Shown here one piece after another: positions 1-64,000 of a stretch of DNA of 64,000 nt (positions are counted from its first letter, which is position 1; the number at the start of each line of letters is the position of its first letter). The translations under genes and the position numbers were made by a program. Under the pieces are notes generated by a model, which was not told where the DNA came from, did no database searches, and worked only from the letters and a program-made list of their open reading frames with translations. This stretch comes from Salinispora arenicola (lineage in GTDB: Bacteria; Actinomycetota; Actinomycetes; Mycobacteriales; Micromonosporaceae), in the NCBI RefSeq assembly GCF_006716065.1, contig NZ_VFOL01000001.1:2542001-2606000 (forward strand), in the 5' to 3' direction.

Positions 1-2
1 CC

Positions 3-866
3 TGGGAACGGTGCAGGGTGCTCGTGCTGGACAGCGGCAACGGGGGGCGGGCGTTGGTGTCCGTCGAACCGGAGCCATCGGAGCCACCGCTGCTGGTGCT
101 GGTCGGCCCGGAGGACGTACCGGACACGGCGGCTGCGCGAGCGATGTTCCTCGGCGTCGAGTCAGATGGCGTGCCGGTGTTCGTGGTGGATGCGCCACTG
201 CCGGTGCTGTCCGATACCCGCGCGGTGCACCTGTTGGAGGTCGGCCATCTGCTCGCCGACCGGGACGCGGGTCTGTTCACCACGGGTCTGGCCCTGCTCA
301 ACTGGCACCGTGGGCACCCGTACTCTCCGCGTACCGGGCAGGCGACCGCGATAGACGAGGCCGGTTGGTCCCGGGTCGCGCCAGCAGGGGAGCGGATGTG
401 GCCGCGGACCGACCCGGCGATGATCGTTCTGGTGCACGATGGTGGGCCCGGGCGTGCTGGGCGCTGTCTGCTGGGTAACAACGCCTCCTGGCCACGCGTA
501 CCGGGTGAGCTGCGCTTCTCCTGCCTCGCCGGCTATGTGGAGCCGGGGGAGTCGGCCGAGGCAGCGGTGGTGCGTGAGGTGCGCGAGGAGGTCGACGTAC
601 CGGTCACGAACGTCACGTACGTGGGTAGCCAGGCATGGCCGTTCCCGAGTTTGTTGATGTTGGGATTTCAGGCACTGGCCGATTCGCGGTCTCCGGTGCG
701 GGTCGACCCGGCGGAGATCGCATCAGCCCGTTGGTTCACCCGGGCCGAGATCGGGGCGGCGCTGGCCGGGCGGATTGTTGATGTGGATGGTGAGCGGCTG
801 GTCCTGCCACCACCGTCGTCGATCGCGTCCTTCCTGCTGCGTCACTGGCTCGACGGCCATTGCTGA
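3..866 (+). CDS. nudC: NudC-like Nudix hydrolase, 5' partial
   Basis: NADH pyrophosphatase/RNA-deNADding family enzyme that would hydrolyse NAD(H)-type dinucleotides. The frame is open to the window edge (reads W-E-R-C-R-V-L-V), so the gene probably starts upstream; an internal GTG at 18 is the first start codon present. The Nudix box is clear (GYVEPGES...REVREEVDV, around residues 177-199 counted from the GTG), with Asp in place of the usual Gly near its end. The NudC signature is present as SQAWPFPS. The zinc-ribbon region is degenerate: where relatives have CPRCG this protein reads SPRTG, and the second Cys pair is also missing. Position upstream of mycoredoxin and uvrD2 matches M. tuberculosis Rv3199c. 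The family call is sure; NAD specificity is inferred. Confidence 0.88.
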   Translation, partial: WERCRVLVLDSGNGGRALVSVEPEPSEPPLLVLVGPEDVPDTAAARAMFLGVESDGVPVFVVDAPLPVLSDTRAVHLLEVGHLLADRDAGLFTTGLALLNWHRGHPYSPRTGQATAIDEAGWSRVAPAGERMWPRTDPAMIVLVHDGGPGRAGRCLLGNNASWPRVPGELRFSCLAGYVEPGESAEAAVVREVREEVDVPVTNVTYVGSQAWPFPSLLMLGFQALADSRSPVRVDPAEIASARWFTRAEIGAALAGRIVDVDGERLVLPPPSSIASFLLRHWLDGHC

Positions 867-1059
867 CCTGGGGGCGCCTCAGGTTACGCGGAGTTCGCGT
901 TGGGTCCCTGCCGCGGGCCGATCCTCGTCGGTGAACGGTGGTCCCGGCCCGCGACCGCCGTTGCCGCGACGGCCGCGGGCCGGGGACAGTGCCGCCGGGA
1001 ACGGCTGGAGCGAGGAGCCCGGCGGGGAAGCCGCGCCGGTCCCGACGGACGGAAGCCGC

Positions 1060-1335
1060 TCAGCCGCCCCGGTCGTCCGGCCAGCTGGGCCAGACGGACC
1101 GGGGTTCGTTGAGCGGAAGTACCTTGACCCGTTGCCGGCCCGCGCGGACGGCGCCGACTGCGGCGAGGGCACGGGCCAGCACGAGTGCCGCCTCTCGATC
1201 GTCGGCGTGGACGACCTGCCGGCGTGGTTCGGGCGCGACGGTTTCGTCGCGCAGTCGGCCTCCGTCGGCCCAGGCGGCGGCGAGGTCCACGTCGGCCGCT
1301 GCGCGGACGTCGGTGCGAACGATCAGGAACCGCAT
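1060..1335 (-). CDS. hypothetical protein, 91 aa
   Basis: Small soluble protein starting MRFLIVRTDVRAAADVDLA. Start taken at the ATG preceding the hydrophobic MRFLIV strand; the frame continues upstream, but that part looks like noise. It has an alpha/beta-like pattern with an Ala-rich helix around residues 45-65 (AALVLARALAAVGAVRAG) and no recognisable catalytic motif. It lies downstream of the XRE/DUF397 pair on the same strand but beyond a strong terminator, so it is probably a separate unit. I do not recognise the family; codon bias supports coding. Confidence 0.5.
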   Translation of the reverse strand: MRFLIVRTDVRAAADVDLAAAWADGGRLRDETVAPEPRRQVVHADDREAALVLARALAAVGAVRAGRQRVKVLPLNEPRSVWPSWPDDRGG

Positions 1336-1521
1336 CTCGGTCTCCGGATGTGTGCCGCGACGCTCGGGAACGGAGTGGAAGTTCCACGTCACTTGCGGCC
1401 ATGTTACGCCGGGTAGCCGACCTCACAACCGAAATGCCGTTATGGCCCGGCATGCTCGTCCGATTGGATGAGGGGTCGGTACCGGAGCTGATCACCGCCG
1501 GAGACGTCGCCCCGGACACAC

Positions 1522-1556
1522 GTCGGGGCCGCCGGTGTGGCACCGGCGGCCCCGAC
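1522..1556 (-). terminator. hairpin terminator after DUF397 gene
   Basis: Perfect 16-bp inverted repeat (GTCGGGGCCGCCGGTG, loop TGG, complementary arm) just downstream of the DUF397 stop at 1567. There is no long T-run, as is common in high-G+C actinobacteria. Confidence 0.7.
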
Positions 1557-1566
1557 CTGCTGCGGG

Positions 1567-1794
1567 TCAGGTTCGGTCGAGCTGCCCCTCCTTGGCCGCA
1601 GCCAGGAAGTTCCGCCACTCGCTCCGGTCGAACAGCAGTACCGGACCGCCGCGGTCCTTGCTGTCCCGAAGAGCCACTGTGGCCGGCAACGGCGCCACCT
1701 CGACGCAGTTGGAGGTCTGGCTGCGGGTGCTCTTTCGCCACGTTGTCCGGGCCAGGTCGGCGATGACGGTCGGCGTGTCGTTGATCTCGTTCAT
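1567..1794 (-). CDS. DUF397 protein paired with XRE regulator
   Basis: 75-aa DUF397 protein. Typical family features are WRKSTRSQ near residue 20, then VALRDSK and a C-terminal W-R-N-F-L segment. DUF397 genes in actinobacteria are almost always beside an XRE/DUF5753 helix-turn-helix gene, in arrangements related to whiJ/abaA-type developmental regulators of Streptomyces. Here it begins about 60 bp after the XRE gene on the same strand, so they are probably co-transcribed. The start is the ATG of MNEINDTPTVIADL; the long upstream extension in the frame overlaps the XRE gene and is not credible. Confidence 0.85.
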   Translation of the reverse strand: MNEINDTPTVIADLARTTWRKSTRSQTSNCVEVAPLPATVALRDSKDRGGPVLLFDRSEWRNFLAAAKEGQLDRT

Positions 1795-1856
1795 GGTTTC
1801 ACTCCTGTATGAACCGGCCGATGGACGAGTAGTGCCCGCACGGACCGACCGGTGGG

Positions 1857-2870
1857 TCAGTGTTCCGTCAACCGCCCGGGGCGCCGGCGGCGCTGGGCCG
1901 GCGGTATCGCCGCCCCGAACGCCACTGTCGACGTGGGTGCCGCGTCGATTGGCCGTCCCGTGGCCTGGATCAGCCAGGAGAGGGTGTCCGATGCGGAGAG
2001 AGCTGCCGTGCATAACCACTCGAAGACCACTTTATAGCGATTTTGTATTTTTGCCTCGGTTGACATGGTGTTCAGGAACCCGCTCTCGATCGCCAGGGTC
2101 TCGGGGTCCTGCGGATCCCCGAACCGGTAGAGCGAGAACGCGGTCGGTGGCAGGTACCAGCCACTCGCCTGGGTGTCTCGGGGGAGTACGTGCAATGTGA
2201 CGTTAGGTAGTTCTGCCAACTCGCAGAGCTGCGCCAACTGCTCCTGTAACACGTCACTGGGACCGGCGCGCCCGCCGAGCGCCGCCTCCTCGAGCACGGC
2301 GGTGTACCGGGGCGCCTCCGGCCCCCGGGTGAGCAGCGACTGGCGGGCCAGTCGCGCACCCACCTCGGTCTCGATGTCCTCGGTGACGTCCGGCTCGCCG
2401 GCGGCTTCGTCGACCTCTCGCGCCGAGGTGATGCGGATTCGGGCGTACCCGGGTGTCTGGAGCAGTCCCGGCACGAGTAGCGGGTGGTACTCCGAGATCT
2501 CCACACAGCCCGCCTCCAACTCGGCGAAGCCGCGCTGCTGTGGGGTCATGACCGGATAGTTTCGCAGCCAACCGCGGATGTCGCCGGCCTCCCCGGTGAT
2601 GGTCAGCAACTCGTCCCGCAGCGCTACGCCCACGCGATAGAGATCGAGCAGGGCACCGACGTCCTGCGGATCCGGCCGGCTACGGCCGTTCTCCAGGCGG
2701 GACAGTTTGGACGCGGACGCCCAGCCGACCCGCTCGACCACCTGGTCCCCGGTGAGACCCGTGGTTTCGCGGAGTCGGCGCAGTTCGGTGCCCAACCTGC
2801 GGCGTCGAAGGATGGGACTGGGTGCGACTGGAGGCACGAGGTCCTCATTTCCGTAGACCGTCGCAGGCAC
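1857..2870 (-). CDS. XRE-family regulator with DUF5753 domain
   Basis: 337-aa cytoplasmic DNA-binding regulator. The N-terminal helix-turn-helix spans about residues 22-80 (RRLGTELRRLRETTGLTG, ...SKLSRLENGRSRP). The C-terminal DUF5753 domain covers roughly 110-290 and includes the family's YHPLLVPGLLQTPGYAR motif. It is transcribed divergently from an MFS exporter about 125 bp away and is followed by its DUF397 partner. By family precedent such pairs tune development or antibiotic production; control of the neighbouring exporter is possible but unproven. Start is GTG at 2870. Confidence 0.9.
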   Translation of the reverse strand: MPATVYGNEDLVPPVAPSPILRRRRLGTELRRLRETTGLTGDQVVERVGWASASKLSRLENGRSRPDPQDVGALLDLYRVGVALRDELLTITGEAGDIRGWLRNYPVMTPQQRGFAELEAGCVEISEYHPLLVPGLLQTPGYARIRITSAREVDEAAGEPDVTEDIETEVGARLARQSLLTRGPEAPRYTAVLEEAALGGRAGPSDVLQEQLAQLCELAELPNVTLHVLPRDTQASGWYLPPTAFSLYRFGDPQDPETLAIESGFLNTMSTEAKIQNRYKVVFEWLCTAALSASDTLSWLIQATGRPIDAAPTSTVAFGAAIPPAQRRRRPGRLTEH

Positions 2871-2996
2871 GACGGTAACTCTCTGAATTCGCCCCTAACC
2901 CTCAGTATGGAACGGCGCGACCGGTGCCGGAGGTTCCGGCGGGGGCGTGTCTCGACAAAAGCGGCACGCCGTGTACCACGTCCGACGGAGGGGCAG

Positions 2997-4268
2997 ATGC
3001 GTACCGTCCTGCGTCGCCCGGACTTCCGGCTGCTCTTTGGTGGCCTACTGGCCAGCATGACGGCCGAGTCGATCCTGCTGCTCGCACTCGCCGTCTGGGT
3101 CAAGGAGTTGACCGGATCAAGCGGACTGGCCGGGGCCACCATCTTCGCGATCATCGCCCCGATGACGCTGGCGCCCCTGGTTGGCTGGATCGTCGACCGC
3201 TACCCGCGCCAGCCCCTGTTCGTGGCCGTCAACCTGGTCACCGCCACCCTGCTCACCCCGTTGTTCGCCGTCCGCGACCGCACCGACCTCTGGCTCGTCT
3301 ACCTGGTCGCGATCCTCTACGGCCTGTCCTACGTCACCCTGAGCGCGGTGCTCAGCGGCCTCATCCGTAGCCTGGTCCCGGCGGAGCTGCTGGCCGACGC
3401 GAACGGCGTGCTGCAGACGGTGCGGCAGGGCCTGCGGCTGATCGGCCCGCTGGCCGGGGCCGCCCTCTACTCCACCGCCGGCGGTGGACTGCTGACCGGG
3501 GTAGCGGTGACCGGCTTCGTGACCGCAGCGGTGCTGGCGGGTCTGCTCCGGGTGACCGAACCGCCCTGGTCTCGACCGGAACCGCGGCGCTGCGTCCGTA
3601 CCCGCTCGTCGCCTCGGTCCGCCGAGCTGGGCGCCGGCCTTCGGCACCTGGCCGACGAGCCGGCGCTGCGCCGGGCCCTGCTCGGCTACGGGCTCGGCTC
3701 GTTGGTGATGGGCTTCAGCGAGTCACTGATCTTCGCGTACGTCGACCAGGGGCTTCGCCGTGACGCGACGTTCGTGGGCGTACTCGTCACGGTACAGGGA
3801 GCTGGCGGTCTAGCCGGCGGGCTGGTGTCCCCAGGTGTGATCCGGCGGGCCGGGGAGGTGGGCGCACTCGCGGTGGGGGTGGCCCTGTTCGGGGTGGCCG
3901 CGCTGGCGTTGTCCTACCCGAACCTGTGGCTGGGCTGCACCGCGGTCCTGCTGGCTGGGGCTTCCCTGCCGCTGACCATGGTCGGGCTGCACACCCTGAT
4001 CCAGCGGCGGACCCCGCCACGGCTCATCGGACGGGCCGCCGCCGGTGCCGAGGCGGTGGTCAGTGGCCCACGGGCAGTGTCCATCGGCGTCGGCGCACTG
4101 CTCGTGGGGGTCATCGACTACCGTCTGCTGTTCGTGGTGGTGAGCCTGGTCACCCTACTCGCCGGCGGCTACCTCTGGGGCGGTCGCCGGTTGAGCCGAC
4201 CACCCCAGCCACCGCCGCCCGCAGGGCGCACACAGGTCACCCAACAATCGTGGACAGGTGCTCCTTGA
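2997..4268 (+). CDS. MFS transporter
   Basis: 423-aa inner-membrane protein of the major facilitator superfamily, with about 10-12 hydrophobic segments. It starts MRTVLRRPDFRLLFGG, the usual N-terminal pattern of the MFS_3-like drug/macrolide efflux subgroup. The ATG is preceded by GGAGGGG; the 171 residues upstream in the open frame overlap the divergent XRE gene and are rejected. Substrate is unknown. Its 3' end overlaps the convergent mycoredoxin gene by 32 bp. Confidence 0.88.
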   Translation: MRTVLRRPDFRLLFGGLLASMTAESILLLALAVWVKELTGSSGLAGATIFAIIAPMTLAPLVGWIVDRYPRQPLFVAVNLVTATLLTPLFAVRDRTDLWLVYLVAILYGLSYVTLSAVLSGLIRSLVPAELLADANGVLQTVRQGLRLIGPLAGAALYSTAGGGLLTGVAVTGFVTAAVLAGLLRVTEPPWSRPEPRRCVRTRSSPRSAELGAGLRHLADEPALRRALLGYGLGSLVMGFSESLIFAYVDQGLRRDATFVGVLVTVQGAGGLAGGLVSPGVIRRAGEVGALAVGVALFGVAALALSYPNLWLGCTAVLLAGASLPLTMVGLHTLIQRRTPPRLIGRAAAGAEAVVSGPRAVSIGVGALLVGVIDYRLLFVVVSLVTLLAGGYLWGGRRLSRPPQPPPPAGRTQVTQQSWTGAP

Positions 4269-4479
4269 CCTGACGGATCGTGGGGTTGGTCAGCGCGCTG
4301 CCGTCGGCGAAGCGCAGCGTCGGCACTGTCTGGTTGCCGCCGTTGACACTCATGACGAACGCGGCGGCTTCCGGCTCCCGCTCGATGTCGACCACCTCGT
4401 ACCCGATGCCCTCCCGGTCCAGCTGCGACTTCAGCCGGTGGCAGTAGCCGCACCAAGGGGTGGAATACATCGTCAACAT
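4237..4479 (-). CDS. mrx1: mycoredoxin (glutaredoxin-like)
   Basis: 80-aa glutaredoxin-fold protein with active site CGYC (MLTMYSTPWCGYC) and the cis-Pro motif TVPTLRFADG. In actinobacteria, which lack glutathione, mycoredoxin reduces mycothiol mixed disulfides. The start is the ATG at 4479 behind GGAGG; further upstream residues in the frame are not conserved-looking. It lies head-to-head with uvrD2, as in M. tuberculosis (Rv3198A/uvrD2). A SigR-type promoter lies in the divergent region, suggesting induction by thiol oxidation. Confidence 0.92.
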   Translation of the reverse strand: MLTMYSTPWCGYCHRLKSQLDREGIGYEVVDIEREPEAAAFVMSVNGGNQTVPTLRFADGSALTNPTIRQVKEHLSTIVG

Positions 4480-4528
4480 CGTCAGGCCTCCAGGGGTCGG
4501 TGGTGAGTCAAGCCAGGCTAACCGCAGC

Positions 4529-4555
4529 AACGTCGGAAGCGGCTGGGACAATTCC
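4529..4555 (-). promoter_or_regulatory. SigR-type promoter for mycoredoxin
   Basis: Read on the minus strand: GGAAT (4555-4551), a 19-base spacer, GTT (4531-4529). This fits the published SigR/SigH consensus GGAAT-N18/19-GTT. Predicted start of transcription is near 4522, giving a leader of about 43 nt before the GGAGG ribosome site and ATG at 4479. Confidence 0.6.
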
Positions 4556-4560
4556 CCGCT

Positions 4561-6720
4561 GTGGTGTCCCACTCAGCCTCCGACCGGGTGCTCGCCGGGC
4601 TCGACCCAGAGCAGCGGGCGGCGGTGACCGCCCCAGCCGGCCCGGTCTGTGTGCTCGCCGGCGCCGGTACTGGCAAGACCCGGGCAGTCACCTCCCGGAT
4701 CGCCCACCGGGTGTTGACCGGGGAAATCCTGTCCCGGCATCTGCTCGCGGTCACTTTCACCGCACGGGCCGCCGCCGAGCTGCGCAGCCGGCTCACCGCA
4801 CTCGGGGTGCCCGGCGTACAGGCGCGAACCTTCCACGCCGCGGCGCTCCGTCAGGTGCGCTACTTCGCGCCCCGGCTGCTCGCCGGTCGGGCGATGCCCG
4901 AGCTGCTGGACAGCAAGGTCCGGCTGGTCACCCTCGCCGCCGCGAAGGTCGGAATCCGCGCGGACCGGACCGGTACCCGGGACCTCGCGGGCGAGATCGA
5001 GTGGGCCAAGTCGTCCCTGGTCGAGCCCGGGGAATACGTGGTCGCGGCGGCCAAGGCGTTACGCGAGACCCCGTACGAGCCAGCGAGAGTCGCCGACGTC
5101 TTCGCCGCGTACGAGCAGGTCAAGCGTTCCGGCGGGGTGATCGACTTCGAGGACATGCTGCGTGCCGCGATCTGGGGCATCGAGGAGCATCCCGACGTGG
5201 CCGACCAGGTACGCGCCCAGTACCGGCACTTTGTCGTGGACGAGTACCAGGATGTGAACCCGCTCCAACAACGGCTGTTGGAGGCGTGGCTCGGCGGCGG
5301 AGACGACCTGACCGTGGTGGGTGACGCGAGCCAGACCATCTACTCGTTCACCGGCGCGACCTCCTCCTATCTGGTCGACTTCCCGCGCCGGCACCGCAGT
5401 GCGACCGTGGTCCGCCTGGTGCGTGACTACCGGTCCACCCCCCAGGTGGTCGGGTTGGCCAACGCGGTGATCTCACCAGCCCGGGGCTCCGAGGCTCGGT
5501 TGCGGTTGGAGTTGGTCGGCCAGCGCCCACCAGGCCCCGAGCCCGACCTGCGGATCTTCACCGACGAGCCGGCCGAGGCCGCCGCCGTCGCCGCCCGCTG
5601 CCGGGCCCTGATCGACGCCGGCACGCCGGCCCGGGAGATCGCTGTGCTGTTCCGGACCAACGCGCAGTCCGAGGTGTACGAGAAGGCGCTGACCGAGGCC
5701 GAGGTGCCGTACCAGGTGCAGGGTGCGGAGCGGTTCTTCGAGCGCGTCGAGATACGGCAGGCGATGGTCGCGCTGCGCGCCGCCACCCGCTCCCTCCCCG
5801 GCGGGATCCCACTGCCGGCGGCCGTGGTCGAGGCGTTGGCCGCCGTGGGCTGGGCGCCGGATACGCCACCGGCCGGTGGCGCCGCCCGCGAGCGGTGGGC
5901 GGCTCTCGCCGCGCTGGTCCAACTCGCCGAGGAGTACGCGGCCGCCGCGCCGGTGGTGCCGATCGGGCCGGCCGCCGCGGTCGAACGCCCGGCCACCCTG
6001 GCCGACTTCACCGACGAGCTGGCTCGACGTGCCGCCGCCCAGCACGCGCCGACGGTCGAGGGCGTGACGCTCGCCTCCCTGCATTCGGCGAAGGGCCTGG
6101 AATGGGATGCCGTCTTTCTGGTCGGCCTCGCCGAGGGCACTCTGCCCACCCTGTACGCGAAGACACCGGAGCAGGTGGAGGAGGAACGCCGGTTGCTCTA
6201 CGTGGGCATCACCCGGGCCCGAGAGTGGCTCTGGCTGTCGTACGCGTCGGCCCGTTCGCCCGGGGGACGGCCCCGGCGGCCCTGCCGGTTCCTGCCGCGG
6301 CTGAGTCCTTCTGGTGGGAGCGGGCGGGCCGGTGCGGGCGGGGCCCGGCCTAGCGAGCGTCGGCGTACCCAGATCGTTTCCTGCCGGATCTGTGGTGCGA
6401 CCCTGCTCGCCGGCGCGGAGCGCAAGCTGGGCCGGTGCGCCGCCTGTCCGTCCGACATCGACGAGGAGCTGCACGGGCGGCTGCGCGAGTGGCGGCGTCG
6501 GACGGCCGCCGGTCAGCGGGTGCCGGCCTACGTGGTGTTCACCGACGCGACCCTGGTCGCGTTGGCTGAGCGGCGCCCTCAGCAGCCCCGTGACCTCACT
6601 GCGATCGCTGGGATCGGGGCCCGCAAGCTGGGGCTCTACGGCGAGGCGGTGCTGGCGCTGGTAGCCGGCGCGGCGGTGGACGAGGTCTGCCCGGAGAGAA
6701 CTTCGGAAATCTTGCCGTAA
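4561..6720 (+). CDS. uvrD2: ATP-dependent DNA helicase UvrD2
   Basis: 719-aa superfamily 1A helicase for DNA repair. Visible motifs: Walker A LAGAGTGKTR (about 32-41), DEYQDVNP (about 225-232), VVGDASQTIYSFTGA, and VTLASLHSAKGLEWDAVF with LYVGITRAREWL in the C-terminal half. After the motor it has a tetracysteine zinc module (CRICGATLL...CAAC, about 609-630) and a C-terminal HRDC domain (about 640-705). That architecture is diagnostic of actinobacterial UvrD2. GTG start, divergent from mycoredoxin. Confidence 0.95.
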   Translation: MVSHSASDRVLAGLDPEQRAAVTAPAGPVCVLAGAGTGKTRAVTSRIAHRVLTGEILSRHLLAVTFTARAAAELRSRLTALGVPGVQARTFHAAALRQVRYFAPRLLAGRAMPELLDSKVRLVTLAAAKVGIRADRTGTRDLAGEIEWAKSSLVEPGEYVVAAAKALRETPYEPARVADVFAAYEQVKRSGGVIDFEDMLRAAIWGIEEHPDVADQVRAQYRHFVVDEYQDVNPLQQRLLEAWLGGGDDLTVVGDASQTIYSFTGATSSYLVDFPRRHRSATVVRLVRDYRSTPQVVGLANAVISPARGSEARLRLELVGQRPPGPEPDLRIFTDEPAEAAAVAARCRALIDAGTPAREIAVLFRTNAQSEVYEKALTEAEVPYQVQGAERFFERVEIRQAMVALRAATRSLPGGIPLPAAVVEALAAVGWAPDTPPAGGAARERWAALAALVQLAEEYAAAAPVVPIGPAAAVERPATLADFTDELARRAAAQHAPTVEGVTLASLHSAKGLEWDAVFLVGLAEGTLPTLYAKTPEQVEEERRLLYVGITRAREWLWLSYASARSPGGRPRRPCRFLPRLSPSGGSGRAGAGGARPSERRRTQIVSCRICGATLLAGAERKLGRCAACPSDIDEELHGRLREWRRRTAAGQRVPAYVVFTDATLVALAERRPQQPRDLTAIAGIGARKLGLYGEAVLALVAGAAVDEVCPERTSEILP

Positions 6721-6756
6721 ATTCGTTTGCCCTCGCCCCAGGATGCGGCATAGCCT
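6718..6756 (+). promoter_or_regulatory. candidate WhiB7-type promoter of whiB7
   Basis: An AT-rich patch TAAATT (6718-6723) sits directly upstream of a -35-like TTGCCC (6727-6732), with a -10-like TAGCCT (6751-6756) 18 bases on; an alternative -10 is CATAGC at 6749. WhiB7 is known to act at promoters with a short AT-rich element just upstream of the -35. Such an element abutting the end of uvrD2 fits autoregulation. Confidence 0.5.
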
Positions 6757-6842
6757 CGGGGCACACCTCGCGAGCGGCGGTATTAGGGCTGCTCACGAGC
6801 GTGATCAGGTCGGCACGAGGGAACGTCAGGGAGGTGGCACCA

Positions 6843-7097
6843 ATGGAGATCTACAGCAACGGGCGTCCAGTGGCGCTGCTTACTGCCGTCACGTCGTTGT
6901 CGGCTGTCCAGGTGGCCCTCGCCACTGCGCGACCGTCGGTTCCGCAGGTGCACCAGGCCGGGATTCAGGCCGAGCTGACTCCCGCGCTGGCGCCGTACGG
7001 GATCCAGGAGACCAGTGGCTTCACGGGCAAGGGCGTTGATGGTGCCAAGCGGCGCATGGACGTCCGCGGTGTTCCACCTCGAGGTAGACCGGTCTGA
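6843..7097 (+). CDS. upstream ORF in the whiB7 leader, 84 aa
   Basis: ATG preceded by GGGAGGTGG, encoding MEIYSNGRPVALLTAVTSLS and ending GVPPRGRPV. It resembles no enzyme family. It lies wholly within the roughly 460-nt leader between the predicted whiB7 promoter and whiB7. Its last codons (7077-7085) form one arm of a predicted antiterminator and its stop lies inside that structure. I therefore read it as a regulatory leader ORF that reports translation, as described for mycobacterial whiB7; it could also make a stable small protein. Confidence 0.65.
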   Translation: MEIYSNGRPVALLTAVTSLSAVQVALATARPSVPQVHQAGIQAELTPALAPYGIQETSGFTGKGVDGAKRRMDVRGVPPRGRPV

Positions 7098-7122
7098 TAC
7101 AGACCACCGGCTCACCTCGAGG
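7074..7122 (+). promoter_or_regulatory. predicted antiterminator of the whiB7 attenuator
   Basis: CCTCGAGGT (7077-7085) is the exact reverse complement of ACCTCGAGG (7114-7122), enclosing a smaller hairpin GGTCTG/CAGACC (7091-7096 with 7100-7105). The 3' arm shares GAGG (7119-7122) with the 5' arm of the downstream terminator, so the two folds exclude each other. A ribosome finishing the upstream ORF would cover the 5' arm and favour termination. Confidence 0.6.
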
Positions 7123-7166
7123 CCGCGGAACCCGCATACCGGGATCCGCGGCCTCAGTTTTTGTTT
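7119..7166 (+). terminator. intrinsic terminator of the whiB7 leader
   Basis: Perfect 11-bp stem GAGGCCGCGGA (7119-7129) with TCCGCGGCCTC (7145-7155), extended by an inner CCCG/CGGG pairing and followed by AGTTTTTGTTT. A T-run this clear is rare in such G+C-rich DNA. It lies 58 nt before the whiB7 start, between the leader ORF and whiB7. Confidence 0.8.
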
Positions 7167-7223
7167 CGAAGTACGTCGGAAATGCGATCTACAAGATCGA
7201 AGTGAGAGAGAGGTGACCGGGCA

Positions 7224-7586
7224 ATGAGTCTGGCGTTGGCCCCGCTCGACCTGAGTGTCGAGCTGGAGGCGAACCTGCCTTGCCGGAAGTTCGACCCCGA
7301 CCTGTGGTTCTCCGACTCGCCCACCGAGCTCGAGCTGGCCAAGTCGCTCTGCGGGGACTGCCCGCTGCGCGTCGAGTGCCTCGCCGGCGCGGTGGAGCGA
7401 GCCGAGCCCTGGGGCGTCTGGGGTGGCGAGATCTTCGAGCGTGGCGCGGTGGTTCCGCGCAAGCGGCCCCGTGGCCGTCCGCGTAAGGAGGATGTCGCCC
7501 GAGATGCCACGCTCCGGGTCGAGGCCGAGGCGCGACTGGCGGCCAGTGGGCTGGCCCGGCGCGAAGCGGTCCGGCTGGCGGCCTGA
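7224..7586 (+). CDS. whiB7: WhiB7, antibiotic-resistance regulator
   Basis: 120-aa Fe-S transcription factor. The four cluster cysteines are C20, C43, C46 and C52. They are followed by EPWGVWGGE (61-69), the WhiB7-specific form of the G-W-G-G turn, and a C-terminal AT-hook RGRPRK (83-88). WhiB7 binds the primary sigma factor and activates intrinsic drug-resistance genes when translation is inhibited. Neighbours uvrD2 and the ABC1 kinase match the M. tuberculosis locus. ATG with GAGAGAGGTG upstream; expression is predicted to be controlled by the leader attenuator. Confidence 0.95.
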   Translation: MSLALAPLDLSVELEANLPCRKFDPDLWFSDSPTELELAKSLCGDCPLRVECLAGAVERAEPWGVWGGEIFERGAVVPRKRPRGRPRKEDVARDATLRVEAEARLAASGLARREAVRLAA

Positions 7587-7649
7587 CAACCACCCGATCT
7601 GTCCTACCCCTCGCCGGTGTCCGCACCGGCCGCGAGAAAGTTGACGAGG

Positions 7650-7826
7650 ATGTACCACCGTTCGCACGAGATGGAACTGCAACTACTCCACGAAGCGTTG
7701 TCGAGGGCTCGAATGCTCCGGCCTCAGGCCGGTCGCACCACCGCGAGCACTGAGGCATATCGTTCCGCCCGTACCGTTGCCATGGCTGCCCACAGGCGGT
7801 CGGCGCGCGAGATGGGCAGTCTCTAG
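7650..7826 (+). CDS. small basic hypothetical protein, 58 aa
   Basis: Starts MYHRSHEMELQLLHEALSRA at an ATG preceded by GACGAGG. It is mostly helical, Arg- and Ser-rich, without cysteines or a membrane segment. It lies 63 bp after whiB7 on the same strand and just before a strong bidirectional hairpin, so it could be read through from whiB7. Function unknown. The 11 residues upstream in the frame lack a ribosome site. Confidence 0.6.
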   Translation: MYHRSHEMELQLLHEALSRARMLRPQAGRTTASTEAYRSARTVAMAAHRRSAREMGSL

Positions 7827-7880
7827 GAAGGCGTGCTCGACGCCTTCGGGATAGGCACGAACGTCGGTTGACACCGTTGC

Positions 7881-7916
7881 GACGGGCGCGTCCGGTCAAT
7901 GCCGGACGCGCCCGTC
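7881..7916. terminator. bidirectional hairpin terminator
   Basis: Perfect 15-bp stem (GACGGGCGCGTCCGG and its complement, 6-nt loop) between the convergent small ORF and the ABC1 kinase gene. Confidence 0.75.
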
Positions 7917-7922
7917 AGCGCA

Positions 7923-9269
7923 TCAGCGGACCGGGGCGAAGCCGGGTAGCCAGCGTTCCAGGATCCCCCGGTACGGCGCCTTCGCCTCCAGCTGACAGAG
8001 CACCCCGATAGAGCCGAGCGTGACCCGGTGGATCAGCAGGTATGACGGGGGCAGGTTGAGGTGCCGGCTCAGCTGGTACGCGGGCGAGCGAGGGTTGGCC
8101 AGCCGGGTCGCCTCGGCCCGCAGCCAGGCCCGGGTGAACCGGAATTCCTCGGCGGCGATCGGCTCCAGCATCGGCTGTAGGAAGTCCAGCAGCGCCTGAC
8201 CATCGATCGTCTCGTTGGTGCTGACGAAGCCCTCGTCGCGAAGGCCGGTCATCACCTCTGCGGCGTCTCCGCGCAGTGCCAACCCGGCGATGCGGCCGAT
8301 CGGCTCGGGCGTCCCCTCGGGCAGCCGGGCCACCGCCCCGAAGTCGACCACCCCGAGCCGGCCATCGGGCAGCAGCCGGAAGTTACCCGGGTGCGGATCG
8401 GCGTGCAGCAGTCCGGCCCGCATCGGTGCGGACAGGTGCAGGGTGGCCATCAACCGGCCTGCCTCGTTCCGGTCCTGTTCGGAGCCGTCCCGGATGATCT
8501 GCGAGAGCGGAGTTCCGTCGACCCACCCGGTCACGAGGACCCGAGGCGATGCGGCGACCACCGCCGGGACGTAGATTTCCGGGTCGTCCGCGTACGCCGT
8601 GGCGAAGGCCCGTTGCGATTCGGCCTCCAGCTCGTAGTCGAGTTCCTCGGTGATCCGTTCACGCAGCTCGGCCAGGAGCGGCTTGACGTCCAGCCCTGGC
8701 TGGACCGCCCGGAGCATCCCGCCGAGCCGGGAGAGCTGCTTGAAATCGGCGAGGAGGGCATCGCCTGCACCTGGATACTGAATCTTGATCGCGACGTCGC
8801 GGGTGTGCGGCGCGCCGGCAGCGTCGTACCCCGGCTCCCGCCACCGGGCGCGGTGCACCTGCCCGATGCTGGCGGCGGCAACAGGTATGTCATCGAACTC
8901 TATGAATCGATCTCGCCAGTCCGGACCGAGTTGCTCGGCGAGCACCTTGTGCACGGAGGCGGCGGGTAGCGGTGGCGCGGCCTCCTGAAGTCGGGTCAGC
9001 GCCTGTCGGTAGGGGGCGGCGATCTCCTCGGGCAACGCCGCCTCGAAGACCGACAGCGCCTGACCGAACTTCATCGCACCGCCCTTGAGCTGCCCGAGGA
9101 CGCTGAAGAGCTGTTCGGCAGTGCGTTGCTGGATCTCCGCCGAGATCACGTCGGAGGCGAGCCCGGTGACGCGTTTACCCATGCCGAGGACGGTCCGGCC
9201 GGCGAAGCCGAGCGGCAGAGCGGCGAGCTTGGCGGTCCGGGAGACGGCCCGGCGCGGGATTTCGGTCAC
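7923..9269 (-). CDS. ABC1/UbiB-family atypical kinase
   Basis: 448-aa ABC1 (AarF/UbiB/ADCK) protein kinase-like ATPase. Seen: GMGKRVTGLASD near the N-terminus, the family KxGQ motif as KFGQALS, the catalytic-lobe motif HADPHPGNF and VVDFGAV (metal-binding DFG). The start GTG at 9269 gives a protein beginning V-T-E-I-P-R-R; this fits M. tuberculosis Rv3197, which sits beside whiB7 and has nearly the same length. Upstream extension to 9422 is low-complexity. Biological substrate unknown. Confidence 0.9.
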   Translation of the reverse strand: MTEIPRRAVSRTAKLAALPLGFAGRTVLGMGKRVTGLASDVISAEIQQRTAEQLFSVLGQLKGGAMKFGQALSVFEAALPEEIAAPYRQALTRLQEAAPPLPAASVHKVLAEQLGPDWRDRFIEFDDIPVAAASIGQVHRARWREPGYDAAGAPHTRDVAIKIQYPGAGDALLADFKQLSRLGGMLRAVQPGLDVKPLLAELRERITEELDYELEAESQRAFATAYADDPEIYVPAVVAASPRVLVTGWVDGTPLSQIIRDGSEQDRNEAGRLMATLHLSAPMRAGLLHADPHPGNFRLLPDGRLGVVDFGAVARLPEGTPEPIGRIAGLALRGDAAEVMTGLRDEGFVSTNETIDGQALLDFLQPMLEPIAAEEFRFTRAWLRAEATRLANPRSPAYQLSRHLNLPPSYLLIHRVTLGSIGVLCQLEAKAPYRGILERWLPGFAPVR

Positions 9270-9418
9270 CTGGTCATTGTGACCGACCGGGCGGCCCATG
9301 GCTGCCGTGCGGGCGGGCCCGCGCCGCCTTCGGGTGGGCGGGAACCTCCGGCTCCAGCGGACCAGGGCCGGGCTCCAGCGGACGGGGGCGGGGGCCGTAG
9401 CTGGCGGGCTGGCCGGTG

Positions 9419-10471
9419 TCACCGCTTTCGTCCGGAACAGGCGCAGGACGGGTGTGGTGCCCAGTGCCGGCGACGTAGCCGGCCGGTGGCGGTGACCTCA
9501 ACGGAGCAGCCGACGGTGGTGGGAGTGCCGCTGTCGAGGTGGCCCAGTGCCTCCCCGGCTGCGTACGCCACGGCGGCGAGCATTGCCGTTGTCGCGCAGA
9601 TCCGCTCCGGCGTGCCACCCGAGAGCTGGGCGGCGAGTGCCGGCCAGCTCGGGTCGCGATCCCTGCGGTGCTGGTCGAGGCAGTTCAGGCAGGGGCCGGC
9701 CGGCGGCCGGACCAGCGGCCCGACGACGGGTACGCCCTCCCGGAGGTCGAGCAGGAGGTGTGCTTGCCGGCGTTGGCTGTGGGCCGCGGCGAGCACGGCG
9801 GCCGGACGGTCCGTGCCGCACTGGATCACGAGATCGGTGCGGCCGGACCGGAGCGGGCCGATCGCTGTGCCGGGGGCGGTCCGGCCCAACGTCTCGCGGA
9901 CCGCGTCGGCGAGCGGCTGGCCGAGTTCGGCGGCGGGAATCCCGGTGCCGACCAGATCCGCCGGCGTGACCGGGCCGGCCAGGCGTGGCTGCACGTGCCC
10001 GACTCCGGCCTGGGCCAGGGCGACGGCGACCGGGGCTCCGAGTCGACCGGCACCGGTCACCAGCACCCGCGCCGTCCGGCGGCGGCGCAGCACCTGTGCG
10101 GGCGTACCGGACAGGTGCTGGGCGGCCAGGGCAAGCGCCCCGGCCTCGGCGGCGAGGCGTACTCGCGGCGGACCGGCCAGATCACGGGGCAGCAGCGTGT
10201 GGGCGGGCATGACCAGACCAGCCACGCGTAGCGCGTCCAGCAGCGTGCGGGCTTCGTCCCGGCCGACATCGATCCGGCTGGCCTGCTCCAGGACGTGCCG
10301 CTCGCTGTGTGCGCCGTCGAGCAGGTCGAGGAGCCGGGCGGCGCGGGGGTTGGCGAGTTCCAGTAGGACGGCCCGGCTCGGATCGACACCCAGTTGCAGG
10401 GTGTGCCGGTCCCGCCAGAGGCGGGCGAGGCCGGGCAGCAGGGTCGGTCGGGGGAGGGCGTTCAGGCTCAT
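9419..10471 (-). CDS. ThiF-like/cyclodehydratase-type protein
   Basis: 350-aa protein resembling the ThiF-fold partner of azole (TOMM) bacteriocin cyclodehydratases. It has an N-terminal winged-helix-like region (about 1-110), a Rossmann segment RVLVTGAGRLGAPVAVALAQAG (about 140-160) and a C-terminal zinc site (PCLNCLDQH, then CACSG at the end). The position two genes from whiB7 and beside DUF5679 matches M. tuberculosis Rv3196/Rv3196A. No precursor peptide or YcaO gene is nearby, so a bacteriocin role is unsupported. ATG at 10471; the 58 upstream residues overlap DnaA-box DNA and are rejected. Confidence 0.8.
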   Translation of the reverse strand: MSLNALPRPTLLPGLARLWRDRHTLQLGVDPSRAVLLELANPRAARLLDLLDGAHSERHVLEQASRIDVGRDEARTLLDALRVAGLVMPAHTLLPRDLAGPPRVRLAAEAGALALAAQHLSGTPAQVLRRRRTARVLVTGAGRLGAPVAVALAQAGVGHVQPRLAGPVTPADLVGTGIPAAELGQPLADAVRETLGRTAPGTAIGPLRSGRTDLVIQCGTDRPAAVLAAAHSQRRQAHLLLDLREGVPVVGPLVRPPAGPCLNCLDQHRRDRDPSWPALAAQLSGGTPERICATTAMLAAVAYAAGEALGHLDSGTPTTVGCSVEVTATGRLRRRHWAPHPSCACSGRKR

Positions 10472-10511
10472 GGGCACGAACAGTGACCACGTTGCAGCGT
10501 TCGGTCGAACG

Positions 10512-10575
10512 TTGTCCACAGGCGTGTGCGGCCCTGCCCAGGGGTTGTCCACAGGCGGGCTGCTGGTTTTCCACA
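10512..10575 (+). promoter_or_regulatory. three phased DnaA boxes
   Basis: TTGTCCACA at 10512-10520 and 10545-10553, and TTTTCCACA at 10567-10575, each followed by GG and all in the same orientation. Spacings of 33 and 22 bp put them on one face of the helix. TTGTCCACA is the strong DnaA box of high-G+C actinobacteria. They lie 41-104 bp upstream of the ThiF-like gene, where its promoter should be. Confidence 0.6.
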
Positions 10576-10613
10576 GGACACGGGCGTGCCTGTCCGGCAG
10601 CCGACAATGACGG

Positions 10614-10645
10614 GTGGTGGAAGGGCATAGCCGCCCTTCCACCAC
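10614..10645 (-). terminator. hairpin terminator after DUF5679 gene
   Basis: 13-bp perfect stem (GTGGTGGAAGGGC and complement, 6-nt loop) starting 12 bp beyond the DUF5679 stop. Confidence 0.6.
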
Positions 10646-10656
10646 TCCGAATTTCG

Positions 10657-10824
10657 CTAGACCTTCGCTTTACCCAGAATGCGGTTCACTGTTGTGCCGC
10701 ATACCGGACACTTGCCCTTGGCCATGTTCATCCCGGTCTTCGAAACCTCGACGTGCCCCTCGAAGTCCCGCTTCTCCTTGCACTTGACGCAGTAACCGTT
10801 GTAAGTCTGGGCCTGGTCGGCCAC
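10657..10824 (-). CDS. DUF5679 small zinc-ribbon protein
   Basis: 55-aa protein beginning V-A-D-Q-A-Q-T-Y-N-G-Y-C-V-K-C-K, with a second pair K-C-P-V-C-G-T-T. The two CxxC pairs form a probable zinc ribbon. The GTG start at 10824 is preceded by an excellent GAGGAGGG ribosome site. It matches the DUF5679 family, found as Rv3196A next to Rv3196 in M. tuberculosis. Basic C-terminus (LGKAKV). Possibly nucleic-acid or ribosome associated; function unknown. Confidence 0.88.
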   Translation of the reverse strand: MADQAQTYNGYCVKCKEKRDFEGHVEVSKTGMNMAKGKCPVCGTTVNRILGKAKV

Positions 10825-11304
10825 GGGTGCCCTCCTCGTCTCGTCCGCCGGCGAACACTCATCCGGCGGGGTTCCCAGCGGCGGGCCACGAGGGCGCCGG
10901 CGCTGGGCCTTCCGTCGTGATCACTGGCGTGACCACTGGTCCGCGGACCCTACCCAGCTCTGGGGGGTTCCATGTCAGCTGCTCATCGACACTGTGAGCA
11001 AGTTGACGACGAGAGTGTGCATGGCGAATTAGGTTGGATAAGTGAGTTTGGCGGAGACACGCCGGACGGATGCCCTGAAAAACGGCGCAAGGCGCCCCCA
11101 GGTGACGGGAGCTAAGGTGATCACCTACGGTGGAGATCGGCTTCTGGCTCATTCCGGAGCGCTCGGTCGCAGAAAAATTTCGGGACTCCTGGCGACCAAT
11201 CCCTATTTTTCGGGCGCGTGTCGTGCGGTTGACCCTTGCGGACCCCTGGTCACCACGAAGTAGCTTTCCTTCGTGGCAGGAATCCGAGGCTGCGCGGCCG
11301 GCTG
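10825..11304. other. 480-bp intergenic region with palindrome
   Basis: No convincing gene. The stretch 10990-11270 is noticeably less G+C-rich than its surroundings. It contains a TTGACG (11003) possible -35 and a perfect 12-bp palindrome AGGTGATCACCT (11115-11126) of operator type. Short frames here (e.g. 11042-11263, 11130-11387) lack ribosome sites and family resemblance. Likely the promoter region for the DUF45 gene and possibly for DUF5679. Confidence 0.5.
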
Positions 11305-11823
11305 ATGGCAGCGCCGCGCAAGCCGGTGGTCGAAGTACGGCGCAGCCAGCGTCGACGGCGAACGGTGTCCGCGTACCGCGACGGTGAGCGGGTCGTCGTC
11401 CTGATCCCGGACCAGTTTTCCCGGGCCGAGGAGAGCGAATGGGTGGACCGGATGTTGGCCCGGCTCGCCGCCCGGGAGGGCCGGCTGGCCCGATCCGACG
11501 ACGAACTGCTCGCCCGCGCCACCCGACTGATCGCCCTCTACCTGGCCGATCACGGGCGCGACGCCGTCCCGGCAAGCGTCCGCTGGGTCACCAACCAGAA
11601 CGGGCGCTGGGGCTCCTGCACTCCGGCTGATCGGACGATTCGCATCTCCCATCGGTTGCAGGACATGCCGGACTGGGTGATCGACTATGTCCTGCTGCAC
11701 GAGTTGGCCCACCTCATCGTGCCGAGCCACAACGCCAGGTTCTGGCAGTTGGTCGGTCGGTACCCCAAGACCGAGCGAGCCCGTGGCTACCTGGAGGGCG
11801 TCGCGGCAGTCTCCACCTCCTGA
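11305..11823 (+). CDS. YgjP/DUF45-like metallopeptidase
   Basis: 172-aa protein of the YgjP-like (DUF45) metallopeptidase family. The motif LLHELAHLIVPSHNARFW contains HExxH and a third zinc ligand His. NQNGRWGSCTPADRTIRIS is the other family hallmark. The N-terminus is basic (VRRSQRRRRTVSAYRDG). ATG at 11305; upstream in-frame residues lie in the low-G+C intergenic region. Substrate unknown. It is followed after 29 bp by another co-directional gene. Confidence 0.85.
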   Translation: MAAPRKPVVEVRRSQRRRRTVSAYRDGERVVVLIPDQFSRAEESEWVDRMLARLAAREGRLARSDDELLARATRLIALYLADHGRDAVPASVRWVTNQNGRWGSCTPADRTIRISHRLQDMPDWVIDYVLLHELAHLIVPSHNARFWQLVGRYPKTERARGYLEGVAAVSTS

Positions 11824-11852
11824 CCGCCCCGACGGGGACGTAGGGTCGAGGC

Positions 11853-12515
11853 GTGGCACGACGATTGGTGGTTGCCCTGCTCCGGCCGGTCGCCTGGACG
11901 CCGTCGGGCATCGACCCGGTTGACTGGCGGACCGCGCTCGCCGAGGACGTGGTTGATCTGCTCGCCACCCTGAACGAGGTCGAGACCGCCGTCGCGGTGA
12001 CCGCGGCCGACCAGTGGCTGGCCGACGCGGTCGTCTGGCCCGGCACCACCGTGTACGAGATCCCGCAGCCCACCCTTGACGCCGTCCTTACCACCTGCGG
12101 ACGGGCCACCGGGCCAGGCCGGCCGGCCAGGGCGGACCGCGACGGGGCCGGGCGCGGCTACGACCAGGTGGCCGTCGTCGCCGGGGACGCCCCGGACATG
12201 CCGGGGCTGACCGTCGGCAAGCTGCTCCGGCCGCTCACCACCCGGCCGATGGCAGTGGCTCCGGCCGCAGGCGCCGGCCCCGGCTTGCTCGGTGTGGCGG
12301 CCCGACTGCCCCTGCCGGCATGGCTACCGGCACTGGATCTGGACCAAGCGGTGCCCGCCGCCGTACGCGCGGCAGCACCCCGCCCCGGCGACCTCGCCGT
12401 CACACCGGCATGGCATCGCCTGCGTGGCCCCGCCGACCTGGCCCGACTCGACCCAGCCCTGGCGGGCTGGGACGCCACTCGCACCCTGCTCGCCGACGCC
12501 GGCATTCTCCGCTGA
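11853..12515 (+). CDS. hypothetical protein, DUF2064-like fold possible
   Basis: 220-aa Ala/Pro-rich cytoplasmic protein starting MARRLVVALLRPVAWTPSGI. The segment VVAGDAPDMPGLTVGKLLRPL followed by GPGLLGVAARLPLPAWLPAL resembles the GT-A-like DUF2064 nucleotidyl/glycosyl-transferase fold, but I cannot identify an active site. It probably forms a transcription unit with the preceding DUF45 gene and converges on the DUF2342 gene. Treat the fold as a weak inference. Confidence 0.7.
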   Translation: MARRLVVALLRPVAWTPSGIDPVDWRTALAEDVVDLLATLNEVETAVAVTAADQWLADAVVWPGTTVYEIPQPTLDAVLTTCGRATGPGRPARADRDGAGRGYDQVAVVAGDAPDMPGLTVGKLLRPLTTRPMAVAPAAGAGPGLLGVAARLPLPAWLPALDLDQAVPAAVRAAAPRPGDLAVTPAWHRLRGPADLARLDPALAGWDATRTLLADAGILR

Positions 12516-12535
12516 CCCCCGACCGGGCCCGGAGG

Positions 12536-13819
12536 TCAGCGGGTGGCGGGCGGTTCCTCCCCGTCGGCCTCGCCCGGAGCCTGCTCTGGCGGGCCACCAG
12601 GTGCGCTGAAGTCAAAGCCCTCCAGCTCGCCGGCGTCGAGCCGGGACTGGGCGAAGGCCACCGGGTCGGCGAAGTCGTCGTCGGACGGTAGTAGGTCGGG
12701 GTGACCCCACAACGCATCCCGGCCGGCAATCCCCCGGTGCTCGGCGAGGGCCGCCCAGAGCGCCGCCGCCTCCCGTAGCCGGCGTGGGCGCAACTCCAGG
12801 CCGACCAGGGCGGCGAAGGTCTGTTCGGCCGGACCGCCTGCGGCCCGCCGCCGGCGGAACGCCTCACCGAGTCGGACGACGTTGGGCAGCCGCCCTCCGG
12901 CCGCGCTGTCCACCACGTGGCAGACCCAACCCTCGACGAGGGCGAGCGCCGTCTCCAGCCGGGCCAGTGACGCCTTCTGGGCAGGGCTGTCCTCCGGGGT
13001 GAAGATGCCCTCGAGCGCGATCGCCTGCATCGACTCTGGGTCGGTCGGGTCGACTCGGCCCATCGCTTCCTCGATCGCCTCGCGGTTGACCCGGATACCC
13101 GAGGCGTACATCTCCACCGCGTTGAGCACGTGTCCGCGCAGCCACGGTACGTGTTCGAAGAGTCGCTGGTGAGCGGCCTCGCGTAGCGCCACGTAGAGGC
13201 GTACCTCGTCCTCGGGCAGTTCCAGCCCGGCACCGTAGGCCCGGATGTTGGCCGGGATGAGCGCGGCCGTGCCGGCTGGGCCGAGTGGCAACCCGATGTC
13301 GCCAGCCGAGAGCACCTCGGCGGCGAGGGAGCCGAGGGCTTGGCCCAGTTGGCCCCCGAAGAGCGCACCGCCGAGGGTGGCCACCATCGACTGCATCGGC
13401 CCGAGCTGGGCCCGGGCCTCCGGCGGCACCAGGTCACCCATCGCACCGACCATCCGGCTGGCCACCGGGTCGCACAGCTTGCGCCAGACATCGAGGGTTT
13501 TGTAAATCCACTCATTGCGGTTCCACGCCATCGAAGTGTGGATTCCCGATGGGAGCGCCGAGGCCGGCTCCAGCCAGTGATCGGCCAGGCGCAGCGCCTC
13601 CTCCACCGCATTGCGTTCGTACGGCGAGACAGCCGGGTCGCCCCCGGCGCTGAGTTGGCTCGCGGCCACCTGGCGCGCCAGGTCCCAGTTCACCGGTCCG
13701 CTACCGGGTGCGGAGAGCAGGTGCTGCAACTGGGTCATGAATTGCTGCATCTGCGCGGGATCGTTGGGGTCTGGTGGTTGCCCACCCGGGAGCGCGAAAC
13801 CGAACGGAATATCAGGCAC
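12536..13819 (-). CDS. DUF2342 zinc-dependent metalloprotease-like protein
   Basis: 427-aa protein of the zincin-like DUF2342/TIGR03624 family, seen in nearly all actinobacteria and equivalent to M. tuberculosis Rv3195. The N-terminus is Pro/Gln-rich (PFGFALPGGQPPDPNDPAQM). The conserved helix VALREAAHQRLFEHVPWLRG (about residues 210-230) is the family's catalytic-like region, although no canonical HExxH is visible. The GTG start at 13819 has no clear ribosome site. Divergent from the PDZ protease gene, 113 bp apart. Confidence 0.85.
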   Translation of the reverse strand: MPDIPFGFALPGGQPPDPNDPAQMQQFMTQLQHLLSAPGSGPVNWDLARQVAASQLSAGGDPAVSPYERNAVEEALRLADHWLEPASALPSGIHTSMAWNRNEWIYKTLDVWRKLCDPVASRMVGAMGDLVPPEARAQLGPMQSMVATLGGALFGGQLGQALGSLAAEVLSAGDIGLPLGPAGTAALIPANIRAYGAGLELPEDEVRLYVALREAAHQRLFEHVPWLRGHVLNAVEMYASGIRVNREAIEEAMGRVDPTDPESMQAIALEGIFTPEDSPAQKASLARLETALALVEGWVCHVVDSAAGGRLPNVVRLGEAFRRRRAAGGPAEQTFAALVGLELRPRRLREAAALWAALAEHRGIAGRDALWGHPDLLPSDDDFADPVAFAQSRLDAGELEGFDFSAPGGPPEQAPGEADGEEPPATR

Positions 13820-13932
13820 GGGGTCTACGGTACGCGCGCCGCGCCCCAGGTCGCGTCCGCTGGCGTCGCGTCGATGGTGAAGTCCTGGCTGGTCCCCCGG
13901 CGTCACTCCAGCCGGTGGGTACGCTCGGCCGC

Positions 13933-14946
13933 ATGAGACGTCGCGGCCTGACCGTCCTGCTCGGTGCCTTGTTCACTGCTCTGCTCGGCATCGGCGTGCT
14001 CGCAGCACCCATCCCGTACGTGGTGCTGGGCCCCGGTCCGACCGTCGACACGCTGGGCACCGAGGACGGTAAGGAGGTCATCCAGGTCACCGGCCGGGAG
14101 ACCTCCGACTCGACTGGGGAACTCCGGTTGACCACGGTGGGGGTGCAGCCCTCGGTCAAGCTGCGCACGGCCATCCAGGGGTGGTTCTCCGACGACGAGG
14201 CGGTGGTGCCGCGCGAGTTGGTGTACCCGCCGGGGGAGAGCCGGGAGGAGGTCGAGGAACGCAACGCGGAGGACTTCAAGGTCTCCCAGACCAGCGCGGA
14301 GACGGTGGCTCTGCGTGAGCTCGGGTTCCCGGTGCGGGTGGTGGTCAAGACGGTGGCCGAGGACGGGCCGTCGGTGGGCCTGCTCCGCCCCGGTGACGTG
14401 GTGGACTCGGTCAACGGGCAGCCCGTCCCGGTGGCCTCCCGGCTGACCGAGTTGATCCGGGCCGAGCCGCCCGGCGTCACCCTCGAGATCGGCTACATCC
14501 GGGACGGGGCTCCCGGGACCGCGCGGGTCACCAGTCAGGAGAAGGACGGCCGGCCCCGGATCGGGGTCGGAATCGAGCAGCAGCAGCCGCACCCGTTCAC
14601 ACTGACCATCGACCTGGAGGACATCGGTGGCCCGAGTGCCGGGCTCATGTTCGCCCTCGGCATCATCGACAAGCTGACGCCGGATGACCTGACCGGTGGT
14701 CAGATCATCGCCGGCACCGGCACGATCGACGACGAGGGCCGGGTCGGCCCGATCGGGGGCATACCCCAGAAGCTGGTCGGCGCCAAGGACGCCGGCGCGA
14801 CCGCCTTCCTGGTTCCGGCCGACAACTGTGCCGAGGCCGTCCGCAATCCACAACCCGGCCTGCCGTTGCTCAAGGTGGCGACGCTGGACGAGGCGCTGAC
14901 CGCCCTTGAGGCCCTGCGCACGGGGGGCGAACCGGCCCGCTGCTGA
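13933..14946 (+). CDS. YlbL-type PDZ-Lon membrane protease
   Basis: 337-aa membrane-anchored serine protease. It has an N-terminal signal/anchor (LTVLLGALFTALLGIGVLAA), a PDZ domain at about 130-215 (GPSVGLLRPGDVVDSVNGQP) and a C-terminal Lon-type domain. The catalytic Ser lies in GGPSAGLMFALG and the Lys in QKLVGAKDAG, giving the Ser-Lys dyad. ATG at 13933. Equivalent to Rv3194c, here as there beside a UPF0182 gene; probable cell-envelope quality control. Confidence 0.9.
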   Translation: MRRRGLTVLLGALFTALLGIGVLAAPIPYVVLGPGPTVDTLGTEDGKEVIQVTGRETSDSTGELRLTTVGVQPSVKLRTAIQGWFSDDEAVVPRELVYPPGESREEVEERNAEDFKVSQTSAETVALRELGFPVRVVVKTVAEDGPSVGLLRPGDVVDSVNGQPVPVASRLTELIRAEPPGVTLEIGYIRDGAPGTARVTSQEKDGRPRIGVGIEQQQPHPFTLTIDLEDIGGPSAGLMFALGIIDKLTPDDLTGGQIIAGTGTIDDEGRVGPIGGIPQKLVGAKDAGATAFLVPADNCAEAVRNPQPGLPLLKVATLDEALTALEALRTGGEPARC

Positions 14947-15050
14947 CCCGCCGCGCGGCGCTCGGTGCGACCGAGGGGGACAGGGCGTAGACGGACCCCG
15001 TACTCTGGTGGCCTGGTCGGAGCCGATCAATCGAACATGCGGAGCCAACA

Positions 15051-18038
15051 GTGGTCATGCGTAGCAGCGCCCCCATGCCGAGGATGAGCCGACGCGGACG
15101 CGTCACGATTGGTGTCCTGGTCGGGGTGTTCGTGCTCTTCACCCTGCTCGGCTGGGGTGTGCAGGCCTGGACCGACTGGCTCTGGTTCGGCAAGGTCGAC
15201 TACACCGAGGTCTTCTCCGGGGTGCTCGTCACCCGGCTGCTGCTCTTCGTCACGGTCGGCCTCGCCATGGCGGTGGTCGTGGGCGGCAACCTCTGGCTGG
15301 CGCACCGACTGCGGCCCCGGCTGCGACCGCAGTCGCCGGAGCAGGCCACCCTGGAGCGCTACCGGATGCTGCTGAGCCCTCGGCTCGGCACCTGGTTCGC
15401 GGTGGTCTCCGTGGTGGTCGGCCTCTTCGCGGGGCTGTCGGCGCAGAGCAGGTGGAGTCAGTGGCTGTTGTTCCGCAACGGCGGGGACTTCGGGGTCAAA
15501 GATCCGGAGTTCGGGATAGACATCGGCTTCTACGTGTTCGACCTGCCCTTCTGGCGCTACCTGCTGGGGGTGGCCTTCACCGCCGTGGTGCTGGCCCTGA
15601 TCGGGGCACTCGCGGTGCACTACGTCTTCGGCGGGGTCCGGCTCCAGGGCGTGGGCGATCGGATGAGCAACGCGGCGCGGGCTCACCTGAGCGCGCTGGT
15701 CGCGGTCTTCGTGCTACTCAAGGCCGTCGCGTATGTGCTCGACCGGCGGACGATGCTGCTGGAGTACAACGACGGTGCCAACGTGTACGGCGCCGGCTAC
15801 GCCGACATCAACGCGCTGCTGCCGGCGAAGGAGATCCTCGCCTACATCTCGGTCGTCGTGGCGATCGCGGTCCTCGTCTTCTCCAACGCCTGGATGCGGA
15901 ACCTGGTCTGGCCGGGCATCTCGCTGGCCCTGCTCGGAGTTTCCGCGGTCGCCATCGGCGGCATCTACCCGTGGGCTGTGCAGACCTTCGAGGTGAAGCC
16001 GAGTGCCCGCGACAAGGAAGCGCGGTACATCGAGCGCAGCATCGAGGCGACCCGTGCGGCCTTCAACCTGGGCGGGGTCGAGACCAGGCGGTATGCGGCG
16101 AGTAACCTTCAGCCACCAGCGAGCCTGGCCACCGACACGGCGGTGGTGCCGAACGCCCGGCTGCTGGATCCACAGCTGGTCAGCGAGACGTACACGCAGC
16201 TCCAGCAGGTCCGCGGCTTCTACGACTTCGGCCCCAAGCTCGACATCGACCGCTATGCCGTCGAGGGCAAGACCCAGGATTACGTGGTCGGCGTCCGCGA
16301 GATCAACTACGGCGAGTTGACCGCCCAGCAGAGCAACTGGATCAACCGGCACACCGTCTATACCCATGGTTACGGCCTGGTCGCGGCCCCGGCGAACCGG
16401 GTGGTCTGCGGCGGCCAGCCCTACTTCGTCTCCGGCTTTCTCGGTGATCGATCGCAGGAGGGGTGTGCCGCGCCAACCGATCAGATCCCGGCCAGCCAGC
16501 CGCGGATCTACTACGGCGAGCGGATGGAGGCCGGCGACTACGCCATCGTCGGTAAGTCGAACCCGGACGCCAACCCCGCCGAGTTCGATCGGCCGGTCGG
16601 CGAGGGCGACGACGGGGCCGAGTCCTACTACACCTACACCGGCTCCGGCGGCGTCGAGATCGGGTCGTTCAGCCGTCGTCTGCTCTACGCCATCAAGGAG
16701 CAGGAATCGAACTTCCTTCTCTCTGAGGCGGTCAACGAGAATTCGAAGTTGCTCTACGTCCGTAATCCGCGCGAGCGGGTGGAGAAGGTCGCTCCGTTCC
16801 TCACCGTGGACGGCGACCCGTATCCGGCGGTGATCGACGGCCGGGTGACCTGGATCATCGATGGCTACACGACGGCTGCGACCTATCCCTACGCAGAGCG
16901 GATCAACCTACAGACCGAGACCACCGACGAGCTGACCAACCGGGGCACGTTCCAGCAGGCCCGGGAAAATATCAACTACATTCGTAACTCGGTCAAGGCG
17001 ACGGTCGACGCATACGACGGCACGGTCACCCTCTACGAGTTCGATGACGGCGACCCGGTACTCAGGGCGTGGAACAAGGCGTTCGGCGGCGATCTGATCA
17101 AGTCGAAGACGGAGATCCCGGCCGAGTTGAGCGCCCACTTCCGTTACCCGGCGGACCTGTTCAAGGTGCAGCGGAACGTGCTCACCCGATTCCACGTGAC
17201 CAGCCCCGGCGACTTCTACTCCGGGCAGGACTTCTGGCAGGTGCCGAACGTACCGGACGCGCCGGACAGCGGCCAGAAGCAGCCACCGTACTACCTCTTC
17301 ACCCAGTTCCCCGGGCAGGAGGAAGCCCGCTTCCAGCTCACCGCAGCGGTTACGCCGAACCGACGACAGAACCTGGCAGCGCTGATGTCCGGTTCGTACG
17401 TGGATGGAAAGCCCCGGCTCGAGGTGCTGGAGCTGCCGGAAGACACCCGGATCTCCGGGCCGGTGCAGGTGCACCAGCAGATGACCAACAACGCGCAGAT
17501 CCGGCAGCAGCTGAACCTGCTCTCGTCGAACCAGGCTCAGGTCCAGTACGGCAATCTGCTTTCGCTGCCGTTCGGCGACGGCATGCTCTACGTCGAGCCG
17601 GTCTATGTGAAGAGCAACCAGCAGCAGGCGTATCCGCTGTTGCAGAAAGTGCTCCTGTCCTACGGTGACGGCGGCTCGTTCGTCGTCCTGGCGGACAACC
17701 TCGCCGACGGCATCAAACAGCTGGTCGAACAGGGCGAGAAGGCCGGCGCACCGTCAACGCCCCCGCCGTCCGGTGAGACGCCCGCGCCGACCCCGACCCC
17801 GACCCCAACCCCGTCGAGTCCGAGCGTGACGCCGCCCCCGGTCACGGGCGAACTGGCGGATGCGGCGCAGCGGGTTCAGGCGGCGATCGTGGAACTGCGG
17901 GCCGCACAGGAATCCGGTGACTTCGAACGCTACGGCCGGGCACTGAAGGCATTGGATGAGGCCACCGCTGCCTTCGAGCAGGCCGCGGGGCCGGGTTCCG
18001 CGGCTACGCCCACCGGTTCACCGTCGCCTGGCGGCTGA
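15051..18038 (+). CDS. UPF0182 family large membrane protein
   Basis: 995-aa protein with about seven N-terminal transmembrane helices (residues 15-320) and a large extracytoplasmic domain (about 330-900). It matches the UPF0182 family (Rv3193c in M. tuberculosis). The C-terminal tail carries a Pro-Thr repeat (PAPTPTPTPTPSSP, about 905-930) encoded by near-perfect hexanucleotide repeats, then an Ala/Glu-rich helix. GTG start with GGAG six bases upstream. No enzymatic function known. Confidence 0.93.
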   Translation: MVMRSSAPMPRMSRRGRVTIGVLVGVFVLFTLLGWGVQAWTDWLWFGKVDYTEVFSGVLVTRLLLFVTVGLAMAVVVGGNLWLAHRLRPRLRPQSPEQATLERYRMLLSPRLGTWFAVVSVVVGLFAGLSAQSRWSQWLLFRNGGDFGVKDPEFGIDIGFYVFDLPFWRYLLGVAFTAVVLALIGALAVHYVFGGVRLQGVGDRMSNAARAHLSALVAVFVLLKAVAYVLDRRTMLLEYNDGANVYGAGYADINALLPAKEILAYISVVVAIAVLVFSNAWMRNLVWPGISLALLGVSAVAIGGIYPWAVQTFEVKPSARDKEARYIERSIEATRAAFNLGGVETRRYAASNLQPPASLATDTAVVPNARLLDPQLVSETYTQLQQVRGFYDFGPKLDIDRYAVEGKTQDYVVGVREINYGELTAQQSNWINRHTVYTHGYGLVAAPANRVVCGGQPYFVSGFLGDRSQEGCAAPTDQIPASQPRIYYGERMEAGDYAIVGKSNPDANPAEFDRPVGEGDDGAESYYTYTGSGGVEIGSFSRRLLYAIKEQESNFLLSEAVNENSKLLYVRNPRERVEKVAPFLTVDGDPYPAVIDGRVTWIIDGYTTAATYPYAERINLQTETTDELTNRGTFQQARENINYIRNSVKATVDAYDGTVTLYEFDDGDPVLRAWNKAFGGDLIKSKTEIPAELSAHFRYPADLFKVQRNVLTRFHVTSPGDFYSGQDFWQVPNVPDAPDSGQKQPPYYLFTQFPGQEEARFQLTAAVTPNRRQNLAALMSGSYVDGKPRLEVLELPEDTRISGPVQVHQQMTNNAQIRQQLNLLSSNQAQVQYGNLLSLPFGDGMLYVEPVYVKSNQQQAYPLLQKVLLSYGDGGSFVVLADNLADGIKQLVEQGEKAGAPSTPPPSGETPAPTPTPTPTPSSPSVTPPPVTGELADAAQRVQAAIVELRAAQESGDFERYGRALKALDEATAAFEQAAGPGSAATPTGSPSPGG

Positions 18039-18050
18039 TACGTACGACCG

Positions 18051-18081
18051 ACGGCGCCCCCGGGAATCCCGGGGGCGCCGT
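18051..18081 (+). terminator. hairpin terminator after UPF0182 gene
   Basis: Perfect 14-bp stem ACGGCGCCCCCGGG, 3-nt loop, complementary arm, 12 bp after the stop codon. Confidence 0.75.
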
Positions 18082-18109
18082 CGTGTGCTGGCCCGTCGGA
18101 CCGGCCGTT

Positions 18110-18139
18110 TTGCGTCGGCGCGGGACGGTGCGCTAACGT
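18110..18139 (+). promoter_or_regulatory. promoter of first initiator tRNA gene
   Basis: TTGCGT (18110-18115), an 18-bp spacer and TAACGT (18134-18139) end 11 bp before the mature tRNA 5' end. A good match to a primary sigma promoter. Confidence 0.55.
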
Positions 18140-18150
18140 TTACGAGCCGA

Positions 18151-18224
18151 CGCGGGGTGGAGCAGCTCGGTAGCTCGCTGGGCTCATAACCCAGAGGTCG
18201 CAGGTTCAAATCCTGTCCCCGCTA
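18151..18224 (+). tRNA. initiator tRNA-fMet (CAU), copy 1
   Basis: 74-nt cloverleaf with anticodon CAT in loop CTCATAA. It is an initiator rather than an elongator tRNA: the anticodon stem has three consecutive G:C pairs (GGG/CCC) and position 1 (C) cannot pair with position 72 (T). T-loop GGTTCAAATCC. CCA is not encoded. An identical copy lies about 950 bp downstream. Confidence 0.95.
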
Positions 18225-18230
18225 CTCGTT

Positions 18231-18263
18231 CGAAGGCCCCGGAGGTTTCCTCCGGGGCCTTCG
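18231..18263 (+). terminator. terminator of initiator tRNA copy 1
   Basis: Perfect 15-bp stem CGAAGGCCCCGGAGG with loop TTT, 6 bp after the tRNA. The same stem follows copy 2. Confidence 0.8.
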
Positions 18264-18307
18264 CGTATCGGCGGATCGGTCCGGTGAGACTGTTCCCGTG
18301 GGGTGTG

Positions 18308-18895
18308 TCAGCCGGGCCCGCCGGCGTGCCGGGTGTAGCGCAGGACGACCACGCCACTGTCGAAGGGCCGCGTTGAGGTAAGCGCGAAACGGTGAGGGTC
18401 GAAGCCCCGGTCGACCAGCGGGATGCCGCTGCCGACGACGACCGGGTTGAGCTTGAGCACAAGTTCGTCGACGTCGTCGAGGAGCTGGCCGGCGAGCTGT
18501 CCGCCACCGCAGAGCCAGATGTCGCGCCCGGGCTGTGCCTTGAGCTGGCGGACGAATGCTGTCGGATCGCCGGAGACGATCTCCACACCAGGGTATTCGG
18601 CAGGGGTGAGCGACCGGCTGAAGACGTACTGCTTCAGGTGGTCGTAGGGGCTGGTGTATCCGAGCTTGAGGCCCGGCTCGTAGGTGACACGGCCCATCAG
18701 CACGGTGTCGAAACGACCGGCGGCGGGGGATGCGACACCGAGCTGGGCGTGGGTGAACGTGGGTAGCGTCTGGGGCCATTCGGCCACCAGATAGGGCGCC
18801 ACATCGGGCTCCAGGGAAAGGAAGTCGAACGACCCGTCGGGCGCGGCGATGAAGCCGTCGAGTGTGACGGCGACGAAGTACACAAGCTTACGCAA
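18308..18895 (-). CDS. dihydrofolate reductase-fold (RibD C-terminal) protein
   Basis: 195-aa protein of the RibD C-terminal/YyaP-YwjB group. Family features: KLVYFVAVTLDGFIAAPDGS at the N-terminus, DTVLMGRVTYE, and DIWLCGGGQLAGQLLDDVDE (nucleotide-binding Gly motif). Probably an NADPH-dependent reductase of unknown substrate. Start uncertain: the chosen TTG at 18895 follows GGAG by 6 bases and gives the normal family N-terminus, while an in-frame alternative lies at 18922. It is antisense to, and sits between, the duplicated initiator tRNA genes. Confidence 0.85.
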   Translation of the reverse strand: MRKLVYFVAVTLDGFIAAPDGSFDFLSLEPDVAPYLVAEWPQTLPTFTHAQLGVASPAAGRFDTVLMGRVTYEPGLKLGYTSPYDHLKQYVFSRSLTPAEYPGVEIVSGDPTAFVRQLKAQPGRDIWLCGGGQLAGQLLDDVDELVLKLNPVVVGSGIPLVDRGFDPHRFALTSTRPFDSGVVVLRYTRHAGGPG

Positions 18896-19098
18896 AGCGA
18901 CTCCGATGTTCGGGGGGTCCACAAAGGCGATCGTGGATCGGCGCGAATCTACAACACCTGCCGTGGACGTTGGTGGGATTTCCTCCGTGTGACGGAGGGT
19001 CCGGCAGCGCTAGCCGATGCCGGCCCCGCGGCTCGTGCCGCCCGGGGCCGGGGGTGCGGATCATGGCCGGGCCGGATGGGGTACAGTAATGAGGCCGA

Positions 19099-19172
19099 CG
19101 CGGGGTGGAGCAGCTCGGTAGCTCGCTGGGCTCATAACCCAGAGGTCGCAGGTTCAAATCCTGTCCCCGCTA
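19099..19172 (+). tRNA. initiator tRNA-fMet (CAU), copy 2
   Basis: Identical over all 74 nt to the copy at 18151, with the same initiator hallmarks (C1 opposite T72, three G:C pairs below the anticodon loop). A -10-like TACAGT lies at 19082-19087; no clear -35 is visible. Confidence 0.95.
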
Positions 19173-19178
19173 CTCGTT

Positions 19179-19211
19179 CGAAGGCCCCGGAGGAATCCTC
19201 CGGGGCCTTCG
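19179..19211 (+). terminator. terminator of initiator tRNA copy 2
   Basis: Same 15-bp stem as after copy 1, with loop AAT instead of TTT. Confidence 0.8.
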
Positions 19212-19248
19212 CCGTACCCGGCTTGCGCGGCTCAGCCAGGATGGGGCC

Positions 19249-19491
19249 ATGTCTGCATTCGCGAAGTGGTGGGGCCGGCTCGGTACGATCCTCGGTACGG
19301 CCGTGCTGGCGGTCTTTGTTCCCGTGGCGGCGTGGGCGGCCAGCGGCCCGGGTGAGCTGGCGGTCGAGGCCGCCCGACGCCGTCGCGGCGGCTTCGGCTT
19401 CCTCGGGTTGCTCTGTTGCCTGGTCGTGGTCGTTTTGATCGTGTTGCTCGTCCTGCGCCTCACCCGTAGCCGGCGCGGTCCCCGGCGCTGA
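19249..19491 (+). CDS. small two-helix membrane protein, 80 aa
   Basis: ATG start. First hydrophobic segment about 12-31 (GTILGTAVLAVFVPVAAWAA), then a basic Arg-rich stretch, then a second segment at 48-69 (FLGLLCCLVVVVLIVLLVLR) and a basic tail. Probably a small integral membrane protein of unknown function. It follows the second tRNA terminator directly, so it should have its own promoter. Confidence 0.6.
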   Translation: MSAFAKWWGRLGTILGTAVLAVFVPVAAWAASGPGELAVEAARRRRGGFGFLGLLCCLVVVVLIVLLVLRLTRSRRGPRR

Positions 19492-19582
19492 GCCGGGCAG
19501 TAAGACAGTCTGGTGATGCGTGCCGATCGTTCCATGGTCCACCGACGCGGGCTGATCTGTGCCGCGTGGTCTACTAGATCGC

Positions 19583-20416
19583 GTGGAACTTCTGCACTCG
19601 GGCAAGGTCCGGGACGTCTACGCTGACGGAGGCGACCTGATCCTGGTCGCCTCCGACCGCATCTCTGTCTACGATGTGGTGCTGCCGACGCCGATTCCGG
19701 ACAAGGGCAAGCTTCTCACGGCGCTCTCCCTGTGGTGGTTCGACCAGCTCGCTGAGCTGGTGCCGAACCATGTGCTCTCGGCGACCGACGTGCCGCCCGA
19801 GTTCGCTGGCCGGGCGATCCGGTGCCGCCGCCTGGACATGGTCCCGGTGGAGTGCGTCGCCCGGGGCTATCTGACCGGTGGAGGCTTCGCCGAGTACCAG
19901 CGCACCGGAGCGGTCTCCGGTGTCGAACTGCCGCGCGGGTTGGTCGAGGCGGCCGCCCTGCCTGAGCCGGTCTTCACCCCCTCCACCAAGGCGCCGGTGG
20001 GCGAGCACGACCAGCCGATCACCTTCGGCGGGGTGGTGGACAGGGTCGGGGCGGAGACCGCCGAGCGGCTGCGCCGAATCACGCTCGACGTCTACCGGCG
20101 GGGAGCCGAACTGGCCGCCGGTAGGGGGATCCTCATCGCCGACACCAAGATCGAGCTGGGCTGGGCCGCCGATGGCACGCTGACAGTCGGCGACGAGCTG
20201 CTGACCTCGGACTCGTCCCGGTTCTGGCCGGTCGAGTCCTACCAGCCGGGGCGCGCCCAGTTCTCGTACGACAAACAGTACGTGCGGGACTGGGCCACCA
20301 GGAGCGGGTGGGACAAGCAGAGCCCGGCGCCGGAGCTGCCGGGTGAGGTCGTTGACGCTACCCGCGCCCGCTACGTCGACGTCTACGAGAAACTCACCGG
20401 CAAGCGCTGGGGCTGA
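19583..20416 (+). CDS. purC: SAICAR synthetase
   Basis: 277-aa phosphoribosylaminoimidazole-succinocarboxamide synthase (purine pathway, CAIR + Asp + ATP to SAICAR). Signatures: ELLHSGKVRDVYADGGDLIL at the N-terminus, VPVECVARGYLTGGG, and LIADTKIELGWAADG. Length is normal for the family. The GTG at 19583 is chosen because homologues begin M-E-L-L-H-S-G-K. It precedes a PRPP synthetase paralogue, which fits purine metabolism. Confidence 0.96.
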   Translation: MELLHSGKVRDVYADGGDLILVASDRISVYDVVLPTPIPDKGKLLTALSLWWFDQLAELVPNHVLSATDVPPEFAGRAIRCRRLDMVPVECVARGYLTGGGFAEYQRTGAVSGVELPRGLVEAAALPEPVFTPSTKAPVGEHDQPITFGGVVDRVGAETAERLRRITLDVYRRGAELAAGRGILIADTKIELGWAADGTLTVGDELLTSDSSRFWPVESYQPGRAQFSYDKQYVRDWATRSGWDKQSPAPELPGEVVDATRARYVDVYEKLTGKRWG

Positions 20417-20514
20417 CCGATCGTTGGCAGCCCGGCGGTTCGCCGCTCACTCGTCCGAGACCCTGGATAGGAGTTTCGGTCCCCACCGGTCCGGCAGCCG
20501 TAGAATCGGAAGCC

Positions 20515-21453
20515 GTGCGCCAGATCGCCGTTTTCAGCGGAACCGCCCACCCTGAACTCGGTGTGGAGATCTGCACCCACCTGGGGGTGCCCCAGTACCC
20601 AACTCGGGTGTCCCGGTTCGCCAACGACTGCCTGGAAGTCCAGTTGCAGGCCAACTGCCGGGAGCGGGACGTCTTCCTGATCCAACCGCTGGTGCCGCCG
20701 GTGCAGGAGCACCTGGTCGAGCTGCTGCTCATGGTCAACGCTGCCCGGGGGGCCTCAGCCGGACGGATCAGCGTGGTGCTGCCGCACTACGCGTACGCCC
20801 GGTCGGACAAGAAGGACGCGCCGCGTATCTCGATTGGTGGCCGGCTCGTCGCGGACCTGCTCGCGGCGGCCGGCGCGGATCGGGTACTCACGATGACCCT
20901 GCACTCGCCTCAGGTCCACGGCTTCTTCGGCGTCCCGGTCGACCACCTGCACGCGCTACGTGAACTGGCGGCGCACTTCCGCGTGCTCGACCTGAGTAAC
21001 ACCGTTGTGGTCTCCCCGGACCTGGGCTACGTCAAGGCGGCAGCCGCCTTCGCCCGTCGGCTCGGCACGCCGGTTGCCGCCGGCGCCAAGCAGCGCTTCG
21101 GCGGCGACCGGGTGCAGATCAGCTCGGTCATCGGTGAGGTGCGGGGCCGGGACGTGATCGTGGTGGACGACGAGATAGTCAAGGGCAGCACGGTGGTCGA
21201 GCTGCTGGGACACCTGCGTGAACTGGAGGTCCGTTCGATCCGGCTGGCCTGCACCCACGGCCTCTTCGTCAACGGAGCCCTGCAGCGGTTGAGTGAACAG
21301 GAGGAGGTGCTGGAGATCGTCTGCACCAACACGGTGCCCGTCCCAGCCGAGAAGCGGGTTCCCAAGCTGACCGTGCTGTCGGTGGCCCCCGCACTGGCCG
21401 AGGCGATCCGCCGGATCCACAACGGCGAGTCCGTGAGTGCGCTCTTCGGCTGA
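20515..21453 (+). CDS. ribose-phosphate pyrophosphokinase family protein
   Basis: 312-aa PRPP synthetase-fold enzyme. It has the flexible-loop motif YARSDKKDAPRISIGGRLVA (about 82-101) and DRVLTMTLHSPQVHGFF. The PRPP-binding loop reads VVDDEIVKGSTV, whereas classical enzymes have a VVDDMIDTAGT-like sequence; Lys and Ser replace key positions. It may therefore be a divergent or regulatory paralogue rather than the main Prs. GTG start 98 bp after purC. Confidence 0.85.
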   Translation: MRQIAVFSGTAHPELGVEICTHLGVPQYPTRVSRFANDCLEVQLQANCRERDVFLIQPLVPPVQEHLVELLLMVNAARGASAGRISVVLPHYAYARSDKKDAPRISIGGRLVADLLAAAGADRVLTMTLHSPQVHGFFGVPVDHLHALRELAAHFRVLDLSNTVVVSPDLGYVKAAAAFARRLGTPVAAGAKQRFGGDRVQISSVIGEVRGRDVIVVDDEIVKGSTVVELLGHLRELEVRSIRLACTHGLFVNGALQRLSEQEEVLEIVCTNTVPVPAEKRVPKLTVLSVAPALAEAIRRIHNGESVSALFG

Positions 21454-21466
21454 CCCCGACCACCAG

Positions 21467-21922
21467 TCAGTCCGGGGTGGGGTGTGGGGTCGGCAGGATG
21501 GTCGTGATGCGGACGACGGTGCCGGCCCCGTCGGACTCGACCTCCATGGTGTCGCTCAGCTCACGGGCCAGCCACAGCCCCCAGCCGCCGGCGGTGTCCG
21601 GGGCGGGGCGACCGCGGGCGCCGAGTAGCCGGGCACCGATCCCTCCACCGTGATCGGAAACCTCGCAGACCAGGCTCCCCGCCTGCCGCCACATCCGAAG
21701 CACCCCACGGCCACCGCCGTGACGAACCGCGTTGGTGGTCAGTTCGTTGACTGCCAGGACGAAGTCGTCCAGCCGTTGACCCCGCAGGCCCGCGCCGTAC
21801 GCGCACGCGGTTGCCGCATGACGTAACTGGGTCACCTGCGTCTGGTCGAATGTCTCGGCGACCAGGAGGGAAGGTCCAAGGGGCATGGCCGTGCGCGGTG
21901 CGTCCGGGTCTGCGTTCGTCAT
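21467..21922 (-). CDS. HATPase_c_2 ATP-binding regulator
   Basis: 151-aa GHKL-fold protein like anti-sigma factors/serine kinases of the RsbW-SpoIIAB group, common in multiple copies in Streptomyces and Micromonospora. The N-box is LAVNELTTNAVRHGG, the G1 box DHGGGIG, and the last box GGWGLWLARELSDTM. ATG start. No sigma or anti-anti-sigma gene is adjacent, so partner and target are unknown. Confidence 0.85.
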   Translation of the reverse strand: MTNADPDAPRTAMPLGPSLLVAETFDQTQVTQLRHAATACAYGAGLRGQRLDDFVLAVNELTTNAVRHGGGRGVLRMWRQAGSLVCEVSDHGGGIGARLLGARGRPAPDTAGGWGLWLARELSDTMEVESDGAGTVVRITTILPTPHPTPD

Positions 21923-22008
21923 GGCCCTTCCCGGCAGGCATTGCAGTGCAGAATCCTGGCATTTACACCGTACGCCAGAGCCGCTACCCCTGGTCTCGCC
22001 GGCGGAAA

Positions 22009-22581
22009 TCAGACCGCGTGGGGCGGACGGGTCTCGTGGACTGCCAGCTCCTCGGCGCTCGCACCGCCGCCGGCCGAACCCGCGTCGTACGCGACCGAGT
22101 CGGGTTCCTGGTCGGGGTGGGCGCCTTCGTCCGGTTCGACCAGCCGACCCACCTGGGCGTCGGCCACACTGCCGAGTAGGCCGTGGTCGTAGAGGGAGAC
22201 CGGGGAGTTCGGGTCGGAGGCCGGCCCCGGTTCGATCACGTCGGCGTCGAGCTGGGCCTGTGCGGCCTGATCCGCACTGGTCGCCTCGGCGGCGATGTCC
22301 GGGTCGACCGGGCCGGCCAACGGATCATCCGCCTGCCGTTCGTACCGTTCCCGGCCGAGTTTGGCATCCAGCGACTCCCCGTCGAGCTGCTCGTCGGCAG
22401 TGGTCCCGAACCGGTCGACCGCAACCGCTGTCCGGTCCCCGGGCAGTTGCGCCGGGTCCGGGCCGTCCGCCTCCCGCCCGGTCAGGACGTCGTCGTTCGC
22501 GGTCGAGTCGTCGTCGGCGGTGTCGGGCAGGCCCGCCGCCTCGGGATCGGACACCGGAGTCGGGTACTCGTCGTCGCGCAT
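22009..22581 (-). CDS. DUF5709 acidic protein
   Basis: 190-aa highly acidic, probably disordered protein. It opens MRDDEYPTPVSDPEAAGLPD and contains GREADGPDPAQLPGD, AVDRFGTTADEQLDGESLDA and a C-terminal ASAEELAVHE, the DUF5709 pattern of actinobacteria. No catalytic motif; some relatives are annotated as stress-associated. Start and stop agree with the family pattern. Confidence 0.85.
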   Translation of the reverse strand: MRDDEYPTPVSDPEAAGLPDTADDDSTANDDVLTGREADGPDPAQLPGDRTAVAVDRFGTTADEQLDGESLDAKLGRERYERQADDPLAGPVDPDIAAEATSADQAAQAQLDADVIEPGPASDPNSPVSLYDHGLLGSVADAQVGRLVEPDEGAHPDQEPDSVAYDAGSAGGGASAEELAVHETRPPHAV

Positions 22582-22727
22582 GCCGGTGCTCTACCCGCTG
22601 CCGAGTGCCTCGTAACCGTCGGTCGGCGGCCATCACTAGGCAGCTGGCCCCGAAACGTGGGTTCGGCCCAGGTTCCAGCTCCCGAAACCTGGGTAAGTGA
22701 AACCCTCTGACCGGGGAAGACCTAAAG

Positions 22728-22778
22728 ACCAGCTGTGACCATCGCCTGGATAAGAACCAGCTGTGACCATCGCCTGGA
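22728..22778 (+). repeat. 28-bp tandem duplication in glycosyltransferase leader
   Basis: Two 23-bp identical copies (22728-22750 and 22756-22778, beginning ACCAGCTGTGACC) repeat with a 28-bp period immediately upstream of the glycosyltransferase. The second copy runs into its ribosome site. Confidence 0.85.
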
Positions 22779-22786
22779 GGTGCCCA

Positions 22787-23989
22787 ATGCGCGTCGGCCT
22801 CGTCTGCGCGCACGCCGATCCGTCCCGGCATGCCGGTGGCCCGCCGGTGGGTACCCATCAGCACATCGCGCGAGTCGCCGCCGAACTCGCGGGCCGGGGC
22901 CACGACGTCCGGCTCTACGAGCGACGCGACGCCCCGGACCTGGGTGCGACGGAGACGGTCGACGGGTATCTGGTCGAGCGCGTGCCGGTCGGTCCCGCCG
23001 CGGCCGTGCCCACCGCCGAACTGGTCGGCTGTGTCGCCGACTACGGCCGCTGGCTGGCCGACCGGTGGGCGGACGAGTGGGCGCCGGAGGTGGCACACGG
23101 TCACTACTGGGTCGGTGGCCTCGCCGCCGCGCATGCGGTCCGGGAAACCGACATCCCGATCGTGCAGACCTTCCACTCGCTGGGGGTCGAGCAGTTGCGC
23201 CGCCTCGGAGCGCGGTACGGCGCGCCGGACGAGCGGATTCCGTTGGAGCGGGCGCTCATCCGCGCCGTGGACGTCGCCGTGGCTCAGTCCAACGACGAGG
23301 TCGACGAACTGACCCGGATGGGCCTGCAACGTATCTCGGTGGCTCTGGTCCCACCGGGAGTGGACACCGAGCAGTTCCACCCCGACGGAGAGGCGGCCCC
23401 GCGCGAGGCCCAGCCGCGAATACTCTCCGTGTCCGCGCTCGAACCCGGTCACGGCCAGGAGGACCTGATCCGCGCGATCCGGATGGTTGGTGACGCGGAA
23501 CTGGTGATTGTCGGTGGCCCACCCGCCGAGCGACTCGCCGGGCACGCCGAGGCCCGCCAGCTGCGGGAGCTCGCCGAACGAAACGGGGTCGCGGACCTGG
23601 TGACCCTGGCGGGAGCGGTGCCGCACGAACAGTTGGCCACCTGGTACCGCTCGGCGGACGTGGTGGCGTGTACGCCGCGCTACGCGTCGGCCGGGCGGGT
23701 GCCGTTGGAGGCGATGGCCTGCGGCGTCCCGGTTGTCGGCTACGCGATGGGTGGGATCGCGGACGCGGTCGTGGACGAGGTCACCGGGCGGCTGGTGCAG
23801 CCGGGTGACGTACGCGCCCTGGGGGTGACCCTGCGTCGGCTGATCACCGACAGCGCCGGTCGGTTCGCGTACGGGCACGCTGCCGTGGACCGGGTCCGGT
23901 GCAGCTACACGTGGGAGCGTACCGGCGCTGCCCTGGAACGGCTCTACGAGCGGGTGGCCCGCTGCCGTACGCCGGTCGAGGCCGCCTGA
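22787..23989 (+). CDS. GT4-family glycosyltransferase
   Basis: 400-aa GT-B glycosyltransferase. The N-terminal domain has VGTHQHIARVAAELAGRGHD and HGHYWVGGLAA plus QTFHSLGVEQ, which resembles MshA-type enzymes. The C-terminal nucleotide-sugar site is RVPLEAMACGVPVVGYAMGG (about 305-325). ATG at 22787 behind CTGGAGGTG. Acceptor and sugar are unknown. Its 3' end overlaps the convergent EamA gene by 46 bp. Confidence 0.88.
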   Translation: MRVGLVCAHADPSRHAGGPPVGTHQHIARVAAELAGRGHDVRLYERRDAPDLGATETVDGYLVERVPVGPAAAVPTAELVGCVADYGRWLADRWADEWAPEVAHGHYWVGGLAAAHAVRETDIPIVQTFHSLGVEQLRRLGARYGAPDERIPLERALIRAVDVAVAQSNDEVDELTRMGLQRISVALVPPGVDTEQFHPDGEAAPREAQPRILSVSALEPGHGQEDLIRAIRMVGDAELVIVGGPPAERLAGHAEARQLRELAERNGVADLVTLAGAVPHEQLATWYRSADVVACTPRYASAGRVPLEAMACGVPVVGYAMGGIADAVVDEVTGRLVQPGDVRALGVTLRRLITDSAGRFAYGHAAVDRVRCSYTWERTGAALERLYERVARCRTPVEAA

Positions 23990-24897
23990 ACCGTCGCCGG
24001 TCCGGTGGCGCCCAGCCTGGGCGGACGGCCGACCACCGCCCGGTCCCGCCCGCCGGTGACCGCGTGCTGGTGTTGTGGCTCCGCGTACCGGGTCAGCCCG
24101 AGCACGGCGGTGAGGGTGACCAGGAAACCGACCCCGGCCAGCCACTCCCGTCCCGGCCAGATCTGGTCGCCCAGCAGCAGCAGTCCGACCACGGCTGCCG
24201 GCACCGCCCCGGCCGCGTCCATCGCGGCCACTGCGGCCGTGGTCGACCCGCGTTGCATCGCCAGGCCGAGCAGAAGCTGGCCGACAACCGAGTGGGCCAC
24301 CAGCAGGTAGAGCAGCGGTTCACCGAGGAACTCCTCGGCCGAGTGGGTCGAGGCCAGCGGCCGGGCCGCCACCGCCGCGGCGGAGAAGGCCAGTCCAGCG
24401 AGCGAGCCGAGCGCGACCGAACCGGGCGCACCGTGCAGCCGTACCGCGAAGAAGCCCAACAGGGCGATCACGCCGAAGGTGACCGCCAGGGTCACCAGGC
24501 CGGCGGTGCCGAGCTGCCGCGAGGGCGCCGGCCGGGCCGACAGCACCAGCCCGGTGATCCCCACGACGAGAAGCGCCAGCAGGACGACCTCCGCCGCGGG
24601 TAGTCGCCACCGCAGCAGGAGTACCCCGAGCACGGCGGTCACGCCGAGCCCGGCTGCCATGCTGGCCTGCACCAGGAAGAGCGGTAGATCCCGTCGAGCC
24701 AGGAACGCCAACACGAAACCGCCGACCTGACAGCCCAGGCCGATCAGGTATGTGCGGTGTCCGGCCAGCCGCAGCAGCAGCCCCGGGTCGAACGAGTGGT
24801 GCACGGTGGTGCGGGCCGCCGCGACCGACTGGAGCAGGTTGGCGATGCCGTACGCGAAGATCATTGACGCGAGGAAGCACCAGCCGGAGGAGACCAC
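23944..24897 (-). CDS. EamA/DMT-type transporter
   Basis: 317-aa membrane protein with about 9-10 hydrophobic segments, in two halves typical of drug/metabolite transporters (AGLGVTAVLGVLLLRWRLPA; PAAVVGLLLLGDQIWPGREW). Start uncertain: GTG at 24897 keeps the first helix complete (VVSSGWCFLASMIFAYGIAN), and ATG at 24864 is the alternative. The longer frame upstream is hisN read out of frame. The 27 bp gap to hisN suggests co-transcription. Confidence 0.8.
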   Translation of the reverse strand: MVSSGWCFLASMIFAYGIANLLQSVAAARTTVHHSFDPGLLLRLAGHRTYLIGLGCQVGGFVLAFLARRDLPLFLVQASMAAGLGVTAVLGVLLLRWRLPAAEVVLLALLVVGITGLVLSARPAPSRQLGTAGLVTLAVTFGVIALLGFFAVRLHGAPGSVALGSLAGLAFSAAAVAARPLASTHSAEEFLGEPLLYLLVAHSVVGQLLLGLAMQRGSTTAAVAAMDAAGAVPAAVVGLLLLGDQIWPGREWLAGVGFLVTLTAVLGLTRYAEPQHQHAVTGGRDRAVVGRPPRLGATGPATVQAASTGVRQRATRS

Positions 24898-24923
24898 AGC
24901 GCGAGGATAGAGGTTGACCGCGG

Positions 24924-25742
24924 TCAGCGTGCAGGGGCTCCGCTCAGGCGGGTGAGGATACCGGCGTGCAGCGGACCGTTCGTGGCAACCGCGCTGGTAC
25001 CGCCGGAGCTGGTGTCTCCAGGGGCGGGCCGGCCAGCCAGGTCGGTGAGCACTCCCCCCGCCTCGGTGACGATCGGCACCAGCGCCGCGATGTCCCACAA
25101 CGACAGTTCCGGCTCCACCATGATGTCCAGCGCGCCCTCGGCCAGCAGCATGTAACCGTAGAAGTCGCCGTACGCCCGGCTGCGCCAGGCGTCCCGCATG
25201 ATCTGCAGGACAGCTCCCAACCGACCGTTGTCCTCCCAGCCGCCGAGCGAGGAGTAGCAGAAACTGGCGTCGCTCAGATCGGCTACCGCCGACACCCGGA
25301 TCGGCGTACCGGACGGTAGGTCCGGCCCCGCGTACGCCCCCTCGCCGACCGCCGCCCACCAGCGACGCCCCAGGGCCGGTGCGGAGACCAGACCGGCGAC
25401 CGGCCGGTCCCCCTCAAGCAGGGCGATGAGTGTGGCCCACACCGGCACGCCGCGAATGAAGTTCTTTGTCCCGTCGATCGGGTCGACCACCCAGCGCCGC
25501 CGGCCGGAGCCGGTCGCGGGCTGCTCGCCGTACTCCTCGCCGAGTAGGCCGTCGTCCGGGCGGTGGGTGGCGAGCAGGGCCCGGATCTCCTGCTCGACCG
25601 CGGTGTCCGCGTCGGAGACCGGACTGAGATCGGGCTTCGTGTCCACGCGGAGGTCCAGGGCGCGGAATCGCGCGACGGAGACCGCGTCGGCGGCGTCGGC
25701 GAGGTGGTGGGCGAGGGCGAGGTCGGCGGCGTAACCCTTCAT
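24924..25742 (-). CDS. hisN: histidinol-phosphatase, IMPase family
   Basis: 272-aa inositol-monophosphatase-fold enzyme. Metal-binding motifs: GEEYGE, WVVDPIDGTKNFIRG and LSLWDIAALVPIVTEAGG. The actinobacterial orthologue (HisN) removes phosphate from histidinol phosphate in His biosynthesis; general IMPase activity cannot be excluded from sequence. It follows rsgA in an aroA-rsgA-hisN order on the minus strand. Confidence 0.9.
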   Translation of the reverse strand: MKGYAADLALAHHLADAADAVSVARFRALDLRVDTKPDLSPVSDADTAVEQEIRALLATHRPDDGLLGEEYGEQPATGSGRRRWVVDPIDGTKNFIRGVPVWATLIALLEGDRPVAGLVSAPALGRRWWAAVGEGAYAGPDLPSGTPIRVSAVADLSDASFCYSSLGGWEDNGRLGAVLQIMRDAWRSRAYGDFYGYMLLAEGALDIMVEPELSLWDIAALVPIVTEAGGVLTDLAGRPAPGDTSSGGTSAVATNGPLHAGILTRLSGAPAR

Positions 25743-25766
25743 GTGGTGACGGTAGCGTCGGCCCGG

Positions 25767-26849
25767 TCAGGCCCCCGCTGTCGGGTCATCCGGCTTCCGC
25801 GAGCTGGGCTTGGCGTAGGGCTCGCTCTCGCCTGCGCGCGAGGCGAGTAGCCGCCGGTACGAGGCCAGCCGGCGCGGGTCGGCGTGGCCGGTGGCCACCC
25901 AGGTGCTCAGCCCACAGTCCGGCTCGCCGGCCGTGTGTGGGCAGTTCGCCGGGCAGTCGGCCGTGCCCTCGGTCAGGTCGGGGAAGCCGTGCAGCAGGCT
26001 GTCAGCGGAGACGTGGGCCAGCCCGAAGCTGCGGATCCCCGGCGTGTCGACGATCCAACCCCCGGCTTCGCCGTCGACCGGTGGCAGCCGTAGCGCCACC
26101 ACACTCGTTGACGTGTGCCGGCCTCGACCGATCGCACTGACCTGGCCGACGGTCCGGGCGGCGTCCGGGACCAAGCGGTTGACCAGGGTTGACTTACCCA
26201 CTCCGGAGTGCCCCACCAGCACCGAGATCCGCCCGGCGAGGAGGCCGCACAGGGCGTCCAGGGTCGAGTCGGGGCAGGTCAGTACGTAGGGCAGCCTCAG
26301 CTCCGCGTAGTACCCGAGCACCTCCTCCGGTCCGGCGAGGTCCGCCTTGGTGAGGCAGAGCAACGGCTCGATGTCGGCGTCGTAGGCGGCCACCAGGCAG
26401 CGGTCAATGAAGCCGGTCCGGGGCGGCGGGTCGGCGAGCGCGCTGACGATCACGAGTTGGTCGGCGTTGGCGACCACGACCCGTTCCAGTCGCCCTTCGG
26501 CGGTGGTCGCGTCGTCCTCGGCGGTGCGTCGCAGCACCGATCTCCGGTCGGCTATGCGGACGATCCGGGCTAGCGCCCCGGGGGCTCCGGACGTGTCACC
26601 GACCAGTCCGACCCGGTCGCCCACCACGACGGACTTGCGGCCCAACTCTCGGGCCCGCATCGCGGTGACCGGCGAGGCGTCCAGCCGGGCGTCGGCCAGG
26701 ACACAGGTGTACCGTCCCCGGTCCACGGCGATGACGAACCCCTCGACCGCGTCCGCGTGGCGCGGGCGCATCCGGGTACGCGGGCGCGAGGACCGGCTGG
26801 GCCGGGTCCGGACGTCGTCCTCGTCGTACTCCCGCCGCCTCGTCGCCAG
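25767..26849 (-). CDS. rsgA: ribosome small-subunit GTPase RsgA
   Basis: Circularly permuted GTPase that assists 30S maturation. It has an N-terminal OB fold, then G4 LTKAD, G1 GHSGVGKSTLVN, G3 VDTPG, and a C-terminal zinc site CPANCPHTAGEPDC. The first ATG (26771) would remove the conserved acidic/basic N-terminus REYDEDDVRTRPSRSSRPRT. The frame holds no ATG, GTG or TTG upstream before a stop inside aroA. A CTG at 26849, 5 bases after GAGGAGG, would give a 360-aa normal-length protein and is my chosen start. Starts 11 bp after aroA. Confidence 0.85.
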   Translation of the reverse strand: MATRRREYDEDDVRTRPSRSSRPRTRMRPRHADAVEGFVIAVDRGRYTCVLADARLDASPVTAMRARELGRKSVVVGDRVGLVGDTSGAPGALARIVRIADRRSVLRRTAEDDATTAEGRLERVVVANADQLVIVSALADPPPRTGFIDRCLVAAYDADIEPLLCLTKADLAGPEEVLGYYAELRLPYVLTCPDSTLDALCGLLAGRISVLVGHSGVGKSTLVNRLVPDAARTVGQVSAIGRGRHTSTSVVALRLPPVDGEAGGWIVDTPGIRSFGLAHVSADSLLHGFPDLTEGTADCPANCPHTAGEPDCGLSTWVATGHADPRRLASYRRLLASRAGESEPYAKPSSRKPDDPTAGA

Positions 26850-26859
26850 GACCGCCTCC

Positions 26860-28161
26860 TCAGCTCTTGCCGGTCACCATCGCCGACCATAGTGCCGGGA
26901 ACTCCGGCATCGTCTTCGAGGTGCAGGCCACGTCGCTCAGCTCGATGCCGGGTACGGCCAAGCCGGTGATCGCCGCGGCGTGCGCCATCCGATGGTCGTG
27001 ATAGGTCTCGAACACCCCGCTTCTCAGCGGCCGGGGGCGGATCGCCAGCCCGTCGTGGAACTCGGTGAGGTCGGCGCCAAGGGCGGTGAACTCGCGGGCG
27101 AGCGACGTGATCCGATCGGTCTCGTGCCCCCGGATGTGGGCGATTCCGGTGAACCGGGAGGGAGAGTCGGCGAGTATCGCCAGTGCGGTCAGCGCCGGGG
27201 TCAGCTCACTCACGTCGGACAGGTCGGCGGTCAGGCCATGTAGGGCGCCGGTGCCCCGGACGGTCAATCCGGCGGTGGAGAGGGACACTTCGCCGCCCAT
27301 CGCCTGCAACAGCCCGCGGAGCCGCTCGACCGGCTGGACGCTGCCCCCCGGCCAGCCGGTGACGGTCACCTCCCCGCCGGTGACCAGCGCGGCGGCGAAG
27401 AAGGGGACCGCACCGGAGAGGTCCGGTTCGATCTCCCAGCCGCGGCCAGCAAGCGGGCCCGGCTCAACGGTCCAGACGTCGGGGGCGGTGTCGTCGACGG
27501 CGGCGCCGGCGGACCGCAACATGTGCACCGTCATCCGCAGGTGGGGCGCGGAGGGCACCGGCGGGCCGACGTGTCGGACGACCACGCCCCGGTCGAAGTG
27601 CGGGGCGGCCAGCAGCAGCCCCGAGACGAGTTGGCTGGAGGCGCTGGCGTCGATCACGACCTCGCCCCCGCGGATCTGTCCGCCACCGAGCACGGTCAGC
27701 GGCAGGCTTCCGGTGGGTGGTGTGGTGATCCGGACGCCGAGGCGGCTCAGGGCGTCCAGCAGCGGCCCAAGCGGACGGAGTCGAGCCTGCGGGTCACCGT
27801 CGAAGGTGATCTGGCCGTCCGCAAGGCCTGCCACCGGGGGAAGGAACCGCATGACCGTGCCTGCCAGGCCGACGTCGACGTGTGCCGGTCCGGCCAGTGG
27901 GTGCGGTCGGACCAACCAGCGCTCGTCGTCGCTGATCGACATGTGCACACCCATGGCCCGCAGCCCGTCGGCCATCAGCTCGGTGTCTCGGGCGCGCAGT
28001 GGCCTGGCGAGCGTCGATGGGCCGGTGGCCAGTCCGCTGAGCACCAGGGCACGTGCGGTGAGTGACTTGGAGCCGGGTAGGCGCAGCGTCGTCGAGACCG
28101 GATCCGAGGCGGTCGGCGCGGTCCACGGGCGCAGCGGGCGGGTAGCGGTCAGATGTCCCAC
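26860..28161 (-). CDS. aroA: EPSP synthase
   Basis: 433-aa 3-phosphoshikimate 1-carboxyvinyltransferase (shikimate pathway). Signatures: LRLPGSKSLTARALVLSGLA (phosphate/PEP loop), LRARDTELMADGLRAMG, and GHETDRITSLAREFTALGAD near the C-terminus. GTG start. Downstream rsgA is tightly spaced. The aroA-rsgA neighbourhood beside sigR is standard in actinobacteria. Confidence 0.96.
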   Translation of the reverse strand: MGHLTATRPLRPWTAPTASDPVSTTLRLPGSKSLTARALVLSGLATGPSTLARPLRARDTELMADGLRAMGVHMSISDDERWLVRPHPLAGPAHVDVGLAGTVMRFLPPVAGLADGQITFDGDPQARLRPLGPLLDALSRLGVRITTPPTGSLPLTVLGGGQIRGGEVVIDASASSQLVSGLLLAAPHFDRGVVVRHVGPPVPSAPHLRMTVHMLRSAGAAVDDTAPDVWTVEPGPLAGRGWEIEPDLSGAVPFFAAALVTGGEVTVTGWPGGSVQPVERLRGLLQAMGGEVSLSTAGLTVRGTGALHGLTADLSDVSELTPALTALAILADSPSRFTGIAHIRGHETDRITSLAREFTALGADLTEFHDGLAIRPRPLRSGVFETYHDHRMAHAAAITGLAVPGIELSDVACTSKTMPEFPALWSAMVTGKS

Positions 28162-28265
28162 GGTTACATTCTGCCGTCTCCTCGGTTGGCCGCCGTCGGC
28201 TACCCCGGTTGACCGCCCGGTCAGCGGGACGGCGGGCGGCCGGCCGGCGCGCTAGCGTGTCCGGT

Positions 28266-28985
28266 GTGTGCGGGAGATACGCGACCACCCGGTCCGCCGG
28301 GGACCTGAGCGTGATGTTCGAGTCGTACGACGCAACGGGTGGTCGACTCGCCGTGGACTACAACGTCGCGCCCACCGACCCGGTGCCGTTGGTCCAGGTC
28401 GACGCGGCGGGCCAGCGGGTGCTTTCGCTCGGGCGCTGGGGCTTTGTCCCGGCCTGGTCACGGTCCACGGCCGGCGCGGCCCGCATGATCAACGCTCGGG
28501 CGGAGACGGTGGCCACGAGCCGGGCATTCGCTGGTGCCTTCGCCCGTCGCCGTTGTCTGTTGCCGGCGGACGGTTGGTACGAGTGGGTCCGTCACCCGGG
28601 TGGTAAGCAGGCGTACTACCTGACCCCCCGGGACGGGTCGACGGTTGCCTTTGCGGGTATCTGGTCGGTGTGGGATGGCCCTGGCGGCCCGCTGCTCACC
28701 TGCGGCATATTGACCACTGCCGCGCTCGGTGACCTGGCCGACGTGCACGACCGGATGCCGCTGCTGGTGCCTCCCGAGCGGTGGGGAGCCTGGTTGGGGC
28801 CGGCGGAGCGGCCGGGTGACCTGCTTGCCCCGCCGTCGCTGGAGTGGCTGGCTGGGCTGGAGGCTCGTCCGGTCGGGCCGGCGGTCGGCGACGTTCGGAA
28901 CGACGGTCCGAGCCTCGTCGAGCGGGTCGCTGTGTCGTCGCCACCCGGGCGTGACGACAGGCCCGGGGAGGGGATGCTCTTCTGA
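28266..28985 (+). CDS. SRAP-domain DNA-crosslink sensor (YedK/HMCES type)
   Basis: 239-aa SRAP protein. The GTG start is fixed because the catalytic Cys must be residue 2 (reads CGRYATTR once Met is removed). Further conserved parts: YNVAPTDPVP, MINARAETVATSRAF, RRCLLPADGWYEW and HDRMPLLVPPE (active-site His). These enzymes form a covalent adduct with abasic sites in single-stranded DNA. M. tuberculosis Rv3226c holds the equivalent place by aroA. Confidence 0.93.
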   Translation: MCGRYATTRSAGDLSVMFESYDATGGRLAVDYNVAPTDPVPLVQVDAAGQRVLSLGRWGFVPAWSRSTAGAARMINARAETVATSRAFAGAFARRRCLLPADGWYEWVRHPGGKQAYYLTPRDGSTVAFAGIWSVWDGPGGPLLTCGILTTAALGDLADVHDRMPLLVPPERWGAWLGPAERPGDLLAPPSLEWLAGLEARPVGPAVGDVRNDGPSLVERVAVSSPPGRDDRPGEGMLF

Positions 28986-29176
28986 CGTATTGCCGACTCT
29001 CTGCCAGCTGATTTGTCGGATTTCAGCCGAGAATTCAATGGGTCATTCGATTTTCTCCCCGCCACCCCTTGTATCGACGTCAAAAAGTGCGATACACCAG
29101 AGCGCCGGTGGTGGGCGTCGATTCGCGAAGGGCGGATCGCGTCCTAGATTTCCGGCCCCACGGGGGAGGTGGGTGG

Positions 29177-29572
29177 ATGACCAGGGCGCGGATGCCCCGT
29201 CCACACGAAGTGGCCGCTGCACGACGTGACGCGCGCCTGGTGCGGGCGTTACACGAGCGTCGACGGGATGACGCATGGCGCACCAGAGGCCGCTGCCAGA
29301 GCGTCGACCCGGAAACCTTCTTTCCGGCGCCGAACGAGCCGGCCGACGCCGCGGTGGCGCTCTGTCGCACCTGTGACGTTCAGGGGTCCTGCCTCGCGTG
29401 GGCGCTGGATGTCGGCGACTGCTACGGCGTCTGGGGCGGCACCACCGCGCGCGAGCGCCGGGCCATGCTGGTCGCCTGGCGTACTGCGGCCCAGCCGGAT
29501 CCGGAGCCGACCGACCCCGCGGCACCGTTGGTCCGGAAACGGCAGCTCACCCTGGTGCCACTCGGCCGCTGA
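29177..29572 (+). CDS. WhiB-family Fe-S regulator
   Basis: 131-aa WhiB-like protein with cysteines C40, C63, C66, C72 and the turn YGVWGGTTARERR. Basic N-terminal helix (AAARRDARLVRALHERRR). There is no AT-hook like WhiB7 and it is longer than WhiB1, so the subfamily is uncertain. ATG at 29177 behind GGGAGGTGGG. The upstream 190 bp are comparatively A+T-rich and should hold its promoter. It lies upstream of the hydrolase and sigR. Confidence 0.9.
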   Translation: MTRARMPRPHEVAAARRDARLVRALHERRRDDAWRTRGRCQSVDPETFFPAPNEPADAAVALCRTCDVQGSCLAWALDVGDCYGVWGGTTARERRAMLVAWRTAAQPDPEPTDPAAPLVRKRQLTLVPLGR

Positions 29573-29637
29573 CCGTTGTCCGACCCAGGCCGCGCGCCCA
29601 CGCCCGCGGCGGTGGCGCGGTGGTCAGAATGGGTTCC

Positions 29638-30291
29638 ATGCCGCCGACCGAGGAGATCGTCACCCCGCACGGGCCGGCCGTGGTGGACCTCGACCAGCCG
29701 GCTGGTCCGCCCGCCGCCCTGCTGGTGCTCGGGCACGGGGCGGGCGGTGGGGTGGACGCGCGGGACCTTCTCGCGCTCCGGGAGGCCGCCGTGACCGCCG
29801 GTCTGGTCGTTGCCCGGGTGACCCAGCCCTACCGCGTCGCCGGTCGGCGGGCGCCCGCGCCCGCGGGTCAACTCGACGTGGCCTGGACGGTGGTGCTGGC
29901 CGAGCTCCGGGCGCGCTGGCCCGGGATCCCGCTGGTGGTCGGCGGTCGGTCCAGCGGTGCCCGGGTGGCCTGCCGCACCGCGGCCACGGTCGGGGCCGCC
30001 GGCGTCGTCGCGCTGGCGTTCCCAATGCACCCACCGGGCCGTCCGGAGCGATCCCGGGCTGCTGAGTTGCCGGATCGCGTGCCAACGCTGGTGGTGAACG
30101 GCGATCGGGATCCGTTTGGGATGCCGGTGGCAGCGGCGTCGACGGTACAGGTCGTTACCCGGCCGGGTGAGCGGCACGACCTGGGTAGGGATCCGCTGGG
30201 CACGGCGGCGGTCGTCCTCGACTGGCTGCGCGCCCATGGCTGGACTGCCCGGCCGGACCGGCCACCGTCTCGGCCCGGTTCGATCGGGTGA
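29638..30291 (+). CDS. alpha/beta-hydrolase (KANL3/Tex30-like)
   Basis: 217-aa predicted hydrolase. It has LLVLGHGAGGGVDARD (oxyanion region), nucleophile elbow GGRSSGARVA with Ser in GxSxG-like context, and a late GERHDLG His. It matches the short dienelactone-hydrolase-like family often annotated Tex30/KANL3. Start uncertain by 9 bp (ATG at 29629 or 29638). Substrate unknown. It sits between the WhiB gene and sigR. Confidence 0.8.
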   Translation: MPPTEEIVTPHGPAVVDLDQPAGPPAALLVLGHGAGGGVDARDLLALREAAVTAGLVVARVTQPYRVAGRRAPAPAGQLDVAWTVVLAELRARWPGIPLVVGGRSSGARVACRTAATVGAAGVVALAFPMHPPGRPERSRAAELPDRVPTLVVNGDRDPFGMPVAAASTVQVVTRPGERHDLGRDPLGTAAVVLDWLRAHGWTARPDRPPSRPGSIG

Positions 30292-30380
30292 ACCGACGAG
30301 GCGTGACCGGGTTGGGAGAACCTCGTTGCTCTGGATGGTGCCGTCCGCCCCAGCCCGGCGGCGGCGCTGGCCCTCCCAGG

Positions 30381-30436
30381 CCCTTCCTGGTCCCAGCTCT
30401 GGTCCCCGCCGAGGTCGGGCCGGGACCAGGAAAGGG
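30381..30436 (+). terminator. imperfect hairpin between hydrolase and sigR
   Basis: CCTGGTCCC (30386-30394) pairs with GGGACCAGG (30422-30430), extended by CCCTT/AAAGGG. It lies just upstream of the SigR-type promoter and would separate the two transcription units. Confidence 0.5.
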
Positions 30437-30447
30437 GGCCAAGGGCT

Positions 30448-30474
30448 GGAATTCCCGCCCCGCCGACCTGCGTT
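30448..30474 (+). promoter_or_regulatory. SigR-type autoregulatory promoter of sigR
   Basis: GGAAT (30448-30452), 19-base spacer, GTT (30472-30474). Predicted transcription start near 30481, followed by GAGGGGG and a GTG at 30514. This parallels the SigR-dependent sigRp2 promoter of Streptomyces coelicolor. Confidence 0.65.
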
Positions 30475-30513
30475 ACACCCCGCGGACGGCTTTTTCAACC
30501 GAGGGGGTGGCCG

Positions 30514-31320
30514 GTGCCGACCGATACGCAGGCCCGGGAACGGGACGATCAGGACGTGCGGCGGCTCGACCGCCTGCTGGATGGTCCGCCTTGGTCAGCC
30601 GTGACGTCGGCGGCCCGGGTGTCGGTCGAGCACCTGGGCGGAAGTGAATTTGTTGGCGAGCGGGTACACGTATCCTCGGCGGGGAAACATCCGATCCGAG
30701 GGGATGTGCGGTTGACCACTGAGAAGACGGACGAGCGCAGGGCCCGCTTCGAGCGGGACGCGATGCCCTTCGTCGACCAGCTCTACGCTGCTGGCCTGCG
30801 GATGACCCGCAATCCGGCCGATGCCGAGGACCTGGTCCAGGAGACGTACCTGAAGGCGTACGCGGCCTTCCACCAGTTCGAGCAGGGCACCAATCTGAAG
30901 GCTTGGCTGTATCGAATCCTGACCAATACCTACATCAACTCCTACCGCCGGCGGCAGCGGCAGCCGATTCAGGCGCCGACCGAGGAGATCACCGACTGGC
31001 AGCTCGCCGAGGCCGAGTCGCACACCTCCAGCGGGCTGCGTTCGGCTGAGACGGAGGCGCTGGACCGGCTGCCGGACAGTGACATCAAGCAGGCGCTCCA
31101 GCAGCTACCGGAGGAGTTCCGGCTGGCCGTCTACCTCACCGATGTCGAGGGCTTCTCCTACAAGGAGGTCGCCGAGATCATGGGTACGCCGATCGGCACG
31201 GTGATGTCGCGGCTGCACCGTGGTCGTCGTAATCTGCGCAAACTGCTGGAGCAGTACGCGGCCGAGCGGGGCTTCACCTCCGCGTCGTCGGCCAAGGGCT
31301 CGACTGGCCGGGAGGTGTGA
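30514..31320 (+). CDS. sigR: SigR/SigH-type ECF sigma factor, long form
   Basis: Group IV sigma factor for thiol-oxidative stress. Sigma-2: [20 protein letters not shown] with [15 protein letters not shown]. Sigma-4: [20 protein letters not shown] then [20 protein letters not shown]. The conserved core begins at [23 protein letters not shown] (30706) or TTG (30712) behind GAGGGG would start the short form. The GTG at 30514 adds a 64-residue extension and has its own ribosome site downstream of a SigR-type promoter, as for the unstable SigR' isoform of Streptomyces. Followed after 1 bp by its anti-sigma gene. Confidence 0.92.
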
Positions 31321-31321
31321 C

Positions 31322-31609
31322 GTGAGCTGTGGAGACCCGCACGAGACGGACTGTCGTGAGGTACTGGCAGAGGTCTACCTGTACCTGGACCTCGAGTGTG
31401 CCGAGGAACGTCGCGAGCTGATCCAGCACCACCTCGACGAATGTGGGCCGTGCTTGCGCGAGTACGGCATCGAGCGGGAGGTCCAGGCGCTCGTCGCGCG
31501 CTGCTGCGGTAACGAGACGGCTCCCGACCAGCTTCGCCAGCGGCTTCGAAGCAAGCTCGCCGAACTTGTGGTGTTTGGAAGTAGCGAGTCGCGTGAGCTG
31601 GCCGACTGA
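31322..31609 (+). CDS. rsrA: RsrA-like zinc anti-sigma factor
   Basis: 95-aa ZAS-family anti-sigma factor. The redox zinc motif H-x3-C-x2-C is seen as HLDECGPC (about residues 37-44), with additional Cys at 3 and 11. When oxidised, such proteins lose zinc and release SigR. GTG start one base after the sigR stop, so translation is coupled. Length matches RsrA/RshA. A strong terminator follows. Confidence 0.92.
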   Translation: MSCGDPHETDCREVLAEVYLYLDLECAEERRELIQHHLDECGPCLREYGIEREVQALVARCCGNETAPDQLRQRLRSKLAELVVFGSSESRELAD

Positions 31610-31625
31610 CCACCGGTGTGCCGTC

Positions 31626-31661
31626 GCGGTGGCCCGGACCGACTTCGGTCCGGGCCACCGC
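31626..31661. terminator. hairpin terminator after sigR-rsrA
   Basis: Perfect 15-bp stem GCGGTGGCCCGGACC, 6-nt loop, complementary arm. It lies between rsrA and the convergent bL37 gene and could serve both. Confidence 0.8.
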
Positions 31662-31702
31662 CGTCCCCGTTGACCGAGGTATGTTCGCCCGGTCGGGGCG
31701 GC

Positions 31703-31777
31703 TCAGGAGTTGGGGCGCTTGCCGTGGTTCGCCGCGCCCTTCTTGCGAGCCTTCTTTTTCCGAGCCCTCTTCGCCAT
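31703..31777 (-). CDS. ribosomal protein bL37 (AURKAIP1/COX24 domain)
   Basis: 24-residue, very basic peptide that opens MAKRARKKKARKKG and ends NHGKRPNS. This is the pattern of bL37, the tiny large-subunit protein found in mycobacterial ribosomes and often annotated AURKAIP1/COX24-domain protein. The ATG has a perfect GAGGAGG seven bases upstream. Convergent with rsrA. Confidence 0.88.
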   Translation of the reverse strand: MAKRARKKKARKKGAANHGKRPNS

Positions 31778-32050
31778 GGTGACCTCCTCGTAGTTGGTGG
31801 GGTGCCCACTGCGGCGTGACCGCCGCGGTGCGAAACCGGACGCGTCCGGCCCGCCGACGTGGGGCCGTTCAGCGCCGATGGGACCGACCCTAGTGCCGCC
31901 GCCGTCGGTCGCCCTCCGGTGGGCTGGTCTCCGGTCAGACCCGGTCCGCGTCGCCGCCTGCCGGACCGTACGCGATTGTTCGGCGGGACAGCCAGAATCC
32001 GGTCCTGGCGTGGCCGTCTCACCCCGGCCCGGCTCATGATTGGATACGTC

Positions 32051-32070
32051 GGCAGGCAGGCAGGCAGGCA
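32051..32070 (+). repeat. GGCA tetranucleotide repeat, five units
   Basis: Five perfect GGCA units lie 25 bp upstream of the biotin-carrier start, inside its likely leader. Confidence 0.85.
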
Positions 32071-32094
32071 GTCGGGAGAGAAGGGGCTGTGAAG

Positions 32095-32310
32095 ATGGCC
32101 GAGGAGATCCGCGCCGAGATGGTGGCGAACGTCTGGAAGGTCGTCGCGACGGCCGGGGACACCGTGTCCGAGGGGGACACGCTGGTGATCCTGGAGTCGA
32201 TGAAGATGGAGATCCCGGTCGTTAGCGAGGCCGATGGTGTGGTGCAGCAGCTGGCGGTCAACGAGGGGGACGTCGTGCAGGACGGCGACCTGATCGCGGT
32301 GATCGGTTGA
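32095..32310 (+). CDS. biotin/lipoyl attachment-domain protein (TB7.3-like)
   Basis: 71-aa single biotinyl domain with the attachment motif ESMKMEIPV, where the first K is the biotinylated Lys. Same length and start pattern (MAEEIRAEMVANVWKVV) as M. tuberculosis TB7.3/Rv3221c, which also adjoins the sigH-rshA locus. ATG at 32095; a GTG two codons upstream is possible. It may act as a carrier subunit for an acyl-CoA carboxylase encoded elsewhere. Confidence 0.9.
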   Translation: MAEEIRAEMVANVWKVVATAGDTVSEGDTLVILESMKMEIPVVSEADGVVQQLAVNEGDVVQDGDLIAVIG

Positions 32311-32810
32311 GTGTCCTGATCCGGCCCGTCGAGCCGGCCGACCACGCTGCGGTCGCCCGGCTCACGGTCGCCGCGTACGAGGCGGATGGGCAGCTCAAGG
32401 GCGAGCACGGGTATGCGGATGTGCTCGCCGATGTGGATAGCCGCGTGGAGCACGGTGAGGTGTTGGTCGCCGTGGACGTGGGTACCAAGGCTGTGCTCGG
32501 CTCGGTCACGTTCGTCCTGCCCGGCACTCGGTACGCCGAGTTGTCCGAAGCCGGCGAGGCGGAGTTTCGGATGCTCGCCGTGGACCCGGCCGCTCAGGGC
32601 CGGGGGGTCGGCGCGGCACTGGTGGAGGCGTGTGTGGCGCGGGCAAGCGAGTTGGGCTGCTCGGCTGTGGTGATCTGCATTCGGGATGGCCTCGCCACCT
32701 CGGCGCAGCGGCTCTACCAACGGCGGGGTTTCGTCCGCGCGCCGGAGTTGGACTGGTCACCGCTGGCCGGCGTGCTGCTGCGCGGCCTGCGGCTGTCACT
32801 GGCCGGCTGA
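32307..32810 (+). CDS. GNAT N-acetyltransferase
   Basis: 167-aa GNAT-fold protein. Acetyl-CoA site: FRMLAVDPAAQGRGVGAALV (about 80-99, Q/RxxGxG/A type). C-terminal LYQRRGFVRAPELDW is also typical. A TTG start overlaps the stop of the biotin-carrier gene (TTGA), implying translational coupling. Its 3' end overlaps the convergent TetR gene by 15 bp. Substrate unknown. Confidence 0.87.
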   Translation: MSVLIRPVEPADHAAVARLTVAAYEADGQLKGEHGYADVLADVDSRVEHGEVLVAVDVGTKAVLGSVTFVLPGTRYAELSEAGEAEFRMLAVDPAAQGRGVGAALVEACVARASELGCSAVVICIRDGLATSAQRLYQRRGFVRAPELDWSPLAGVLLRGLRLSLAG

Positions 32811-33467
32811 GCCGGTCGGCCTCCCCATCCGGCTCGGTGGGGGCAGGGGTGGGCGACGAGCCCGCGGTGCCGGGTCAGCGGGGTTGTCGGCCGGGCACGG
32901 GCCGATGGCGGCGAGCAACTCGTCGGCCACCCTGAGGGCGATCTCCTTCCGCTCGGCGTCGGAGAGGTTCGGTGCCCGCACCCCGAACCAACTGCTGTGC
33001 ACAGCGAAGAGCGCGAGGACGGCCCGCAGTTGGGCCTCGGGTGAGGGATCCTCGCCGCAGAGCACGTTGGCCAGTCGGAGCATCCGTTCCCGCATCCGCT
33101 GGCCGGCGGCGAGACTCCGCAATGCCGTCTGGTTCTGTTCGAAGAAGCGCATCACCGACGGCTGTCGGCCGGAGCACATGGTGTCCGCGTACCGGCCGAG
33201 GACGGCTCGCCGGGTGGCCAGCGTGGCTGGTTGCGTCTCGGCCCAGGCGACGAGGTCGTCCATCTGGTCGATGCGGTCCTCGACGAAGCTGCTGACGATT
33301 TCGTCCTTGCTCTTGAAGTGGTAGTAGAGCGCAGCTTTCGTCACGTCGAGCCGCTCTGCGATCTCCCGGAGCGAGGTCTTCTCGTATCCCTGCTCGGTGA
33401 AAAGCTCCAAGGCGACGGTCTTGATCCGTTCCCGTGTGCCGCCTGTGCTCTCCCGCACCGTCATCAC
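32796..33467 (-). CDS. TetR-family repressor
   Basis: 223-aa regulator. The N-terminal HTH is at about 12-60 (RIKTVALELFTEQGYEKTSL then LDVTKAALYYHFKSKDEIV); the C-terminal ligand domain is about 70-195, and the tail is Pro/Arg-rich and dispensable-looking. Divergently transcribed from a DHA2 exporter, with an inverted-repeat operator in the intergenic region; by family precedent it represses itself and the exporter until a drug-like ligand binds. Confidence 0.9.
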   Translation of the reverse strand: MMTVRESTGGTRERIKTVALELFTEQGYEKTSLREIAERLDVTKAALYYHFKSKDEIVSSFVEDRIDQMDDLVAWAETQPATLATRRAVLGRYADTMCSGRQPSVMRFFEQNQTALRSLAAGQRMRERMLRLANVLCGEDPSPEAQLRAVLALFAVHSSWFGVRAPNLSDAERKEIALRVADELLAAIGPCPADNPADPAPRARRPPLPPPSRMGRPTGSAGQ

Positions 33468-33475
33468 CTGCCCGC

Positions 33476-33516
33476 TTGACCGTTGTCGGGCCCCAACTTA
33501 CCGTACGGTTAGTAAG
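33476..33516 (+). promoter_or_regulatory. exporter promoter with TetR operator
   Basis: TTGACC (33476-33481), 17-bp spacer, TACCGT (33499-33504). The -10 is embedded in the inverted repeat CTTACCGTACGGTTAG (33497-33512). An AGTAAGCT half-site at 33511 recurs at 33535. The overlap would let the TetR protein block the promoter. Confidence 0.55.
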
Positions 33517-33564
33517 CTGGCTAGCCGGTCGGCAAGTAAGCTCACCATCCCCGGGGGAACGACC

Positions 33565-35136
33565 ATGACCCAGGCAACCCAGGCGGCCGTGCGACCGAAG
33601 ATTCGGATCGTGCTGTTCGGACTGATGATCGCGATGATGCTGGCGATGTTGGACAACATGATCGTCAGCACCGCCCTGCCGAGGATCGTGGGTGAGTTCG
33701 GCGGGCTGGACCACTTCACCTGGGTCGTTACCGCCTACGTTCTCGGGACCACCGTCTCGACGCCGATCTGGGGCAAGCTCGGGGATCTCTTCGGCCGGAA
33801 GTCGATCTTCCTGACCTCGGTAGTGATCTTCCTGGTCGGGTCCGCGCTGTGTGGGATGGCGGGCTCCAACCTGCTCGGCGGGCCGGACGATGGGATGGCG
33901 GAGCTGATCGCCTTCCGGGCCGTACAGGGCCTTGGCGCCGGCGGTCTGTTGGTCGGTGTGTTGGCGATCATCGGCGACCTGGTGCCGCCTCGTGAGCGGG
34001 GACGCTACCAAGGCATGATCGCGGGGATCATGGCGATCGCACTGGTGGCCGGTCCGCTGGTCGGCGGCTTCATCACCGACCATCTCTCCTGGCGCTGGGC
34101 GTTCTACGTCAACCTGCCACTCGGCGGAGTCGCGCTGGTGCTGCTTGTCGCTACCCTGCGGCTGCCCCGCTACCGCACCGAACACCGGATCGACTGGCTT
34201 GGTGCCGCGCTGCTCGCGGTCGGCATCACCGCGATGGTCCTGATCACCACGTGGGGTGGCAACGAGTACGCCTGGAGGTCCCCGCAGATCGTCGGTCTGG
34301 TCGGCCTGGCGGTGGCTGCGCTCGCCGTCTTCGCGGTCGTCGAGCTACGGGCGGTCGAGCCGATTCTGCCGCTGAAGCTCTTCGCCAACCGTAACTTCGC
34401 GCTGATCTCCGCGATCGGCTTCCTGCTCGGCTTCGCGATGTTCGGCGCGATGAGCTTCCTGCCGCTCTACCAGCAGACCGTGCAGGGCGCCTCAGCCACC
34501 GAGTCCGGACTGCTCCTGTTGCCATTGATGTTCGGCATGCTGGTGGTCTCGCTGGCGGTGGGCCGGACGATCACCAGGACCGGCCGGTACCGGGTGTTCC
34601 CGATCGTCGGTGGCGTGGTGATGAGCGCCGGCATGGCTCTGCTGACGTACCTCGACGCGCAGACCGGCAGGACGGAATCCTCGCTCTACCTCTTCGTGCT
34701 CGGCGTCGGCATGGGCTTTCTCATGCAGACCACGATGCTCATCGCACAGAACAGCGTCGACCAGCGTGACTTGGGCGCGGCGAGCGGTGCGGCGACCTTC
34801 TTCCGTTCGATCGGCGGCTCGTTCGGCATCTCGCTCTTCGGAGCTGTCTTCGCCAGCCGGCTGGCCGGTTCGCCAGGCGGCGATGCGTTCGGGGGCGGTG
34901 AGGCCGGGACGGCGATGGACCTGGCGAAGCTCCAGCAACTGCCGGCGGCGGCCCGCGAACTGGTCTTTGGTGGCCTCGCCGACGCGATCTCGCACGTGTT
35001 CCTGTGGGCGCTGTTGTTCACCCTTGTGGTGCCGGTGCTCGCCTGGTTTATCAAGGAGATTCCGCTGCGTACCGAGAACATCCCCGGACCGGTCGATGAG
35101 GCGGAGGACACCCTTGCCAGGACGCCCACTCTCTGA
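33565..35136 (+). CDS. DHA2-family 14-helix MFS drug exporter
   Basis: 523-aa inner-membrane H+-coupled exporter. DHA2 motif D1 is visible as MLDNMIVSTALPRIVGEFG, then motif A-like GKLGDLFGRKSIF, and GPLVGGFITDHLSWRWAFYV (motif C region). About 14 transmembrane segments. ATG at 33565, with the upstream 56 residues of open frame covering the operator and therefore rejected. Pairs with the divergent TetR gene; likely multidrug or toxic-compound efflux. Confidence 0.92.
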   Translation: MTQATQAAVRPKIRIVLFGLMIAMMLAMLDNMIVSTALPRIVGEFGGLDHFTWVVTAYVLGTTVSTPIWGKLGDLFGRKSIFLTSVVIFLVGSALCGMAGSNLLGGPDDGMAELIAFRAVQGLGAGGLLVGVLAIIGDLVPPRERGRYQGMIAGIMAIALVAGPLVGGFITDHLSWRWAFYVNLPLGGVALVLLVATLRLPRYRTEHRIDWLGAALLAVGITAMVLITTWGGNEYAWRSPQIVGLVGLAVAALAVFAVVELRAVEPILPLKLFANRNFALISAIGFLLGFAMFGAMSFLPLYQQTVQGASATESGLLLLPLMFGMLVVSLAVGRTITRTGRYRVFPIVGGVVMSAGMALLTYLDAQTGRTESSLYLFVLGVGMGFLMQTTMLIAQNSVDQRDLGAASGAATFFRSIGGSFGISLFGAVFASRLAGSPGGDAFGGGEAGTAMDLAKLQQLPAAARELVFGGLADAISHVFLWALLFTLVVPVLAWFIKEIPLRTENIPGPVDEAEDTLARTPTL

Positions 35137-35156
35137 CTCCCGTCGGCCCGGCGCGG

Positions 35157-36971
35157 TCAGGAGCGGCGGAAGATTGCCGTGAGGCGCCGCCAGAGCCGGG
35201 AGAGTCGGCGCGGTGGATCCGGAACGGGGGGTCGGCCCTCAGCCAGCGTGCGGGCCAGTGCCCGGACCGGTGGGGTCAGGTCCGGGGTCGCCAGCGCCAG
35301 GTGTCCCAGCGACACGGCGATCGGGACCGAGCGGGTCCGGGCCACCTCGACCGCGTCCGTGAGTCGTTCGGCGACCACCCTGGCGACCTCGGGGCGGACC
35401 GCCGGGTCTACCCAGGCAGCGGTGACCAGGGCGAAGAGCGCGGCCTCGGTGGTCCAGTCCTCGACGCCCCAGACGAGGTCCAGGAGCACCGTCCGCCGGG
35501 TGGAGGTCGGCCACGGCTCGTCGGTGCGATGGTGCAGCAGCCCGAGGCAGGCCCACACCTGGACGCTGCGGACCCACAGCGACGGATCCTGCTCGTCGAG
35601 GACCCGGCCCAGTGCGGTCGGCGGAACCGTCGGTGGGTGGGTGAGCAGTCCGAGCAGGTCGGCCAGATCCAGGGTCGCCAGGGCCACGGCGGCGTCGTAC
35701 GCCGCCGGGGGATGGGGCCACGCCGGGTGCACGAACTGCCGAAGGTGGTCGGCCGCCAGCGGCGAGGGGTTCCCGACCGCGGGTAGGCCGTCATGCCGCC
35801 ACAGGTGCTGGCCGATCGCGCGTCGGGGTTCGTACGGGTCGGGGCCCGGCCCCTCGGCAATCTGGACCCGCAGGCCCGGCGCGGCCTGGCTGAGGGTGCG
35901 CAGGGCGCTCGGCGGTACCGGCGACTCCAACCCGACGGTGGCTCCCAGCTGGCCGCCGGAGTGGACGGTCCGGAGCGCGTCGACGGCTGGGCCGGCGGCT
36001 GGGGTGATCTGCCCGAGCCAGGGCTGTCCGGCGCAGGATTCGGCGAGGTCGGTGTGCTCGTGGGAATCCTCCGGGTGCTCCCGGACGAAGTCCGCCAACG
36101 CGATCAGGTGGGCGACGTCGCCGTCACGCTGGAAGCGCAGCCGGTGTGCGGTGTGCACCGCACAGTCGAACGTCGGATCCCGGGCAAGCGCCCGGTCGAT
36201 CCAGTCCAGGGCCTCGTCCAGCCGATTGTGGTCGGCGAGTGTCCCCGCGATGTCGGCATAGACGGCCAGGTCGTCCGGGTCGTGTGCGACGGCACGTTCG
36301 AGCGCCGCGAGGGCGTCCTGGATCCGACCCGCGCTTCGGTAGGCGTACCCGAGCCACACCTCACCGATCTTCGACGGCCCGACGCGTAACCCTCGGGACG
36401 CCCAGCGGACGGCGAGGGACACCTCGCCGAGCCGGCGGGCCAGCGCGGAGGCCGCCCCGAACAACAACGGGTGTCCCTGGTGCACGGTCACCGCGTTGCG
36501 GGCCAGTGTGAGGTACGGAGTGAGGGCCGCCTGACCGGACCGGGGGACCGGATCGGTGGTCGCGGCGCAGACCTGCATGAGAATCTGGGCGGTACGGTCG
36601 GGTTCGATGCGTTCGGCCAGGTCGGGCGCGGTCACCCAGGGCACCTCCGCCCATGGCGTGTGGGGCGCGTAGCCGGTGGCTGCGACGAGCAGGTCCAGTC
36701 CCTCGGCGGGCTGGCCGGCAGCGGCGAGCAGATGGGCCCGAGCGACCACGGTCCCGACGAAAACGTTCTGACGCAGGGGGAACAGGTCCAGCCCGCCGCC
36801 GTTGACGGTGGCGAGTCGGGCGAGTAGCTCGTGGGCCTCGGGGAGGGTCGGCGCCTGCGCCAGTGCCCCCGCGATGTGTGCGGCGGCGTGCGGCAGGTCG
36901 CCCTCGGTCAGGGCCAGCCGGGCCAGGGTCAGTTCCTCCGCCGCCGGCAGGTCTGGTTTGTCCGGGGACAC
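35157..36971 (-). CDS. TPR-repeat protein of unknown function
   Basis: 604-aa soluble protein. Tetratricopeptide-like helices are clearest at about 190-290 (IGEVWLGYAYRSAGRIQDAL; LADHNRLDEALDWIDRALAR) with weaker ones near the N-terminus (LPHAAAHIAGALAQAPTLPE). The C-terminal third is Leu/Ala/Trp-rich, ending in a basic RRLTAIFRRS. No enzyme motif. Probable scaffold or regulatory protein. ATG start; convergent with the exporter and divergent from the SIS-domain gene. Confidence 0.78.
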   Translation of the reverse strand: MSPDKPDLPAAEELTLARLALTEGDLPHAAAHIAGALAQAPTLPEAHELLARLATVNGGGLDLFPLRQNVFVGTVVARAHLLAAAGQPAEGLDLLVAATGYAPHTPWAEVPWVTAPDLAERIEPDRTAQILMQVCAATTDPVPRSGQAALTPYLTLARNAVTVHQGHPLLFGAASALARRLGEVSLAVRWASRGLRVGPSKIGEVWLGYAYRSAGRIQDALAALERAVAHDPDDLAVYADIAGTLADHNRLDEALDWIDRALARDPTFDCAVHTAHRLRFQRDGDVAHLIALADFVREHPEDSHEHTDLAESCAGQPWLGQITPAAGPAVDALRTVHSGGQLGATVGLESPVPPSALRTLSQAAPGLRVQIAEGPGPDPYEPRRAIGQHLWRHDGLPAVGNPSPLAADHLRQFVHPAWPHPPAAYDAAVALATLDLADLLGLLTHPPTVPPTALGRVLDEQDPSLWVRSVQVWACLGLLHHRTDEPWPTSTRRTVLLDLVWGVEDWTTEAALFALVTAAWVDPAVRPEVARVVAERLTDAVEVARTRSVPIAVSLGHLALATPDLTPPVRALARTLAEGRPPVPDPPRRLSRLWRRLTAIFRRS

Positions 36972-37131
36972 GTCGTCCTCCCGCCGTGGTGTGCTCAGGT
37001 CGGTCAGCGTAGGTGATGGTGAGAATTATTAGTGATCACCGCTGACTGCTGTTCGTTGCGTTGCTTAGAGCCGCCGAAACGTGCAAGACTGAGCATCAGC
37101 GCGCGGGAATCGCGCATCGGAAGGAGTGTTC

Positions 37132-38184
37132 GTGACGCGTCCAGGGGCCGGCATGGCCGCCGACATCGACGAACAACCAGCAGCGTTCGCGCGCCTGCTC
37201 ACCACCGAGCACGCCGGGGCGATCGCCCAGGTTGCCGCCGCCATCGCCGAGCACGGACCGCGGCACGTGGTGTTCACTGCCCGAGGCACCTCAGACCACG
37301 CCGCGCTCTACGGCGCCTATCTGACCGAGATTCGGCTTGGCCTGCCCGCCGGGCTCGCCTCGCCCAGCTCCGTCACCGCGTACGGCGCCCGCCCGGATCT
37401 CTCCGCCGCGCTCGTCGTCGGAGTGAGCCAGAGCGGCGGATCTCCGGACCTCACCGAGGTGCTGCGGGCCGCCCGTGACTCCGGCGCGCTCACCCTCGCG
37501 GTTACCAACGCACCCGACTCGCCACTGGCCGACGTGGCGGAGCTCAGTGTGGACATCGCCGCCGGGCACGAACGGGCGGTGGCCGCTACCAAGACCTACA
37601 CCGCCGAACTGCTCGCCCTGCTCATGCTGGTGGAGGGCATCCGGGCCGGCGACGGGGTGCTACCGGCCGACGAGCGGGCGGCCCTCGACCTGTTGCCCGA
37701 ACTCGCCGCGCGTACCCTCGCCGACGAGACGCCCGCCCAGCTCGCCCCCCGGTACCGATTCGCCGCGCAGCTGGTCACGACCGGCCGGGGGTACGCGTAT
37801 CCGACCGCGCGGGAAGCCGCGCTGAAGCTCATGGAGACCTCGTACCTGCCGGCGCTCGCCTTCTCCGGTGCCGACCTTCTGCACGGCCCGCTCGCCATGA
37901 CCGATCCGGATGTGCCGGTGCTCGCGGTGGTCGGCTCCGGCCCCGGCGGCCGGGCGATGGGGGAGGTGCTGCCACGGCTCGGCGAGCGCCGCGCCGAGGT
38001 GGTGGTGGTGGGGTCGGCGGACGTGCCCGCCACGACGCGGATCGCCGTTCCCGAGGTCGACGAGCGGTACGCCCCGCTGCTGGACATCCTGCCGCTGCAA
38101 CGCCTGGCGTTGGCGCTCGCGCTGGCCCGGGGCGAGGACCCGGACGCACCCCGTGGTCTGAGGAAGGTCACCGCGACGATGTGA
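37132..38184 (+). CDS. SIS-domain sugar-phosphate isomerase/deaminase
   Basis: 350-aa protein with two SIS domains like the isomerase half of GlmS but no glutaminase domain. Motifs: FTARGTSDHAALYGAYLTE, GVSQSGGSPDLTEVLRAAR, and ATKTYTAELLALLML. The second domain has GRGYAYPTAREAALKLMETS. Likely acts on amino-sugar phosphates (AgaS/FrlB/NagB-II-like). The GTG at 37132 is chosen since AAGGAG sits 5 bases upstream; the earlier GTG overlaps that site. Confidence 0.87.
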   Translation: MTRPGAGMAADIDEQPAAFARLLTTEHAGAIAQVAAAIAEHGPRHVVFTARGTSDHAALYGAYLTEIRLGLPAGLASPSSVTAYGARPDLSAALVVGVSQSGGSPDLTEVLRAARDSGALTLAVTNAPDSPLADVAELSVDIAAGHERAVAATKTYTAELLALLMLVEGIRAGDGVLPADERAALDLLPELAARTLADETPAQLAPRYRFAAQLVTTGRGYAYPTAREAALKLMETSYLPALAFSGADLLHGPLAMTDPDVPVLAVVGSGPGGRAMGEVLPRLGERRAEVVVVGSADVPATTRIAVPEVDERYAPLLDILPLQRLALALALARGEDPDAPRGLRKVTATM

Positions 38185-38209
38185 GTGCCGGCGTGGCAGG
38201 CTGGGCGGC

Positions 38210-39736
38210 GTGTCCACGCTGCGCGACCTCGCCGACGAGCACACCCAGCTGCGTCCCACCGACATCGATCATCTGCACCGGATCGCGGGCGACTGGCAGT
38301 TGCTCTCCGACATGTCCTTTGCCGACCTGCTGCTCTGGGTGCCGGTGGGCGAGGACGGAACGTTTCTCTGCGTGGCGCAGGTCCGGCCGACGACCGCCCC
38401 CACCGCCTACCAGGACGACCAGGTGGGCCGGATCGTCGGAGGGCCCGAGGTTGACCACCTCGAGGTCGCCTACCGGCAGGGTCGGATCTGGCGGGAGGGC
38501 GACCCGGTCTGGTACGGCGACGTGCCCGCACGGCACGAGGCGATCCCGGTGCGGCTGCGGGCCGCCGACGGCGAGCACGGTGAGGTGATCGCCGTGGTCG
38601 GCCGGGACACCAACCTGTCGACCGCGCGGACCCCCAGTCAACTGGAGCTGAACTATCTGACCACGGCGGACGACCTGGCGCAGATGGTCGCCGACGGTAC
38701 CTTCCCGCCGCCCCGGCACCCCGGGGAGACCACCTCGGCGCCCCGGGTCGGCGACGGGCTGGTCCGGTTGGACGCGAGCGGCAAGGTGACGTACGCGAGC
38801 CCGAACGCGCAGTCGGCGTACCGGCGGCTCGGCTACGCCTCGCACCTGGTGGGCGAGGATCTCGAGGCGCTGCACCGGCGCCTCGCCGACGATCCGCTGG
38901 AGGGCACCGACGCGGCCAACGCGGTGCTCGCCGCGCTTCGGGGCGAGGCGCCGCCACGCCGTGAGATCGACGCTCGGGGGGCGACCATGCTGACCCGGGC
39001 ACTGCCGTTGATACCCGCCGGGGTGCCGATCGGCGCACTGGTGCTGGTCCGCGACGTCACCGAGGTTCGCCGCCGGGACCGGGCGCTGATGACCAAGGAC
39101 GCCACCATCCGGGAGATCCATCACCGGGTGAAGAACAATCTCCAGACCGTCGCCGCCCTGTTGCGGTTGCAGGCCCGCCGGGTGGCCCTGCCGGAGGCCC
39201 GGATCGCGCTGGAGGAGTCGGTCCGTCGTGTCGCGTCGATCGCGTTGGTGCACGAGACGCTGTCCATGTCCAACGACGAGGTGGTCGAGTTCGACGGGAT
39301 CGTCGATCGGGTGGCGAGCGCGGCGACCGAGGTGGCGGCGACCGAGTCGACCATCCGGATGCGTCGCCGGGGCAGCTTCGGCGTGCTCTCCGCCGAGCTC
39401 GCCACATCGCTGGTGATGGTTCTGAACGAACTTCTGTTGAACGCCGTCGAGCACGGGTTTCCCGCCGACGACGGCACCGGTGAGCAGGCCGGCACCGTCG
39501 GACCGCTCCCGGAGGTGGTGGTGTCCGCGCACCGGTTCCGCAAGATCCTGCACGTTTCGGTGGCCGACAACGGTGCCGGACTGCCGCCGCAATTCGACGC
39601 CGAGCGCGGCGGCGGCCTCGGCCTGCAGATCGTCCGCGCCCTGGTCACCGGTGAGCTGCGCGGCACGATCGAGCTTCGGGCGAGTGCCAGCGGAGGCACC
39701 GAGGCCATGCTCGTTCTCCCACTCACCCGGCTGTGA
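38210..39736 (+). CDS. pdtaS: PdtaS-type sensor histidine kinase
   Basis: 508-aa cytosolic sensor. N-terminal GAF-like domain (about 1-150), PAS domain (about 180-290), HisKA_2 dimerisation domain with H-box REIHHRVKNNLQT (about 302-314) and a C-terminal HATPase (N-box MVLNELLLNAVEHG; G-box VADNGAGLP). No membrane segment. Matches M. tuberculosis PdtaS (Rv3220c), whose partner PdtaR is an ANTAR antiterminator; no pdtaR is in this window. GTG start. Confidence 0.92.
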   Translation: MSTLRDLADEHTQLRPTDIDHLHRIAGDWQLLSDMSFADLLLWVPVGEDGTFLCVAQVRPTTAPTAYQDDQVGRIVGGPEVDHLEVAYRQGRIWREGDPVWYGDVPARHEAIPVRLRAADGEHGEVIAVVGRDTNLSTARTPSQLELNYLTTADDLAQMVADGTFPPPRHPGETTSAPRVGDGLVRLDASGKVTYASPNAQSAYRRLGYASHLVGEDLEALHRRLADDPLEGTDAANAVLAALRGEAPPRREIDARGATMLTRALPLIPAGVPIGALVLVRDVTEVRRRDRALMTKDATIREIHHRVKNNLQTVAALLRLQARRVALPEARIALEESVRRVASIALVHETLSMSNDEVVEFDGIVDRVASAATEVAATESTIRMRRRGSFGVLSAELATSLVMVLNELLLNAVEHGFPADDGTGEQAGTVGPLPEVVVSAHRFRKILHVSVADNGAGLPPQFDAERGGGLGLQIVRALVTGELRGTIELRASASGGTEAMLVLPLTRL

Positions 39737-39789
39737 TCCGGGTGGGGCATCCGGCCTCCCGGCAGGACAGCGGCACGCGGCCTGCCCGG

Positions 39790-41274
39790 CTACCGGCGGA
39801 TCAGGGCGATAGTCAGTCCGGGCGGGTGCCAGACCTGCTCGACCGTGCGCCCGGCCCGTAGCGCGTCCCCCTTCGCGCCGGATACGGCGGCGAGCGGGTC
39901 GCCGTGCCTGCCGGCCATCACCAGCCAGACTCGGTCCACGCCGGCCAGGCACTGCGCCGGGCGGGCACATTCGGTGGCCCACAGGTCGCCCCGGCGTGCC
40001 GGGCTGGCGGTGAGCAGGACGTCCCGGGGCCGGTGGTCGTCCAGGTGGTACGCCATCCCCAGGTCGAGAAAGAGCCAGCTGTCTCGGGGCGAGTAGACGA
40101 TCGCGTCGGCGGGTCGCTGCCCGTCCGCCACGATCCGGGCCGCCCCGGCGTAGTCAACCAGTGCCGAGCGGGGCCACTCGTGGGTACGCCGCAACGCGGC
40201 CTGGGCCGGTAGGCCGAGCGCCCCAGCCAGGGCCACGATGGTCAGCGCTGGAAGGAACGGCACCCCGGCCAGCGCGACACCGGCCAGCAGACACCCGAAC
40301 GGCACGACGAAGACCAGGTATCGGGGTACCCAGAGGGGAACCAGCGCGCCGACGGTGAAGACCAGCAGCACCGGTAGGAGCACGGCTGTCCCGGGCAGCA
40401 GCGCCGCCCGTCCCAGCGCCGCGACAGCGAGCGCGGCGAGCCCGACCAACAGGCCACCGACAACCCCGCTCTGCGTCACCCCGCCGGCCAGGGCGGCGAG
40501 GTCGGCGGGACGGGCGGCGTCAACCCAGTCGAGCTGGCGGGCGCGCTGACCGTGGGCGACCACTACCAGCGGGCCGACCAGCAGCACCACCGGAACGAGC
40601 GAGAGCAGCCAGGGTCGGACAATGCTCCGGTGCGCGCCGCTCCCGCCCAGGGCCCGCTGTCGCCCAGCTTGCCCCCGAGCGGTGGCGAGGACCACCACCG
40701 CGTGCGCCGGAAGCAGGGTGAGGGCGACCAGGTGGGTCAGGCCCAGCGCGGCCAGCGCGGCGGCGTAACCGGCCCAGCGGGCCCAACGTCGTGCCGGCCG
40801 GCTGCCGGGCGGCGGGTCCAGCGCGGTGACCAGCAGCAGCGTCGACAGGACAGCGAGGGCGGTGGCCAGCGCGTACGGGCGGGCCTCCTGCCCAAACCGG
40901 GAAGTGCTGGGAAGCAGGGCGAAGAGCAGCCCGGCCAGCAGCCCGGCCGACCGGCTGTACAGCCGTGCGCCGAGCACCGCGGTCAGCGCCGCGGTCGCGG
41001 TCATGGCGAGCACGGCCGGTAGCCGCAGGGCGACCACCGAATCGCCCACTCCGGTCACCCAGGCGTGCATGAACAGGTAGTACGGTCCGGTCGCGGCGTC
41101 GATCGTGCCGGCGAGCCGGACCAGGTCGCCGACCGGGCGGGTGGCGGCACTCCAGGTCGCCAACTCGTCCCGCCAGAGCTGTGCCCCGGTCACTCCGGTG
41201 AGGGTTACCGCGAGCGCCAGCAGGGCTGGCGGCAGCCACACCGGCAGCTGCCGTGGCATGGACATTGCGCCCAT
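39790..41274 (-). CDS. GT39/ArnT-like membrane glycosyltransferase
   Basis: About 494 aa with roughly ten transmembrane helices. The first loop carries the catalytic acidic motif WRDELATWSAATRP (D-E), typical of GT-C enzymes using polyprenyl-phosphate sugars, and ARPYALATALAVL follows. The C-terminal extracytoplasmic part includes IVYSPRDSWLFLDLGMAYHL. Start uncertain among ATGs at 41274, 41265 and 41259. Likely transfers mannose or a similar sugar at the cell surface. Confidence 0.82.
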   Translation of the reverse strand: MGAMSMPRQLPVWLPPALLALAVTLTGVTGAQLWRDELATWSAATRPVGDLVRLAGTIDAATGPYYLFMHAWVTGVGDSVVALRLPAVLAMTATAALTAVLGARLYSRSAGLLAGLLFALLPSTSRFGQEARPYALATALAVLSTLLLVTALDPPPGSRPARRWARWAGYAAALAALGLTHLVALTLLPAHAVVVLATARGQAGRQRALGGSGAHRSIVRPWLLSLVPVVLLVGPLVVVAHGQRARQLDWVDAARPADLAALAGGVTQSGVVGGLLVGLAALAVAALGRAALLPGTAVLLPVLLVFTVGALVPLWVPRYLVFVVPFGCLLAGVALAGVPFLPALTIVALAGALGLPAQAALRRTHEWPRSALVDYAGAARIVADGQRPADAIVYSPRDSWLFLDLGMAYHLDDHRPRDVLLTASPARRGDLWATECARPAQCLAGVDRVWLVMAGRHGDPLAAVSGAKGDALRAGRTVEQVWHPPGLTIALIRR

Positions 41275-41395
41275 ACCGTTGAGCCTCGCACAGCCCCGGG
41301 GTCCCGGCGGCCGGGACCGGAACACCAGCGCTCGTGATGTGGGATGCCGCACGTGAACCTTTGCCGCCCTGGTGGCGCCGTGGCAGCATGACGTT

Positions 41396-41482
41396 ATGGC
41401 TGCCGCTGTCGATCGCTGCTTCGTGGCCCGTCGCCACGTCGATTACGGCCGCGTACGCAGCGCGATCTGTCCGGCTCACTGA
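41396..41482 (+). CDS. Cys leader peptide upstream of sirA operon, 28 aa
   Basis: Short ORF reading MAAAVDRCFVARRHVDYGRV and ending RSAICPAH. The core R-R-H-V-D-x-x-R-V-x-S-A-x-C is the hallmark of actinobacterial 'putative leader peptides' found before sulfur and cysteine genes. It has cysteines at 8 and near the end, and lies 133 nt before the sirA start. Slow translation at Cys codons would report cysteine shortage. No strong terminator is obvious in the following 130 nt, so the mechanism (attenuation, Rho or coupling) is open. Confidence 0.75.
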   Translation: MAAAVDRCFVARRHVDYGRVRSAICPAH

Positions 41483-41614
41483 CGACGCCCGACCCATCTG
41501 TCTCGGGCGCTGCGCGCCGGCTGCTCCGACACCAGTCCCAGCTCCGTCCCCCGGGCAGGCCGCCGCGTCTGGCGTAGCAGTCACGAGGCACCGCAGACAA
41601 CGGAGGACGCCACG

Positions 41615-43324
41615 ATGGCGGTCAGCAATCCGGCCCGGCCCGAGAATTCGACGCTCCGACCGGTCCGGGCTCCCCGTCGGCCCCGCGGTGAGGGCCAGTG
41701 GGCGCTCGGTCATCACGAGCCGCTCAATGCCAACGAGCGGATCAAGAAGGACGACGATCCGCTCAACGTCCGGGCACGGATCGAGAACATCTACGCCCAC
41801 CAGGGCTTCGCCTCGATCGACCCGCAGGACCTGCGGGGCCGGTTCCGTTGGTGGGGCCTCTATACACAGCGCAAGGCCGGCATCGACGGTGGGCGTACCG
41901 CCGTGCTGGAGCCGCACGAGCTCGAGGACGAGTTCTTCATGCTGCGGGTGCGGATCGACGGCGGCCAGCTGTCCGTGGCCCAGCTCCGGGTGGTGGCCGA
42001 GATCTCCCGTGAGTTCGCCCGGGACACCGCCGACCTCACCGACCGGCAGAACATCCAGTACCACTGGATCCGGGTCGAGGACATGCCGGAGATTTGGCGC
42101 CGACTGGAGTCAGTCGGCCTGCAGACCACCGAGGCCTGCGGCGACTGCCCTCGGATCGTGCTCGGCAGCCCGGTCGCCGGCGTGGCCCGGAGCGAACTGA
42201 TCGACCCGACGCCGGCGATTGACGAGATCGTGCGCCGGTATGTCGGGGACAAGCAGTACGCCAACCTTCCCCGCAAGTTCAAGTCCTCAATCTCCTGGCT
42301 GGTCGACACCCCGTACGAGACGAACGACATCGCCTTGCTCGGTGTCGAGCATCCCGAACACGGTCCCGGATTCGACCTCTGGGTCGGCGGCGGCCTCTCC
42401 ACGAATCCGATGCTTGCCCAGCGGCTGGGCGTATGGGTGCCGCTGCACGAGGTACCGGACGTGTGGGCGGGCGTGGTGGGCATTTTCCGGGACTACGGCT
42501 ACCGGCGGCTGCGCCACCGGGCTCGACTGAAGTTCCTGGTTGCCGACTGGGGAGTGGCGAAGTTCCGGGAGGTGCTGGAGCAGGAGTACCTGGGTCGTGC
42601 CCTGCTGGACGGGCCGTCGGCCGAGCTGCCGGCGACGCAGATCGACCACATCGGGGTGCACGAGCAGCGCGACGGGCGCAACTACGTGGGGGCCGCGGCG
42701 GTGGTCGGCCGCGTTTCGGGTAGCCAGCTCGCCCGGCTCGCCGACGCGGCCGAAGCACACGGCAGCGACCGGATCCGGCTGACTCCGTACCAGAAGCTGC
42801 TGGTGTTGGACGTGCCGTCGGACCGGACGGAGTCCCTGGTCGAGGCACTGCACGGAATTGGCCTGTCGGCCCGACCGTCGGCCTGGCGGCGTGGTGCCAT
42901 GGCCTGCACCGGACTCGAGTTCTGCAAACTGGCCATCGTCGAGACCAAGGCGCGCGGTGCGGAACTGGTGACTCGGCTGGAGGAACGGCTGCGGGACTTT
43001 GACGCCGACATCACCATCCACCTCAACGGCTGCCCGAACGCGTGCGCCCGCACCCAGGTCGCGGATATTGGCCTCCGCGGGCAGTTGGTGGTCGGCCCGG
43101 ATGGCCGTCAGGTCGAGGGCTTCCAGGTGCATCTCGGTGGTGGCCTCGGCATGGCGCAGGATCGGGCCGCCGGGTTCGGCCGCAAGCCGCGTGGGTTGAA
43201 GGTCACCGCGACCGAGCTTCCGGAGTACGTGGAACGACTGGCCCGGCGCTTCCTGGCCGGGCGGCGTAGCGGCGAGACGTTCGCTGCCTGGGCGATCCGG
43301 GCTGACGAGGAGGAACTCCGATGA
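41615..43324 (+). CDS. sirA: ferredoxin-dependent sulfite reductase (SirA/NirA)
   Basis: 569-aa siroheme/4Fe-4S reductase. The cluster cysteines are C-x5-C in ACTGLEFC (about 430/436) and C-x3-C in NGCPNAC (about 473/477). Two ferredoxin-nitrite/sulfite half-domains are visible (QNIQYHWIRVEDMPEIWRRL; the second half from about 330). Followed immediately by cysH, so sulfite rather than nitrite is the likely substrate, as for M. tuberculosis SirA (Rv2391-Rv2393 order). ATG with GGAGG eight bases upstream. Confidence 0.93.
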   Translation: MAVSNPARPENSTLRPVRAPRRPRGEGQWALGHHEPLNANERIKKDDDPLNVRARIENIYAHQGFASIDPQDLRGRFRWWGLYTQRKAGIDGGRTAVLEPHELEDEFFMLRVRIDGGQLSVAQLRVVAEISREFARDTADLTDRQNIQYHWIRVEDMPEIWRRLESVGLQTTEACGDCPRIVLGSPVAGVARSELIDPTPAIDEIVRRYVGDKQYANLPRKFKSSISWLVDTPYETNDIALLGVEHPEHGPGFDLWVGGGLSTNPMLAQRLGVWVPLHEVPDVWAGVVGIFRDYGYRRLRHRARLKFLVADWGVAKFREVLEQEYLGRALLDGPSAELPATQIDHIGVHEQRDGRNYVGAAAVVGRVSGSQLARLADAAEAHGSDRIRLTPYQKLLVLDVPSDRTESLVEALHGIGLSARPSAWRRGAMACTGLEFCKLAIVETKARGAELVTRLEERLRDFDADITIHLNGCPNACARTQVADIGLRGQLVVGPDGRQVEGFQVHLGGGLGMAQDRAAGFGRKPRGLKVTATELPEYVERLARRFLAGRRSGETFAAWAIRADEEELR

Positions 43325-43479
43325 GTGACACCCGTTCGACACCGCTGTACTGCCCGTACTGCGGTGAGGAGGACCTGCGGCCGAGCGAGGCCGGGCACGG
43401 CAGTTGGGAGTGCCACGCCTGCGCCCGGGTCTTCACGGTGCGCTTCGGTGGCCTGTTGGCGAAGGTGGTGGCCCGGTGA
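43321..43479 (+). CDS. small zinc-ribbon protein between sirA and cysH
   Basis: 52-aa protein starting MSDTRSTPLYCPYCGEEDLR with a second pair ECHACARVF, so a two-CxxC zinc ribbon. It overlaps sirA by ATGA and cysH by GTGA, so the three genes are translationally coupled. Basic C-terminal tail (GGLLAKVVAR). No named function that I know; the context suggests a role in sulfite/APS reduction or cluster handling. Confidence 0.85.
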   Translation: MSDTRSTPLYCPYCGEEDLRPSEAGHGSWECHACARVFTVRFGGLLAKVVAR

Positions 43480-44231
43480 GTGGCCTCGTCTCCGCGGCCG
43501 GTCTCGGCCTGGTCGACGCCGGCGCTTCGGTTGCCGCCGAGCCGGACCGGCGTGAGTTGCGCACGTTGGCCGAGAAGGCCGGCCGGGACCTGGAGGGCGC
43601 ACCGGCCCTGGAGGTGGCGCGTTGGGCGGTCGAGATGTTCGGGGAGCGGTTCTGCGTCACCAGTTCCATGGCCGACGCGGTGCTCGTCCACCTGGTCTCC
43701 CGGGTCGCGCCCGGCATCGACGTGGTCTTCCTGGACACCGGGTTGCACTTCCCGGAGACGCTCAGAGTCCGGGATCAGGTCGCCGGCACCCTGCCGGTGA
43801 ACGTCCGTTCGATCCGGCCCCGGCGCACCGTCGGCCAGCAGGATGGTGAGCATGGTCCACGCCTGTTCAGTCGCTCCCCGGACGACTGCTGCCAGCTACG
43901 CAAGGTGGAGCCGCTGGAGCGGGCACTGGCCGGGTACGACGCGTGGGCCGCGGGGCTGCGCCGAGACGAGTCGCCGACCCGGGCTGACACCCCGGTGGTG
44001 ACCTTCGACGCACGGCGGGGCAAGGTCAAGGTCAACCCGATCGCGGCGTGGACCCAGGCTGATGTGGACACGTACGTCTCCCGGTGGAATGTGCCGGTCA
44101 ACGAACTGTTCGGCCGGGCCTACGGCTCGGTTGGCTGCTGGCCCTGCACTCGCCGGACGAAGGCTGGGGAGGACCCGCGGGCCGGGCGGTGGGCGATGTT
44201 CGAGAAGGCCGAGTGCGGCCTGCACGTCTGA
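43476..44231 (+). CDS. cysH: APS reductase (4Fe-4S type)
   Basis: 251-aa thioredoxin-dependent adenylyl-sulfate reductase giving sulfite for SirA. The 4Fe-4S ligands are the pair in DDCCQLRKVEP (about 138-139) and GCWPCTRRT (about 220/223). The catalytic Cys lies in the C-terminal ECGLHV. The double-Cys motif marks an APS rather than PAPS enzyme. GTG start overlapping the zinc-ribbon stop. Confidence 0.94.
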   Translation: MSGLVSAAGLGLVDAGASVAAEPDRRELRTLAEKAGRDLEGAPALEVARWAVEMFGERFCVTSSMADAVLVHLVSRVAPGIDVVFLDTGLHFPETLRVRDQVAGTLPVNVRSIRPRRTVGQQDGEHGPRLFSRSPDDCCQLRKVEPLERALAGYDAWAAGLRRDESPTRADTPVVTFDARRGKVKVNPIAAWTQADVDTYVSRWNVPVNELFGRAYGSVGCWPCTRRTKAGEDPRAGRWAMFEKAECGLHV

Positions 44232-44257
44232 TCGGGCCGGGCGACAACCGGGATCCG

Positions 44258-45010
44258 GTGCTCCTGGTCGCCCACGGCAGCCGGGATCCGCGAGCCGCCG
44301 AGGCGACGCGGGCACTGGCCGAGGCGGTGTCCGCCGCTCGGCCCGGCCGTCGGGTGTTGCCGAGTTGGCTGGATCACACCCGTCCCGGGCCGGCGGAGGT
44401 GTTACTCGAGCTGGCTGGCGCCGGTCATACCCGGGCGGTGCTGGTGCCGCTGCTGCTGACCGCGGCCTATCACCGGCGGGTGGACATTCCCGCGGCCGTC
44501 GCGGCGGTTCGCCGGGCGACGCCCGAGTTGGCGGTACGGGTTACCGATGTGCTGGGTCCAGCGGCCCGGGGGGTCGATCCAGCCCTGCTGGCCGGTCTGC
44601 GCCGACGTCTGGCCGAGGCGGAACCTGGCGGCTACGACGCGCTGGTGCTGGCCGCCGCGGGCACCCGCGACCCGGTCGCTCGTGCCTCGGTGGGGCGGGT
44701 CGCGGCGGCCCTGGGGGCGGCCCTGGGTGTCCCGACCCGGGTCTCCTACGCCTCGGCTGCCCCGCCCGCCGCTGGCGTCGCGGTGACCCGCCTGCGGGCC
44801 GGGGGTGCGCAACGGGTGGCGGTGGCCGCGTACTTCCTTGCGCCCGGACTGTTCCACGATGCGGTTGCCGTGTCGGCCCGGGAGGCTGGTGCCGTGGCGG
44901 TGGCCGCTCCGCTCGCCGATGCTCCCGAACTGGCCGACCTGGTTCTCCGCCGGGTTGACGTGGACGCGGGTCGCCGCGGGGGTTCGTGGCGCTACGGGCC
45001 ACACGCGTGA
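44258..45010 (+). CDS. CbiX/SirB-type sirohydrochlorin chelatase
   Basis: About 250 aa with two CbiX repeats: the first opens PVLLVAHGSRDPRAAEATRA with a later VPLLLTAAYHRRVDIP, the second ALVLAAAGTRDPVARASVG with AVAAYFLAPGLFHDAV. It would insert iron into sirohydrochlorin to make the siroheme needed by SirA. Start uncertain: GTG at 44258, or a CTG at 44228 overlapping the cysH stop. Last gene of the operon; strong terminator follows. Confidence 0.87.
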   Translation: MLLVAHGSRDPRAAEATRALAEAVSAARPGRRVLPSWLDHTRPGPAEVLLELAGAGHTRAVLVPLLLTAAYHRRVDIPAAVAAVRRATPELAVRVTDVLGPAARGVDPALLAGLRRRLAEAEPGGYDALVLAAAGTRDPVARASVGRVAAALGAALGVPTRVSYASAAPPAAGVAVTRLRAGGAQRVAVAAYFLAPGLFHDAVAVSAREAGAVAVAAPLADAPELADLVLRRVDVDAGRRGGSWRYGPHA

Positions 45011-45072
45011 AACCAGTCCCCGCCGTCGTGTCCGGGCGGCGCCAGGGCCGGTCGACACCGGGGTGCGGGCAG

Positions 45073-45110
45073 CGGAACGCCCCGGCGGTCGGGGCCGCCG
45101 GGGCGTTCCG
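45073..45110. terminator. bidirectional terminator between cbiX-like gene and whiB1
   Basis: Perfect 16-bp stem CGGAACGCCCCGGCGG with 6-nt loop and TTT after it on the plus strand; it ends 14 bp short of the whiB1 stop. Confidence 0.8.
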
Positions 45111-45123
45111 TTTCGGCTGGTGA

Positions 45124-45381
45124 TCAGGCGGAGTGAGCGCGCAGCATCCGGAGGCCGCCGCGACGCTTGACGGCGCGCCGCTCCTCCTCGCTCATTCCGC
45201 CCCAGACGCCTGCGTCCTGACCGGACTCGAGGGCCCACTGCAGGCACTGGTCCGTCACCGGACAGCGCCGGCAGACGGCCTTGGCCTGCTCCACCTGCAG
45301 CAGGGCCGGACCTGACGTCCCGATCGGGAAGAACAGCTCTGGGTCCTCGTCGCGGCAGACAGCATGATGACGCCAGTCCAT
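45124..45381 (-). CDS. whiB1: WhiB1 Fe-S regulator
   Basis: 85-aa WhiB1/WblE protein starting MDWRHHAVCRDEDPELFFP. Cluster cysteines at C9, C37, C40 and C46 are placed exactly as in M. tuberculosis WhiB1. The turn is DAGVWGGMSEEERR, with a basic C-terminus RAVKRRGGLRML. Essential in mycobacteria and nitric-oxide responsive. ATG at 45381, as in orthologues; a GAGGAG lies 10 bases upstream, and an in-frame ATG at 45399 is less likely. Confidence 0.95.
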   Translation of the reverse strand: MDWRHHAVCRDEDPELFFPIGTSGPALLQVEQAKAVCRRCPVTDQCLQWALESGQDAGVWGGMSEEERRAVKRRGGLRMLRAHSA

Positions 45382-45804
45382 GGCGGCAACACTCCTCATT
45401 CTGGATGGGTGGCAGATGGCTTCCTATGTGCATCCGCAGTGCCGGCCGTGACGGTTCGCGCCCGGTTTGCTGGCAGTGCGTGAGCAGGCTGTTGGCCCCG
45501 TGGACCTGCTGGGAGGGCTCAATTTGCTGAGCGCCTCCAGGCGATGTCCCGGAAACTCAAGTCGCTTGTGAATACTTTCACGAACGCTCGCGATGTCAAG
45601 GGTGACGCTCGGAAAACTCCGTGCGGTGAGCAAGCCCACAACCTGTTTGTCCTGATTTGCCCGAGGCTCCGGATACTCGGAGTACCACAGTCGGGGATCA
45701 ATATAGTACGGCCGCGCTAATAATGCTGACATTTCCGTCACTCGCCCTACGTGGCGCCAATCGTCGTCCGACGGGCCGGCTCAACCGAGGGGAGTACCCG
45801 AGGC
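45382..45804. other. 423-bp A+T-richer region upstream of whiB1
   Basis: No convincing gene. The region has markedly lower G+C than its flanks, especially 45650-45740 (AATATAGTACGG, CTAATAATG), and should carry the whiB1 promoter and a long leader. A minus-strand frame (45424-45741) exists but lacks a ribosome site and has noncoding-like composition toward its end. Confidence 0.5.
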
Positions 45805-46755
45805 CTAGCAGATTACTCGTACGGCGGCGGGTACGGCGGCGAATTCGACTTTTTCCCGCTCGCCCAGGTACTCGCCGTCGATCTGGAACGCCTGCGGACG
45901 GCGGGCAACCAGGGTGAACTCGTTCAGATCGTGGAGTCGGAGTACCTGCTTGCCGTGTGGACCCGGCTGCCGGCCGAAGAACTGGGTGATCGTCCGTGTC
46001 GTACTGGTCACCCGAAGCTGTCGTAGCGCGAACGCGTCCAGTCCGAGATCGAACGACGCCTCCGGGTTCGGGTTCACCTCCTGCTCGCCGAGGTACGTCC
46101 AGGGTGCGGTGTTCTGCACGATGACGGTGGCGAGCTGCTCCTCGGTGGGTTCGCTCGGCCGCTGGAGGGCGATGGCAGGGTGCCGACGGTCTGAGGCGAG
46201 AAAGTACTGGGCGAGGGTCGACCGGAAGTACAGGCCGGGCGTGGAGACCTGCCCTCGCCGACGTGACCGCTCCACCCGGTGGATCACCGCGGCGTCGATT
46301 CCGAAGCCGGCGCAGAAGGTGAAATAGCGGTCGTCCGCCCGGCCCAGGCCGATGGTGCGGTGTCGGCCCAGCCGCAGCCCTTCCAGGATCATGCTGGCGC
46401 CGTCCGGCCACTCCCGGGGCAGGCCGAGCGCGCGGGCGAAGACGTTGGTCGAGCCGCCCGGCACGGTTGCCAGAGCGGGCAGCTGGTCAGCCGACGGCTG
46501 CCCGGCCGGCGTAGTCGTCGGCCGGGCGGACATCAGGCCGTTGACTACTTCGTTGACCGTGCCGTCACCACCGAGCGTGACGACCAGGTCCACACCCTCC
46601 TCGGCTGCTTCCCGGGCCAACGAGGTGGCGTGCCCCCGGCGTCGGGTGTACCGCACCGACAGGTCAACTTCGCTGCGCAGCGCCCGGACCAGGACATCCC
46701 GGCTGCGCTCGCTGGTGGTGGTGGCCTTGGGGTTGACCACCAGGACAGCCCGCAT
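45805..46755 (-). CDS. diacylglycerol/lipid kinase family protein
   Basis: 316-aa DagK/YegS-like lipid kinase. Motifs: MRAVLVVNPKATTTSERSRD (nucleotide-binding start), VTLGGDGTVNEVVNGLM, ATVPGGSTNVFARALGLPRE, and a C-terminal FQIDGEYLGEREKVEF. ATG at 46755 is chosen as the first residue of the conserved strand. Probably phosphorylates a lipid at the membrane. Upstream neighbour of whiB1 on the same strand. Confidence 0.9.
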   Translation of the reverse strand: MRAVLVVNPKATTTSERSRDVLVRALRSEVDLSVRYTRRRGHATSLAREAAEEGVDLVVTLGGDGTVNEVVNGLMSARPTTTPAGQPSADQLPALATVPGGSTNVFARALGLPREWPDGASMILEGLRLGRHRTIGLGRADDRYFTFCAGFGIDAAVIHRVERSRRRGQVSTPGLYFRSTLAQYFLASDRRHPAIALQRPSEPTEEQLATVIVQNTAPWTYLGEQEVNPNPEASFDLGLDAFALRQLRVTSTTRTITQFFGRQPGPHGKQVLRLHDLNEFTLVARRPQAFQIDGEYLGEREKVEFAAVPAAVRVIC

Positions 46756-46797
46756 GGGCGGCACTGTACCGCGTGCCGTCACCGGTATCGTGGCCGC

Positions 46798-47187
46798 GTG
46801 ACGATCGCCCCCAACCAGATTCCCGGCCCGCTACGGTGGGCCGTCCTGATGCTGCGTGGGGAGGCGGTAGCAGTCGGTCTGATCGCTGGCTGGCTGCTGT
46901 GGGCCAACCTCACGGCACCCACCGTCGACCTGGTGTCGGCGCTGCTCCTGACGGCGTTCGCGGCCGGTGCGGCGGCCGTGCTCTGGGCGCTGGGTGGGGC
47001 GCTCGCCCGGTGCCGGGCAGGCGCCCGCGCACCGTCGATCGTGCTTCAGCTCATGCTGTTGCCGATCGGGTGGTTCATGATCCAGGGTGGGCTCGGCTGG
47101 CTGGGCGGGCCACTGATAGCCCTCGGCCTCGGCGTCACCGCCCTGCTACTGAGCACCCCGACGACCCGCGCCCTCGGCTTCGAGTGA
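46798..47187 (+). CDS. four-helix integral membrane protein
   Basis: 129-aa protein with four hydrophobic segments (about 15-37, 43-66, 80-98, 100-120), GTG start (V-T-I-A-P-N-Q-I-P-G-P-L-R-W). It resembles the small membrane protein adjoining the lipid kinase/whiB1 area in other actinobacteria (Rv3217c-like, from memory). No known function. Divergent from the kinase, 42 bp apart. Confidence 0.75.
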   Translation: MTIAPNQIPGPLRWAVLMLRGEAVAVGLIAGWLLWANLTAPTVDLVSALLLTAFAAGAAAVLWALGGALARCRAGARAPSIVLQLMLLPIGWFMIQGGLGWLGGPLIALGLGVTALLLSTPTTRALGFE

Positions 47188-47252
47188 GGAGGCGGACGGC
47201 GCACCACTGCTCGGCCGTAGCCCACCGCTCGGGTCGGTAGCCGGCGATCTGG

Positions 47253-47657
47253 TCAGTAGCTGGCGACGCGGCGGGTCAGCAGGGAGATGGTCGCGCGATC
47301 GTTGGCGGCTGTGGCGGCGGCCGAGGTGGTCAGTGCGGTGAGCACCTTCCAGGCGAAGGAGGATTCGGCCGGCAGCCGTGCACCGTGGGGAGTCGGCACG
47401 GTGACCTCGACGGTGAGTGCATCGTCGGTGACGGAGAACCGGCATTCCAGCTCGGCGTGCCGGGTGGCGATCGAGAGCAGTATGGCGCAGGCCTCGTCGA
47501 CCGCGATACGAAGGTCCTCGATCTCGTCGAGGGCGAACTGCAGCCGTGCCGCGAGCCCGGCGGTGGCCGTGCGGAGCACACCCAGGTAGCCGCCGTCCGC
47601 GGGCACGGTCAGGTGCACCACGTCGTCGGTCGCCGGCTGGCCGGTCGTCGGAGTCAC
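47253..47657 (-). CDS. RsbW/UsfX-like anti-sigma ATPase
   Basis: 134-aa GHKL-fold protein like the SigF/SigB-type anti-sigma factors of actinobacteria. The region LQFALDEIEDLRIAVDEACA is the alpha-1/N-box segment, but the usual N-box Asn is missing (AVDEACAILL), so ATP binding may be altered. No sigma factor or antagonist is adjacent. ATG start. Confidence 0.75.
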   Translation of the reverse strand: MTPTTGQPATDDVVHLTVPADGGYLGVLRTATAGLAARLQFALDEIEDLRIAVDEACAILLSIATRHAELECRFSVTDDALTVEVTVPTPHGARLPAESSFAWKVLTALTTSAAATAANDRATISLLTRRVASY

Positions 47658-47721
47658 GCGTCATCCCCCCGGGACACCCGCCAACCCGAACGGGGGTGGC
47701 GGCCCGTCAGGGACTCTACCC

Positions 47722-47819
47722 GGTGCTACCGACACGGGCGCCACGGCGACGGCCGGTACGGATGCTCCGAAACGCTCAGGCCCTCGACGAGCAGGTGCTA
47801 CCGACATGGGCGCCACGGC
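47722..47819. repeat. 26-bp direct repeat, 72-bp period
   Basis: Copies at 47722-47747 and 47794-47819 (start GGTGCTACCGACA) match at 25 of 26 positions. They lie in the gap between sodN and the anti-sigma-like gene. Confidence 0.8.
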
Positions 47820-47854
47820 CGGCACGCCCACGGACGCGCCGGCCGTCGCCGACG

Positions 47855-48259
47855 TCACGCCTTCTTGGTCTCCCAGAAGATCTTCGAGATCTCGTCGATC
47901 TTCTGCAGCAGTTCGTCGGCCTTCGCCGGGTCGGTCGCACCCTTGGCGCCGGCCGCGCCGGCCAGCTTGGTGGCCTCGTTGAAGAGCTGGTGCAGCTGCG
48001 GGTACTTCTCGAAGTGGGCCGGCTTGAAGTAGTCGGTCCACAGCACCCACAGGTGATGCTTCACCAGCTCGGCCCGCTGCTCCTTGATCAGGATGGCCCG
48101 GGTGCGGAACTCCGGGTCGGTGTTGGCCTGGTACTTCTCGCAGATCATTTTTACCGACTCGGCCTCGATCCGGGCCTGCGCCGGGTCGTAGACACCGCAC
48201 GGCAGATCGCAGTGGGCGCTGGCGGTCACTCGGGGGGTAAGGATGCGTGGAAGTCGCAT
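47855..48259 (-). CDS. sodN: nickel superoxide dismutase
   Basis: 134-aa Ni-SOD precursor. The nickel hook is HCDLPCGVYDPAQARIEAES, preceded by a 15-residue propeptide MRLPRILTPRVTASA that must be cleaved to expose His1. The remaining four-helix sequence (ICEKYQANTDPEFRTRAILI; HHLWVLWTDYFKP) is typical. ATG at 48259 behind a GGAGG-like site. Divergent from its maturation protease. Confidence 0.97.
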   Translation of the reverse strand: MRLPRILTPRVTASAHCDLPCGVYDPAQARIEAESVKMICEKYQANTDPEFRTRAILIKEQRAELVKHHLWVLWTDYFKPAHFEKYPQLHQLFNEATKLAGAAGAKGATDPAKADELLQKIDEISKIFWETKKA

Positions 48260-48334
48260 CAGGAACCTCCTGGGAAGTTTGCGATGATCGAGGATGACAC
48301 TACTTGGAGGTCGTATCCGGTGGAGGTGAACGGG

Positions 48335-48685
48335 ATGCCCGCGCCCCCGCCGGGGACGGTGGCTCACCCGCGGTGGCCCCTGTCCGCCGTTCTGGTGAGC
48401 GGCCCCTCCATGGTGCCGACCCTGCGGCACGGCGACGCGGTGCTGGTGCGGCGTGGGGACCGCGGCGTCCGGGTCGGCGACGTGGTGATCGCCGTCTTCC
48501 GGAGTCGTCCCGACCTGCTGGTGGTCAAGCGCGCGGTCGCTCCGGCTGCGGGTGGTTGGTGGCTCACCGGAGACAATCCGTTGGTTTCCGATGACTCACG
48601 GGCGTACGGTGTGGCGGACATCCGAGGCCGGGTGGTAGCGCGCTACTGGCCGCGCCCCCGGCTGCTTCGCCGTCGCCGAGTATGA
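48335..48685 (+). CDS. sodX: nickel-SOD maturation protease SodX
   Basis: 116-aa signal-peptidase-like (S24/S26) protein. Catalytic Ser in VSGPSMVPTLRHGDAVLV, Lys in LLVVKRAVAP, and conserved GDNPLVSDDSRAYG. It would cut the SodN propeptide. ATG at 48335 follows GGAGG by eight bases; an in-frame ATG at 48284 is an alternative that would place the start close to sodN. Confidence 0.9.
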   Translation: MPAPPPGTVAHPRWPLSAVLVSGPSMVPTLRHGDAVLVRRGDRGVRVGDVVIAVFRSRPDLLVVKRAVAPAAGGWWLTGDNPLVSDDSRAYGVADIRGRVVARYWPRPRLLRRRRV

Positions 48686-48828
48686 CCTTACTCACATCCG
48701 GGCGGCGTGCTCGGCACTATGCTCGGCAGGTGTCCGGGTGACCCCCCACACCTCGTACCGCCGGTCTGCGCACACCTCGCGCCTTCGATCGGCTGGTCCG
48801 TCTGCATCGACAGATCCTGGAGTCACCA

Positions 48829-50004
48829 ATGTCATCGTCCCCTGTGGACCCTGCTGACCCGGTCTTCCGACGGCACCGGGGCGGCAAGATGGCCGTTACC
48901 TCGACCGTCCCGTTGACCAGCCGGGAGGACCTCTCCCTCGCGTACACCCCGGGGGTGGCCCGGGTGTGCGAGGCCATCGCCGCCGACCCCCGCCTCGCCG
49001 ACGACTACACCTGGGCCGGGCACACAGTCGCGGTCGTCACCGACGGTTCGGCAGTGTTGGGACTCGGCAACATCGGCCCGCGCGCCGCGCTGCCGGTCAT
49101 GGAGGGCAAGGCCGTGCTGTTCAAGCAGTTCGGCGGGGTGGACGCGGTGCCGGTCTGCCTGGACACGCAGGACGTGGACGAGATCGTGGCCGCGGTACGG
49201 GCCCTCGCCCCGTCGTTCGGCGGCATCAACCTGGAGGACATCAGCGCGCCGCGCTGCTTCGAAATTGAGCGGCGCCTGGATGAGGCGCTGGACATTCCGG
49301 TCTTCCACGACGACCAGCACGGCACCGCCATCGTCGTACTCGCCGCGCTACGCAATGCGGCGGCGCTACTCACCCGCAAGCTCGGCGACCTCCAGGTGGC
49401 GGTCAGCGGCGCGGGTGCCGCCGGCGTGGCGGTGACCAAGATGCTCGTCGCCGGCGGGGTCAATCCGGAACAGGTGGTCGTCTGCGACTCCCAGGGCGTC
49501 CTCGGGCGGCACCGCGATGATCTCACCGGCACCAAGGCCGAGCTGGCCGAGCTGACCAACGGTGACGGCCGGCAGGGCGACATGGCCGCGGCGCTGCGGG
49601 GTGCCGACGTGTTGATCGGCGTCTCCGGCGGCCAGATTCCCGAGGCGGCGGTGGCCGGCATGGCCCGCGGCGGGATCGTCTTCGCCCTGGCCAACCCCAC
49701 CCCCGAGGTGCACCCGGCAGTGGCCGCCCGGCACGTCGCGGTGGTCGCCACCGGCCGCAGCGACCATCCCAATCAGATCAACAACGTGCTCGCCTTTCCC
49801 GGAGTCTTCCGCGGCGCGTTGGACGCCCGGGCCACCCGGATCACGGATGGCATGAAGGTGGCCGCGGCGGACGCGATCGCCGGGGTGGTGGCCGAGTCGC
49901 TGACACCCGAGGCGATCGTCCCGTCACCGCTGGACCCACGGGTCGCCCCCGCGGTGGCCGAGGCGGTCGCGGAGGCCGCACGGCGTGACAGCGTGACCCG
50001 GTGA
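48829..50004 (+). CDS. NAD(P)-dependent malic enzyme
   Basis: 391-aa decarboxylating malate dehydrogenase of the short prokaryotic type. Motifs: LSLAYTPGVARVCEAIA, VFHDDQHGTAIVVLAALRNA, Rossmann GAGAAGVAVTKML, and FALANPTPEV. Converts malate to pyruvate. Cofactor preference cannot be read safely. ATG start; upstream gap of about 140 bp for a promoter. Confidence 0.94.
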   Translation: MSSSPVDPADPVFRRHRGGKMAVTSTVPLTSREDLSLAYTPGVARVCEAIAADPRLADDYTWAGHTVAVVTDGSAVLGLGNIGPRAALPVMEGKAVLFKQFGGVDAVPVCLDTQDVDEIVAAVRALAPSFGGINLEDISAPRCFEIERRLDEALDIPVFHDDQHGTAIVVLAALRNAAALLTRKLGDLQVAVSGAGAAGVAVTKMLVAGGVNPEQVVVCDSQGVLGRHRDDLTGTKAELAELTNGDGRQGDMAAALRGADVLIGVSGGQIPEAAVAGMARGGIVFALANPTPEVHPAVAARHVAVVATGRSDHPNQINNVLAFPGVFRGALDARATRITDGMKVAAADAIAGVVAESLTPEAIVPSPLDPRVAPAVAEAVAEAARRDSVTR

Positions 50005-50109
50005 ATGCGGCGGAGTGACCCGGTAGGAGCGGCGGCGTACCCAGCTGTCGCCGCTCGGGTCACGGCAGGGCACTTCTGGTCGCCCGCCCAGGTTGTTACC
50101 GTGCCGACC

Positions 50110-51063
50110 ATGCGTGCTGCCTTCGCCTCCCGCTTCGACGATGCCAACCCGCTCACCGCGCTCACCGTCGGCGAGCGGCCCGAGCCTGCGCACCACGGCG
50201 ACGACTGGGTGACCGTCCAGGTCACCGCCAGCTCGCTCAATCACCACGATCTCTGGTCGCTGCGCGGCGTCGGGCTGCGCGCGGAGCAGCTGCCGATGAT
50301 CCTGGGGTGCGACGCGGCCGGCGTGGACCCGGACGGCAACCAGGTGGTGGTCTACCCGGTGATCCCCACCCCGGGCGACCCACGGGGAATCTCGATCCTC
50401 TCCGAGCACTTCCCGGGCACGCTCGCCGAACGGGTCGCCGTACCCCGGGCGAACCTGCTGCCGCTGCCGACGGGCCTGGCGGCGACGGACGCGGCCTGCC
50501 TACCCACCGCCTGGTTGACCGCGTGGCGGATGCTCACCACCCGAGGCCGGGTCGACGAGGCCGCCGCCGTGCTGGTACAGGGCGCGGGCGGGGGCGTGGC
50601 CACCGCGGCCGTCGCGCTCGCCGCCGCGATGGGCAAGCGGGTGTACGCAACCAGCCGGGACGCGGCCAAGCGGGAGCGAATCGCCGCGCTCGGCGCCACC
50701 GCCGTCGAACCGGGTGCCCGGTTGCCGGAACGGGTCGACGTCGTGATCGAGACGGTCGGTGCGGCGACCTTCGACCATTCGCTGAAGTCAGCCGCGCCGG
50801 CGGCCCGGATCGTGGTCTCTGGCGCCACGGCCGGGCACGAAGCGACGGTCAACCTGCGCCGTGTCTTCGCCATGCAGCTGGAGATCCTCGGCACCTCGAT
50901 GGGTACCCCGGACGAACTGGCCGCCCTGCTGACCTTCTGCGCGAAGCGGGGGATGCGCCCGATGGTGGACAGCGTGGTGCCGTTCACCGCTGTCGGGGAC
51001 GCGTTCGCCCGCCTGCATTCCGGCGGGGTCTTCGGCAAGGTGGTCGTTGATCACACGGCGTGA
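50110..51063 (+). CDS. MDR zinc-binding-type dehydrogenase/quinone oxidoreductase
   Basis: 317-aa medium-chain dehydrogenase/reductase. N-terminal GroES-like domain (SSLNHHDLWSLRG) and Rossmann domain VLVQGAGGGVATAAVALAAA with KRVYATSRDAAKRERI. It lacks the structural-zinc Cys cluster, so probably a zeta-crystallin-like NADPH oxidoreductase. ATG at 50110. Substrate unknown. Confidence 0.9.
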   Translation: MRAAFASRFDDANPLTALTVGERPEPAHHGDDWVTVQVTASSLNHHDLWSLRGVGLRAEQLPMILGCDAAGVDPDGNQVVVYPVIPTPGDPRGISILSEHFPGTLAERVAVPRANLLPLPTGLAATDAACLPTAWLTAWRMLTTRGRVDEAAAVLVQGAGGGVATAAVALAAAMGKRVYATSRDAAKRERIAALGATAVEPGARLPERVDVVIETVGAATFDHSLKSAAPAARIVVSGATAGHEATVNLRRVFAMQLEILGTSMGTPDELAALLTFCAKRGMRPMVDSVVPFTAVGDAFARLHSGGVFGKVVVDHTA

Positions 51064-51117
51064 CCGTCCGATACTCGACCACCCTGGCTGCCGCGCCGGG
51101 CGCCGACAGGTGCGGAG

Positions 51118-52245
51118 CTACCGGTCGACCTGAGCCCCGCCCGCCACCTCGCGGGCGGCGCGGGCGATCTCCCGTTCCTCGTCGGTGCCGATGACGCAGA
51201 CCGCCACCTCGCCGCCGTCGGGTGAGATGACGCGGTCACCATGGCCCGCGTTACGTTCCGGATCGACGGTGATACCAAGTCGCTCCAGTCCGGCCAACGC
51301 TGCCGCCCGGACCGGAGCGGCGTGCTCGCCGACGCCCGCGGTGAAGGTCACCGCGTCCACCCGGCCGAGCAGCGCGTAGTACGCCCCGACGTAGCCGGTG
51401 ATGCGGCGGCAGTACACGTCGAAGGCGAGCGCGGCGGCCGGGTCGCCGTCCGCCCGTCGCGCGAGCACCTCACGCATGTCGTTGGCGCCGGTGAGCCCGT
51501 ACAGGCCGCTGCGATGGTTCAGCAGGTCGTCGATTTCGTCGACGCTCAACCCGCCTTCCCGCCGCAGGTGGAAGATCACCGTCGGGTCCAGGTCGCCGCT
51601 GCGGGTGCCCATGACCAGTCCTTCGAGCGGGGACATGCCCATCGAGGTGGCCACGCTCCGTCCGCCGGCGACAGCGGCGGCGCTCGCGCCGTTGCCCAGG
51701 TGCAGGGTGATGGTGTTGGTCTCGGCGTACGGGCGACCGATCAACTCCGCCGTGCGCCGCGAGACGTACGCGTGGGAGGTGCCGTGGAAACCGTACCGTC
51801 GAATGCCGTACCGGTCCGCCGTCGCACGGTCGATCGCGTAGGTGGCCGCGGACTCGGGCAGCGTGGTGTGGAAGGCGGTGTCGAAGACGGCAACCTGTGG
51901 GATGCCGGGTAGCGCCGCCCTGGCGACCTCGATGCCGGCCAGGTTGGCGGGATTGTGTAGCGGGGCGAGCGGTATCAGGCCCCGGATCGCGGTGAGTACC
52001 GCGTCGTCGATCAGGACCGGTTCGCCGAAGCGGCGTCCACCGTGCACCACCCGGTGTCCGACGGCGGTGAGCCCGGCCAGGTCGAGCCCGGTGAGGATCT
52101 CCCGGACCGCCGTGCCATGGTCGGCCGGCCCACCACCGGACTCGCCGATTCGCTCGACGGCGCCCCGGTCGAGGAGTTCGTCGCCGTCATACCACCGCCA
52201 CTTGACCGATGACGATCCGCAGTTGAGTACCAGTACCCGACTCAT
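51118..52245 (-). CDS. ackA: acetate kinase
   Basis: 375-aa acetokinase of the ASKHA fold. Motifs: VLVLNCGSSSVKW at the N-terminus, RRYGFHGTSHAYVSRRTAEL, HLGNGASAAAVAGGRSVATS and MGMSPLEGLVMGTRSGDLDP. With pta it interconverts acetyl-CoA and acetate via acetyl phosphate. ATG overlaps the pta stop (ATGA). Confidence 0.97.
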   Translation of the reverse strand: MSRVLVLNCGSSSVKWRWYDGDELLDRGAVERIGESGGGPADHGTAVREILTGLDLAGLTAVGHRVVHGGRRFGEPVLIDDAVLTAIRGLIPLAPLHNPANLAGIEVARAALPGIPQVAVFDTAFHTTLPESAATYAIDRATADRYGIRRYGFHGTSHAYVSRRTAELIGRPYAETNTITLHLGNGASAAAVAGGRSVATSMGMSPLEGLVMGTRSGDLDPTVIFHLRREGGLSVDEIDDLLNHRSGLYGLTGANDMREVLARRADGDPAAALAFDVYCRRITGYVGAYYALLGRVDAVTFTAGVGEHAAPVRAAALAGLERLGITVDPERNAGHGDRVISPDGGEVAVCVIGTDEEREIARAAREVAGGAQVDR

Positions 52246-54320
52246 TCACCGGCCTCCTCGGCCTGGATCGCGGTGATCGCCACCGTGTTGACGATGTCCG
52301 GGACGGTCGCGCCCCGGGAGAGGTCGTTCACCGGCCGGCGTAGCCCCTGCATGACCGGCCCGACCGCCACCGCCCGCGCCGACCGCTGTACCGCCTTGTA
52401 CGTGTTGTTGCCCGTGTTCAGGTCCGGGAACACGAACACCGTGGCCCGGCCGGCGACTGTGCTGCCGGGCAGTTTCGTCGCTGCCACGGTCGGGTCGATG
52501 GCCGCGTCATACTGGATCGGCCCCTCGATCAACAGGTCTGGTCGACGTTCCCGAACCCTTCGGGTGGCCTCCGCGACCTTCTCCACGTCGGCGCCGGCGC
52601 CGGAGCTACCGGTCGAGTACGACAGCATCGCCACTCGCGGCTCGATGCCGAACCGGACGGCGGTGTCAGCGGACGAGATCGCGATGTCGGCGAGCTGGGC
52701 CGCGTCCGGATCAGGGTTGACCGCGCAGTCGCCGTACACGAGCACCCGGTCGGCGAGCAGCATGAAGAAGACGCTGGAGGCGATGGAGACGTCGGGCAGG
52801 TTCCGGATGATCTCAAAGGCGGGACGGATGGTGGCGGCGGTGGTGTGGGTGGAACCGGAGACCATGCCGTCCGCGTACCCGGCCCGCACCATCATCGTGC
52901 CGAAGTAGTTGGGTTGGGGCACGATGTCGTGGGCGAGGTCCACTGTGACGCCGCGGTGGGCACGCAACCTTGCGTACTCGTCGGCGAACTCGTCACGCCA
53001 TTCGCTGGTGAACGGATCGATTACGTGTGCGCCGGTGATGTCGAGGCCCAACTCCCGCGTCCGTCGGGAGACATCGTCGGGCCGGCCGAGCAGGGTCAGC
53101 TCGGCCACGTCCCGGCGCAGCAGGATCTCGGCTGCCCGCAGAATCCGCTCCTCGTTCCCTTCGGGCAGCACCACATGCCGGCGCTGCGTCCGGGCACGGT
53201 CGATCAGGTCGTACTCGAACATGAGGGGGGTGACCCGCTCCGATCGGGTCACCCGGAGCCGGCGGGAGAGGTCGTCGGTGTCCACGCAGCGTTCGAACGC
53301 GCCCAGGGCGGCCTCCACCTTGCGGGGGTTGCCGGCGCTGGGCCGGCCCTCGATCCGGTTGGAGGCGGCCACCGTGTCGTAGCTGTCGCTGGTCACGGAG
53401 AGCACGGCGAGCCCCGGCCGCAGCCGCTCGACCAGCCGCATCGTGCGTGGGTCCGGTTGTACGCCGAGCGTGAGGACCAGCCCGGACAGCGCGACGTGAC
53501 CCGCGACATGGGCGGCGCCGGTGGCGACCAGGAGATCGTCCCGGTCGCCGGGCATGATCACCAGGGCTCCCTCGGTCAGATGGTCGAGCAGCGTCGGCAC
53601 GTGGGCCGCACCGACGACGAAGTCGAGTACGTCGCGACCGAGTGCGGCGTCGTCCCCCGCGAGCTGGGTGGCACCGAGCGCCGCCGCCACCTCAGCCACC
53701 GTCGGCGCCGAGACGCTGGGTACCTCCGGGATCAGATACGTCGGCACCGGTAGGTCCGGCAGGGTCAGCGGGCCGGTTACCCGGTTCGCGACGACCGCCA
53801 GCACCGTCGCGCCGAGATCCGCCAGGTCATGGTATGCACCGCGGGTCGCCGCCGTGACGGTGGTGGGCTCCTGCTCGTACCCGTCGACGACGGGGACAAC
53901 GACGCTGCCGAACTCGGTCGCCAGTCGGGCATTGAAGGCTAGTTCGCGGGGACCCGCACCCCTGTCGCTGCCGTCGGCGAAGTCGCTGCCGACCACGACC
54001 ACAGCCGGGTAGCGGCGCTCCACCGCGCGGTACCGTTCGACGATGCGGGAGATGAGCTGTTCCCGTTGCCCCTCGGCGACCATCTCGGTGGCCTCGGTGT
54101 AGGTGGTGCCGGAGAGGTCCTCGATCGGCAGGTCGACCCGGTAGCGCTCGCTGAGCAGGGCGAGGATCGGATCCGGTGAGTTGCCACGGACCAGCGGCCG
54201 GAAGATGCCGATGCGGCCGACCTGCCGGGACAACAACTCCGCCAGCCCGAGGGCGACGGTGGACTTGCCGCCGCCGGAACCCACGCTGGTTAGATACACG
54301 CTCCCTGCCACGAGATCCAC
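52242..54320 (-). CDS. pta: phosphate acetyltransferase, long form
   Basis: 692-aa Pta with an N-terminal P-loop/DRTGG regulatory region (YLTSVGSGGGKSTVALGLAE) and C-terminal catalytic PTA_PTB domain from about 370 (GMVSGSTHTTAATIRPAFEI; LSYSTGSSGAGADVEKV). Length matches the E. coli-type long enzyme. Two in-frame GTGs (54320, 54311) are possible starts. Operon with ackA. Confidence 0.96.
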   Translation of the reverse strand: MDLVAGSVYLTSVGSGGGKSTVALGLAELLSRQVGRIGIFRPLVRGNSPDPILALLSERYRVDLPIEDLSGTTYTEATEMVAEGQREQLISRIVERYRAVERRYPAVVVVGSDFADGSDRGAGPRELAFNARLATEFGSVVVPVVDGYEQEPTTVTAATRGAYHDLADLGATVLAVVANRVTGPLTLPDLPVPTYLIPEVPSVSAPTVAEVAAALGATQLAGDDAALGRDVLDFVVGAAHVPTLLDHLTEGALVIMPGDRDDLLVATGAAHVAGHVALSGLVLTLGVQPDPRTMRLVERLRPGLAVLSVTSDSYDTVAASNRIEGRPSAGNPRKVEAALGAFERCVDTDDLSRRLRVTRSERVTPLMFEYDLIDRARTQRRHVVLPEGNEERILRAAEILLRRDVAELTLLGRPDDVSRRTRELGLDITGAHVIDPFTSEWRDEFADEYARLRAHRGVTVDLAHDIVPQPNYFGTMMVRAGYADGMVSGSTHTTAATIRPAFEIIRNLPDVSIASSVFFMLLADRVLVYGDCAVNPDPDAAQLADIAISSADTAVRFGIEPRVAMLSYSTGSSGAGADVEKVAEATRRVRERRPDLLIEGPIQYDAAIDPTVAATKLPGSTVAGRATVFVFPDLNTGNNTYKAVQRSARAVAVGPVMQGLRRPVNDLSRGATVPDIVNTVAITAIQAEEAGE

Positions 54321-54458
54321 TCTAGGAGCTCGGTGGATTGCCCGCCCGGGTCCTTAGGCCTGGTCCTCCGACCCGGGATGGGCGTGGGGTCTACGCTGGC
54401 CGGGCGTTGCTCGCGCACCGTACCGGCCGCGTGTCGGCAGCGGTGAAAGCCTCTGGTC

Positions 54459-54638
54459 CTACTCGTCGTCCTCGTCGTCCAGCCGAGCCAGGTAGGTGGC
54501 GAAGCGCTCGATCGGGGTCTCGAACTCGGGGTTCTGATCGACGAAATCGCGTAGGCGCTCGGCGAGCCACTCCATGCTGACCTGCTCGTCGCCGCGGCGT
54601 TCGGTCAGTTCCTCGATTCCACGGTCGGTGAAGTACAT
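54459..54638 (-). CDS. DUF6104 small acidic protein
   Basis: 59-aa protein starting MYFTDRGIEELTERRGDEQV and ending in an acidic DDEDDE, the DUF6104 pattern of actinobacteria; conserved middle MEWLAERLRDFVDQNPEFET. ATG at 54638 is chosen because GAGG is five bases upstream; a further ATG at 54653 has no ribosome site. Function unknown. It lies just beyond the kgd terminator. Confidence 0.85.
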   Translation of the reverse strand: MYFTDRGIEELTERRGDEQVSMEWLAERLRDFVDQNPEFETPIERFATYLARLDDEDDE

Positions 54639-54663
54639 GCGTTCCTCGGTCATCCGGCGTCGC

Positions 54664-54703
54664 GGTGGCGGGGGCAGGAACCATCATCCCTGCCCCCGCC
54701 ACC
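54664..54703 (-). terminator. hairpin terminator after kgd
   Basis: Perfect 15-bp stem GGTGGCGGGGGCAGG with a 10-nt loop, 14 bp beyond the kgd stop. Confidence 0.75.
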
Positions 54704-54716
54704 GGGTGGGTGGTAT

Positions 54717-57700
54717 CTACGGGCGGGGGAGCGCCGCCTCGATGAGGGCGGACAGCTCGACGTCGTGCATCTTGGCCGAGCCGACCGCCGGGGCGGCTGC
54801 GGCAGGGCGGGAGATGCGCCGCAACCGGACCCCGTCCAGGTGCTCCAGCATGTTGAGTGCGACGAACGACCAGGCGCCCTGGTTGCTTGGCTCCTCCTGG
54901 GTCCAGGCGAAGTCCACGGCGTTCGGGTAGGCCGCGAGTGCGGCCCGGATCTCCTCGATCGGCATCGGGTAGAGCTGCTCGACCCGGACGATCGCGGTAT
55001 CGGTGACGCCGCGCTCCTGCCGGGCCTGGAACAGGTCGTAGTAGACCTTGCCCGAGCAGAGCAGCACCCGCTTCACCTGCTCCGGCGCCGGGGCGCCGCT
55101 GTCGGGTAGCACCGGCCGGAAGGTACCGGTGGTGAAGTCCTGGACGTCCGATACGCAGAGTCGGTGCCGCAGCAGGGACTTGGGCGTGAACACCACGAGG
55201 GGCTTGCGCTTCGGTGACAGGGCCTGGCGGCGCAGCAGGTGGAAGTAGTTGGCCGGCGTGGTCGGAATAACCACCCGCATGTTGTCCTCGGCGCAGAGCT
55301 GGAGGAACCGCTCTGGGCGGCCGGAGGTGTGGTCGGGGCCCTGGCCTTCGTGGCCGTGCGGCAGCAGCAGCGTGATCGCGGAGCGCTGGCCCCACTTGAC
55401 CTCACCGGAGGAGATGAACTCGTCGATCACCGTCTGGGCGCCGTTGACGAAGTCACCGAACTGGGCCTCCCAGCAGACCAGCGCGTTGAGGTTCTCCACC
55501 GAGTAGCCGTATTCGAACCCCATCGCCGCGTACTCGGACAGCAGTGAGTCGTGCACGAAGAACCGGGACCGCTCGCCATCGGCGGTGAGTGACTCCAGCG
55601 GCAGGTGATCGTCGCCCGTCTCCGCGTCCACGACGGACGCGTGTCGCTGCACGAACGTGCCGCGGCGCGAGTCCTGACCGGCGAGCCGGATGGTGACCCC
55701 GTCGTGTAGCAGTGCACCGAACGCGATGATCTCGCCGAAGCCCCAGTCGATGTTGCCCTCGGCGGCCATCTTGGCCCGCCGGTCGAGCAACTGCTGGATC
55801 CGCTTGTGCGGGGTGAAGCCTTCCGGCAGGTTGACGTGCGCCTCGCCGATCGCCCTGATGACGGCCGCGTCCGTCGCGGTGTCCACCGGTGGCTCCGGCT
55901 CATCCTCCCGCTTCGGGCGGCTGAGCTGACGCGGTGTGGTGGCGGCGTCCCTGGTGGCCTTGAACACCCGCTCCAGCTGCGCCTGGTAGTCGCGCAGCAG
56001 CTCCTCCGCGTCCTCCACGGTGATGTCGCCCCGCCCGATCAGCTCCTCCGTGTACAGCTTGCGGACCGACCGCTTCGAGTCGATGATCCGGTACATCTCA
56101 GGGTTCGACATCGACGGGTCGTCGCCCTCGTTGTGCCCACGTCGCCGGTAGCAGACCAGATCGATCACGACGTCCTTGTTGAACGTCTGCCGGTACTCGA
56201 AGGCCAGCTGGGCGACCCGCACCACGGCCTCCGGGTCGTCGCCGTTGACGTGGAAGATCGGTGCCTGGATCATCCGGGCCACGTCAGTGCTGTAGAGACT
56301 GGAGCGACTGTACTCCGGTGCGGTGGTGAAGCCGACCTGGTTGTTGACCACCACGTGCACCGTGCCGCCGGTGCGGTAGCCGCGCAGCTGGGACAGATTC
56401 AGCGTCTCGGCGACGACACCCTGGCCGGCGAAGGCCGCGTCACCGTGTACCGCCAGCGGTAGCACGGTGTAGCCCTCCAGCTTGAGGTCGATCCGGTCCT
56501 GCTTGGCCCGGACGATGCCCTCCAGCACCGGGTCAACGGCCTCCAGGTGTGACGGGTTCGCCACCACCGAGACCTTGACCGAGTGCTCGCCGTTCGGGGT
56601 GGTGAACTTGCCGTTCTGCCCGAGGTGGTACTTGACGTCGCCAGATCCCTGCGTGGACCGCGGGTCCAGATGCCCCTCGAACTCGGAGAAGATTTTCTCG
56701 TACGGCTTGCCGACGATGTTGGCCAGCACGTTGAGTCGACCCCGGTGCGCCATACCGATGACGACCTCGTCCAGTCCACCCTCGGCGGATGCCTCCAACA
56801 CCTCGCCGAGCAGCGGGATCAGCGACTCGCCCCCCTCCAGGGAGAAACGCTTCTGGCCGACGTACTTGGTCTGTAGGAAGGTCTCGAATGCCTCCGCGGC
56901 GTTGAGCCGGTTGAGTACGTGCTTCTGCTCGTCGACGGCAGGCTTCTCGTACTTGCGCTCGACCCGCTGTTGGATCCAGCGCCGTTCCTCCGGATCCTGG
57001 ATGTGCATGTACTCGATGCCGACCCGACGGCAGTACGTGTCGCGTAGCACCCCGAGGACGTCGCGCAGCTTCATCCGCTGCCGCCCGGCGAAACCGTTGA
57101 CCGGGAACTGACGGTCCAGGTCCCACAGGGTCAGCCCGTGCTGGAGGACGTCCAGGTCCGGGTGCTTGCGGATCTTGAATTCCAGCGGGTCGGTGTCGGC
57201 CATCAGGTGGCCGCGCACCCGGTACGCGTGGATCAGCTCGTGCACCCGCGCGGTCTTGTTGATCTGGCCTTCGCCGTCGATCGCGACGTCGCGCATCCAG
57301 CGCACCGGCTCGTAGGGGATGCGGAGCGAGGTGAAGATCTGGTCGTAGAAGCCATGCTCGCCGAGCAGTAGCTCATGCATCACCTTCAGGAACTCCCCGG
57401 ACTGGGCGCCCTGAATGATCCGGTGATCGTAGGTGCTGGTCAGCGTGATGACCTTGCTGACCGCCAGCTCGGCAAGTGTTGCTTCGCTCATGCCCTGGTA
57501 GGGCGCCGGGTACTCCATCGCGCCGACGCCGATGATCGCGCTCTGGCCAGTCATCAGCCGCGGCATCGAGTGCACCGTGCCGATGCCGCCCGGGTTGGTC
57601 AGCGAGATCGTGGTGCCGCCGTGGTCCTCCATGGTCAGCTCGTTCTTCCGGGCCCGCCGGACCACGTCCTCGTACGCCTGCCAGAACTGCCGGAAGTCCA

Positions 57701-58430
57701 GTTGCTCGCACGCCTTGATGGAGGGCACCACCAGGTTGCGGCTGCCATCCGGCTTGACCAGGTCGATCGCGATTCCGAGGTTGACGTGCTCGGGGCGGAC
57801 CAGCGCCGGCTTGCCGTCCACGACGGAGTAGGAGTTGTTCATCTCCGGGTGCACAGCCAGCGCACGGACCAGCGCGTACCCGACCAGGTGGGTGAAGCTG
57901 ACCTTCCCGCCGCGTCCGCGGGCGAGGTGGTTGTTGATCACGATGCGGTTGTCCACCAGCAGCTTGGCCGGGACGGCACGCACACTGGTCGCGGTCGGCA
58001 CGCTCAGCGACGCGTCCATGTTCTGGACGATCCTCGCGGCGACCCCACGCAGCGGTGCGGTTCGCGGGGCGGACGGGGTCGGCGCGGACTCCTTGGCTGC
58101 CGGCTTGGCGGGAGCCGGCTTCGCGGGAGCTGCCTTCGCGGCGGCTGGCTTGGCCGGGGCGGGCTTGGTCGGCGTGGGCTTGCCCTCCGGTGCCGGAGCG
58201 GGCTGGGCGGCGGAAGGTTCAGGTCGGCCGTCGCCCTCCGGTGCGGCGGGCTGCTCGCCGCGCGTTCCACCCGCGCCCGGAGCGGGCCGGTAGTCGGCGA
58301 AGAAGTCGTGCCAGGCCGGGTCGACGCTGGTGGGATCGGTGAGGTAGCGCTGGTACATCTCCTCGACGATCCACTCGTTCGGGCCGAAACCCGCCAGTGG
58401 GTTCTCCTGCGAGGTCTGCTGGGTCGACAC
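54717..58430 (-). CDS. kgd: multifunctional 2-oxoglutarate dehydrogenase Kgd
   Basis: 1237-aa E1o-E2o fusion typical of actinobacteria. N-terminal [19 protein letters not shown], then an Ala/Pro/Lys-rich linker (about 45-120), an E2o-type acyltransferase domain (about 125-360, with [16 protein letters not shown]), then the thiamine-dependent E1 domain ([45 protein letters not shown]). No lipoyl domain, as in mycobacterial Kgd. It feeds succinyl-CoA/succinic semialdehyde production in the TCA cycle. Confidence 0.97.
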
Positions 58431-58717
58431 GGCCGGTAATCGCCTCTTTCACGCGAGTTTGTGGTGTCACGCCGAACGCCGGGGCTCCCGGCACACGAGT
58501 CGGCTTCCAGGCTACGCCGTACTAAACCCATAGGTGTTTCCGACTCGGCCGCGTGTGGGGTTTCACAGAAACGCCAAGCGTTCGCCAACCGCCCCGGCCC
58601 GGTGCGTCCCGATAGATGGCGCCTGCGGCATCGGTCGGCTGGGTGGCCGCCGGTCCCGACCGGCACCCGTTGCTTCCGGGGCGACGCGCCCGGCGGCCAC
58701 AGCACGCCCGGCGGCGG

Positions 58718-59533
58718 TCAGGAGATGTCCCGCTTCCTGGTCAACATGACTCCCACGGTCCCGGTGACGATGGCGTACCCGACCAGCACGAGAGCGCCCG
58801 CCCACCAGTCGGGGGTGAACTCGGTGGCCTCGCCGGCGACCATGACCTGCGACGCCACAGCCGGCCAGAGGACCTGCCACTTGATGATGGCCTGACTGTC
58901 CAGCAGGTTCGCCAGCAGCAGGAACAGCAGCCCGACCACCTGCGTGCCGACCAGGTACAGCGCGGTCGCGGTGATCACCGCGCCGAGCTGGTTCGTGATC
59001 AGGGTGCCGATTCCCACACCGAGGACCGTCCAGGTCGCATACGCGAGCAGGTTCAACAGCAGCGCGCGCTGCACCGTCCACGTGCCCAGTTGAGAGCCCT
59101 GATCGGCGACAGCCAGGAAGATACTCCCGCCCACCAGGTCGATGACGGTGGTGACCAGCCAGAAGAGCAGGCCCAGGATGCTCGCCGCCACCAGCTTGCT
59201 GCCGATCACCTTCGTGCGCTGTGGCGTCGCCAGGAAGGTGGTGGAGGCGGTTTGGTGGAAGAACTCGTTGGTGACCATCAGGATGCCGATGAGCATCACG
59301 AACATCAGGCCGAAGTACTGCCCCGACGTGTAGATGTTCGCCGCCTGCACCGCCGCCGACCCCTGCTCGTCGGTGGACCCGAACATCTCACCCCGGCCGT
59401 CGAACACCAAGGTCGCCATCCAGACGTTGAAGGCGAACGCGACGGCGAGGGACAGGAACGCCCCGAGGGCCAACCACCACCCGGTGCTGGTGGTGCGGAT
59501 CTTGAGCAGCTCGGCTCGGACCAGGTTGCTCAT
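58718..59533 (-). CDS. ABC-2 type transporter permease
   Basis: 271-aa membrane protein with six predicted helices, starting MSNLVRAELLKIRTTSTGWW, the usual N-terminus of ABC-2 exporter permeases. FFHQTASTTFLATPQRTKVI is also typical. Its ATG overlaps the ATPase stop by ATGA, so both are one exporter. Substrate unknown. Confidence 0.9.
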   Translation of the reverse strand: MSNLVRAELLKIRTTSTGWWLALGAFLSLAVAFAFNVWMATLVFDGRGEMFGSTDEQGSAAVQAANIYTSGQYFGLMFVMLIGILMVTNEFFHQTASTTFLATPQRTKVIGSKLVAASILGLLFWLVTTVIDLVGGSIFLAVADQGSQLGTWTVQRALLLNLLAYATWTVLGVGIGTLITNQLGAVITATALYLVGTQVVGLLFLLLANLLDSQAIIKWQVLWPAVASQVMVAGEATEFTPDWWAGALVLVGYAIVTGTVGVMLTRKRDIS

Positions 59534-60465
59534 CGGATGCCCGCCTTTCCGTTCGTCAGCTCGAGGAAGACGCCCTCGAGGTCAGGACGTTCGGTGGCTA
59601 GTTCGTGCAGTTCCACGCCGGCGGCCAGGGCTGCCCGGCCGACCGTCGGTGCGTCCACCCCGCCGACCAACAGGGCTTCCTGGTCGTCAACGTCCACTGT
59701 CGCCGAGAGGTTCTCGAGCGCGGCCCGCAGCGTGTCGGCCTGTGGTGTACGTACCCGCACCCGGGCGTTTCGCGCCATCGAGCCGACCACCTGGTCCACC
59801 GGACCCTGCCGAACCAGCCGGCCCGCGGCGATGATCACTACGTCGTCCGCGAGGAGTTGCATCTCCGACAGCAGGTGGCTGGAGACCAGCACGGTACGCC
59901 CCTCGGTGGCCAGGCTCTTCAGGAAGCCTCGCATCCACCGGATGCCCTCCGGGTCGAGACCGTTGGCCGGCTCGTCCAGAATCAGCACCCGGGGGTCGCC
60001 GAGCATTGCCGCGGCGATGCCCAGTCGTTGCTTCATACCCAACGAGTAGCCCTTGAACTTGCGCCCGGCGGCTGGCGCCAGACCCACGTGGGCGAGCGTC
60101 TCGTCGGCGCGGGAGCGAGGCAGCCCGGCCGCCGCACAGATCACCCGCAGATGGTTGATGCCGGTGCGGCCCCGGTGCGCGCTCGACGCCTCCAGGACCG
60201 CGCCGACGTGTCGCAGCGGATCGGTCAGGTCGGCGTACCGCTGCCCGCCGATGGTCGCCTGGCCGGCGGTCGGGGTGACCAGGTTCAGCAGCATGCGCAG
60301 CGTGGTGGTCTTGCCCGCGCCGTTCGGGCCGAGGAACCCGGTGACCCGACCCGGCGTCACCGTGAAGGACAGGTCGTTGACCGCGCGAACGTTGCCGTAG
60401 ACCTTCGTCAGCCGGGACACCACGATCTCTCCGCTGGTGCCGGGACTCGACCGCCCGTCGTTCAT
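59530..60465 (-). CDS. ABC transporter ATP-binding protein
   Basis: 311-aa ATPase of the DRA/ABC-2 exporter class. Walker A GFLGPNGAGKTTTLRM, signature YSLGMKQRLGIA, Walker B PRVLILDEPANGLDPEG, switch His in VLVSSHLLSEM. ATG at 60465 follows GGGAG; earlier codons lack a ribosome site. Partner of the overlapping permease. Confidence 0.93.
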   Translation of the reverse strand: MNDGRSSPGTSGEIVVSRLTKVYGNVRAVNDLSFTVTPGRVTGFLGPNGAGKTTTLRMLLNLVTPTAGQATIGGQRYADLTDPLRHVGAVLEASSAHRGRTGINHLRVICAAAGLPRSRADETLAHVGLAPAAGRKFKGYSLGMKQRLGIAAAMLGDPRVLILDEPANGLDPEGIRWMRGFLKSLATEGRTVLVSSHLLSEMQLLADDVVIIAAGRLVRQGPVDQVVGSMARNARVRVRTPQADTLRAALENLSATVDVDDQEALLVGGVDAPTVGRAALAAGVELHELATERPDLEGVFLELTNGKAGIR

Positions 60466-60610
60466 TCTTCTCCCAAGGGTTGTGTCGGAGTTACGCCGCC
60501 GCCCAGCCTGGCCGGGTGGCGCAAGCACGTCAACGAGGCCCGACGTCTGGTCCCGCCGGCGTGGGCACTGCCGCCCCTGGATCGGGTGAGCTGCGGACTC
60601 ACGCCTCCGG

Positions 60611-61321
60611 CTACCCGGCGATCCAGGTGGCGCGCGCGTAGCCGAGGAGGCTGCCGTCCGGGGCGTACAGGCTGCTGTGTACGTCGGCCTTACGGCCCCG
60701 GACGCTGGCGCACACCCCGGTCACCACGCACTCGTCGCCGGGCTGCGGTGGCGCCAGCACCACGGCGGACATCCGGCCCAGCAGGTACGGTCGGCCGGGC
60801 GCGATCACGGACCAGCCGCCGGGACAGTCCAGTGCCGCCCAGACAGTGACCACGTCCGCCCCCTCCGGAACCCGGAACGGGGCGGCCATCCGACCGTCGG
60901 ATAGCGGACCGGGGAAGATGCGCAGCCCGTCGGCGCGCTCCGGGCCGCACACATAACAGCCGGGGAACGGATGGTCGACCAGCCCGGGGTAGCTGGCCGC
61001 GGCCATCCGGGCGGCCGCCAGGTCGACCGGCCTCGCCACCGGGTCGAACGCCGGAACCGTCGTGACCTGGGCGATCAGGCAGCCGTCCGGATCGCGGACC
61101 TCTCCTGCCTCGAGGGTCAACGGCGTCTGCAGGGGCGGCGGCCGGCGCAGCGTCACCTCCACCGGCTCCGCGTCGGGCCGATGCGGGCCAGCCGGCGGCC
61201 CTCCCGGCACGGGCAGCGGCGAACCGTTTCGGGCTGCCACCGCGAAAGTGCCCGCGCTCCACCCCCCGTTGCCCGAGCCCGGTGGCCCGTTGTACCGCGA
61301 GCCGATGATCATGACGTCCAC
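60611..61321 (-). CDS. hotdog-fold thioesterase-like hypothetical protein
   Basis: About 236 aa (or 233 from the ATG at 61312). MIIGSRYNGPPGSGNGGWSA at the start and LPGYARATW-like SLLGYARATWIAG at the end suggest a double hotdog fold as in acyl-CoA thioesterases. A paired Cys occurs in GCYVCGPERADGLRIFPGPL, which is conserved in this uncharacterised group. No catalytic assignment can be made. Confidence 0.75.
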   Translation of the reverse strand: MDVMIIGSRYNGPPGSGNGGWSAGTFAVAARNGSPLPVPGGPPAGPHRPDAEPVEVTLRRPPPLQTPLTLEAGEVRDPDGCLIAQVTTVPAFDPVARPVDLAAARMAAASYPGLVDHPFPGCYVCGPERADGLRIFPGPLSDGRMAAPFRVPEGADVVTVWAALDCPGGWSVIAPGRPYLLGRMSAVVLAPPQPGDECVVTGVCASVRGRKADVHSSLYAPDGSLLGYARATWIAG

Positions 61322-61470
61322 CTCCGTCGGCGCCGGCCCGTCGCCGGCCCGCCTGGCAGCCTGCCACGATCACTCCGCGACGCCCAGGGCAGCGAGCCGC
61401 TCATCGCCGTTCATCCGAACGACACTCCAAAACACCGAGACCGGCAACCCACGCCCCCTACACATGATCC

Positions 61471-62241
61471 ATGGCCGTTCTGCCCGCCGCACTGACCACC
61501 AGCGGATACACCCTGTCGATCGCCGACGACCCGGGTCACGTCGTGGCCGCGCAACGGCTGCGTCACGAGGTGTTCGCCACCGAGCTGGGCGCCACCCTCC
61601 GCCCGGAGGCCGACGGCCTCGATGTGGACGACTTCGACCCACACTGCGATCACCTGATCGTGCGTCAGCACAGTGACGCTGCCGTCGTCGGGACGTATCG
61701 GCTGCTGCCGCCGGGCCGGGTGCAGCGCCGGTACGCCGACGGAGAGTTCGACCTGGCGGCCCTCGACCCGCTCCGGGACGACCTGGTCGAGGCTGGCCGG
61801 TCCTGCGTGCACCCCGAGCACCGGACCGGTGCCGTGATCAACCTCATGTGGGCCGGCATTACCCGCTACCTGCACCTGCGCGGATCCCGGTGGCTCGGTG
61901 GCTGCGCCTCGGTGCCGGTCGCCGACGGTGGGCGCGCTGCCGCCGAAGTGTGGGCTCTCGCCAGGGCCCGGCATCTGGCCCCGCCGCCGCTGCGGGTGCG
62001 CCCGCTGCGCCCTTGGTTCGCCGAACCGGGCGTACCGCCGGCGGCAACCGCGGTCGGCGGGACGGTGGCCCGGGCGCTACTGCCGCCGCTGCTTCGCGGC
62101 TACCTCCGGCTCGGCGCCTGGGTCTGCGGCGAGCCGGCGTACGATCCGGACTTCGGGGTCGTCGACTTTTACCTGCTCTTCTCGCTGGACCGGATGAACC
62201 CGCGCTACCTGCGGCACTTCCTGGGTGGAGTGCAGCGGTGA
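61471..62241 (+). CDS. OlsB-like ornithine N-acyltransferase
   Basis: 256-aa GNAT-related acyltransferase of the ornithine-lipid (OlsB/hemolysin-like) family. Motifs: VVAAQRLRHEVFATELGA, DDFDPHCDHLIVRQ, GTYRLLPPGRV, and EAGRSCVHPEHRTGAVINLM. It would transfer a 3-hydroxyacyl group from ACP to ornithine. Its stop overlaps the start of the O-acyltransferase (GTGA). Assignment rests on family motifs and the partner gene. Confidence 0.85.
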   Translation: MAVLPAALTTSGYTLSIADDPGHVVAAQRLRHEVFATELGATLRPEADGLDVDDFDPHCDHLIVRQHSDAAVVGTYRLLPPGRVQRRYADGEFDLAALDPLRDDLVEAGRSCVHPEHRTGAVINLMWAGITRYLHLRGSRWLGGCASVPVADGGRAAAEVWALARARHLAPPPLRVRPLRPWFAEPGVPPAATAVGGTVARALLPPLLRGYLRLGAWVCGEPAYDPDFGVVDFYLLFSLDRMNPRYLRHFLGGVQR

Positions 62242-63143
62242 CCCGTGGCGGCCACGACCTCTGGCGTCCGACGTCGGGATGCGGCCCGCCGTGCCTGCCG
62301 GTCCCCGGTCAGGTGCCGGCGGTCTCCGCAGCCCGGTGGACTGGTCGGCTGGCTGCCGGGCTTGGCATGCTGCTCGTTGGGGTCGGCCTGGCGGCACTGC
62401 TCCCACTGCTGCCGGCGCGTGAGCGGCGAACCATGATCCGAGGCTGGGCCCGGGCCACTGCCCGGGCCCTCGGCGTACGCCTGGTGGCTCGGGGTCGGCT
62501 GCCGCGGCGGCCCGCGCTACTGGTCGCCAACCATGCTTCCTGGCTGGACGTTCTGGCAGTGCTGGCCGTGGCGCCGGCCTGCCTGGTCGCCAAGAGTGAC
62601 ATCCGCGCCTGGCCGGTCATCGGGCGACTCGCCGGGGCTGCCGGGGCCGTCTTCGTCGACCGGACGCGCCCCCGTGACCTGCCAGGCGCGGTGGCGCGGA
62701 TGGCCGCCGCGTTGCGTGCCGGTCGGCCCGTCGCGGTGTTTCCGGAGGGAACCACCTGGTGTGGGAGCACGACGGGCTGCCGCCCGGTTGGCGGGTTCCG
62801 GCCGGCCGCGTTCCAGGCGGCGATCGACGTGGGCGTGCCGGTGGTGCCGCTGCGACTCGGCTACCGGTGCGCGACGACCGAGGCCACCACGACTGCGGCG
62901 TTCCTCGGCGACGAGACCCTGTGGCGGTCGCTGCGGCGGGTGTTGGCCGCCAGGGAACTCGAAGTGTCGGTGGTGGCCACCGCGGCCCTGCACCCGACCC
63001 GCGACACCGACCGCGGGGCGCTGGCTCGGGCTGCCGAGGCAGCGGTACGTCTGCCGCCAGCCCGGCCGCCGCGTCCGCCAGTGCCGGCCCCGCGCCCGGT
63101 CCGGCCGATCCTCCCGGGTGGGACACTCGACCTGGCCGCATGA
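62238..63143 (+). CDS. PlsC/OlsA-type 1-acyl-sn-glycerol-3-phosphate acyltransferase
   Basis: 301-aa membrane-associated acyltransferase. Catalytic NHASWLD (H-x4-D, about 96-102), VFPEGTTW (about 168-175) and an N-terminal hydrophobic anchor LAAGLGMLLVGVGLAALLPL. Pro/Arg-rich C-terminal tail. GTG start coupled to the olsB-like gene. Together the pair should make ornithine lipid; ordinary PlsC activity is the alternative. Confidence 0.88.
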   Translation: MTRGGHDLWRPTSGCGPPCLPVPGQVPAVSAARWTGRLAAGLGMLLVGVGLAALLPLLPARERRTMIRGWARATARALGVRLVARGRLPRRPALLVANHASWLDVLAVLAVAPACLVAKSDIRAWPVIGRLAGAAGAVFVDRTRPRDLPGAVARMAAALRAGRPVAVFPEGTTWCGSTTGCRPVGGFRPAAFQAAIDVGVPVVPLRLGYRCATTEATTTAAFLGDETLWRSLRRVLAARELEVSVVATAALHPTRDTDRGALARAAEAAVRLPPARPPRPPVPAPRPVRPILPGGTLDLAA

Positions 63144-63211
63144 CCGCATCTCACAGAAATCTTCCAGGATTCACCCAGGCGCGTCGCAGTCGGGTCGCGG
63201 ATGATGGTGGC

Positions 63212-63913
63212 ATGGCGGCTACCCAGACCGAGGCCCGACTGCTCGTCGTCGAGGACGATCCGAACATTCTCGAGCTGCTCTCCGCGAGCCTGCGGTTCGC
63301 CGGTTTCGACGTGGCGACCGCCACCAGCGGCAGTGCCGCGCTGACCGCCGCGAAGGACCACCGCCCCGATCTGGTCGTGCTGGACGTCATGCTGCCCGAC
63401 CTGGACGGGTTCGAGGTCATTCGGATGATGCGCGAGGGTGGTGCCCGTACCCCCGTTGTCTTCCTGACCGCGCGGGACGCTACCGATGACAAGATTCGGG
63501 GGCTGACCCTGGGCGGCGACGACTACGTGACCAAGCCGTTCAGCCTGGAGGAGTTGACCGCCCGGATCCGGGCGGTGCTGCGCCGCAGCGCCAGCGGCGA
63601 GCAGGCCCCGGCCCGGCTCACCTTCGCCGACCTCGAGCTGGACGAGGAGGCGCACGAGGTGCACCGGGCGGGGCAGCGGGTACAGCTGTCGCCGACGGAG
63701 TTCAAGCTGCTGCGGTACCTGATGCTCAACGCCAACCGGGTGCTCTCCAAGGCGCAGATCCTCGACCACGTCTGGAACTACGACTTCCGGGGCGACGACA
63801 ACATCGTCGAGTCGTACATCTCGTACCTCCGACGTAAGGTCGACAACACCCAGCCCCGGTTGATCCACACCCTCCGCGGGGTCGGGTACGTGCTCCGCAA
63901 GCCGGCGGCGTGA
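63212..63913 (+). CDS. OmpR/PhoB-family response regulator
   Basis: 233-aa regulator. Receiver domain with acidic VVEDDP, phosphoacceptor D58 in VVLDVMLPDLDG and K108 in YVTKPFS. The C-terminal winged helix (about 135-230) has LSPTEFKLLRYLMLNANRVL and NIVESYISYLRRKVD. ATG at 63212; the earlier frame overlaps the acyltransferase gene. Its stop overlaps the sensor kinase start. Confidence 0.94.
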   Translation: MAATQTEARLLVVEDDPNILELLSASLRFAGFDVATATSGSAALTAAKDHRPDLVVLDVMLPDLDGFEVIRMMREGGARTPVVFLTARDATDDKIRGLTLGGDDYVTKPFSLEELTARIRAVLRRSASGEQAPARLTFADLELDEEAHEVHRAGQRVQLSPTEFKLLRYLMLNANRVLSKAQILDHVWNYDFRGDDNIVESYISYLRRKVDNTQPRLIHTLRGVGYVLRKPAA

Positions 63914-64000
63914 ACACCGTCTCACAGGCGAAGGCCGGGCTGCGGAGGATCCCGCTCCTGGTCAAGCTGATCGCCGCGGTCCTGGCGCTGGTGGCGGTCG
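63910..64000 (+). CDS. sensor histidine kinase, 3' truncated by window
   Basis: GTG overlapping the regulator's stop (GTGA), reading V-N-T-V-S-Q-A-K-A-G-L-R-R-I-P, then LLVKLIAAVLALVAV, the start of a first transmembrane helix. Position and overlap identify the partner kinase of the preceding regulator; the catalytic part lies outside the window. Confidence 0.8.
   Translation, partial: MNTVSQAKAGLRRIPLLVKLIAAVLALVAV

What the first reader, a model, noticed from the sequence alone, without database searches (positions are those of the whole stretch)
6718..7223. Translation-sensing attenuator in the whiB7 leader
Seen: an 84-aa upstream ORF ending at 7097; a 9-bp pairing 7077-7085/7114-7122; a perfect 11-bp terminator stem 7119-7155 with a T-run. 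The two structures share 7119-7122 and cannot coexist. Known: mycobacterial whiB7 is controlled by a leader ORF and attenuation. Inference: a ribosome completing the ORF masks the antiterminator arm and stops transcription, while stalling by antibiotics lets whiB7 be made. The leader ORF seems unusually long and its last codons are themselves the switch arm.
Basis: partly seen in the sequence, partly recalled or inferred. Interest (0 to 1): 0.7.

Follow-up and report, generated by a model that had tools for sequence, protein, structure and literature searches.

The report
Ribosome-sensing switch before whiB7 gene
In a soil bacterium of the genus Micromonospora, the RNA leader of an antibiotic-response regulator (whiB7) carries a small upstream reading frame and two competing RNA folds that would let the regulator be made only when ribosomes falter; it is a well-conserved example of a switch already described in related bacteria.

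Summary
The features are real. An 84-codon uORF (6843-7097, strong SD) ends just before the only perfect stem of 11 or more pairs with a T-rich tail in the window, 68 nt upstream of whiB7. Comparison supports function: the terminator core is in 208 of 217 actinomycete whiB7 leaders; uORF arm and terminator change together between Mycobacteriales-type and other leaders; in Micromonospora 12 of 12 uORF gap runs are multiples of three, against 2 of 24 outside it. The peptide evolves almost freely (pN/pS 0.84; whiB7 0.11) except for the arm codons, so ribosome progress rather than a special peptide seems to be read. 84 codons is about the median (85), long only beside mycobacteria. The mechanism is published for mycobacteria and Streptomyces; this is a new member. 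Within the family arm I shows no compensatory change, and equilibrium folding favours the terminator. A possible extra: whiB7's ribosome-binding site is complementary to the antiterminator's 3' region (both motifs in 101 of 119 family leaders), without covariation support. No expression data were available.

The parts
6717..6756 (+). Promoter-like element GTAAATTCG-TTTGCC-N19-TAGCCT; resembles the published WblC/WhiB7 autoregulated promoter (AT-rich box just upstream of -35)
   Evidence: Only match of this pattern in the own genome (the pattern was taken from this site). Printed for 26 leaders, where a similar box is seen by eye in the family. Box described in PMC7157823 (passage). No consensus sigma-70 site was found by the scan tool.
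6830..6836 (+). Shine-Dalgarno sequence of the uORF (GGAGGTG)
6843..7097 (+). Upstream ORF, 84 codons plus TGA
   Evidence: gap runs in 50 Micromonospora uORFs 12 of 12 multiples of three; pN/pS 0.84 without the last 14 codons
7063..7069 (+). Antiterminator arm I (TCCGCGG), inside the uORF; pairs with 7123-7129
   Evidence: minimum-energy fold of 7055-7134; co-change with the terminator between lineages; no change on both sides within the family, 89.1% of cells paired
7077..7085 (+). Antiterminator arm II (CCTCGAGGT), inside the uORF; pairs with 7114-7122
7089..7110 (+). Stop-codon hairpin (inner stem 7091-7096 with 7100-7105, outer CC 7089-7090 with GG 7109-7110); contains the uORF stop
   Evidence: in the family 3 of 6 inner pairs have changes on both sides
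7114..7129 (+). 3' strand of the antiterminator; 7119-7129 is also the 5' arm of the terminator
7119..7162 (+). Intrinsic terminator: stem 7119-7129 with 7145-7155, inner stem 7131-7134 with 7140-7143, T-run 7158-7162
   Evidence: core in 208 of 217 leaders
7107..7118 (+). Stretch CCGGCTCACCTC complementary to the whiB7 ribosome-binding site
7210..7220 (+). whiB7 ribosome-binding site GAGGTGACCGG
   Evidence: motif GGTGACCGG downstream of the terminator in 107 of 119 family leaders
7224..7586 (+). whiB7 orthologue (120 aa, WhiB domain, RGRPRK motif)
   Evidence: best matches in 61 of 61 genus and 146 of 150 family genomes

Best explanation
This is the Micromonospora copy of the actinomycete whiB7/wblC uORF attenuator. 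Transcription would start shortly after 6756 (inferred). A ribosome that translates the uORF to its stop covers arm II and the stop hairpin, so the terminator forms and transcription ends near 7162. If ribosomes stall or slow before about codon 69, both uORF arms can pair with 7114-7129, take the whole 5' arm of the terminator, and RNA polymerase reads on into whiB7, whose product probably activates its own promoter. Shown here: the parts, their conservation, selection on the frame but hardly on the residues. Inferred: stalling, order of folding, termination and autoactivation.
For: Exact ORF, SD, stems and T-run. Folding only up to 7134 gives the two-part antiterminator, folding to 7163 the terminator. 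208 of 217 leaders have the terminator core. Terminator and uORF arm I co-change: of 129 non-redundant leaders, 23 have A in the 5' arm and T in the 3' arm, and 17 of these have TCCGTG in the uORF end (0 TCCGCG, 6 neither); 106 have G and C, of which 18 have TCCGCG, 4 TCCGTG, 84 neither exact string. Pairing of uORF end with the 3' strand is among the best 5 of 100 shuffles in 94 of 125 leaders; window 0 of 1000. Frame kept: 12 of 12 against 0 of 13 and 2 of 11 gap runs. Covariance model: in 25 of 25 genus genomes searched the best hit lies directly upstream of whiB7. Same mechanism described for whiB7/wblC in passages of PMC11550727, PMC9618640, PMC10727445.
Against: At equilibrium the terminator state is favoured (-54.6 against -40.3 kcal/mol), and with RNA to 7163 arm I has probability 0.00 at every ribosome position tried, so the antiterminator needs kinetic control that was not simulated. 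For stalls before codon 66 the predicted availability of arm I varies from 0.01 to 0.97 because free uORF RNA competes for it; with no ribosome it is 0.02. Within the family arm I has no pair changed on both sides, an alternative arm GTTCC 7071-7075 fits nearly as well, and RNAalifold does not find arm I. Number of antiterminator pairs with changes on both sides (5) is hardly above slid controls (up to 4), though cells (17 against up to 4) are. 31 of 125 leaders do not beat shuffles; swapped arms are uninformative within the family (median rank 0.44). The co-change may be few events.
Confidence: 0.87

Rival explanations
1. Two-layer control: besides transcription attenuation, read-through mRNA hides the whiB7 ribosome-binding site (7210-7220) in pairing with 7107-7118, unless the antiterminator occupies that strand.
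For: 11 pairs with one bulged base in the minimum-energy folds that include 7210-7220. Both motifs in 101 of 119 family leaders, GGTGACCGG in 1 of 90 other leaders. CCGG follows the SD core in 35 of 45 non-redundant family leaders, whereas the same place of the uORF site varies. The strand pairs better with the whiB7 site than with the uORF site in 37 of 43; 18 of 2000 and 33 of 2000 shuffles as good. In L149 and L181 both sides differ and still complement each other by eye.
Against: Swapping sites between leaders shows no co-change: median rank 0.48 in 80 leaders of other orders, 0.73 in 45 family leaders. Enforcing the antiterminator raises the unpaired probability of the site only from 0.01 to 0.18. 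In 18 of 119 family leaders one or both motifs are missing. Any SD resembles the complement of CACCTC.
Confidence: 0.2
2. Arrest-peptide sensor: a particular nascent peptide stalls the ribosome in presence of the drug, as in erm leaders.
For: The last residues RGVPPRGRPV are nearly constant in the genus, and many uORFs of other orders end in WSPPV.
Against: pN/pS of the rest is 0.84 (bootstrap 0.73-0.92) against 0.11 for whiB7 and like that of shifted frames in 17 uORFs of equal length (1.01 against 1.08 and 0.79). The constant last codons are the RNA arms; where one arm base changes (CCTCGAAG), the residue changes from G to S and the other strand changes with it in 3 of 5 such aligned rows.
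Confidence: 0.06
3. Plain terminator of the upstream helicase gene, or another kind of leader RNA (riboswitch), with an accidental ORF.
For: The terminator could also stop transcripts coming from the helicase gene (inference).
Against: Frame-preserving gap runs; stop at a fixed distance before the terminator; no Rfam match at E<=1 in 5000-9000; promoter-like element between helicase and uORF.
Confidence: 0.03

Closest known systems
whiB7/wblC uORF-mediated transcription attenuation (Lee, Lee and Roe 2022, doi 10.1111/mmi.14834, not held; described in passages of PMC11550727, PMC9618640, PMC10727445; earlier PMC4128351)
   Same: Orthologous gene, translated-looking uORF with SD, intrinsic terminator between uORF and gene, antiterminator built from uORF and terminator sequence, self-activating type of promoter.
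   Different: Arm II is CCTCGAGG in this family (CTGGAG-type in many other orders); uORF 84 codons without alanine bias, against mostly 42-52 codons and 29.9% alanine in mycobacteria; possible pairing of the whiB7 ribosome-binding site. Whether Lee 2022 already reports arm I or residue-neutrality I cannot say.
Antibiotic-responsive attenuators of ABCF genes (are5sc, tiaA in PMC12421871, passages; vmlR PMC9226507, title in a search listing)
   Same: Ribosome-mediated attenuation through a uORF; the vmlR title names transcription and translation attenuation together.
   Different: [quoted passage not shown] here the sensing stretch would be about 69 codons.
Amino-acid attenuators such as ilvB1 (PMC13236596, passages)
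   Same: Leader ribosome decides between antiterminator and terminator.
   Different: No run of one kind of codon in this uORF.

Membership tests
whiB7/wblC uORF attenuator | Downstream gene is a whiB7 orthologue | tested here: met
   Pfam WhiB, RGRPRK motif after WGG, best and by far closest match in 61 of 61 genus genomes. NCBIfam gave no family for it.
whiB7/wblC uORF attenuator | uORF in the leader that is kept as a reading frame | tested here: met
   12 of 12 gap runs multiples of three against 2 of 24 outside; SD
whiB7/wblC uORF attenuator | Intrinsic terminator between uORF and gene | tested here: met
   core in 208 of 217 leaders
whiB7/wblC uORF attenuator | Antiterminator that uses uORF and terminator sequence | tested here: met
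   Predicted, conserved and partly co-changing; not seen experimentally, and limits given under evidence against
whiB7/wblC uORF attenuator | Leader-terminated transcript; induction by ribosome inhibitors or amino-acid starvation | not testable with these tools
   needs RNA data
whiB7/wblC uORF attenuator | Autoregulated promoter | tested here: inconclusive
   Promoter-like motif resembling the published one; no binding data
Arrest-peptide (erm-like) leader | Conserved peptide sequence beyond RNA constraint | tested here: not met
Amino-acid (trp/ilv-like) attenuator | Enrichment of codons for one amino acid | tested here: not met
   Window uORF: A 13.1%, V 11.9%, G 10.7%, P 9.5%; no alanine excess
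Any Rfam family | Match to a family model | tested here: not met
   None at E<=1 in 5000-9000. In 8 loci of this and other orders 2 matches at E<=0.1, both far below gathering scores
Translation attenuator | Ribosome-binding site of the gene hidden by the leader | tested here: inconclusive
   Predicted pairing and conservation for, swap tests against

The most novel reading that the evidence does not exclude
In Micromonosporaceae one RNA strand serves three partners: the uORF arms (read-through), the terminator (stop) and the whiB7 ribosome-binding site (7107-7118 with 7210-7220). Leaky read-through RNA that refolds into the terminator shape would keep whiB7 untranslated, so transcription and translation are gated by the same strand. 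Besides, the uORF would be a residue-blind gauge of ribosome progress over about 69 codons, which single lineages (alanine-rich mycobacteria) tune to an amino acid by composition alone.
Probability: 0.2. Interest if true: 0.55.

Novelty: new member of a known kind. Interest (0 to 1): 0.3.

Why it matters
It shows that the whiB7 switch keeps the same three-strand logic across many actinomycete families, and it bears on an open point: the frame is selected while the peptide hardly is, which argues for a gauge of ribosome progress and would explain why uORFs of very different length and sequence can serve. Whether this is the ecological setting of the response in soil actinomycetes is inference. 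The possible hiding of the whiB7 ribosome-binding site is a cheap, testable addition.

Tried and rejected
Rejected: a sequence-specific arrest peptide; an amino-acid codon run; a known Rfam RNA. A second copy of the attenuator in the genomes searched with the covariance model was looked for and not found: among the weaker hits I read two (own genome 1756675-1756746, and one in G202, a genome without a whiB7 match at the threshold); both are hairpins just after gene ends. Many other weak hits are the opposite strand of the same terminator; the rest were not read.

Led nowhere or went against: RNAalifold on 44 family sequences finds the terminator and part of arm II but not arm I. The alternative arm GTTCC 7071-7075 with GGAAC 7127-7131 fits the family about as well (87.2% of cells paired, one pair changed on both sides) as arm I (89.1%, none); I prefer arm I because of the fold and the co-change between lineages, but the alternative is not excluded. 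The swapped-arm test is informative between orders (median rank 0.19, 79 leaders), not within the family (0.44, 46 leaders). Hiding of the ribosome-binding site: swap tests negative. The masked-ribosome scan, done at every fourth codon and at codons 66-84, gives no clean switch for arm I.

Dropped rows: of loci L001-L142, L002-L005 (other WhiB genes) and L114 (motif not met) were left out, which leaves 137; with 80 more fetched leaders there are 217. Of these, 9 lack the core terminator pattern: 2 with no hairpin found and 7 with another hairpin (L133 and L205 doubtful). No uORF was called in 7 of 217. One genome reached by two routes is counted twice in the 217 and in the 119 family leaders; the non-redundant sets are filtered by similarity. 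4 of 129 were dropped and 3 of 129 in the length count. Alignment A1 holds 44 of the 48 non-redundant family leaders; I left out L149, L150, L151 and L181 as too divergent. Of 50 Micromonospora uORFs 49 are distinct and were used for pN/pS. uORF starts were chosen by a score for SD and start codon, so single calls may be wrong.
Full report
WHAT IS THERE. The window lies in a 5.63-Mb genome; the closest named whiB7 found is that of Micromonospora thermarum, 95%. The gene at 7224-7586 is a whiB7 orthologue: Pfam WhiB domain, RGRPRK after the WGG motif, matched in 61 of 61 genomes of the genus and 146 of 150 of the family that were searched. Upstream lies a UvrD/PcrA-type helicase and downstream, on the other strand, a relative of MABP-1/UbiB (the MABP-1 score of 493.5 is below the curated cut-off of 800). 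That mycobacterial whiB7 has similar neighbours is recalled, not tested.

The uORF (ATG 6843, TGA 7095-7097, 84 codons; SD GGAGGTG 6830-6836), the 9-bp pairing and the 11-bp terminator stem with five T are exact. No other perfect stem of at least 11 pairs with a T-rich tail occurs on either strand of the window, and none in ten random windows of the same dinucleotide make-up. The region folds better than all 200 shuffles: z -5.6 with and -3.9 without the terminator's 3' half.

Together they occupy the terminator's whole 5' arm. So the antiterminator could win only by forming first, which was not simulated.

COMPARISON. I collected 217 whiB7 leaders; 208 match the terminator core pattern. Among 129 non-redundant leaders, 23 have A in the 5' arm and T in the 3' arm, and 106 have G and C. 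The uORF end follows: TCCGTG in 17 of the 23 (TCCGCG in none, neither in 6), against TCCGCG in 18 and TCCGTG in 4 of the 106, with 84 having neither exact string. The search pattern allows only C or T at the 3' place, so the agreement inside the terminator is partly built in. Where named, the A/T leaders are Mycobacterium, Mycolicibacterium, Rhodococcus and Gordonia, so few events may lie behind the count; two A/T leaders of other families (L204, L212) lack the exact string, though by eye their uORF ends still complement the arm. For arm II the best complement is 8 of 8 in 60 of 129 and 7 of 8 in 22 more; shuffles give 8 in 1.1% and 7 in 14%. Pairing of the uORF end with the 3' strand is among the best 5 of 100 shuffles in 94 of 125 leaders; 31 are not. 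Own arms beat those of other leaders moderately between orders (median rank 0.19, 79 leaders) and hardly within the family (0.44, 46 leaders).

IN THE FAMILY. On 44 sequences 89.7% of antiterminator cells pair, against 27-41% in slid controls. Changes on both sides occur in 5 of 26 pairs (slid controls up to 4) and 17 cells (slid up to 4), and the number of pair types does not exceed the shuffles (144 of 500 as high). Three of the five pairs lie in the stop hairpin, two in arm II, none in arm I. The terminator: 98.9% of cells, changes on both sides in 4 of 15 pairs (slid up to 1). So in the family the arms are mostly too constant to show covariation.

THE uORF IS A FRAME MORE THAN A PEPTIDE. 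In 50 Micromonospora leaders all 12 distinct gap runs in the uORF are multiples of three, against 0 of 13 in the 5' UTR and 2 of 11 between terminator and gene. Yet pN/pS is 0.84 outside the last 14 codons (bootstrap over taxa 0.73-0.92), 0.30 in the last 14, and 0.11 in whiB7 by the same method; in 17 uORFs of equal length the true frame resembles the shifted ones (1.01 against 1.08 and 0.79). The last codons are those of the two arms and have lowered synonymous change too. This suggests that ribosome progress is read rather than a nascent peptide. PMC12121999 (passage) notes that stalling within the whiB7 uORF had not been tested.

LENGTH AND COMPOSITION. In 126 non-redundant leaders the median uORF has 85 codons (quartiles 71 and 101); 76 have at least 84. 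84 is long only beside the 16 mycobacterial uORFs (42-101, 10 of them 42-52). Those have 29.9% alanine, Micromonospora 14.9%, the neighbouring helicase 17.4%. A link of whiB7 to alanine starvation in mycobacteria is known to me here only from reference titles and citing passages, so the connection is a suggestion.

HOW IT WOULD WORK. With RNA up to 7134 and a leading ribosome masking what lies behind it, arm II is available up to codon 74, 0.65 at 75 and gone from 76; arm I is available (0.96-0.97) at codons 66-69 and lost from 70. For earlier stalls arm I varies between 0.01 and 0.97, because free uORF RNA competes for it; with no ribosome arm II has 0.90 and arm I 0.02. With RNA up to 7163 arm I is 0.00 throughout. 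A ribosome near the stop leaves only the terminator.

SPECIFICITY. A covariance model of the family leader has its best hit directly upstream of whiB7 in 25 of 25 genus genomes (E at most 5.1e-29); 39 of 41 relatives have some match at E<=1 and 22 of 149 genomes of the phylum at E<=0.01. I found no second attenuator, having read two of the weaker hits.

A POSSIBLE SECOND LAYER. The whiB7 ribosome-binding site GAGGTGACCGG (7210-7220) is complementary to CCGGCTCACCTC (7107-7118), with one bulged base. The free and the terminator fold leave it unpaired with probability about 0.01, an enforced antiterminator with 0.18. Both motifs are in 101 of 119 family leaders; 9 have neither, 6 only the site, 3 only the arm. 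Shuffles as good: 18 and 33 of 2000. Against it: no co-change by swapping. I give it 0.2.

LITERATURE. Dinan 2014 (PMC4128351, passages) saw uORF, stem-loop and attenuation in mycobacteria. PMC11550727, PMC9618640, PMC10727445, PMC13393426, PMC12421871, PMC13236596 and PMC7157823 (passages) describe or mention the mechanism, most of them citing Lee, Lee and Roe 2022, which is not held. PMC10727445 says that the antiterminator uses overlapping sequences of the uORF and the terminator. A search for Micromonospora, attenuation and whiB7 together gave 0 papers. So the mechanism is known and this instance is a new member; I cannot say whether arm I or the frame-versus-peptide result is already in Lee 2022.

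VERDICT. Real, probably functional, of a known kind. Interest 0.3.

Noticed in passing
window 18146-18245 and 19094-19193: Two tRNA-Met (CAT) genes in 100 identical bases, 948 bp apart, on either side of an ORF on the other strand (18308-18922) that by eye resembles a dihydrofolate-reductase-type protein (recalled, no family search).
   Followed up: partly
window 7647-7826, + strand: Small ORF (59 aa) just after whiB7 with tblastn matches in 78 of the 142 loci L001-L142 at E<=1e-3 and no Pfam or NCBIfam family.
   Followed up: partly
window 29291-29521 (+) and 45160-45366 (-): Two further WhiB-like matches in the same window (30% and 39% identity to WhiB7).
   Followed up: no
L045, L052, L056, L057, L059, L060, L068 and others (Plantactinospora endophytica is L068): The T-run after the whiB7 terminator is broken (e.g. 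TTAGTCATTTCC) in several genera of the family although the stem is perfect; how well these terminate is unknown.
   Followed up: no
uORFs of other orders, e.g. L188, L191, L202, L206, L214: Many otherwise unrelated uORFs end in WSPPV-stop, because the same bases form arm II and the stop hairpin (CCTGGAGTCCACCGGTCTAG-type).
   Followed up: partly
mycobacterial loci L088-L091, L093, L094, L117, L123, L126, L130, L132, L138-L140, L142, L183: Their uORFs have 29.9% alanine against 14-16% in the other groups, which may fit the alanine-starvation response reported for mycobacteria.
   Followed up: partly
whiB7 leaders in general: The search of Rfam 15 found no family for this widespread leader; a family model could be built (a first one is R1).
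   Followed up: partly
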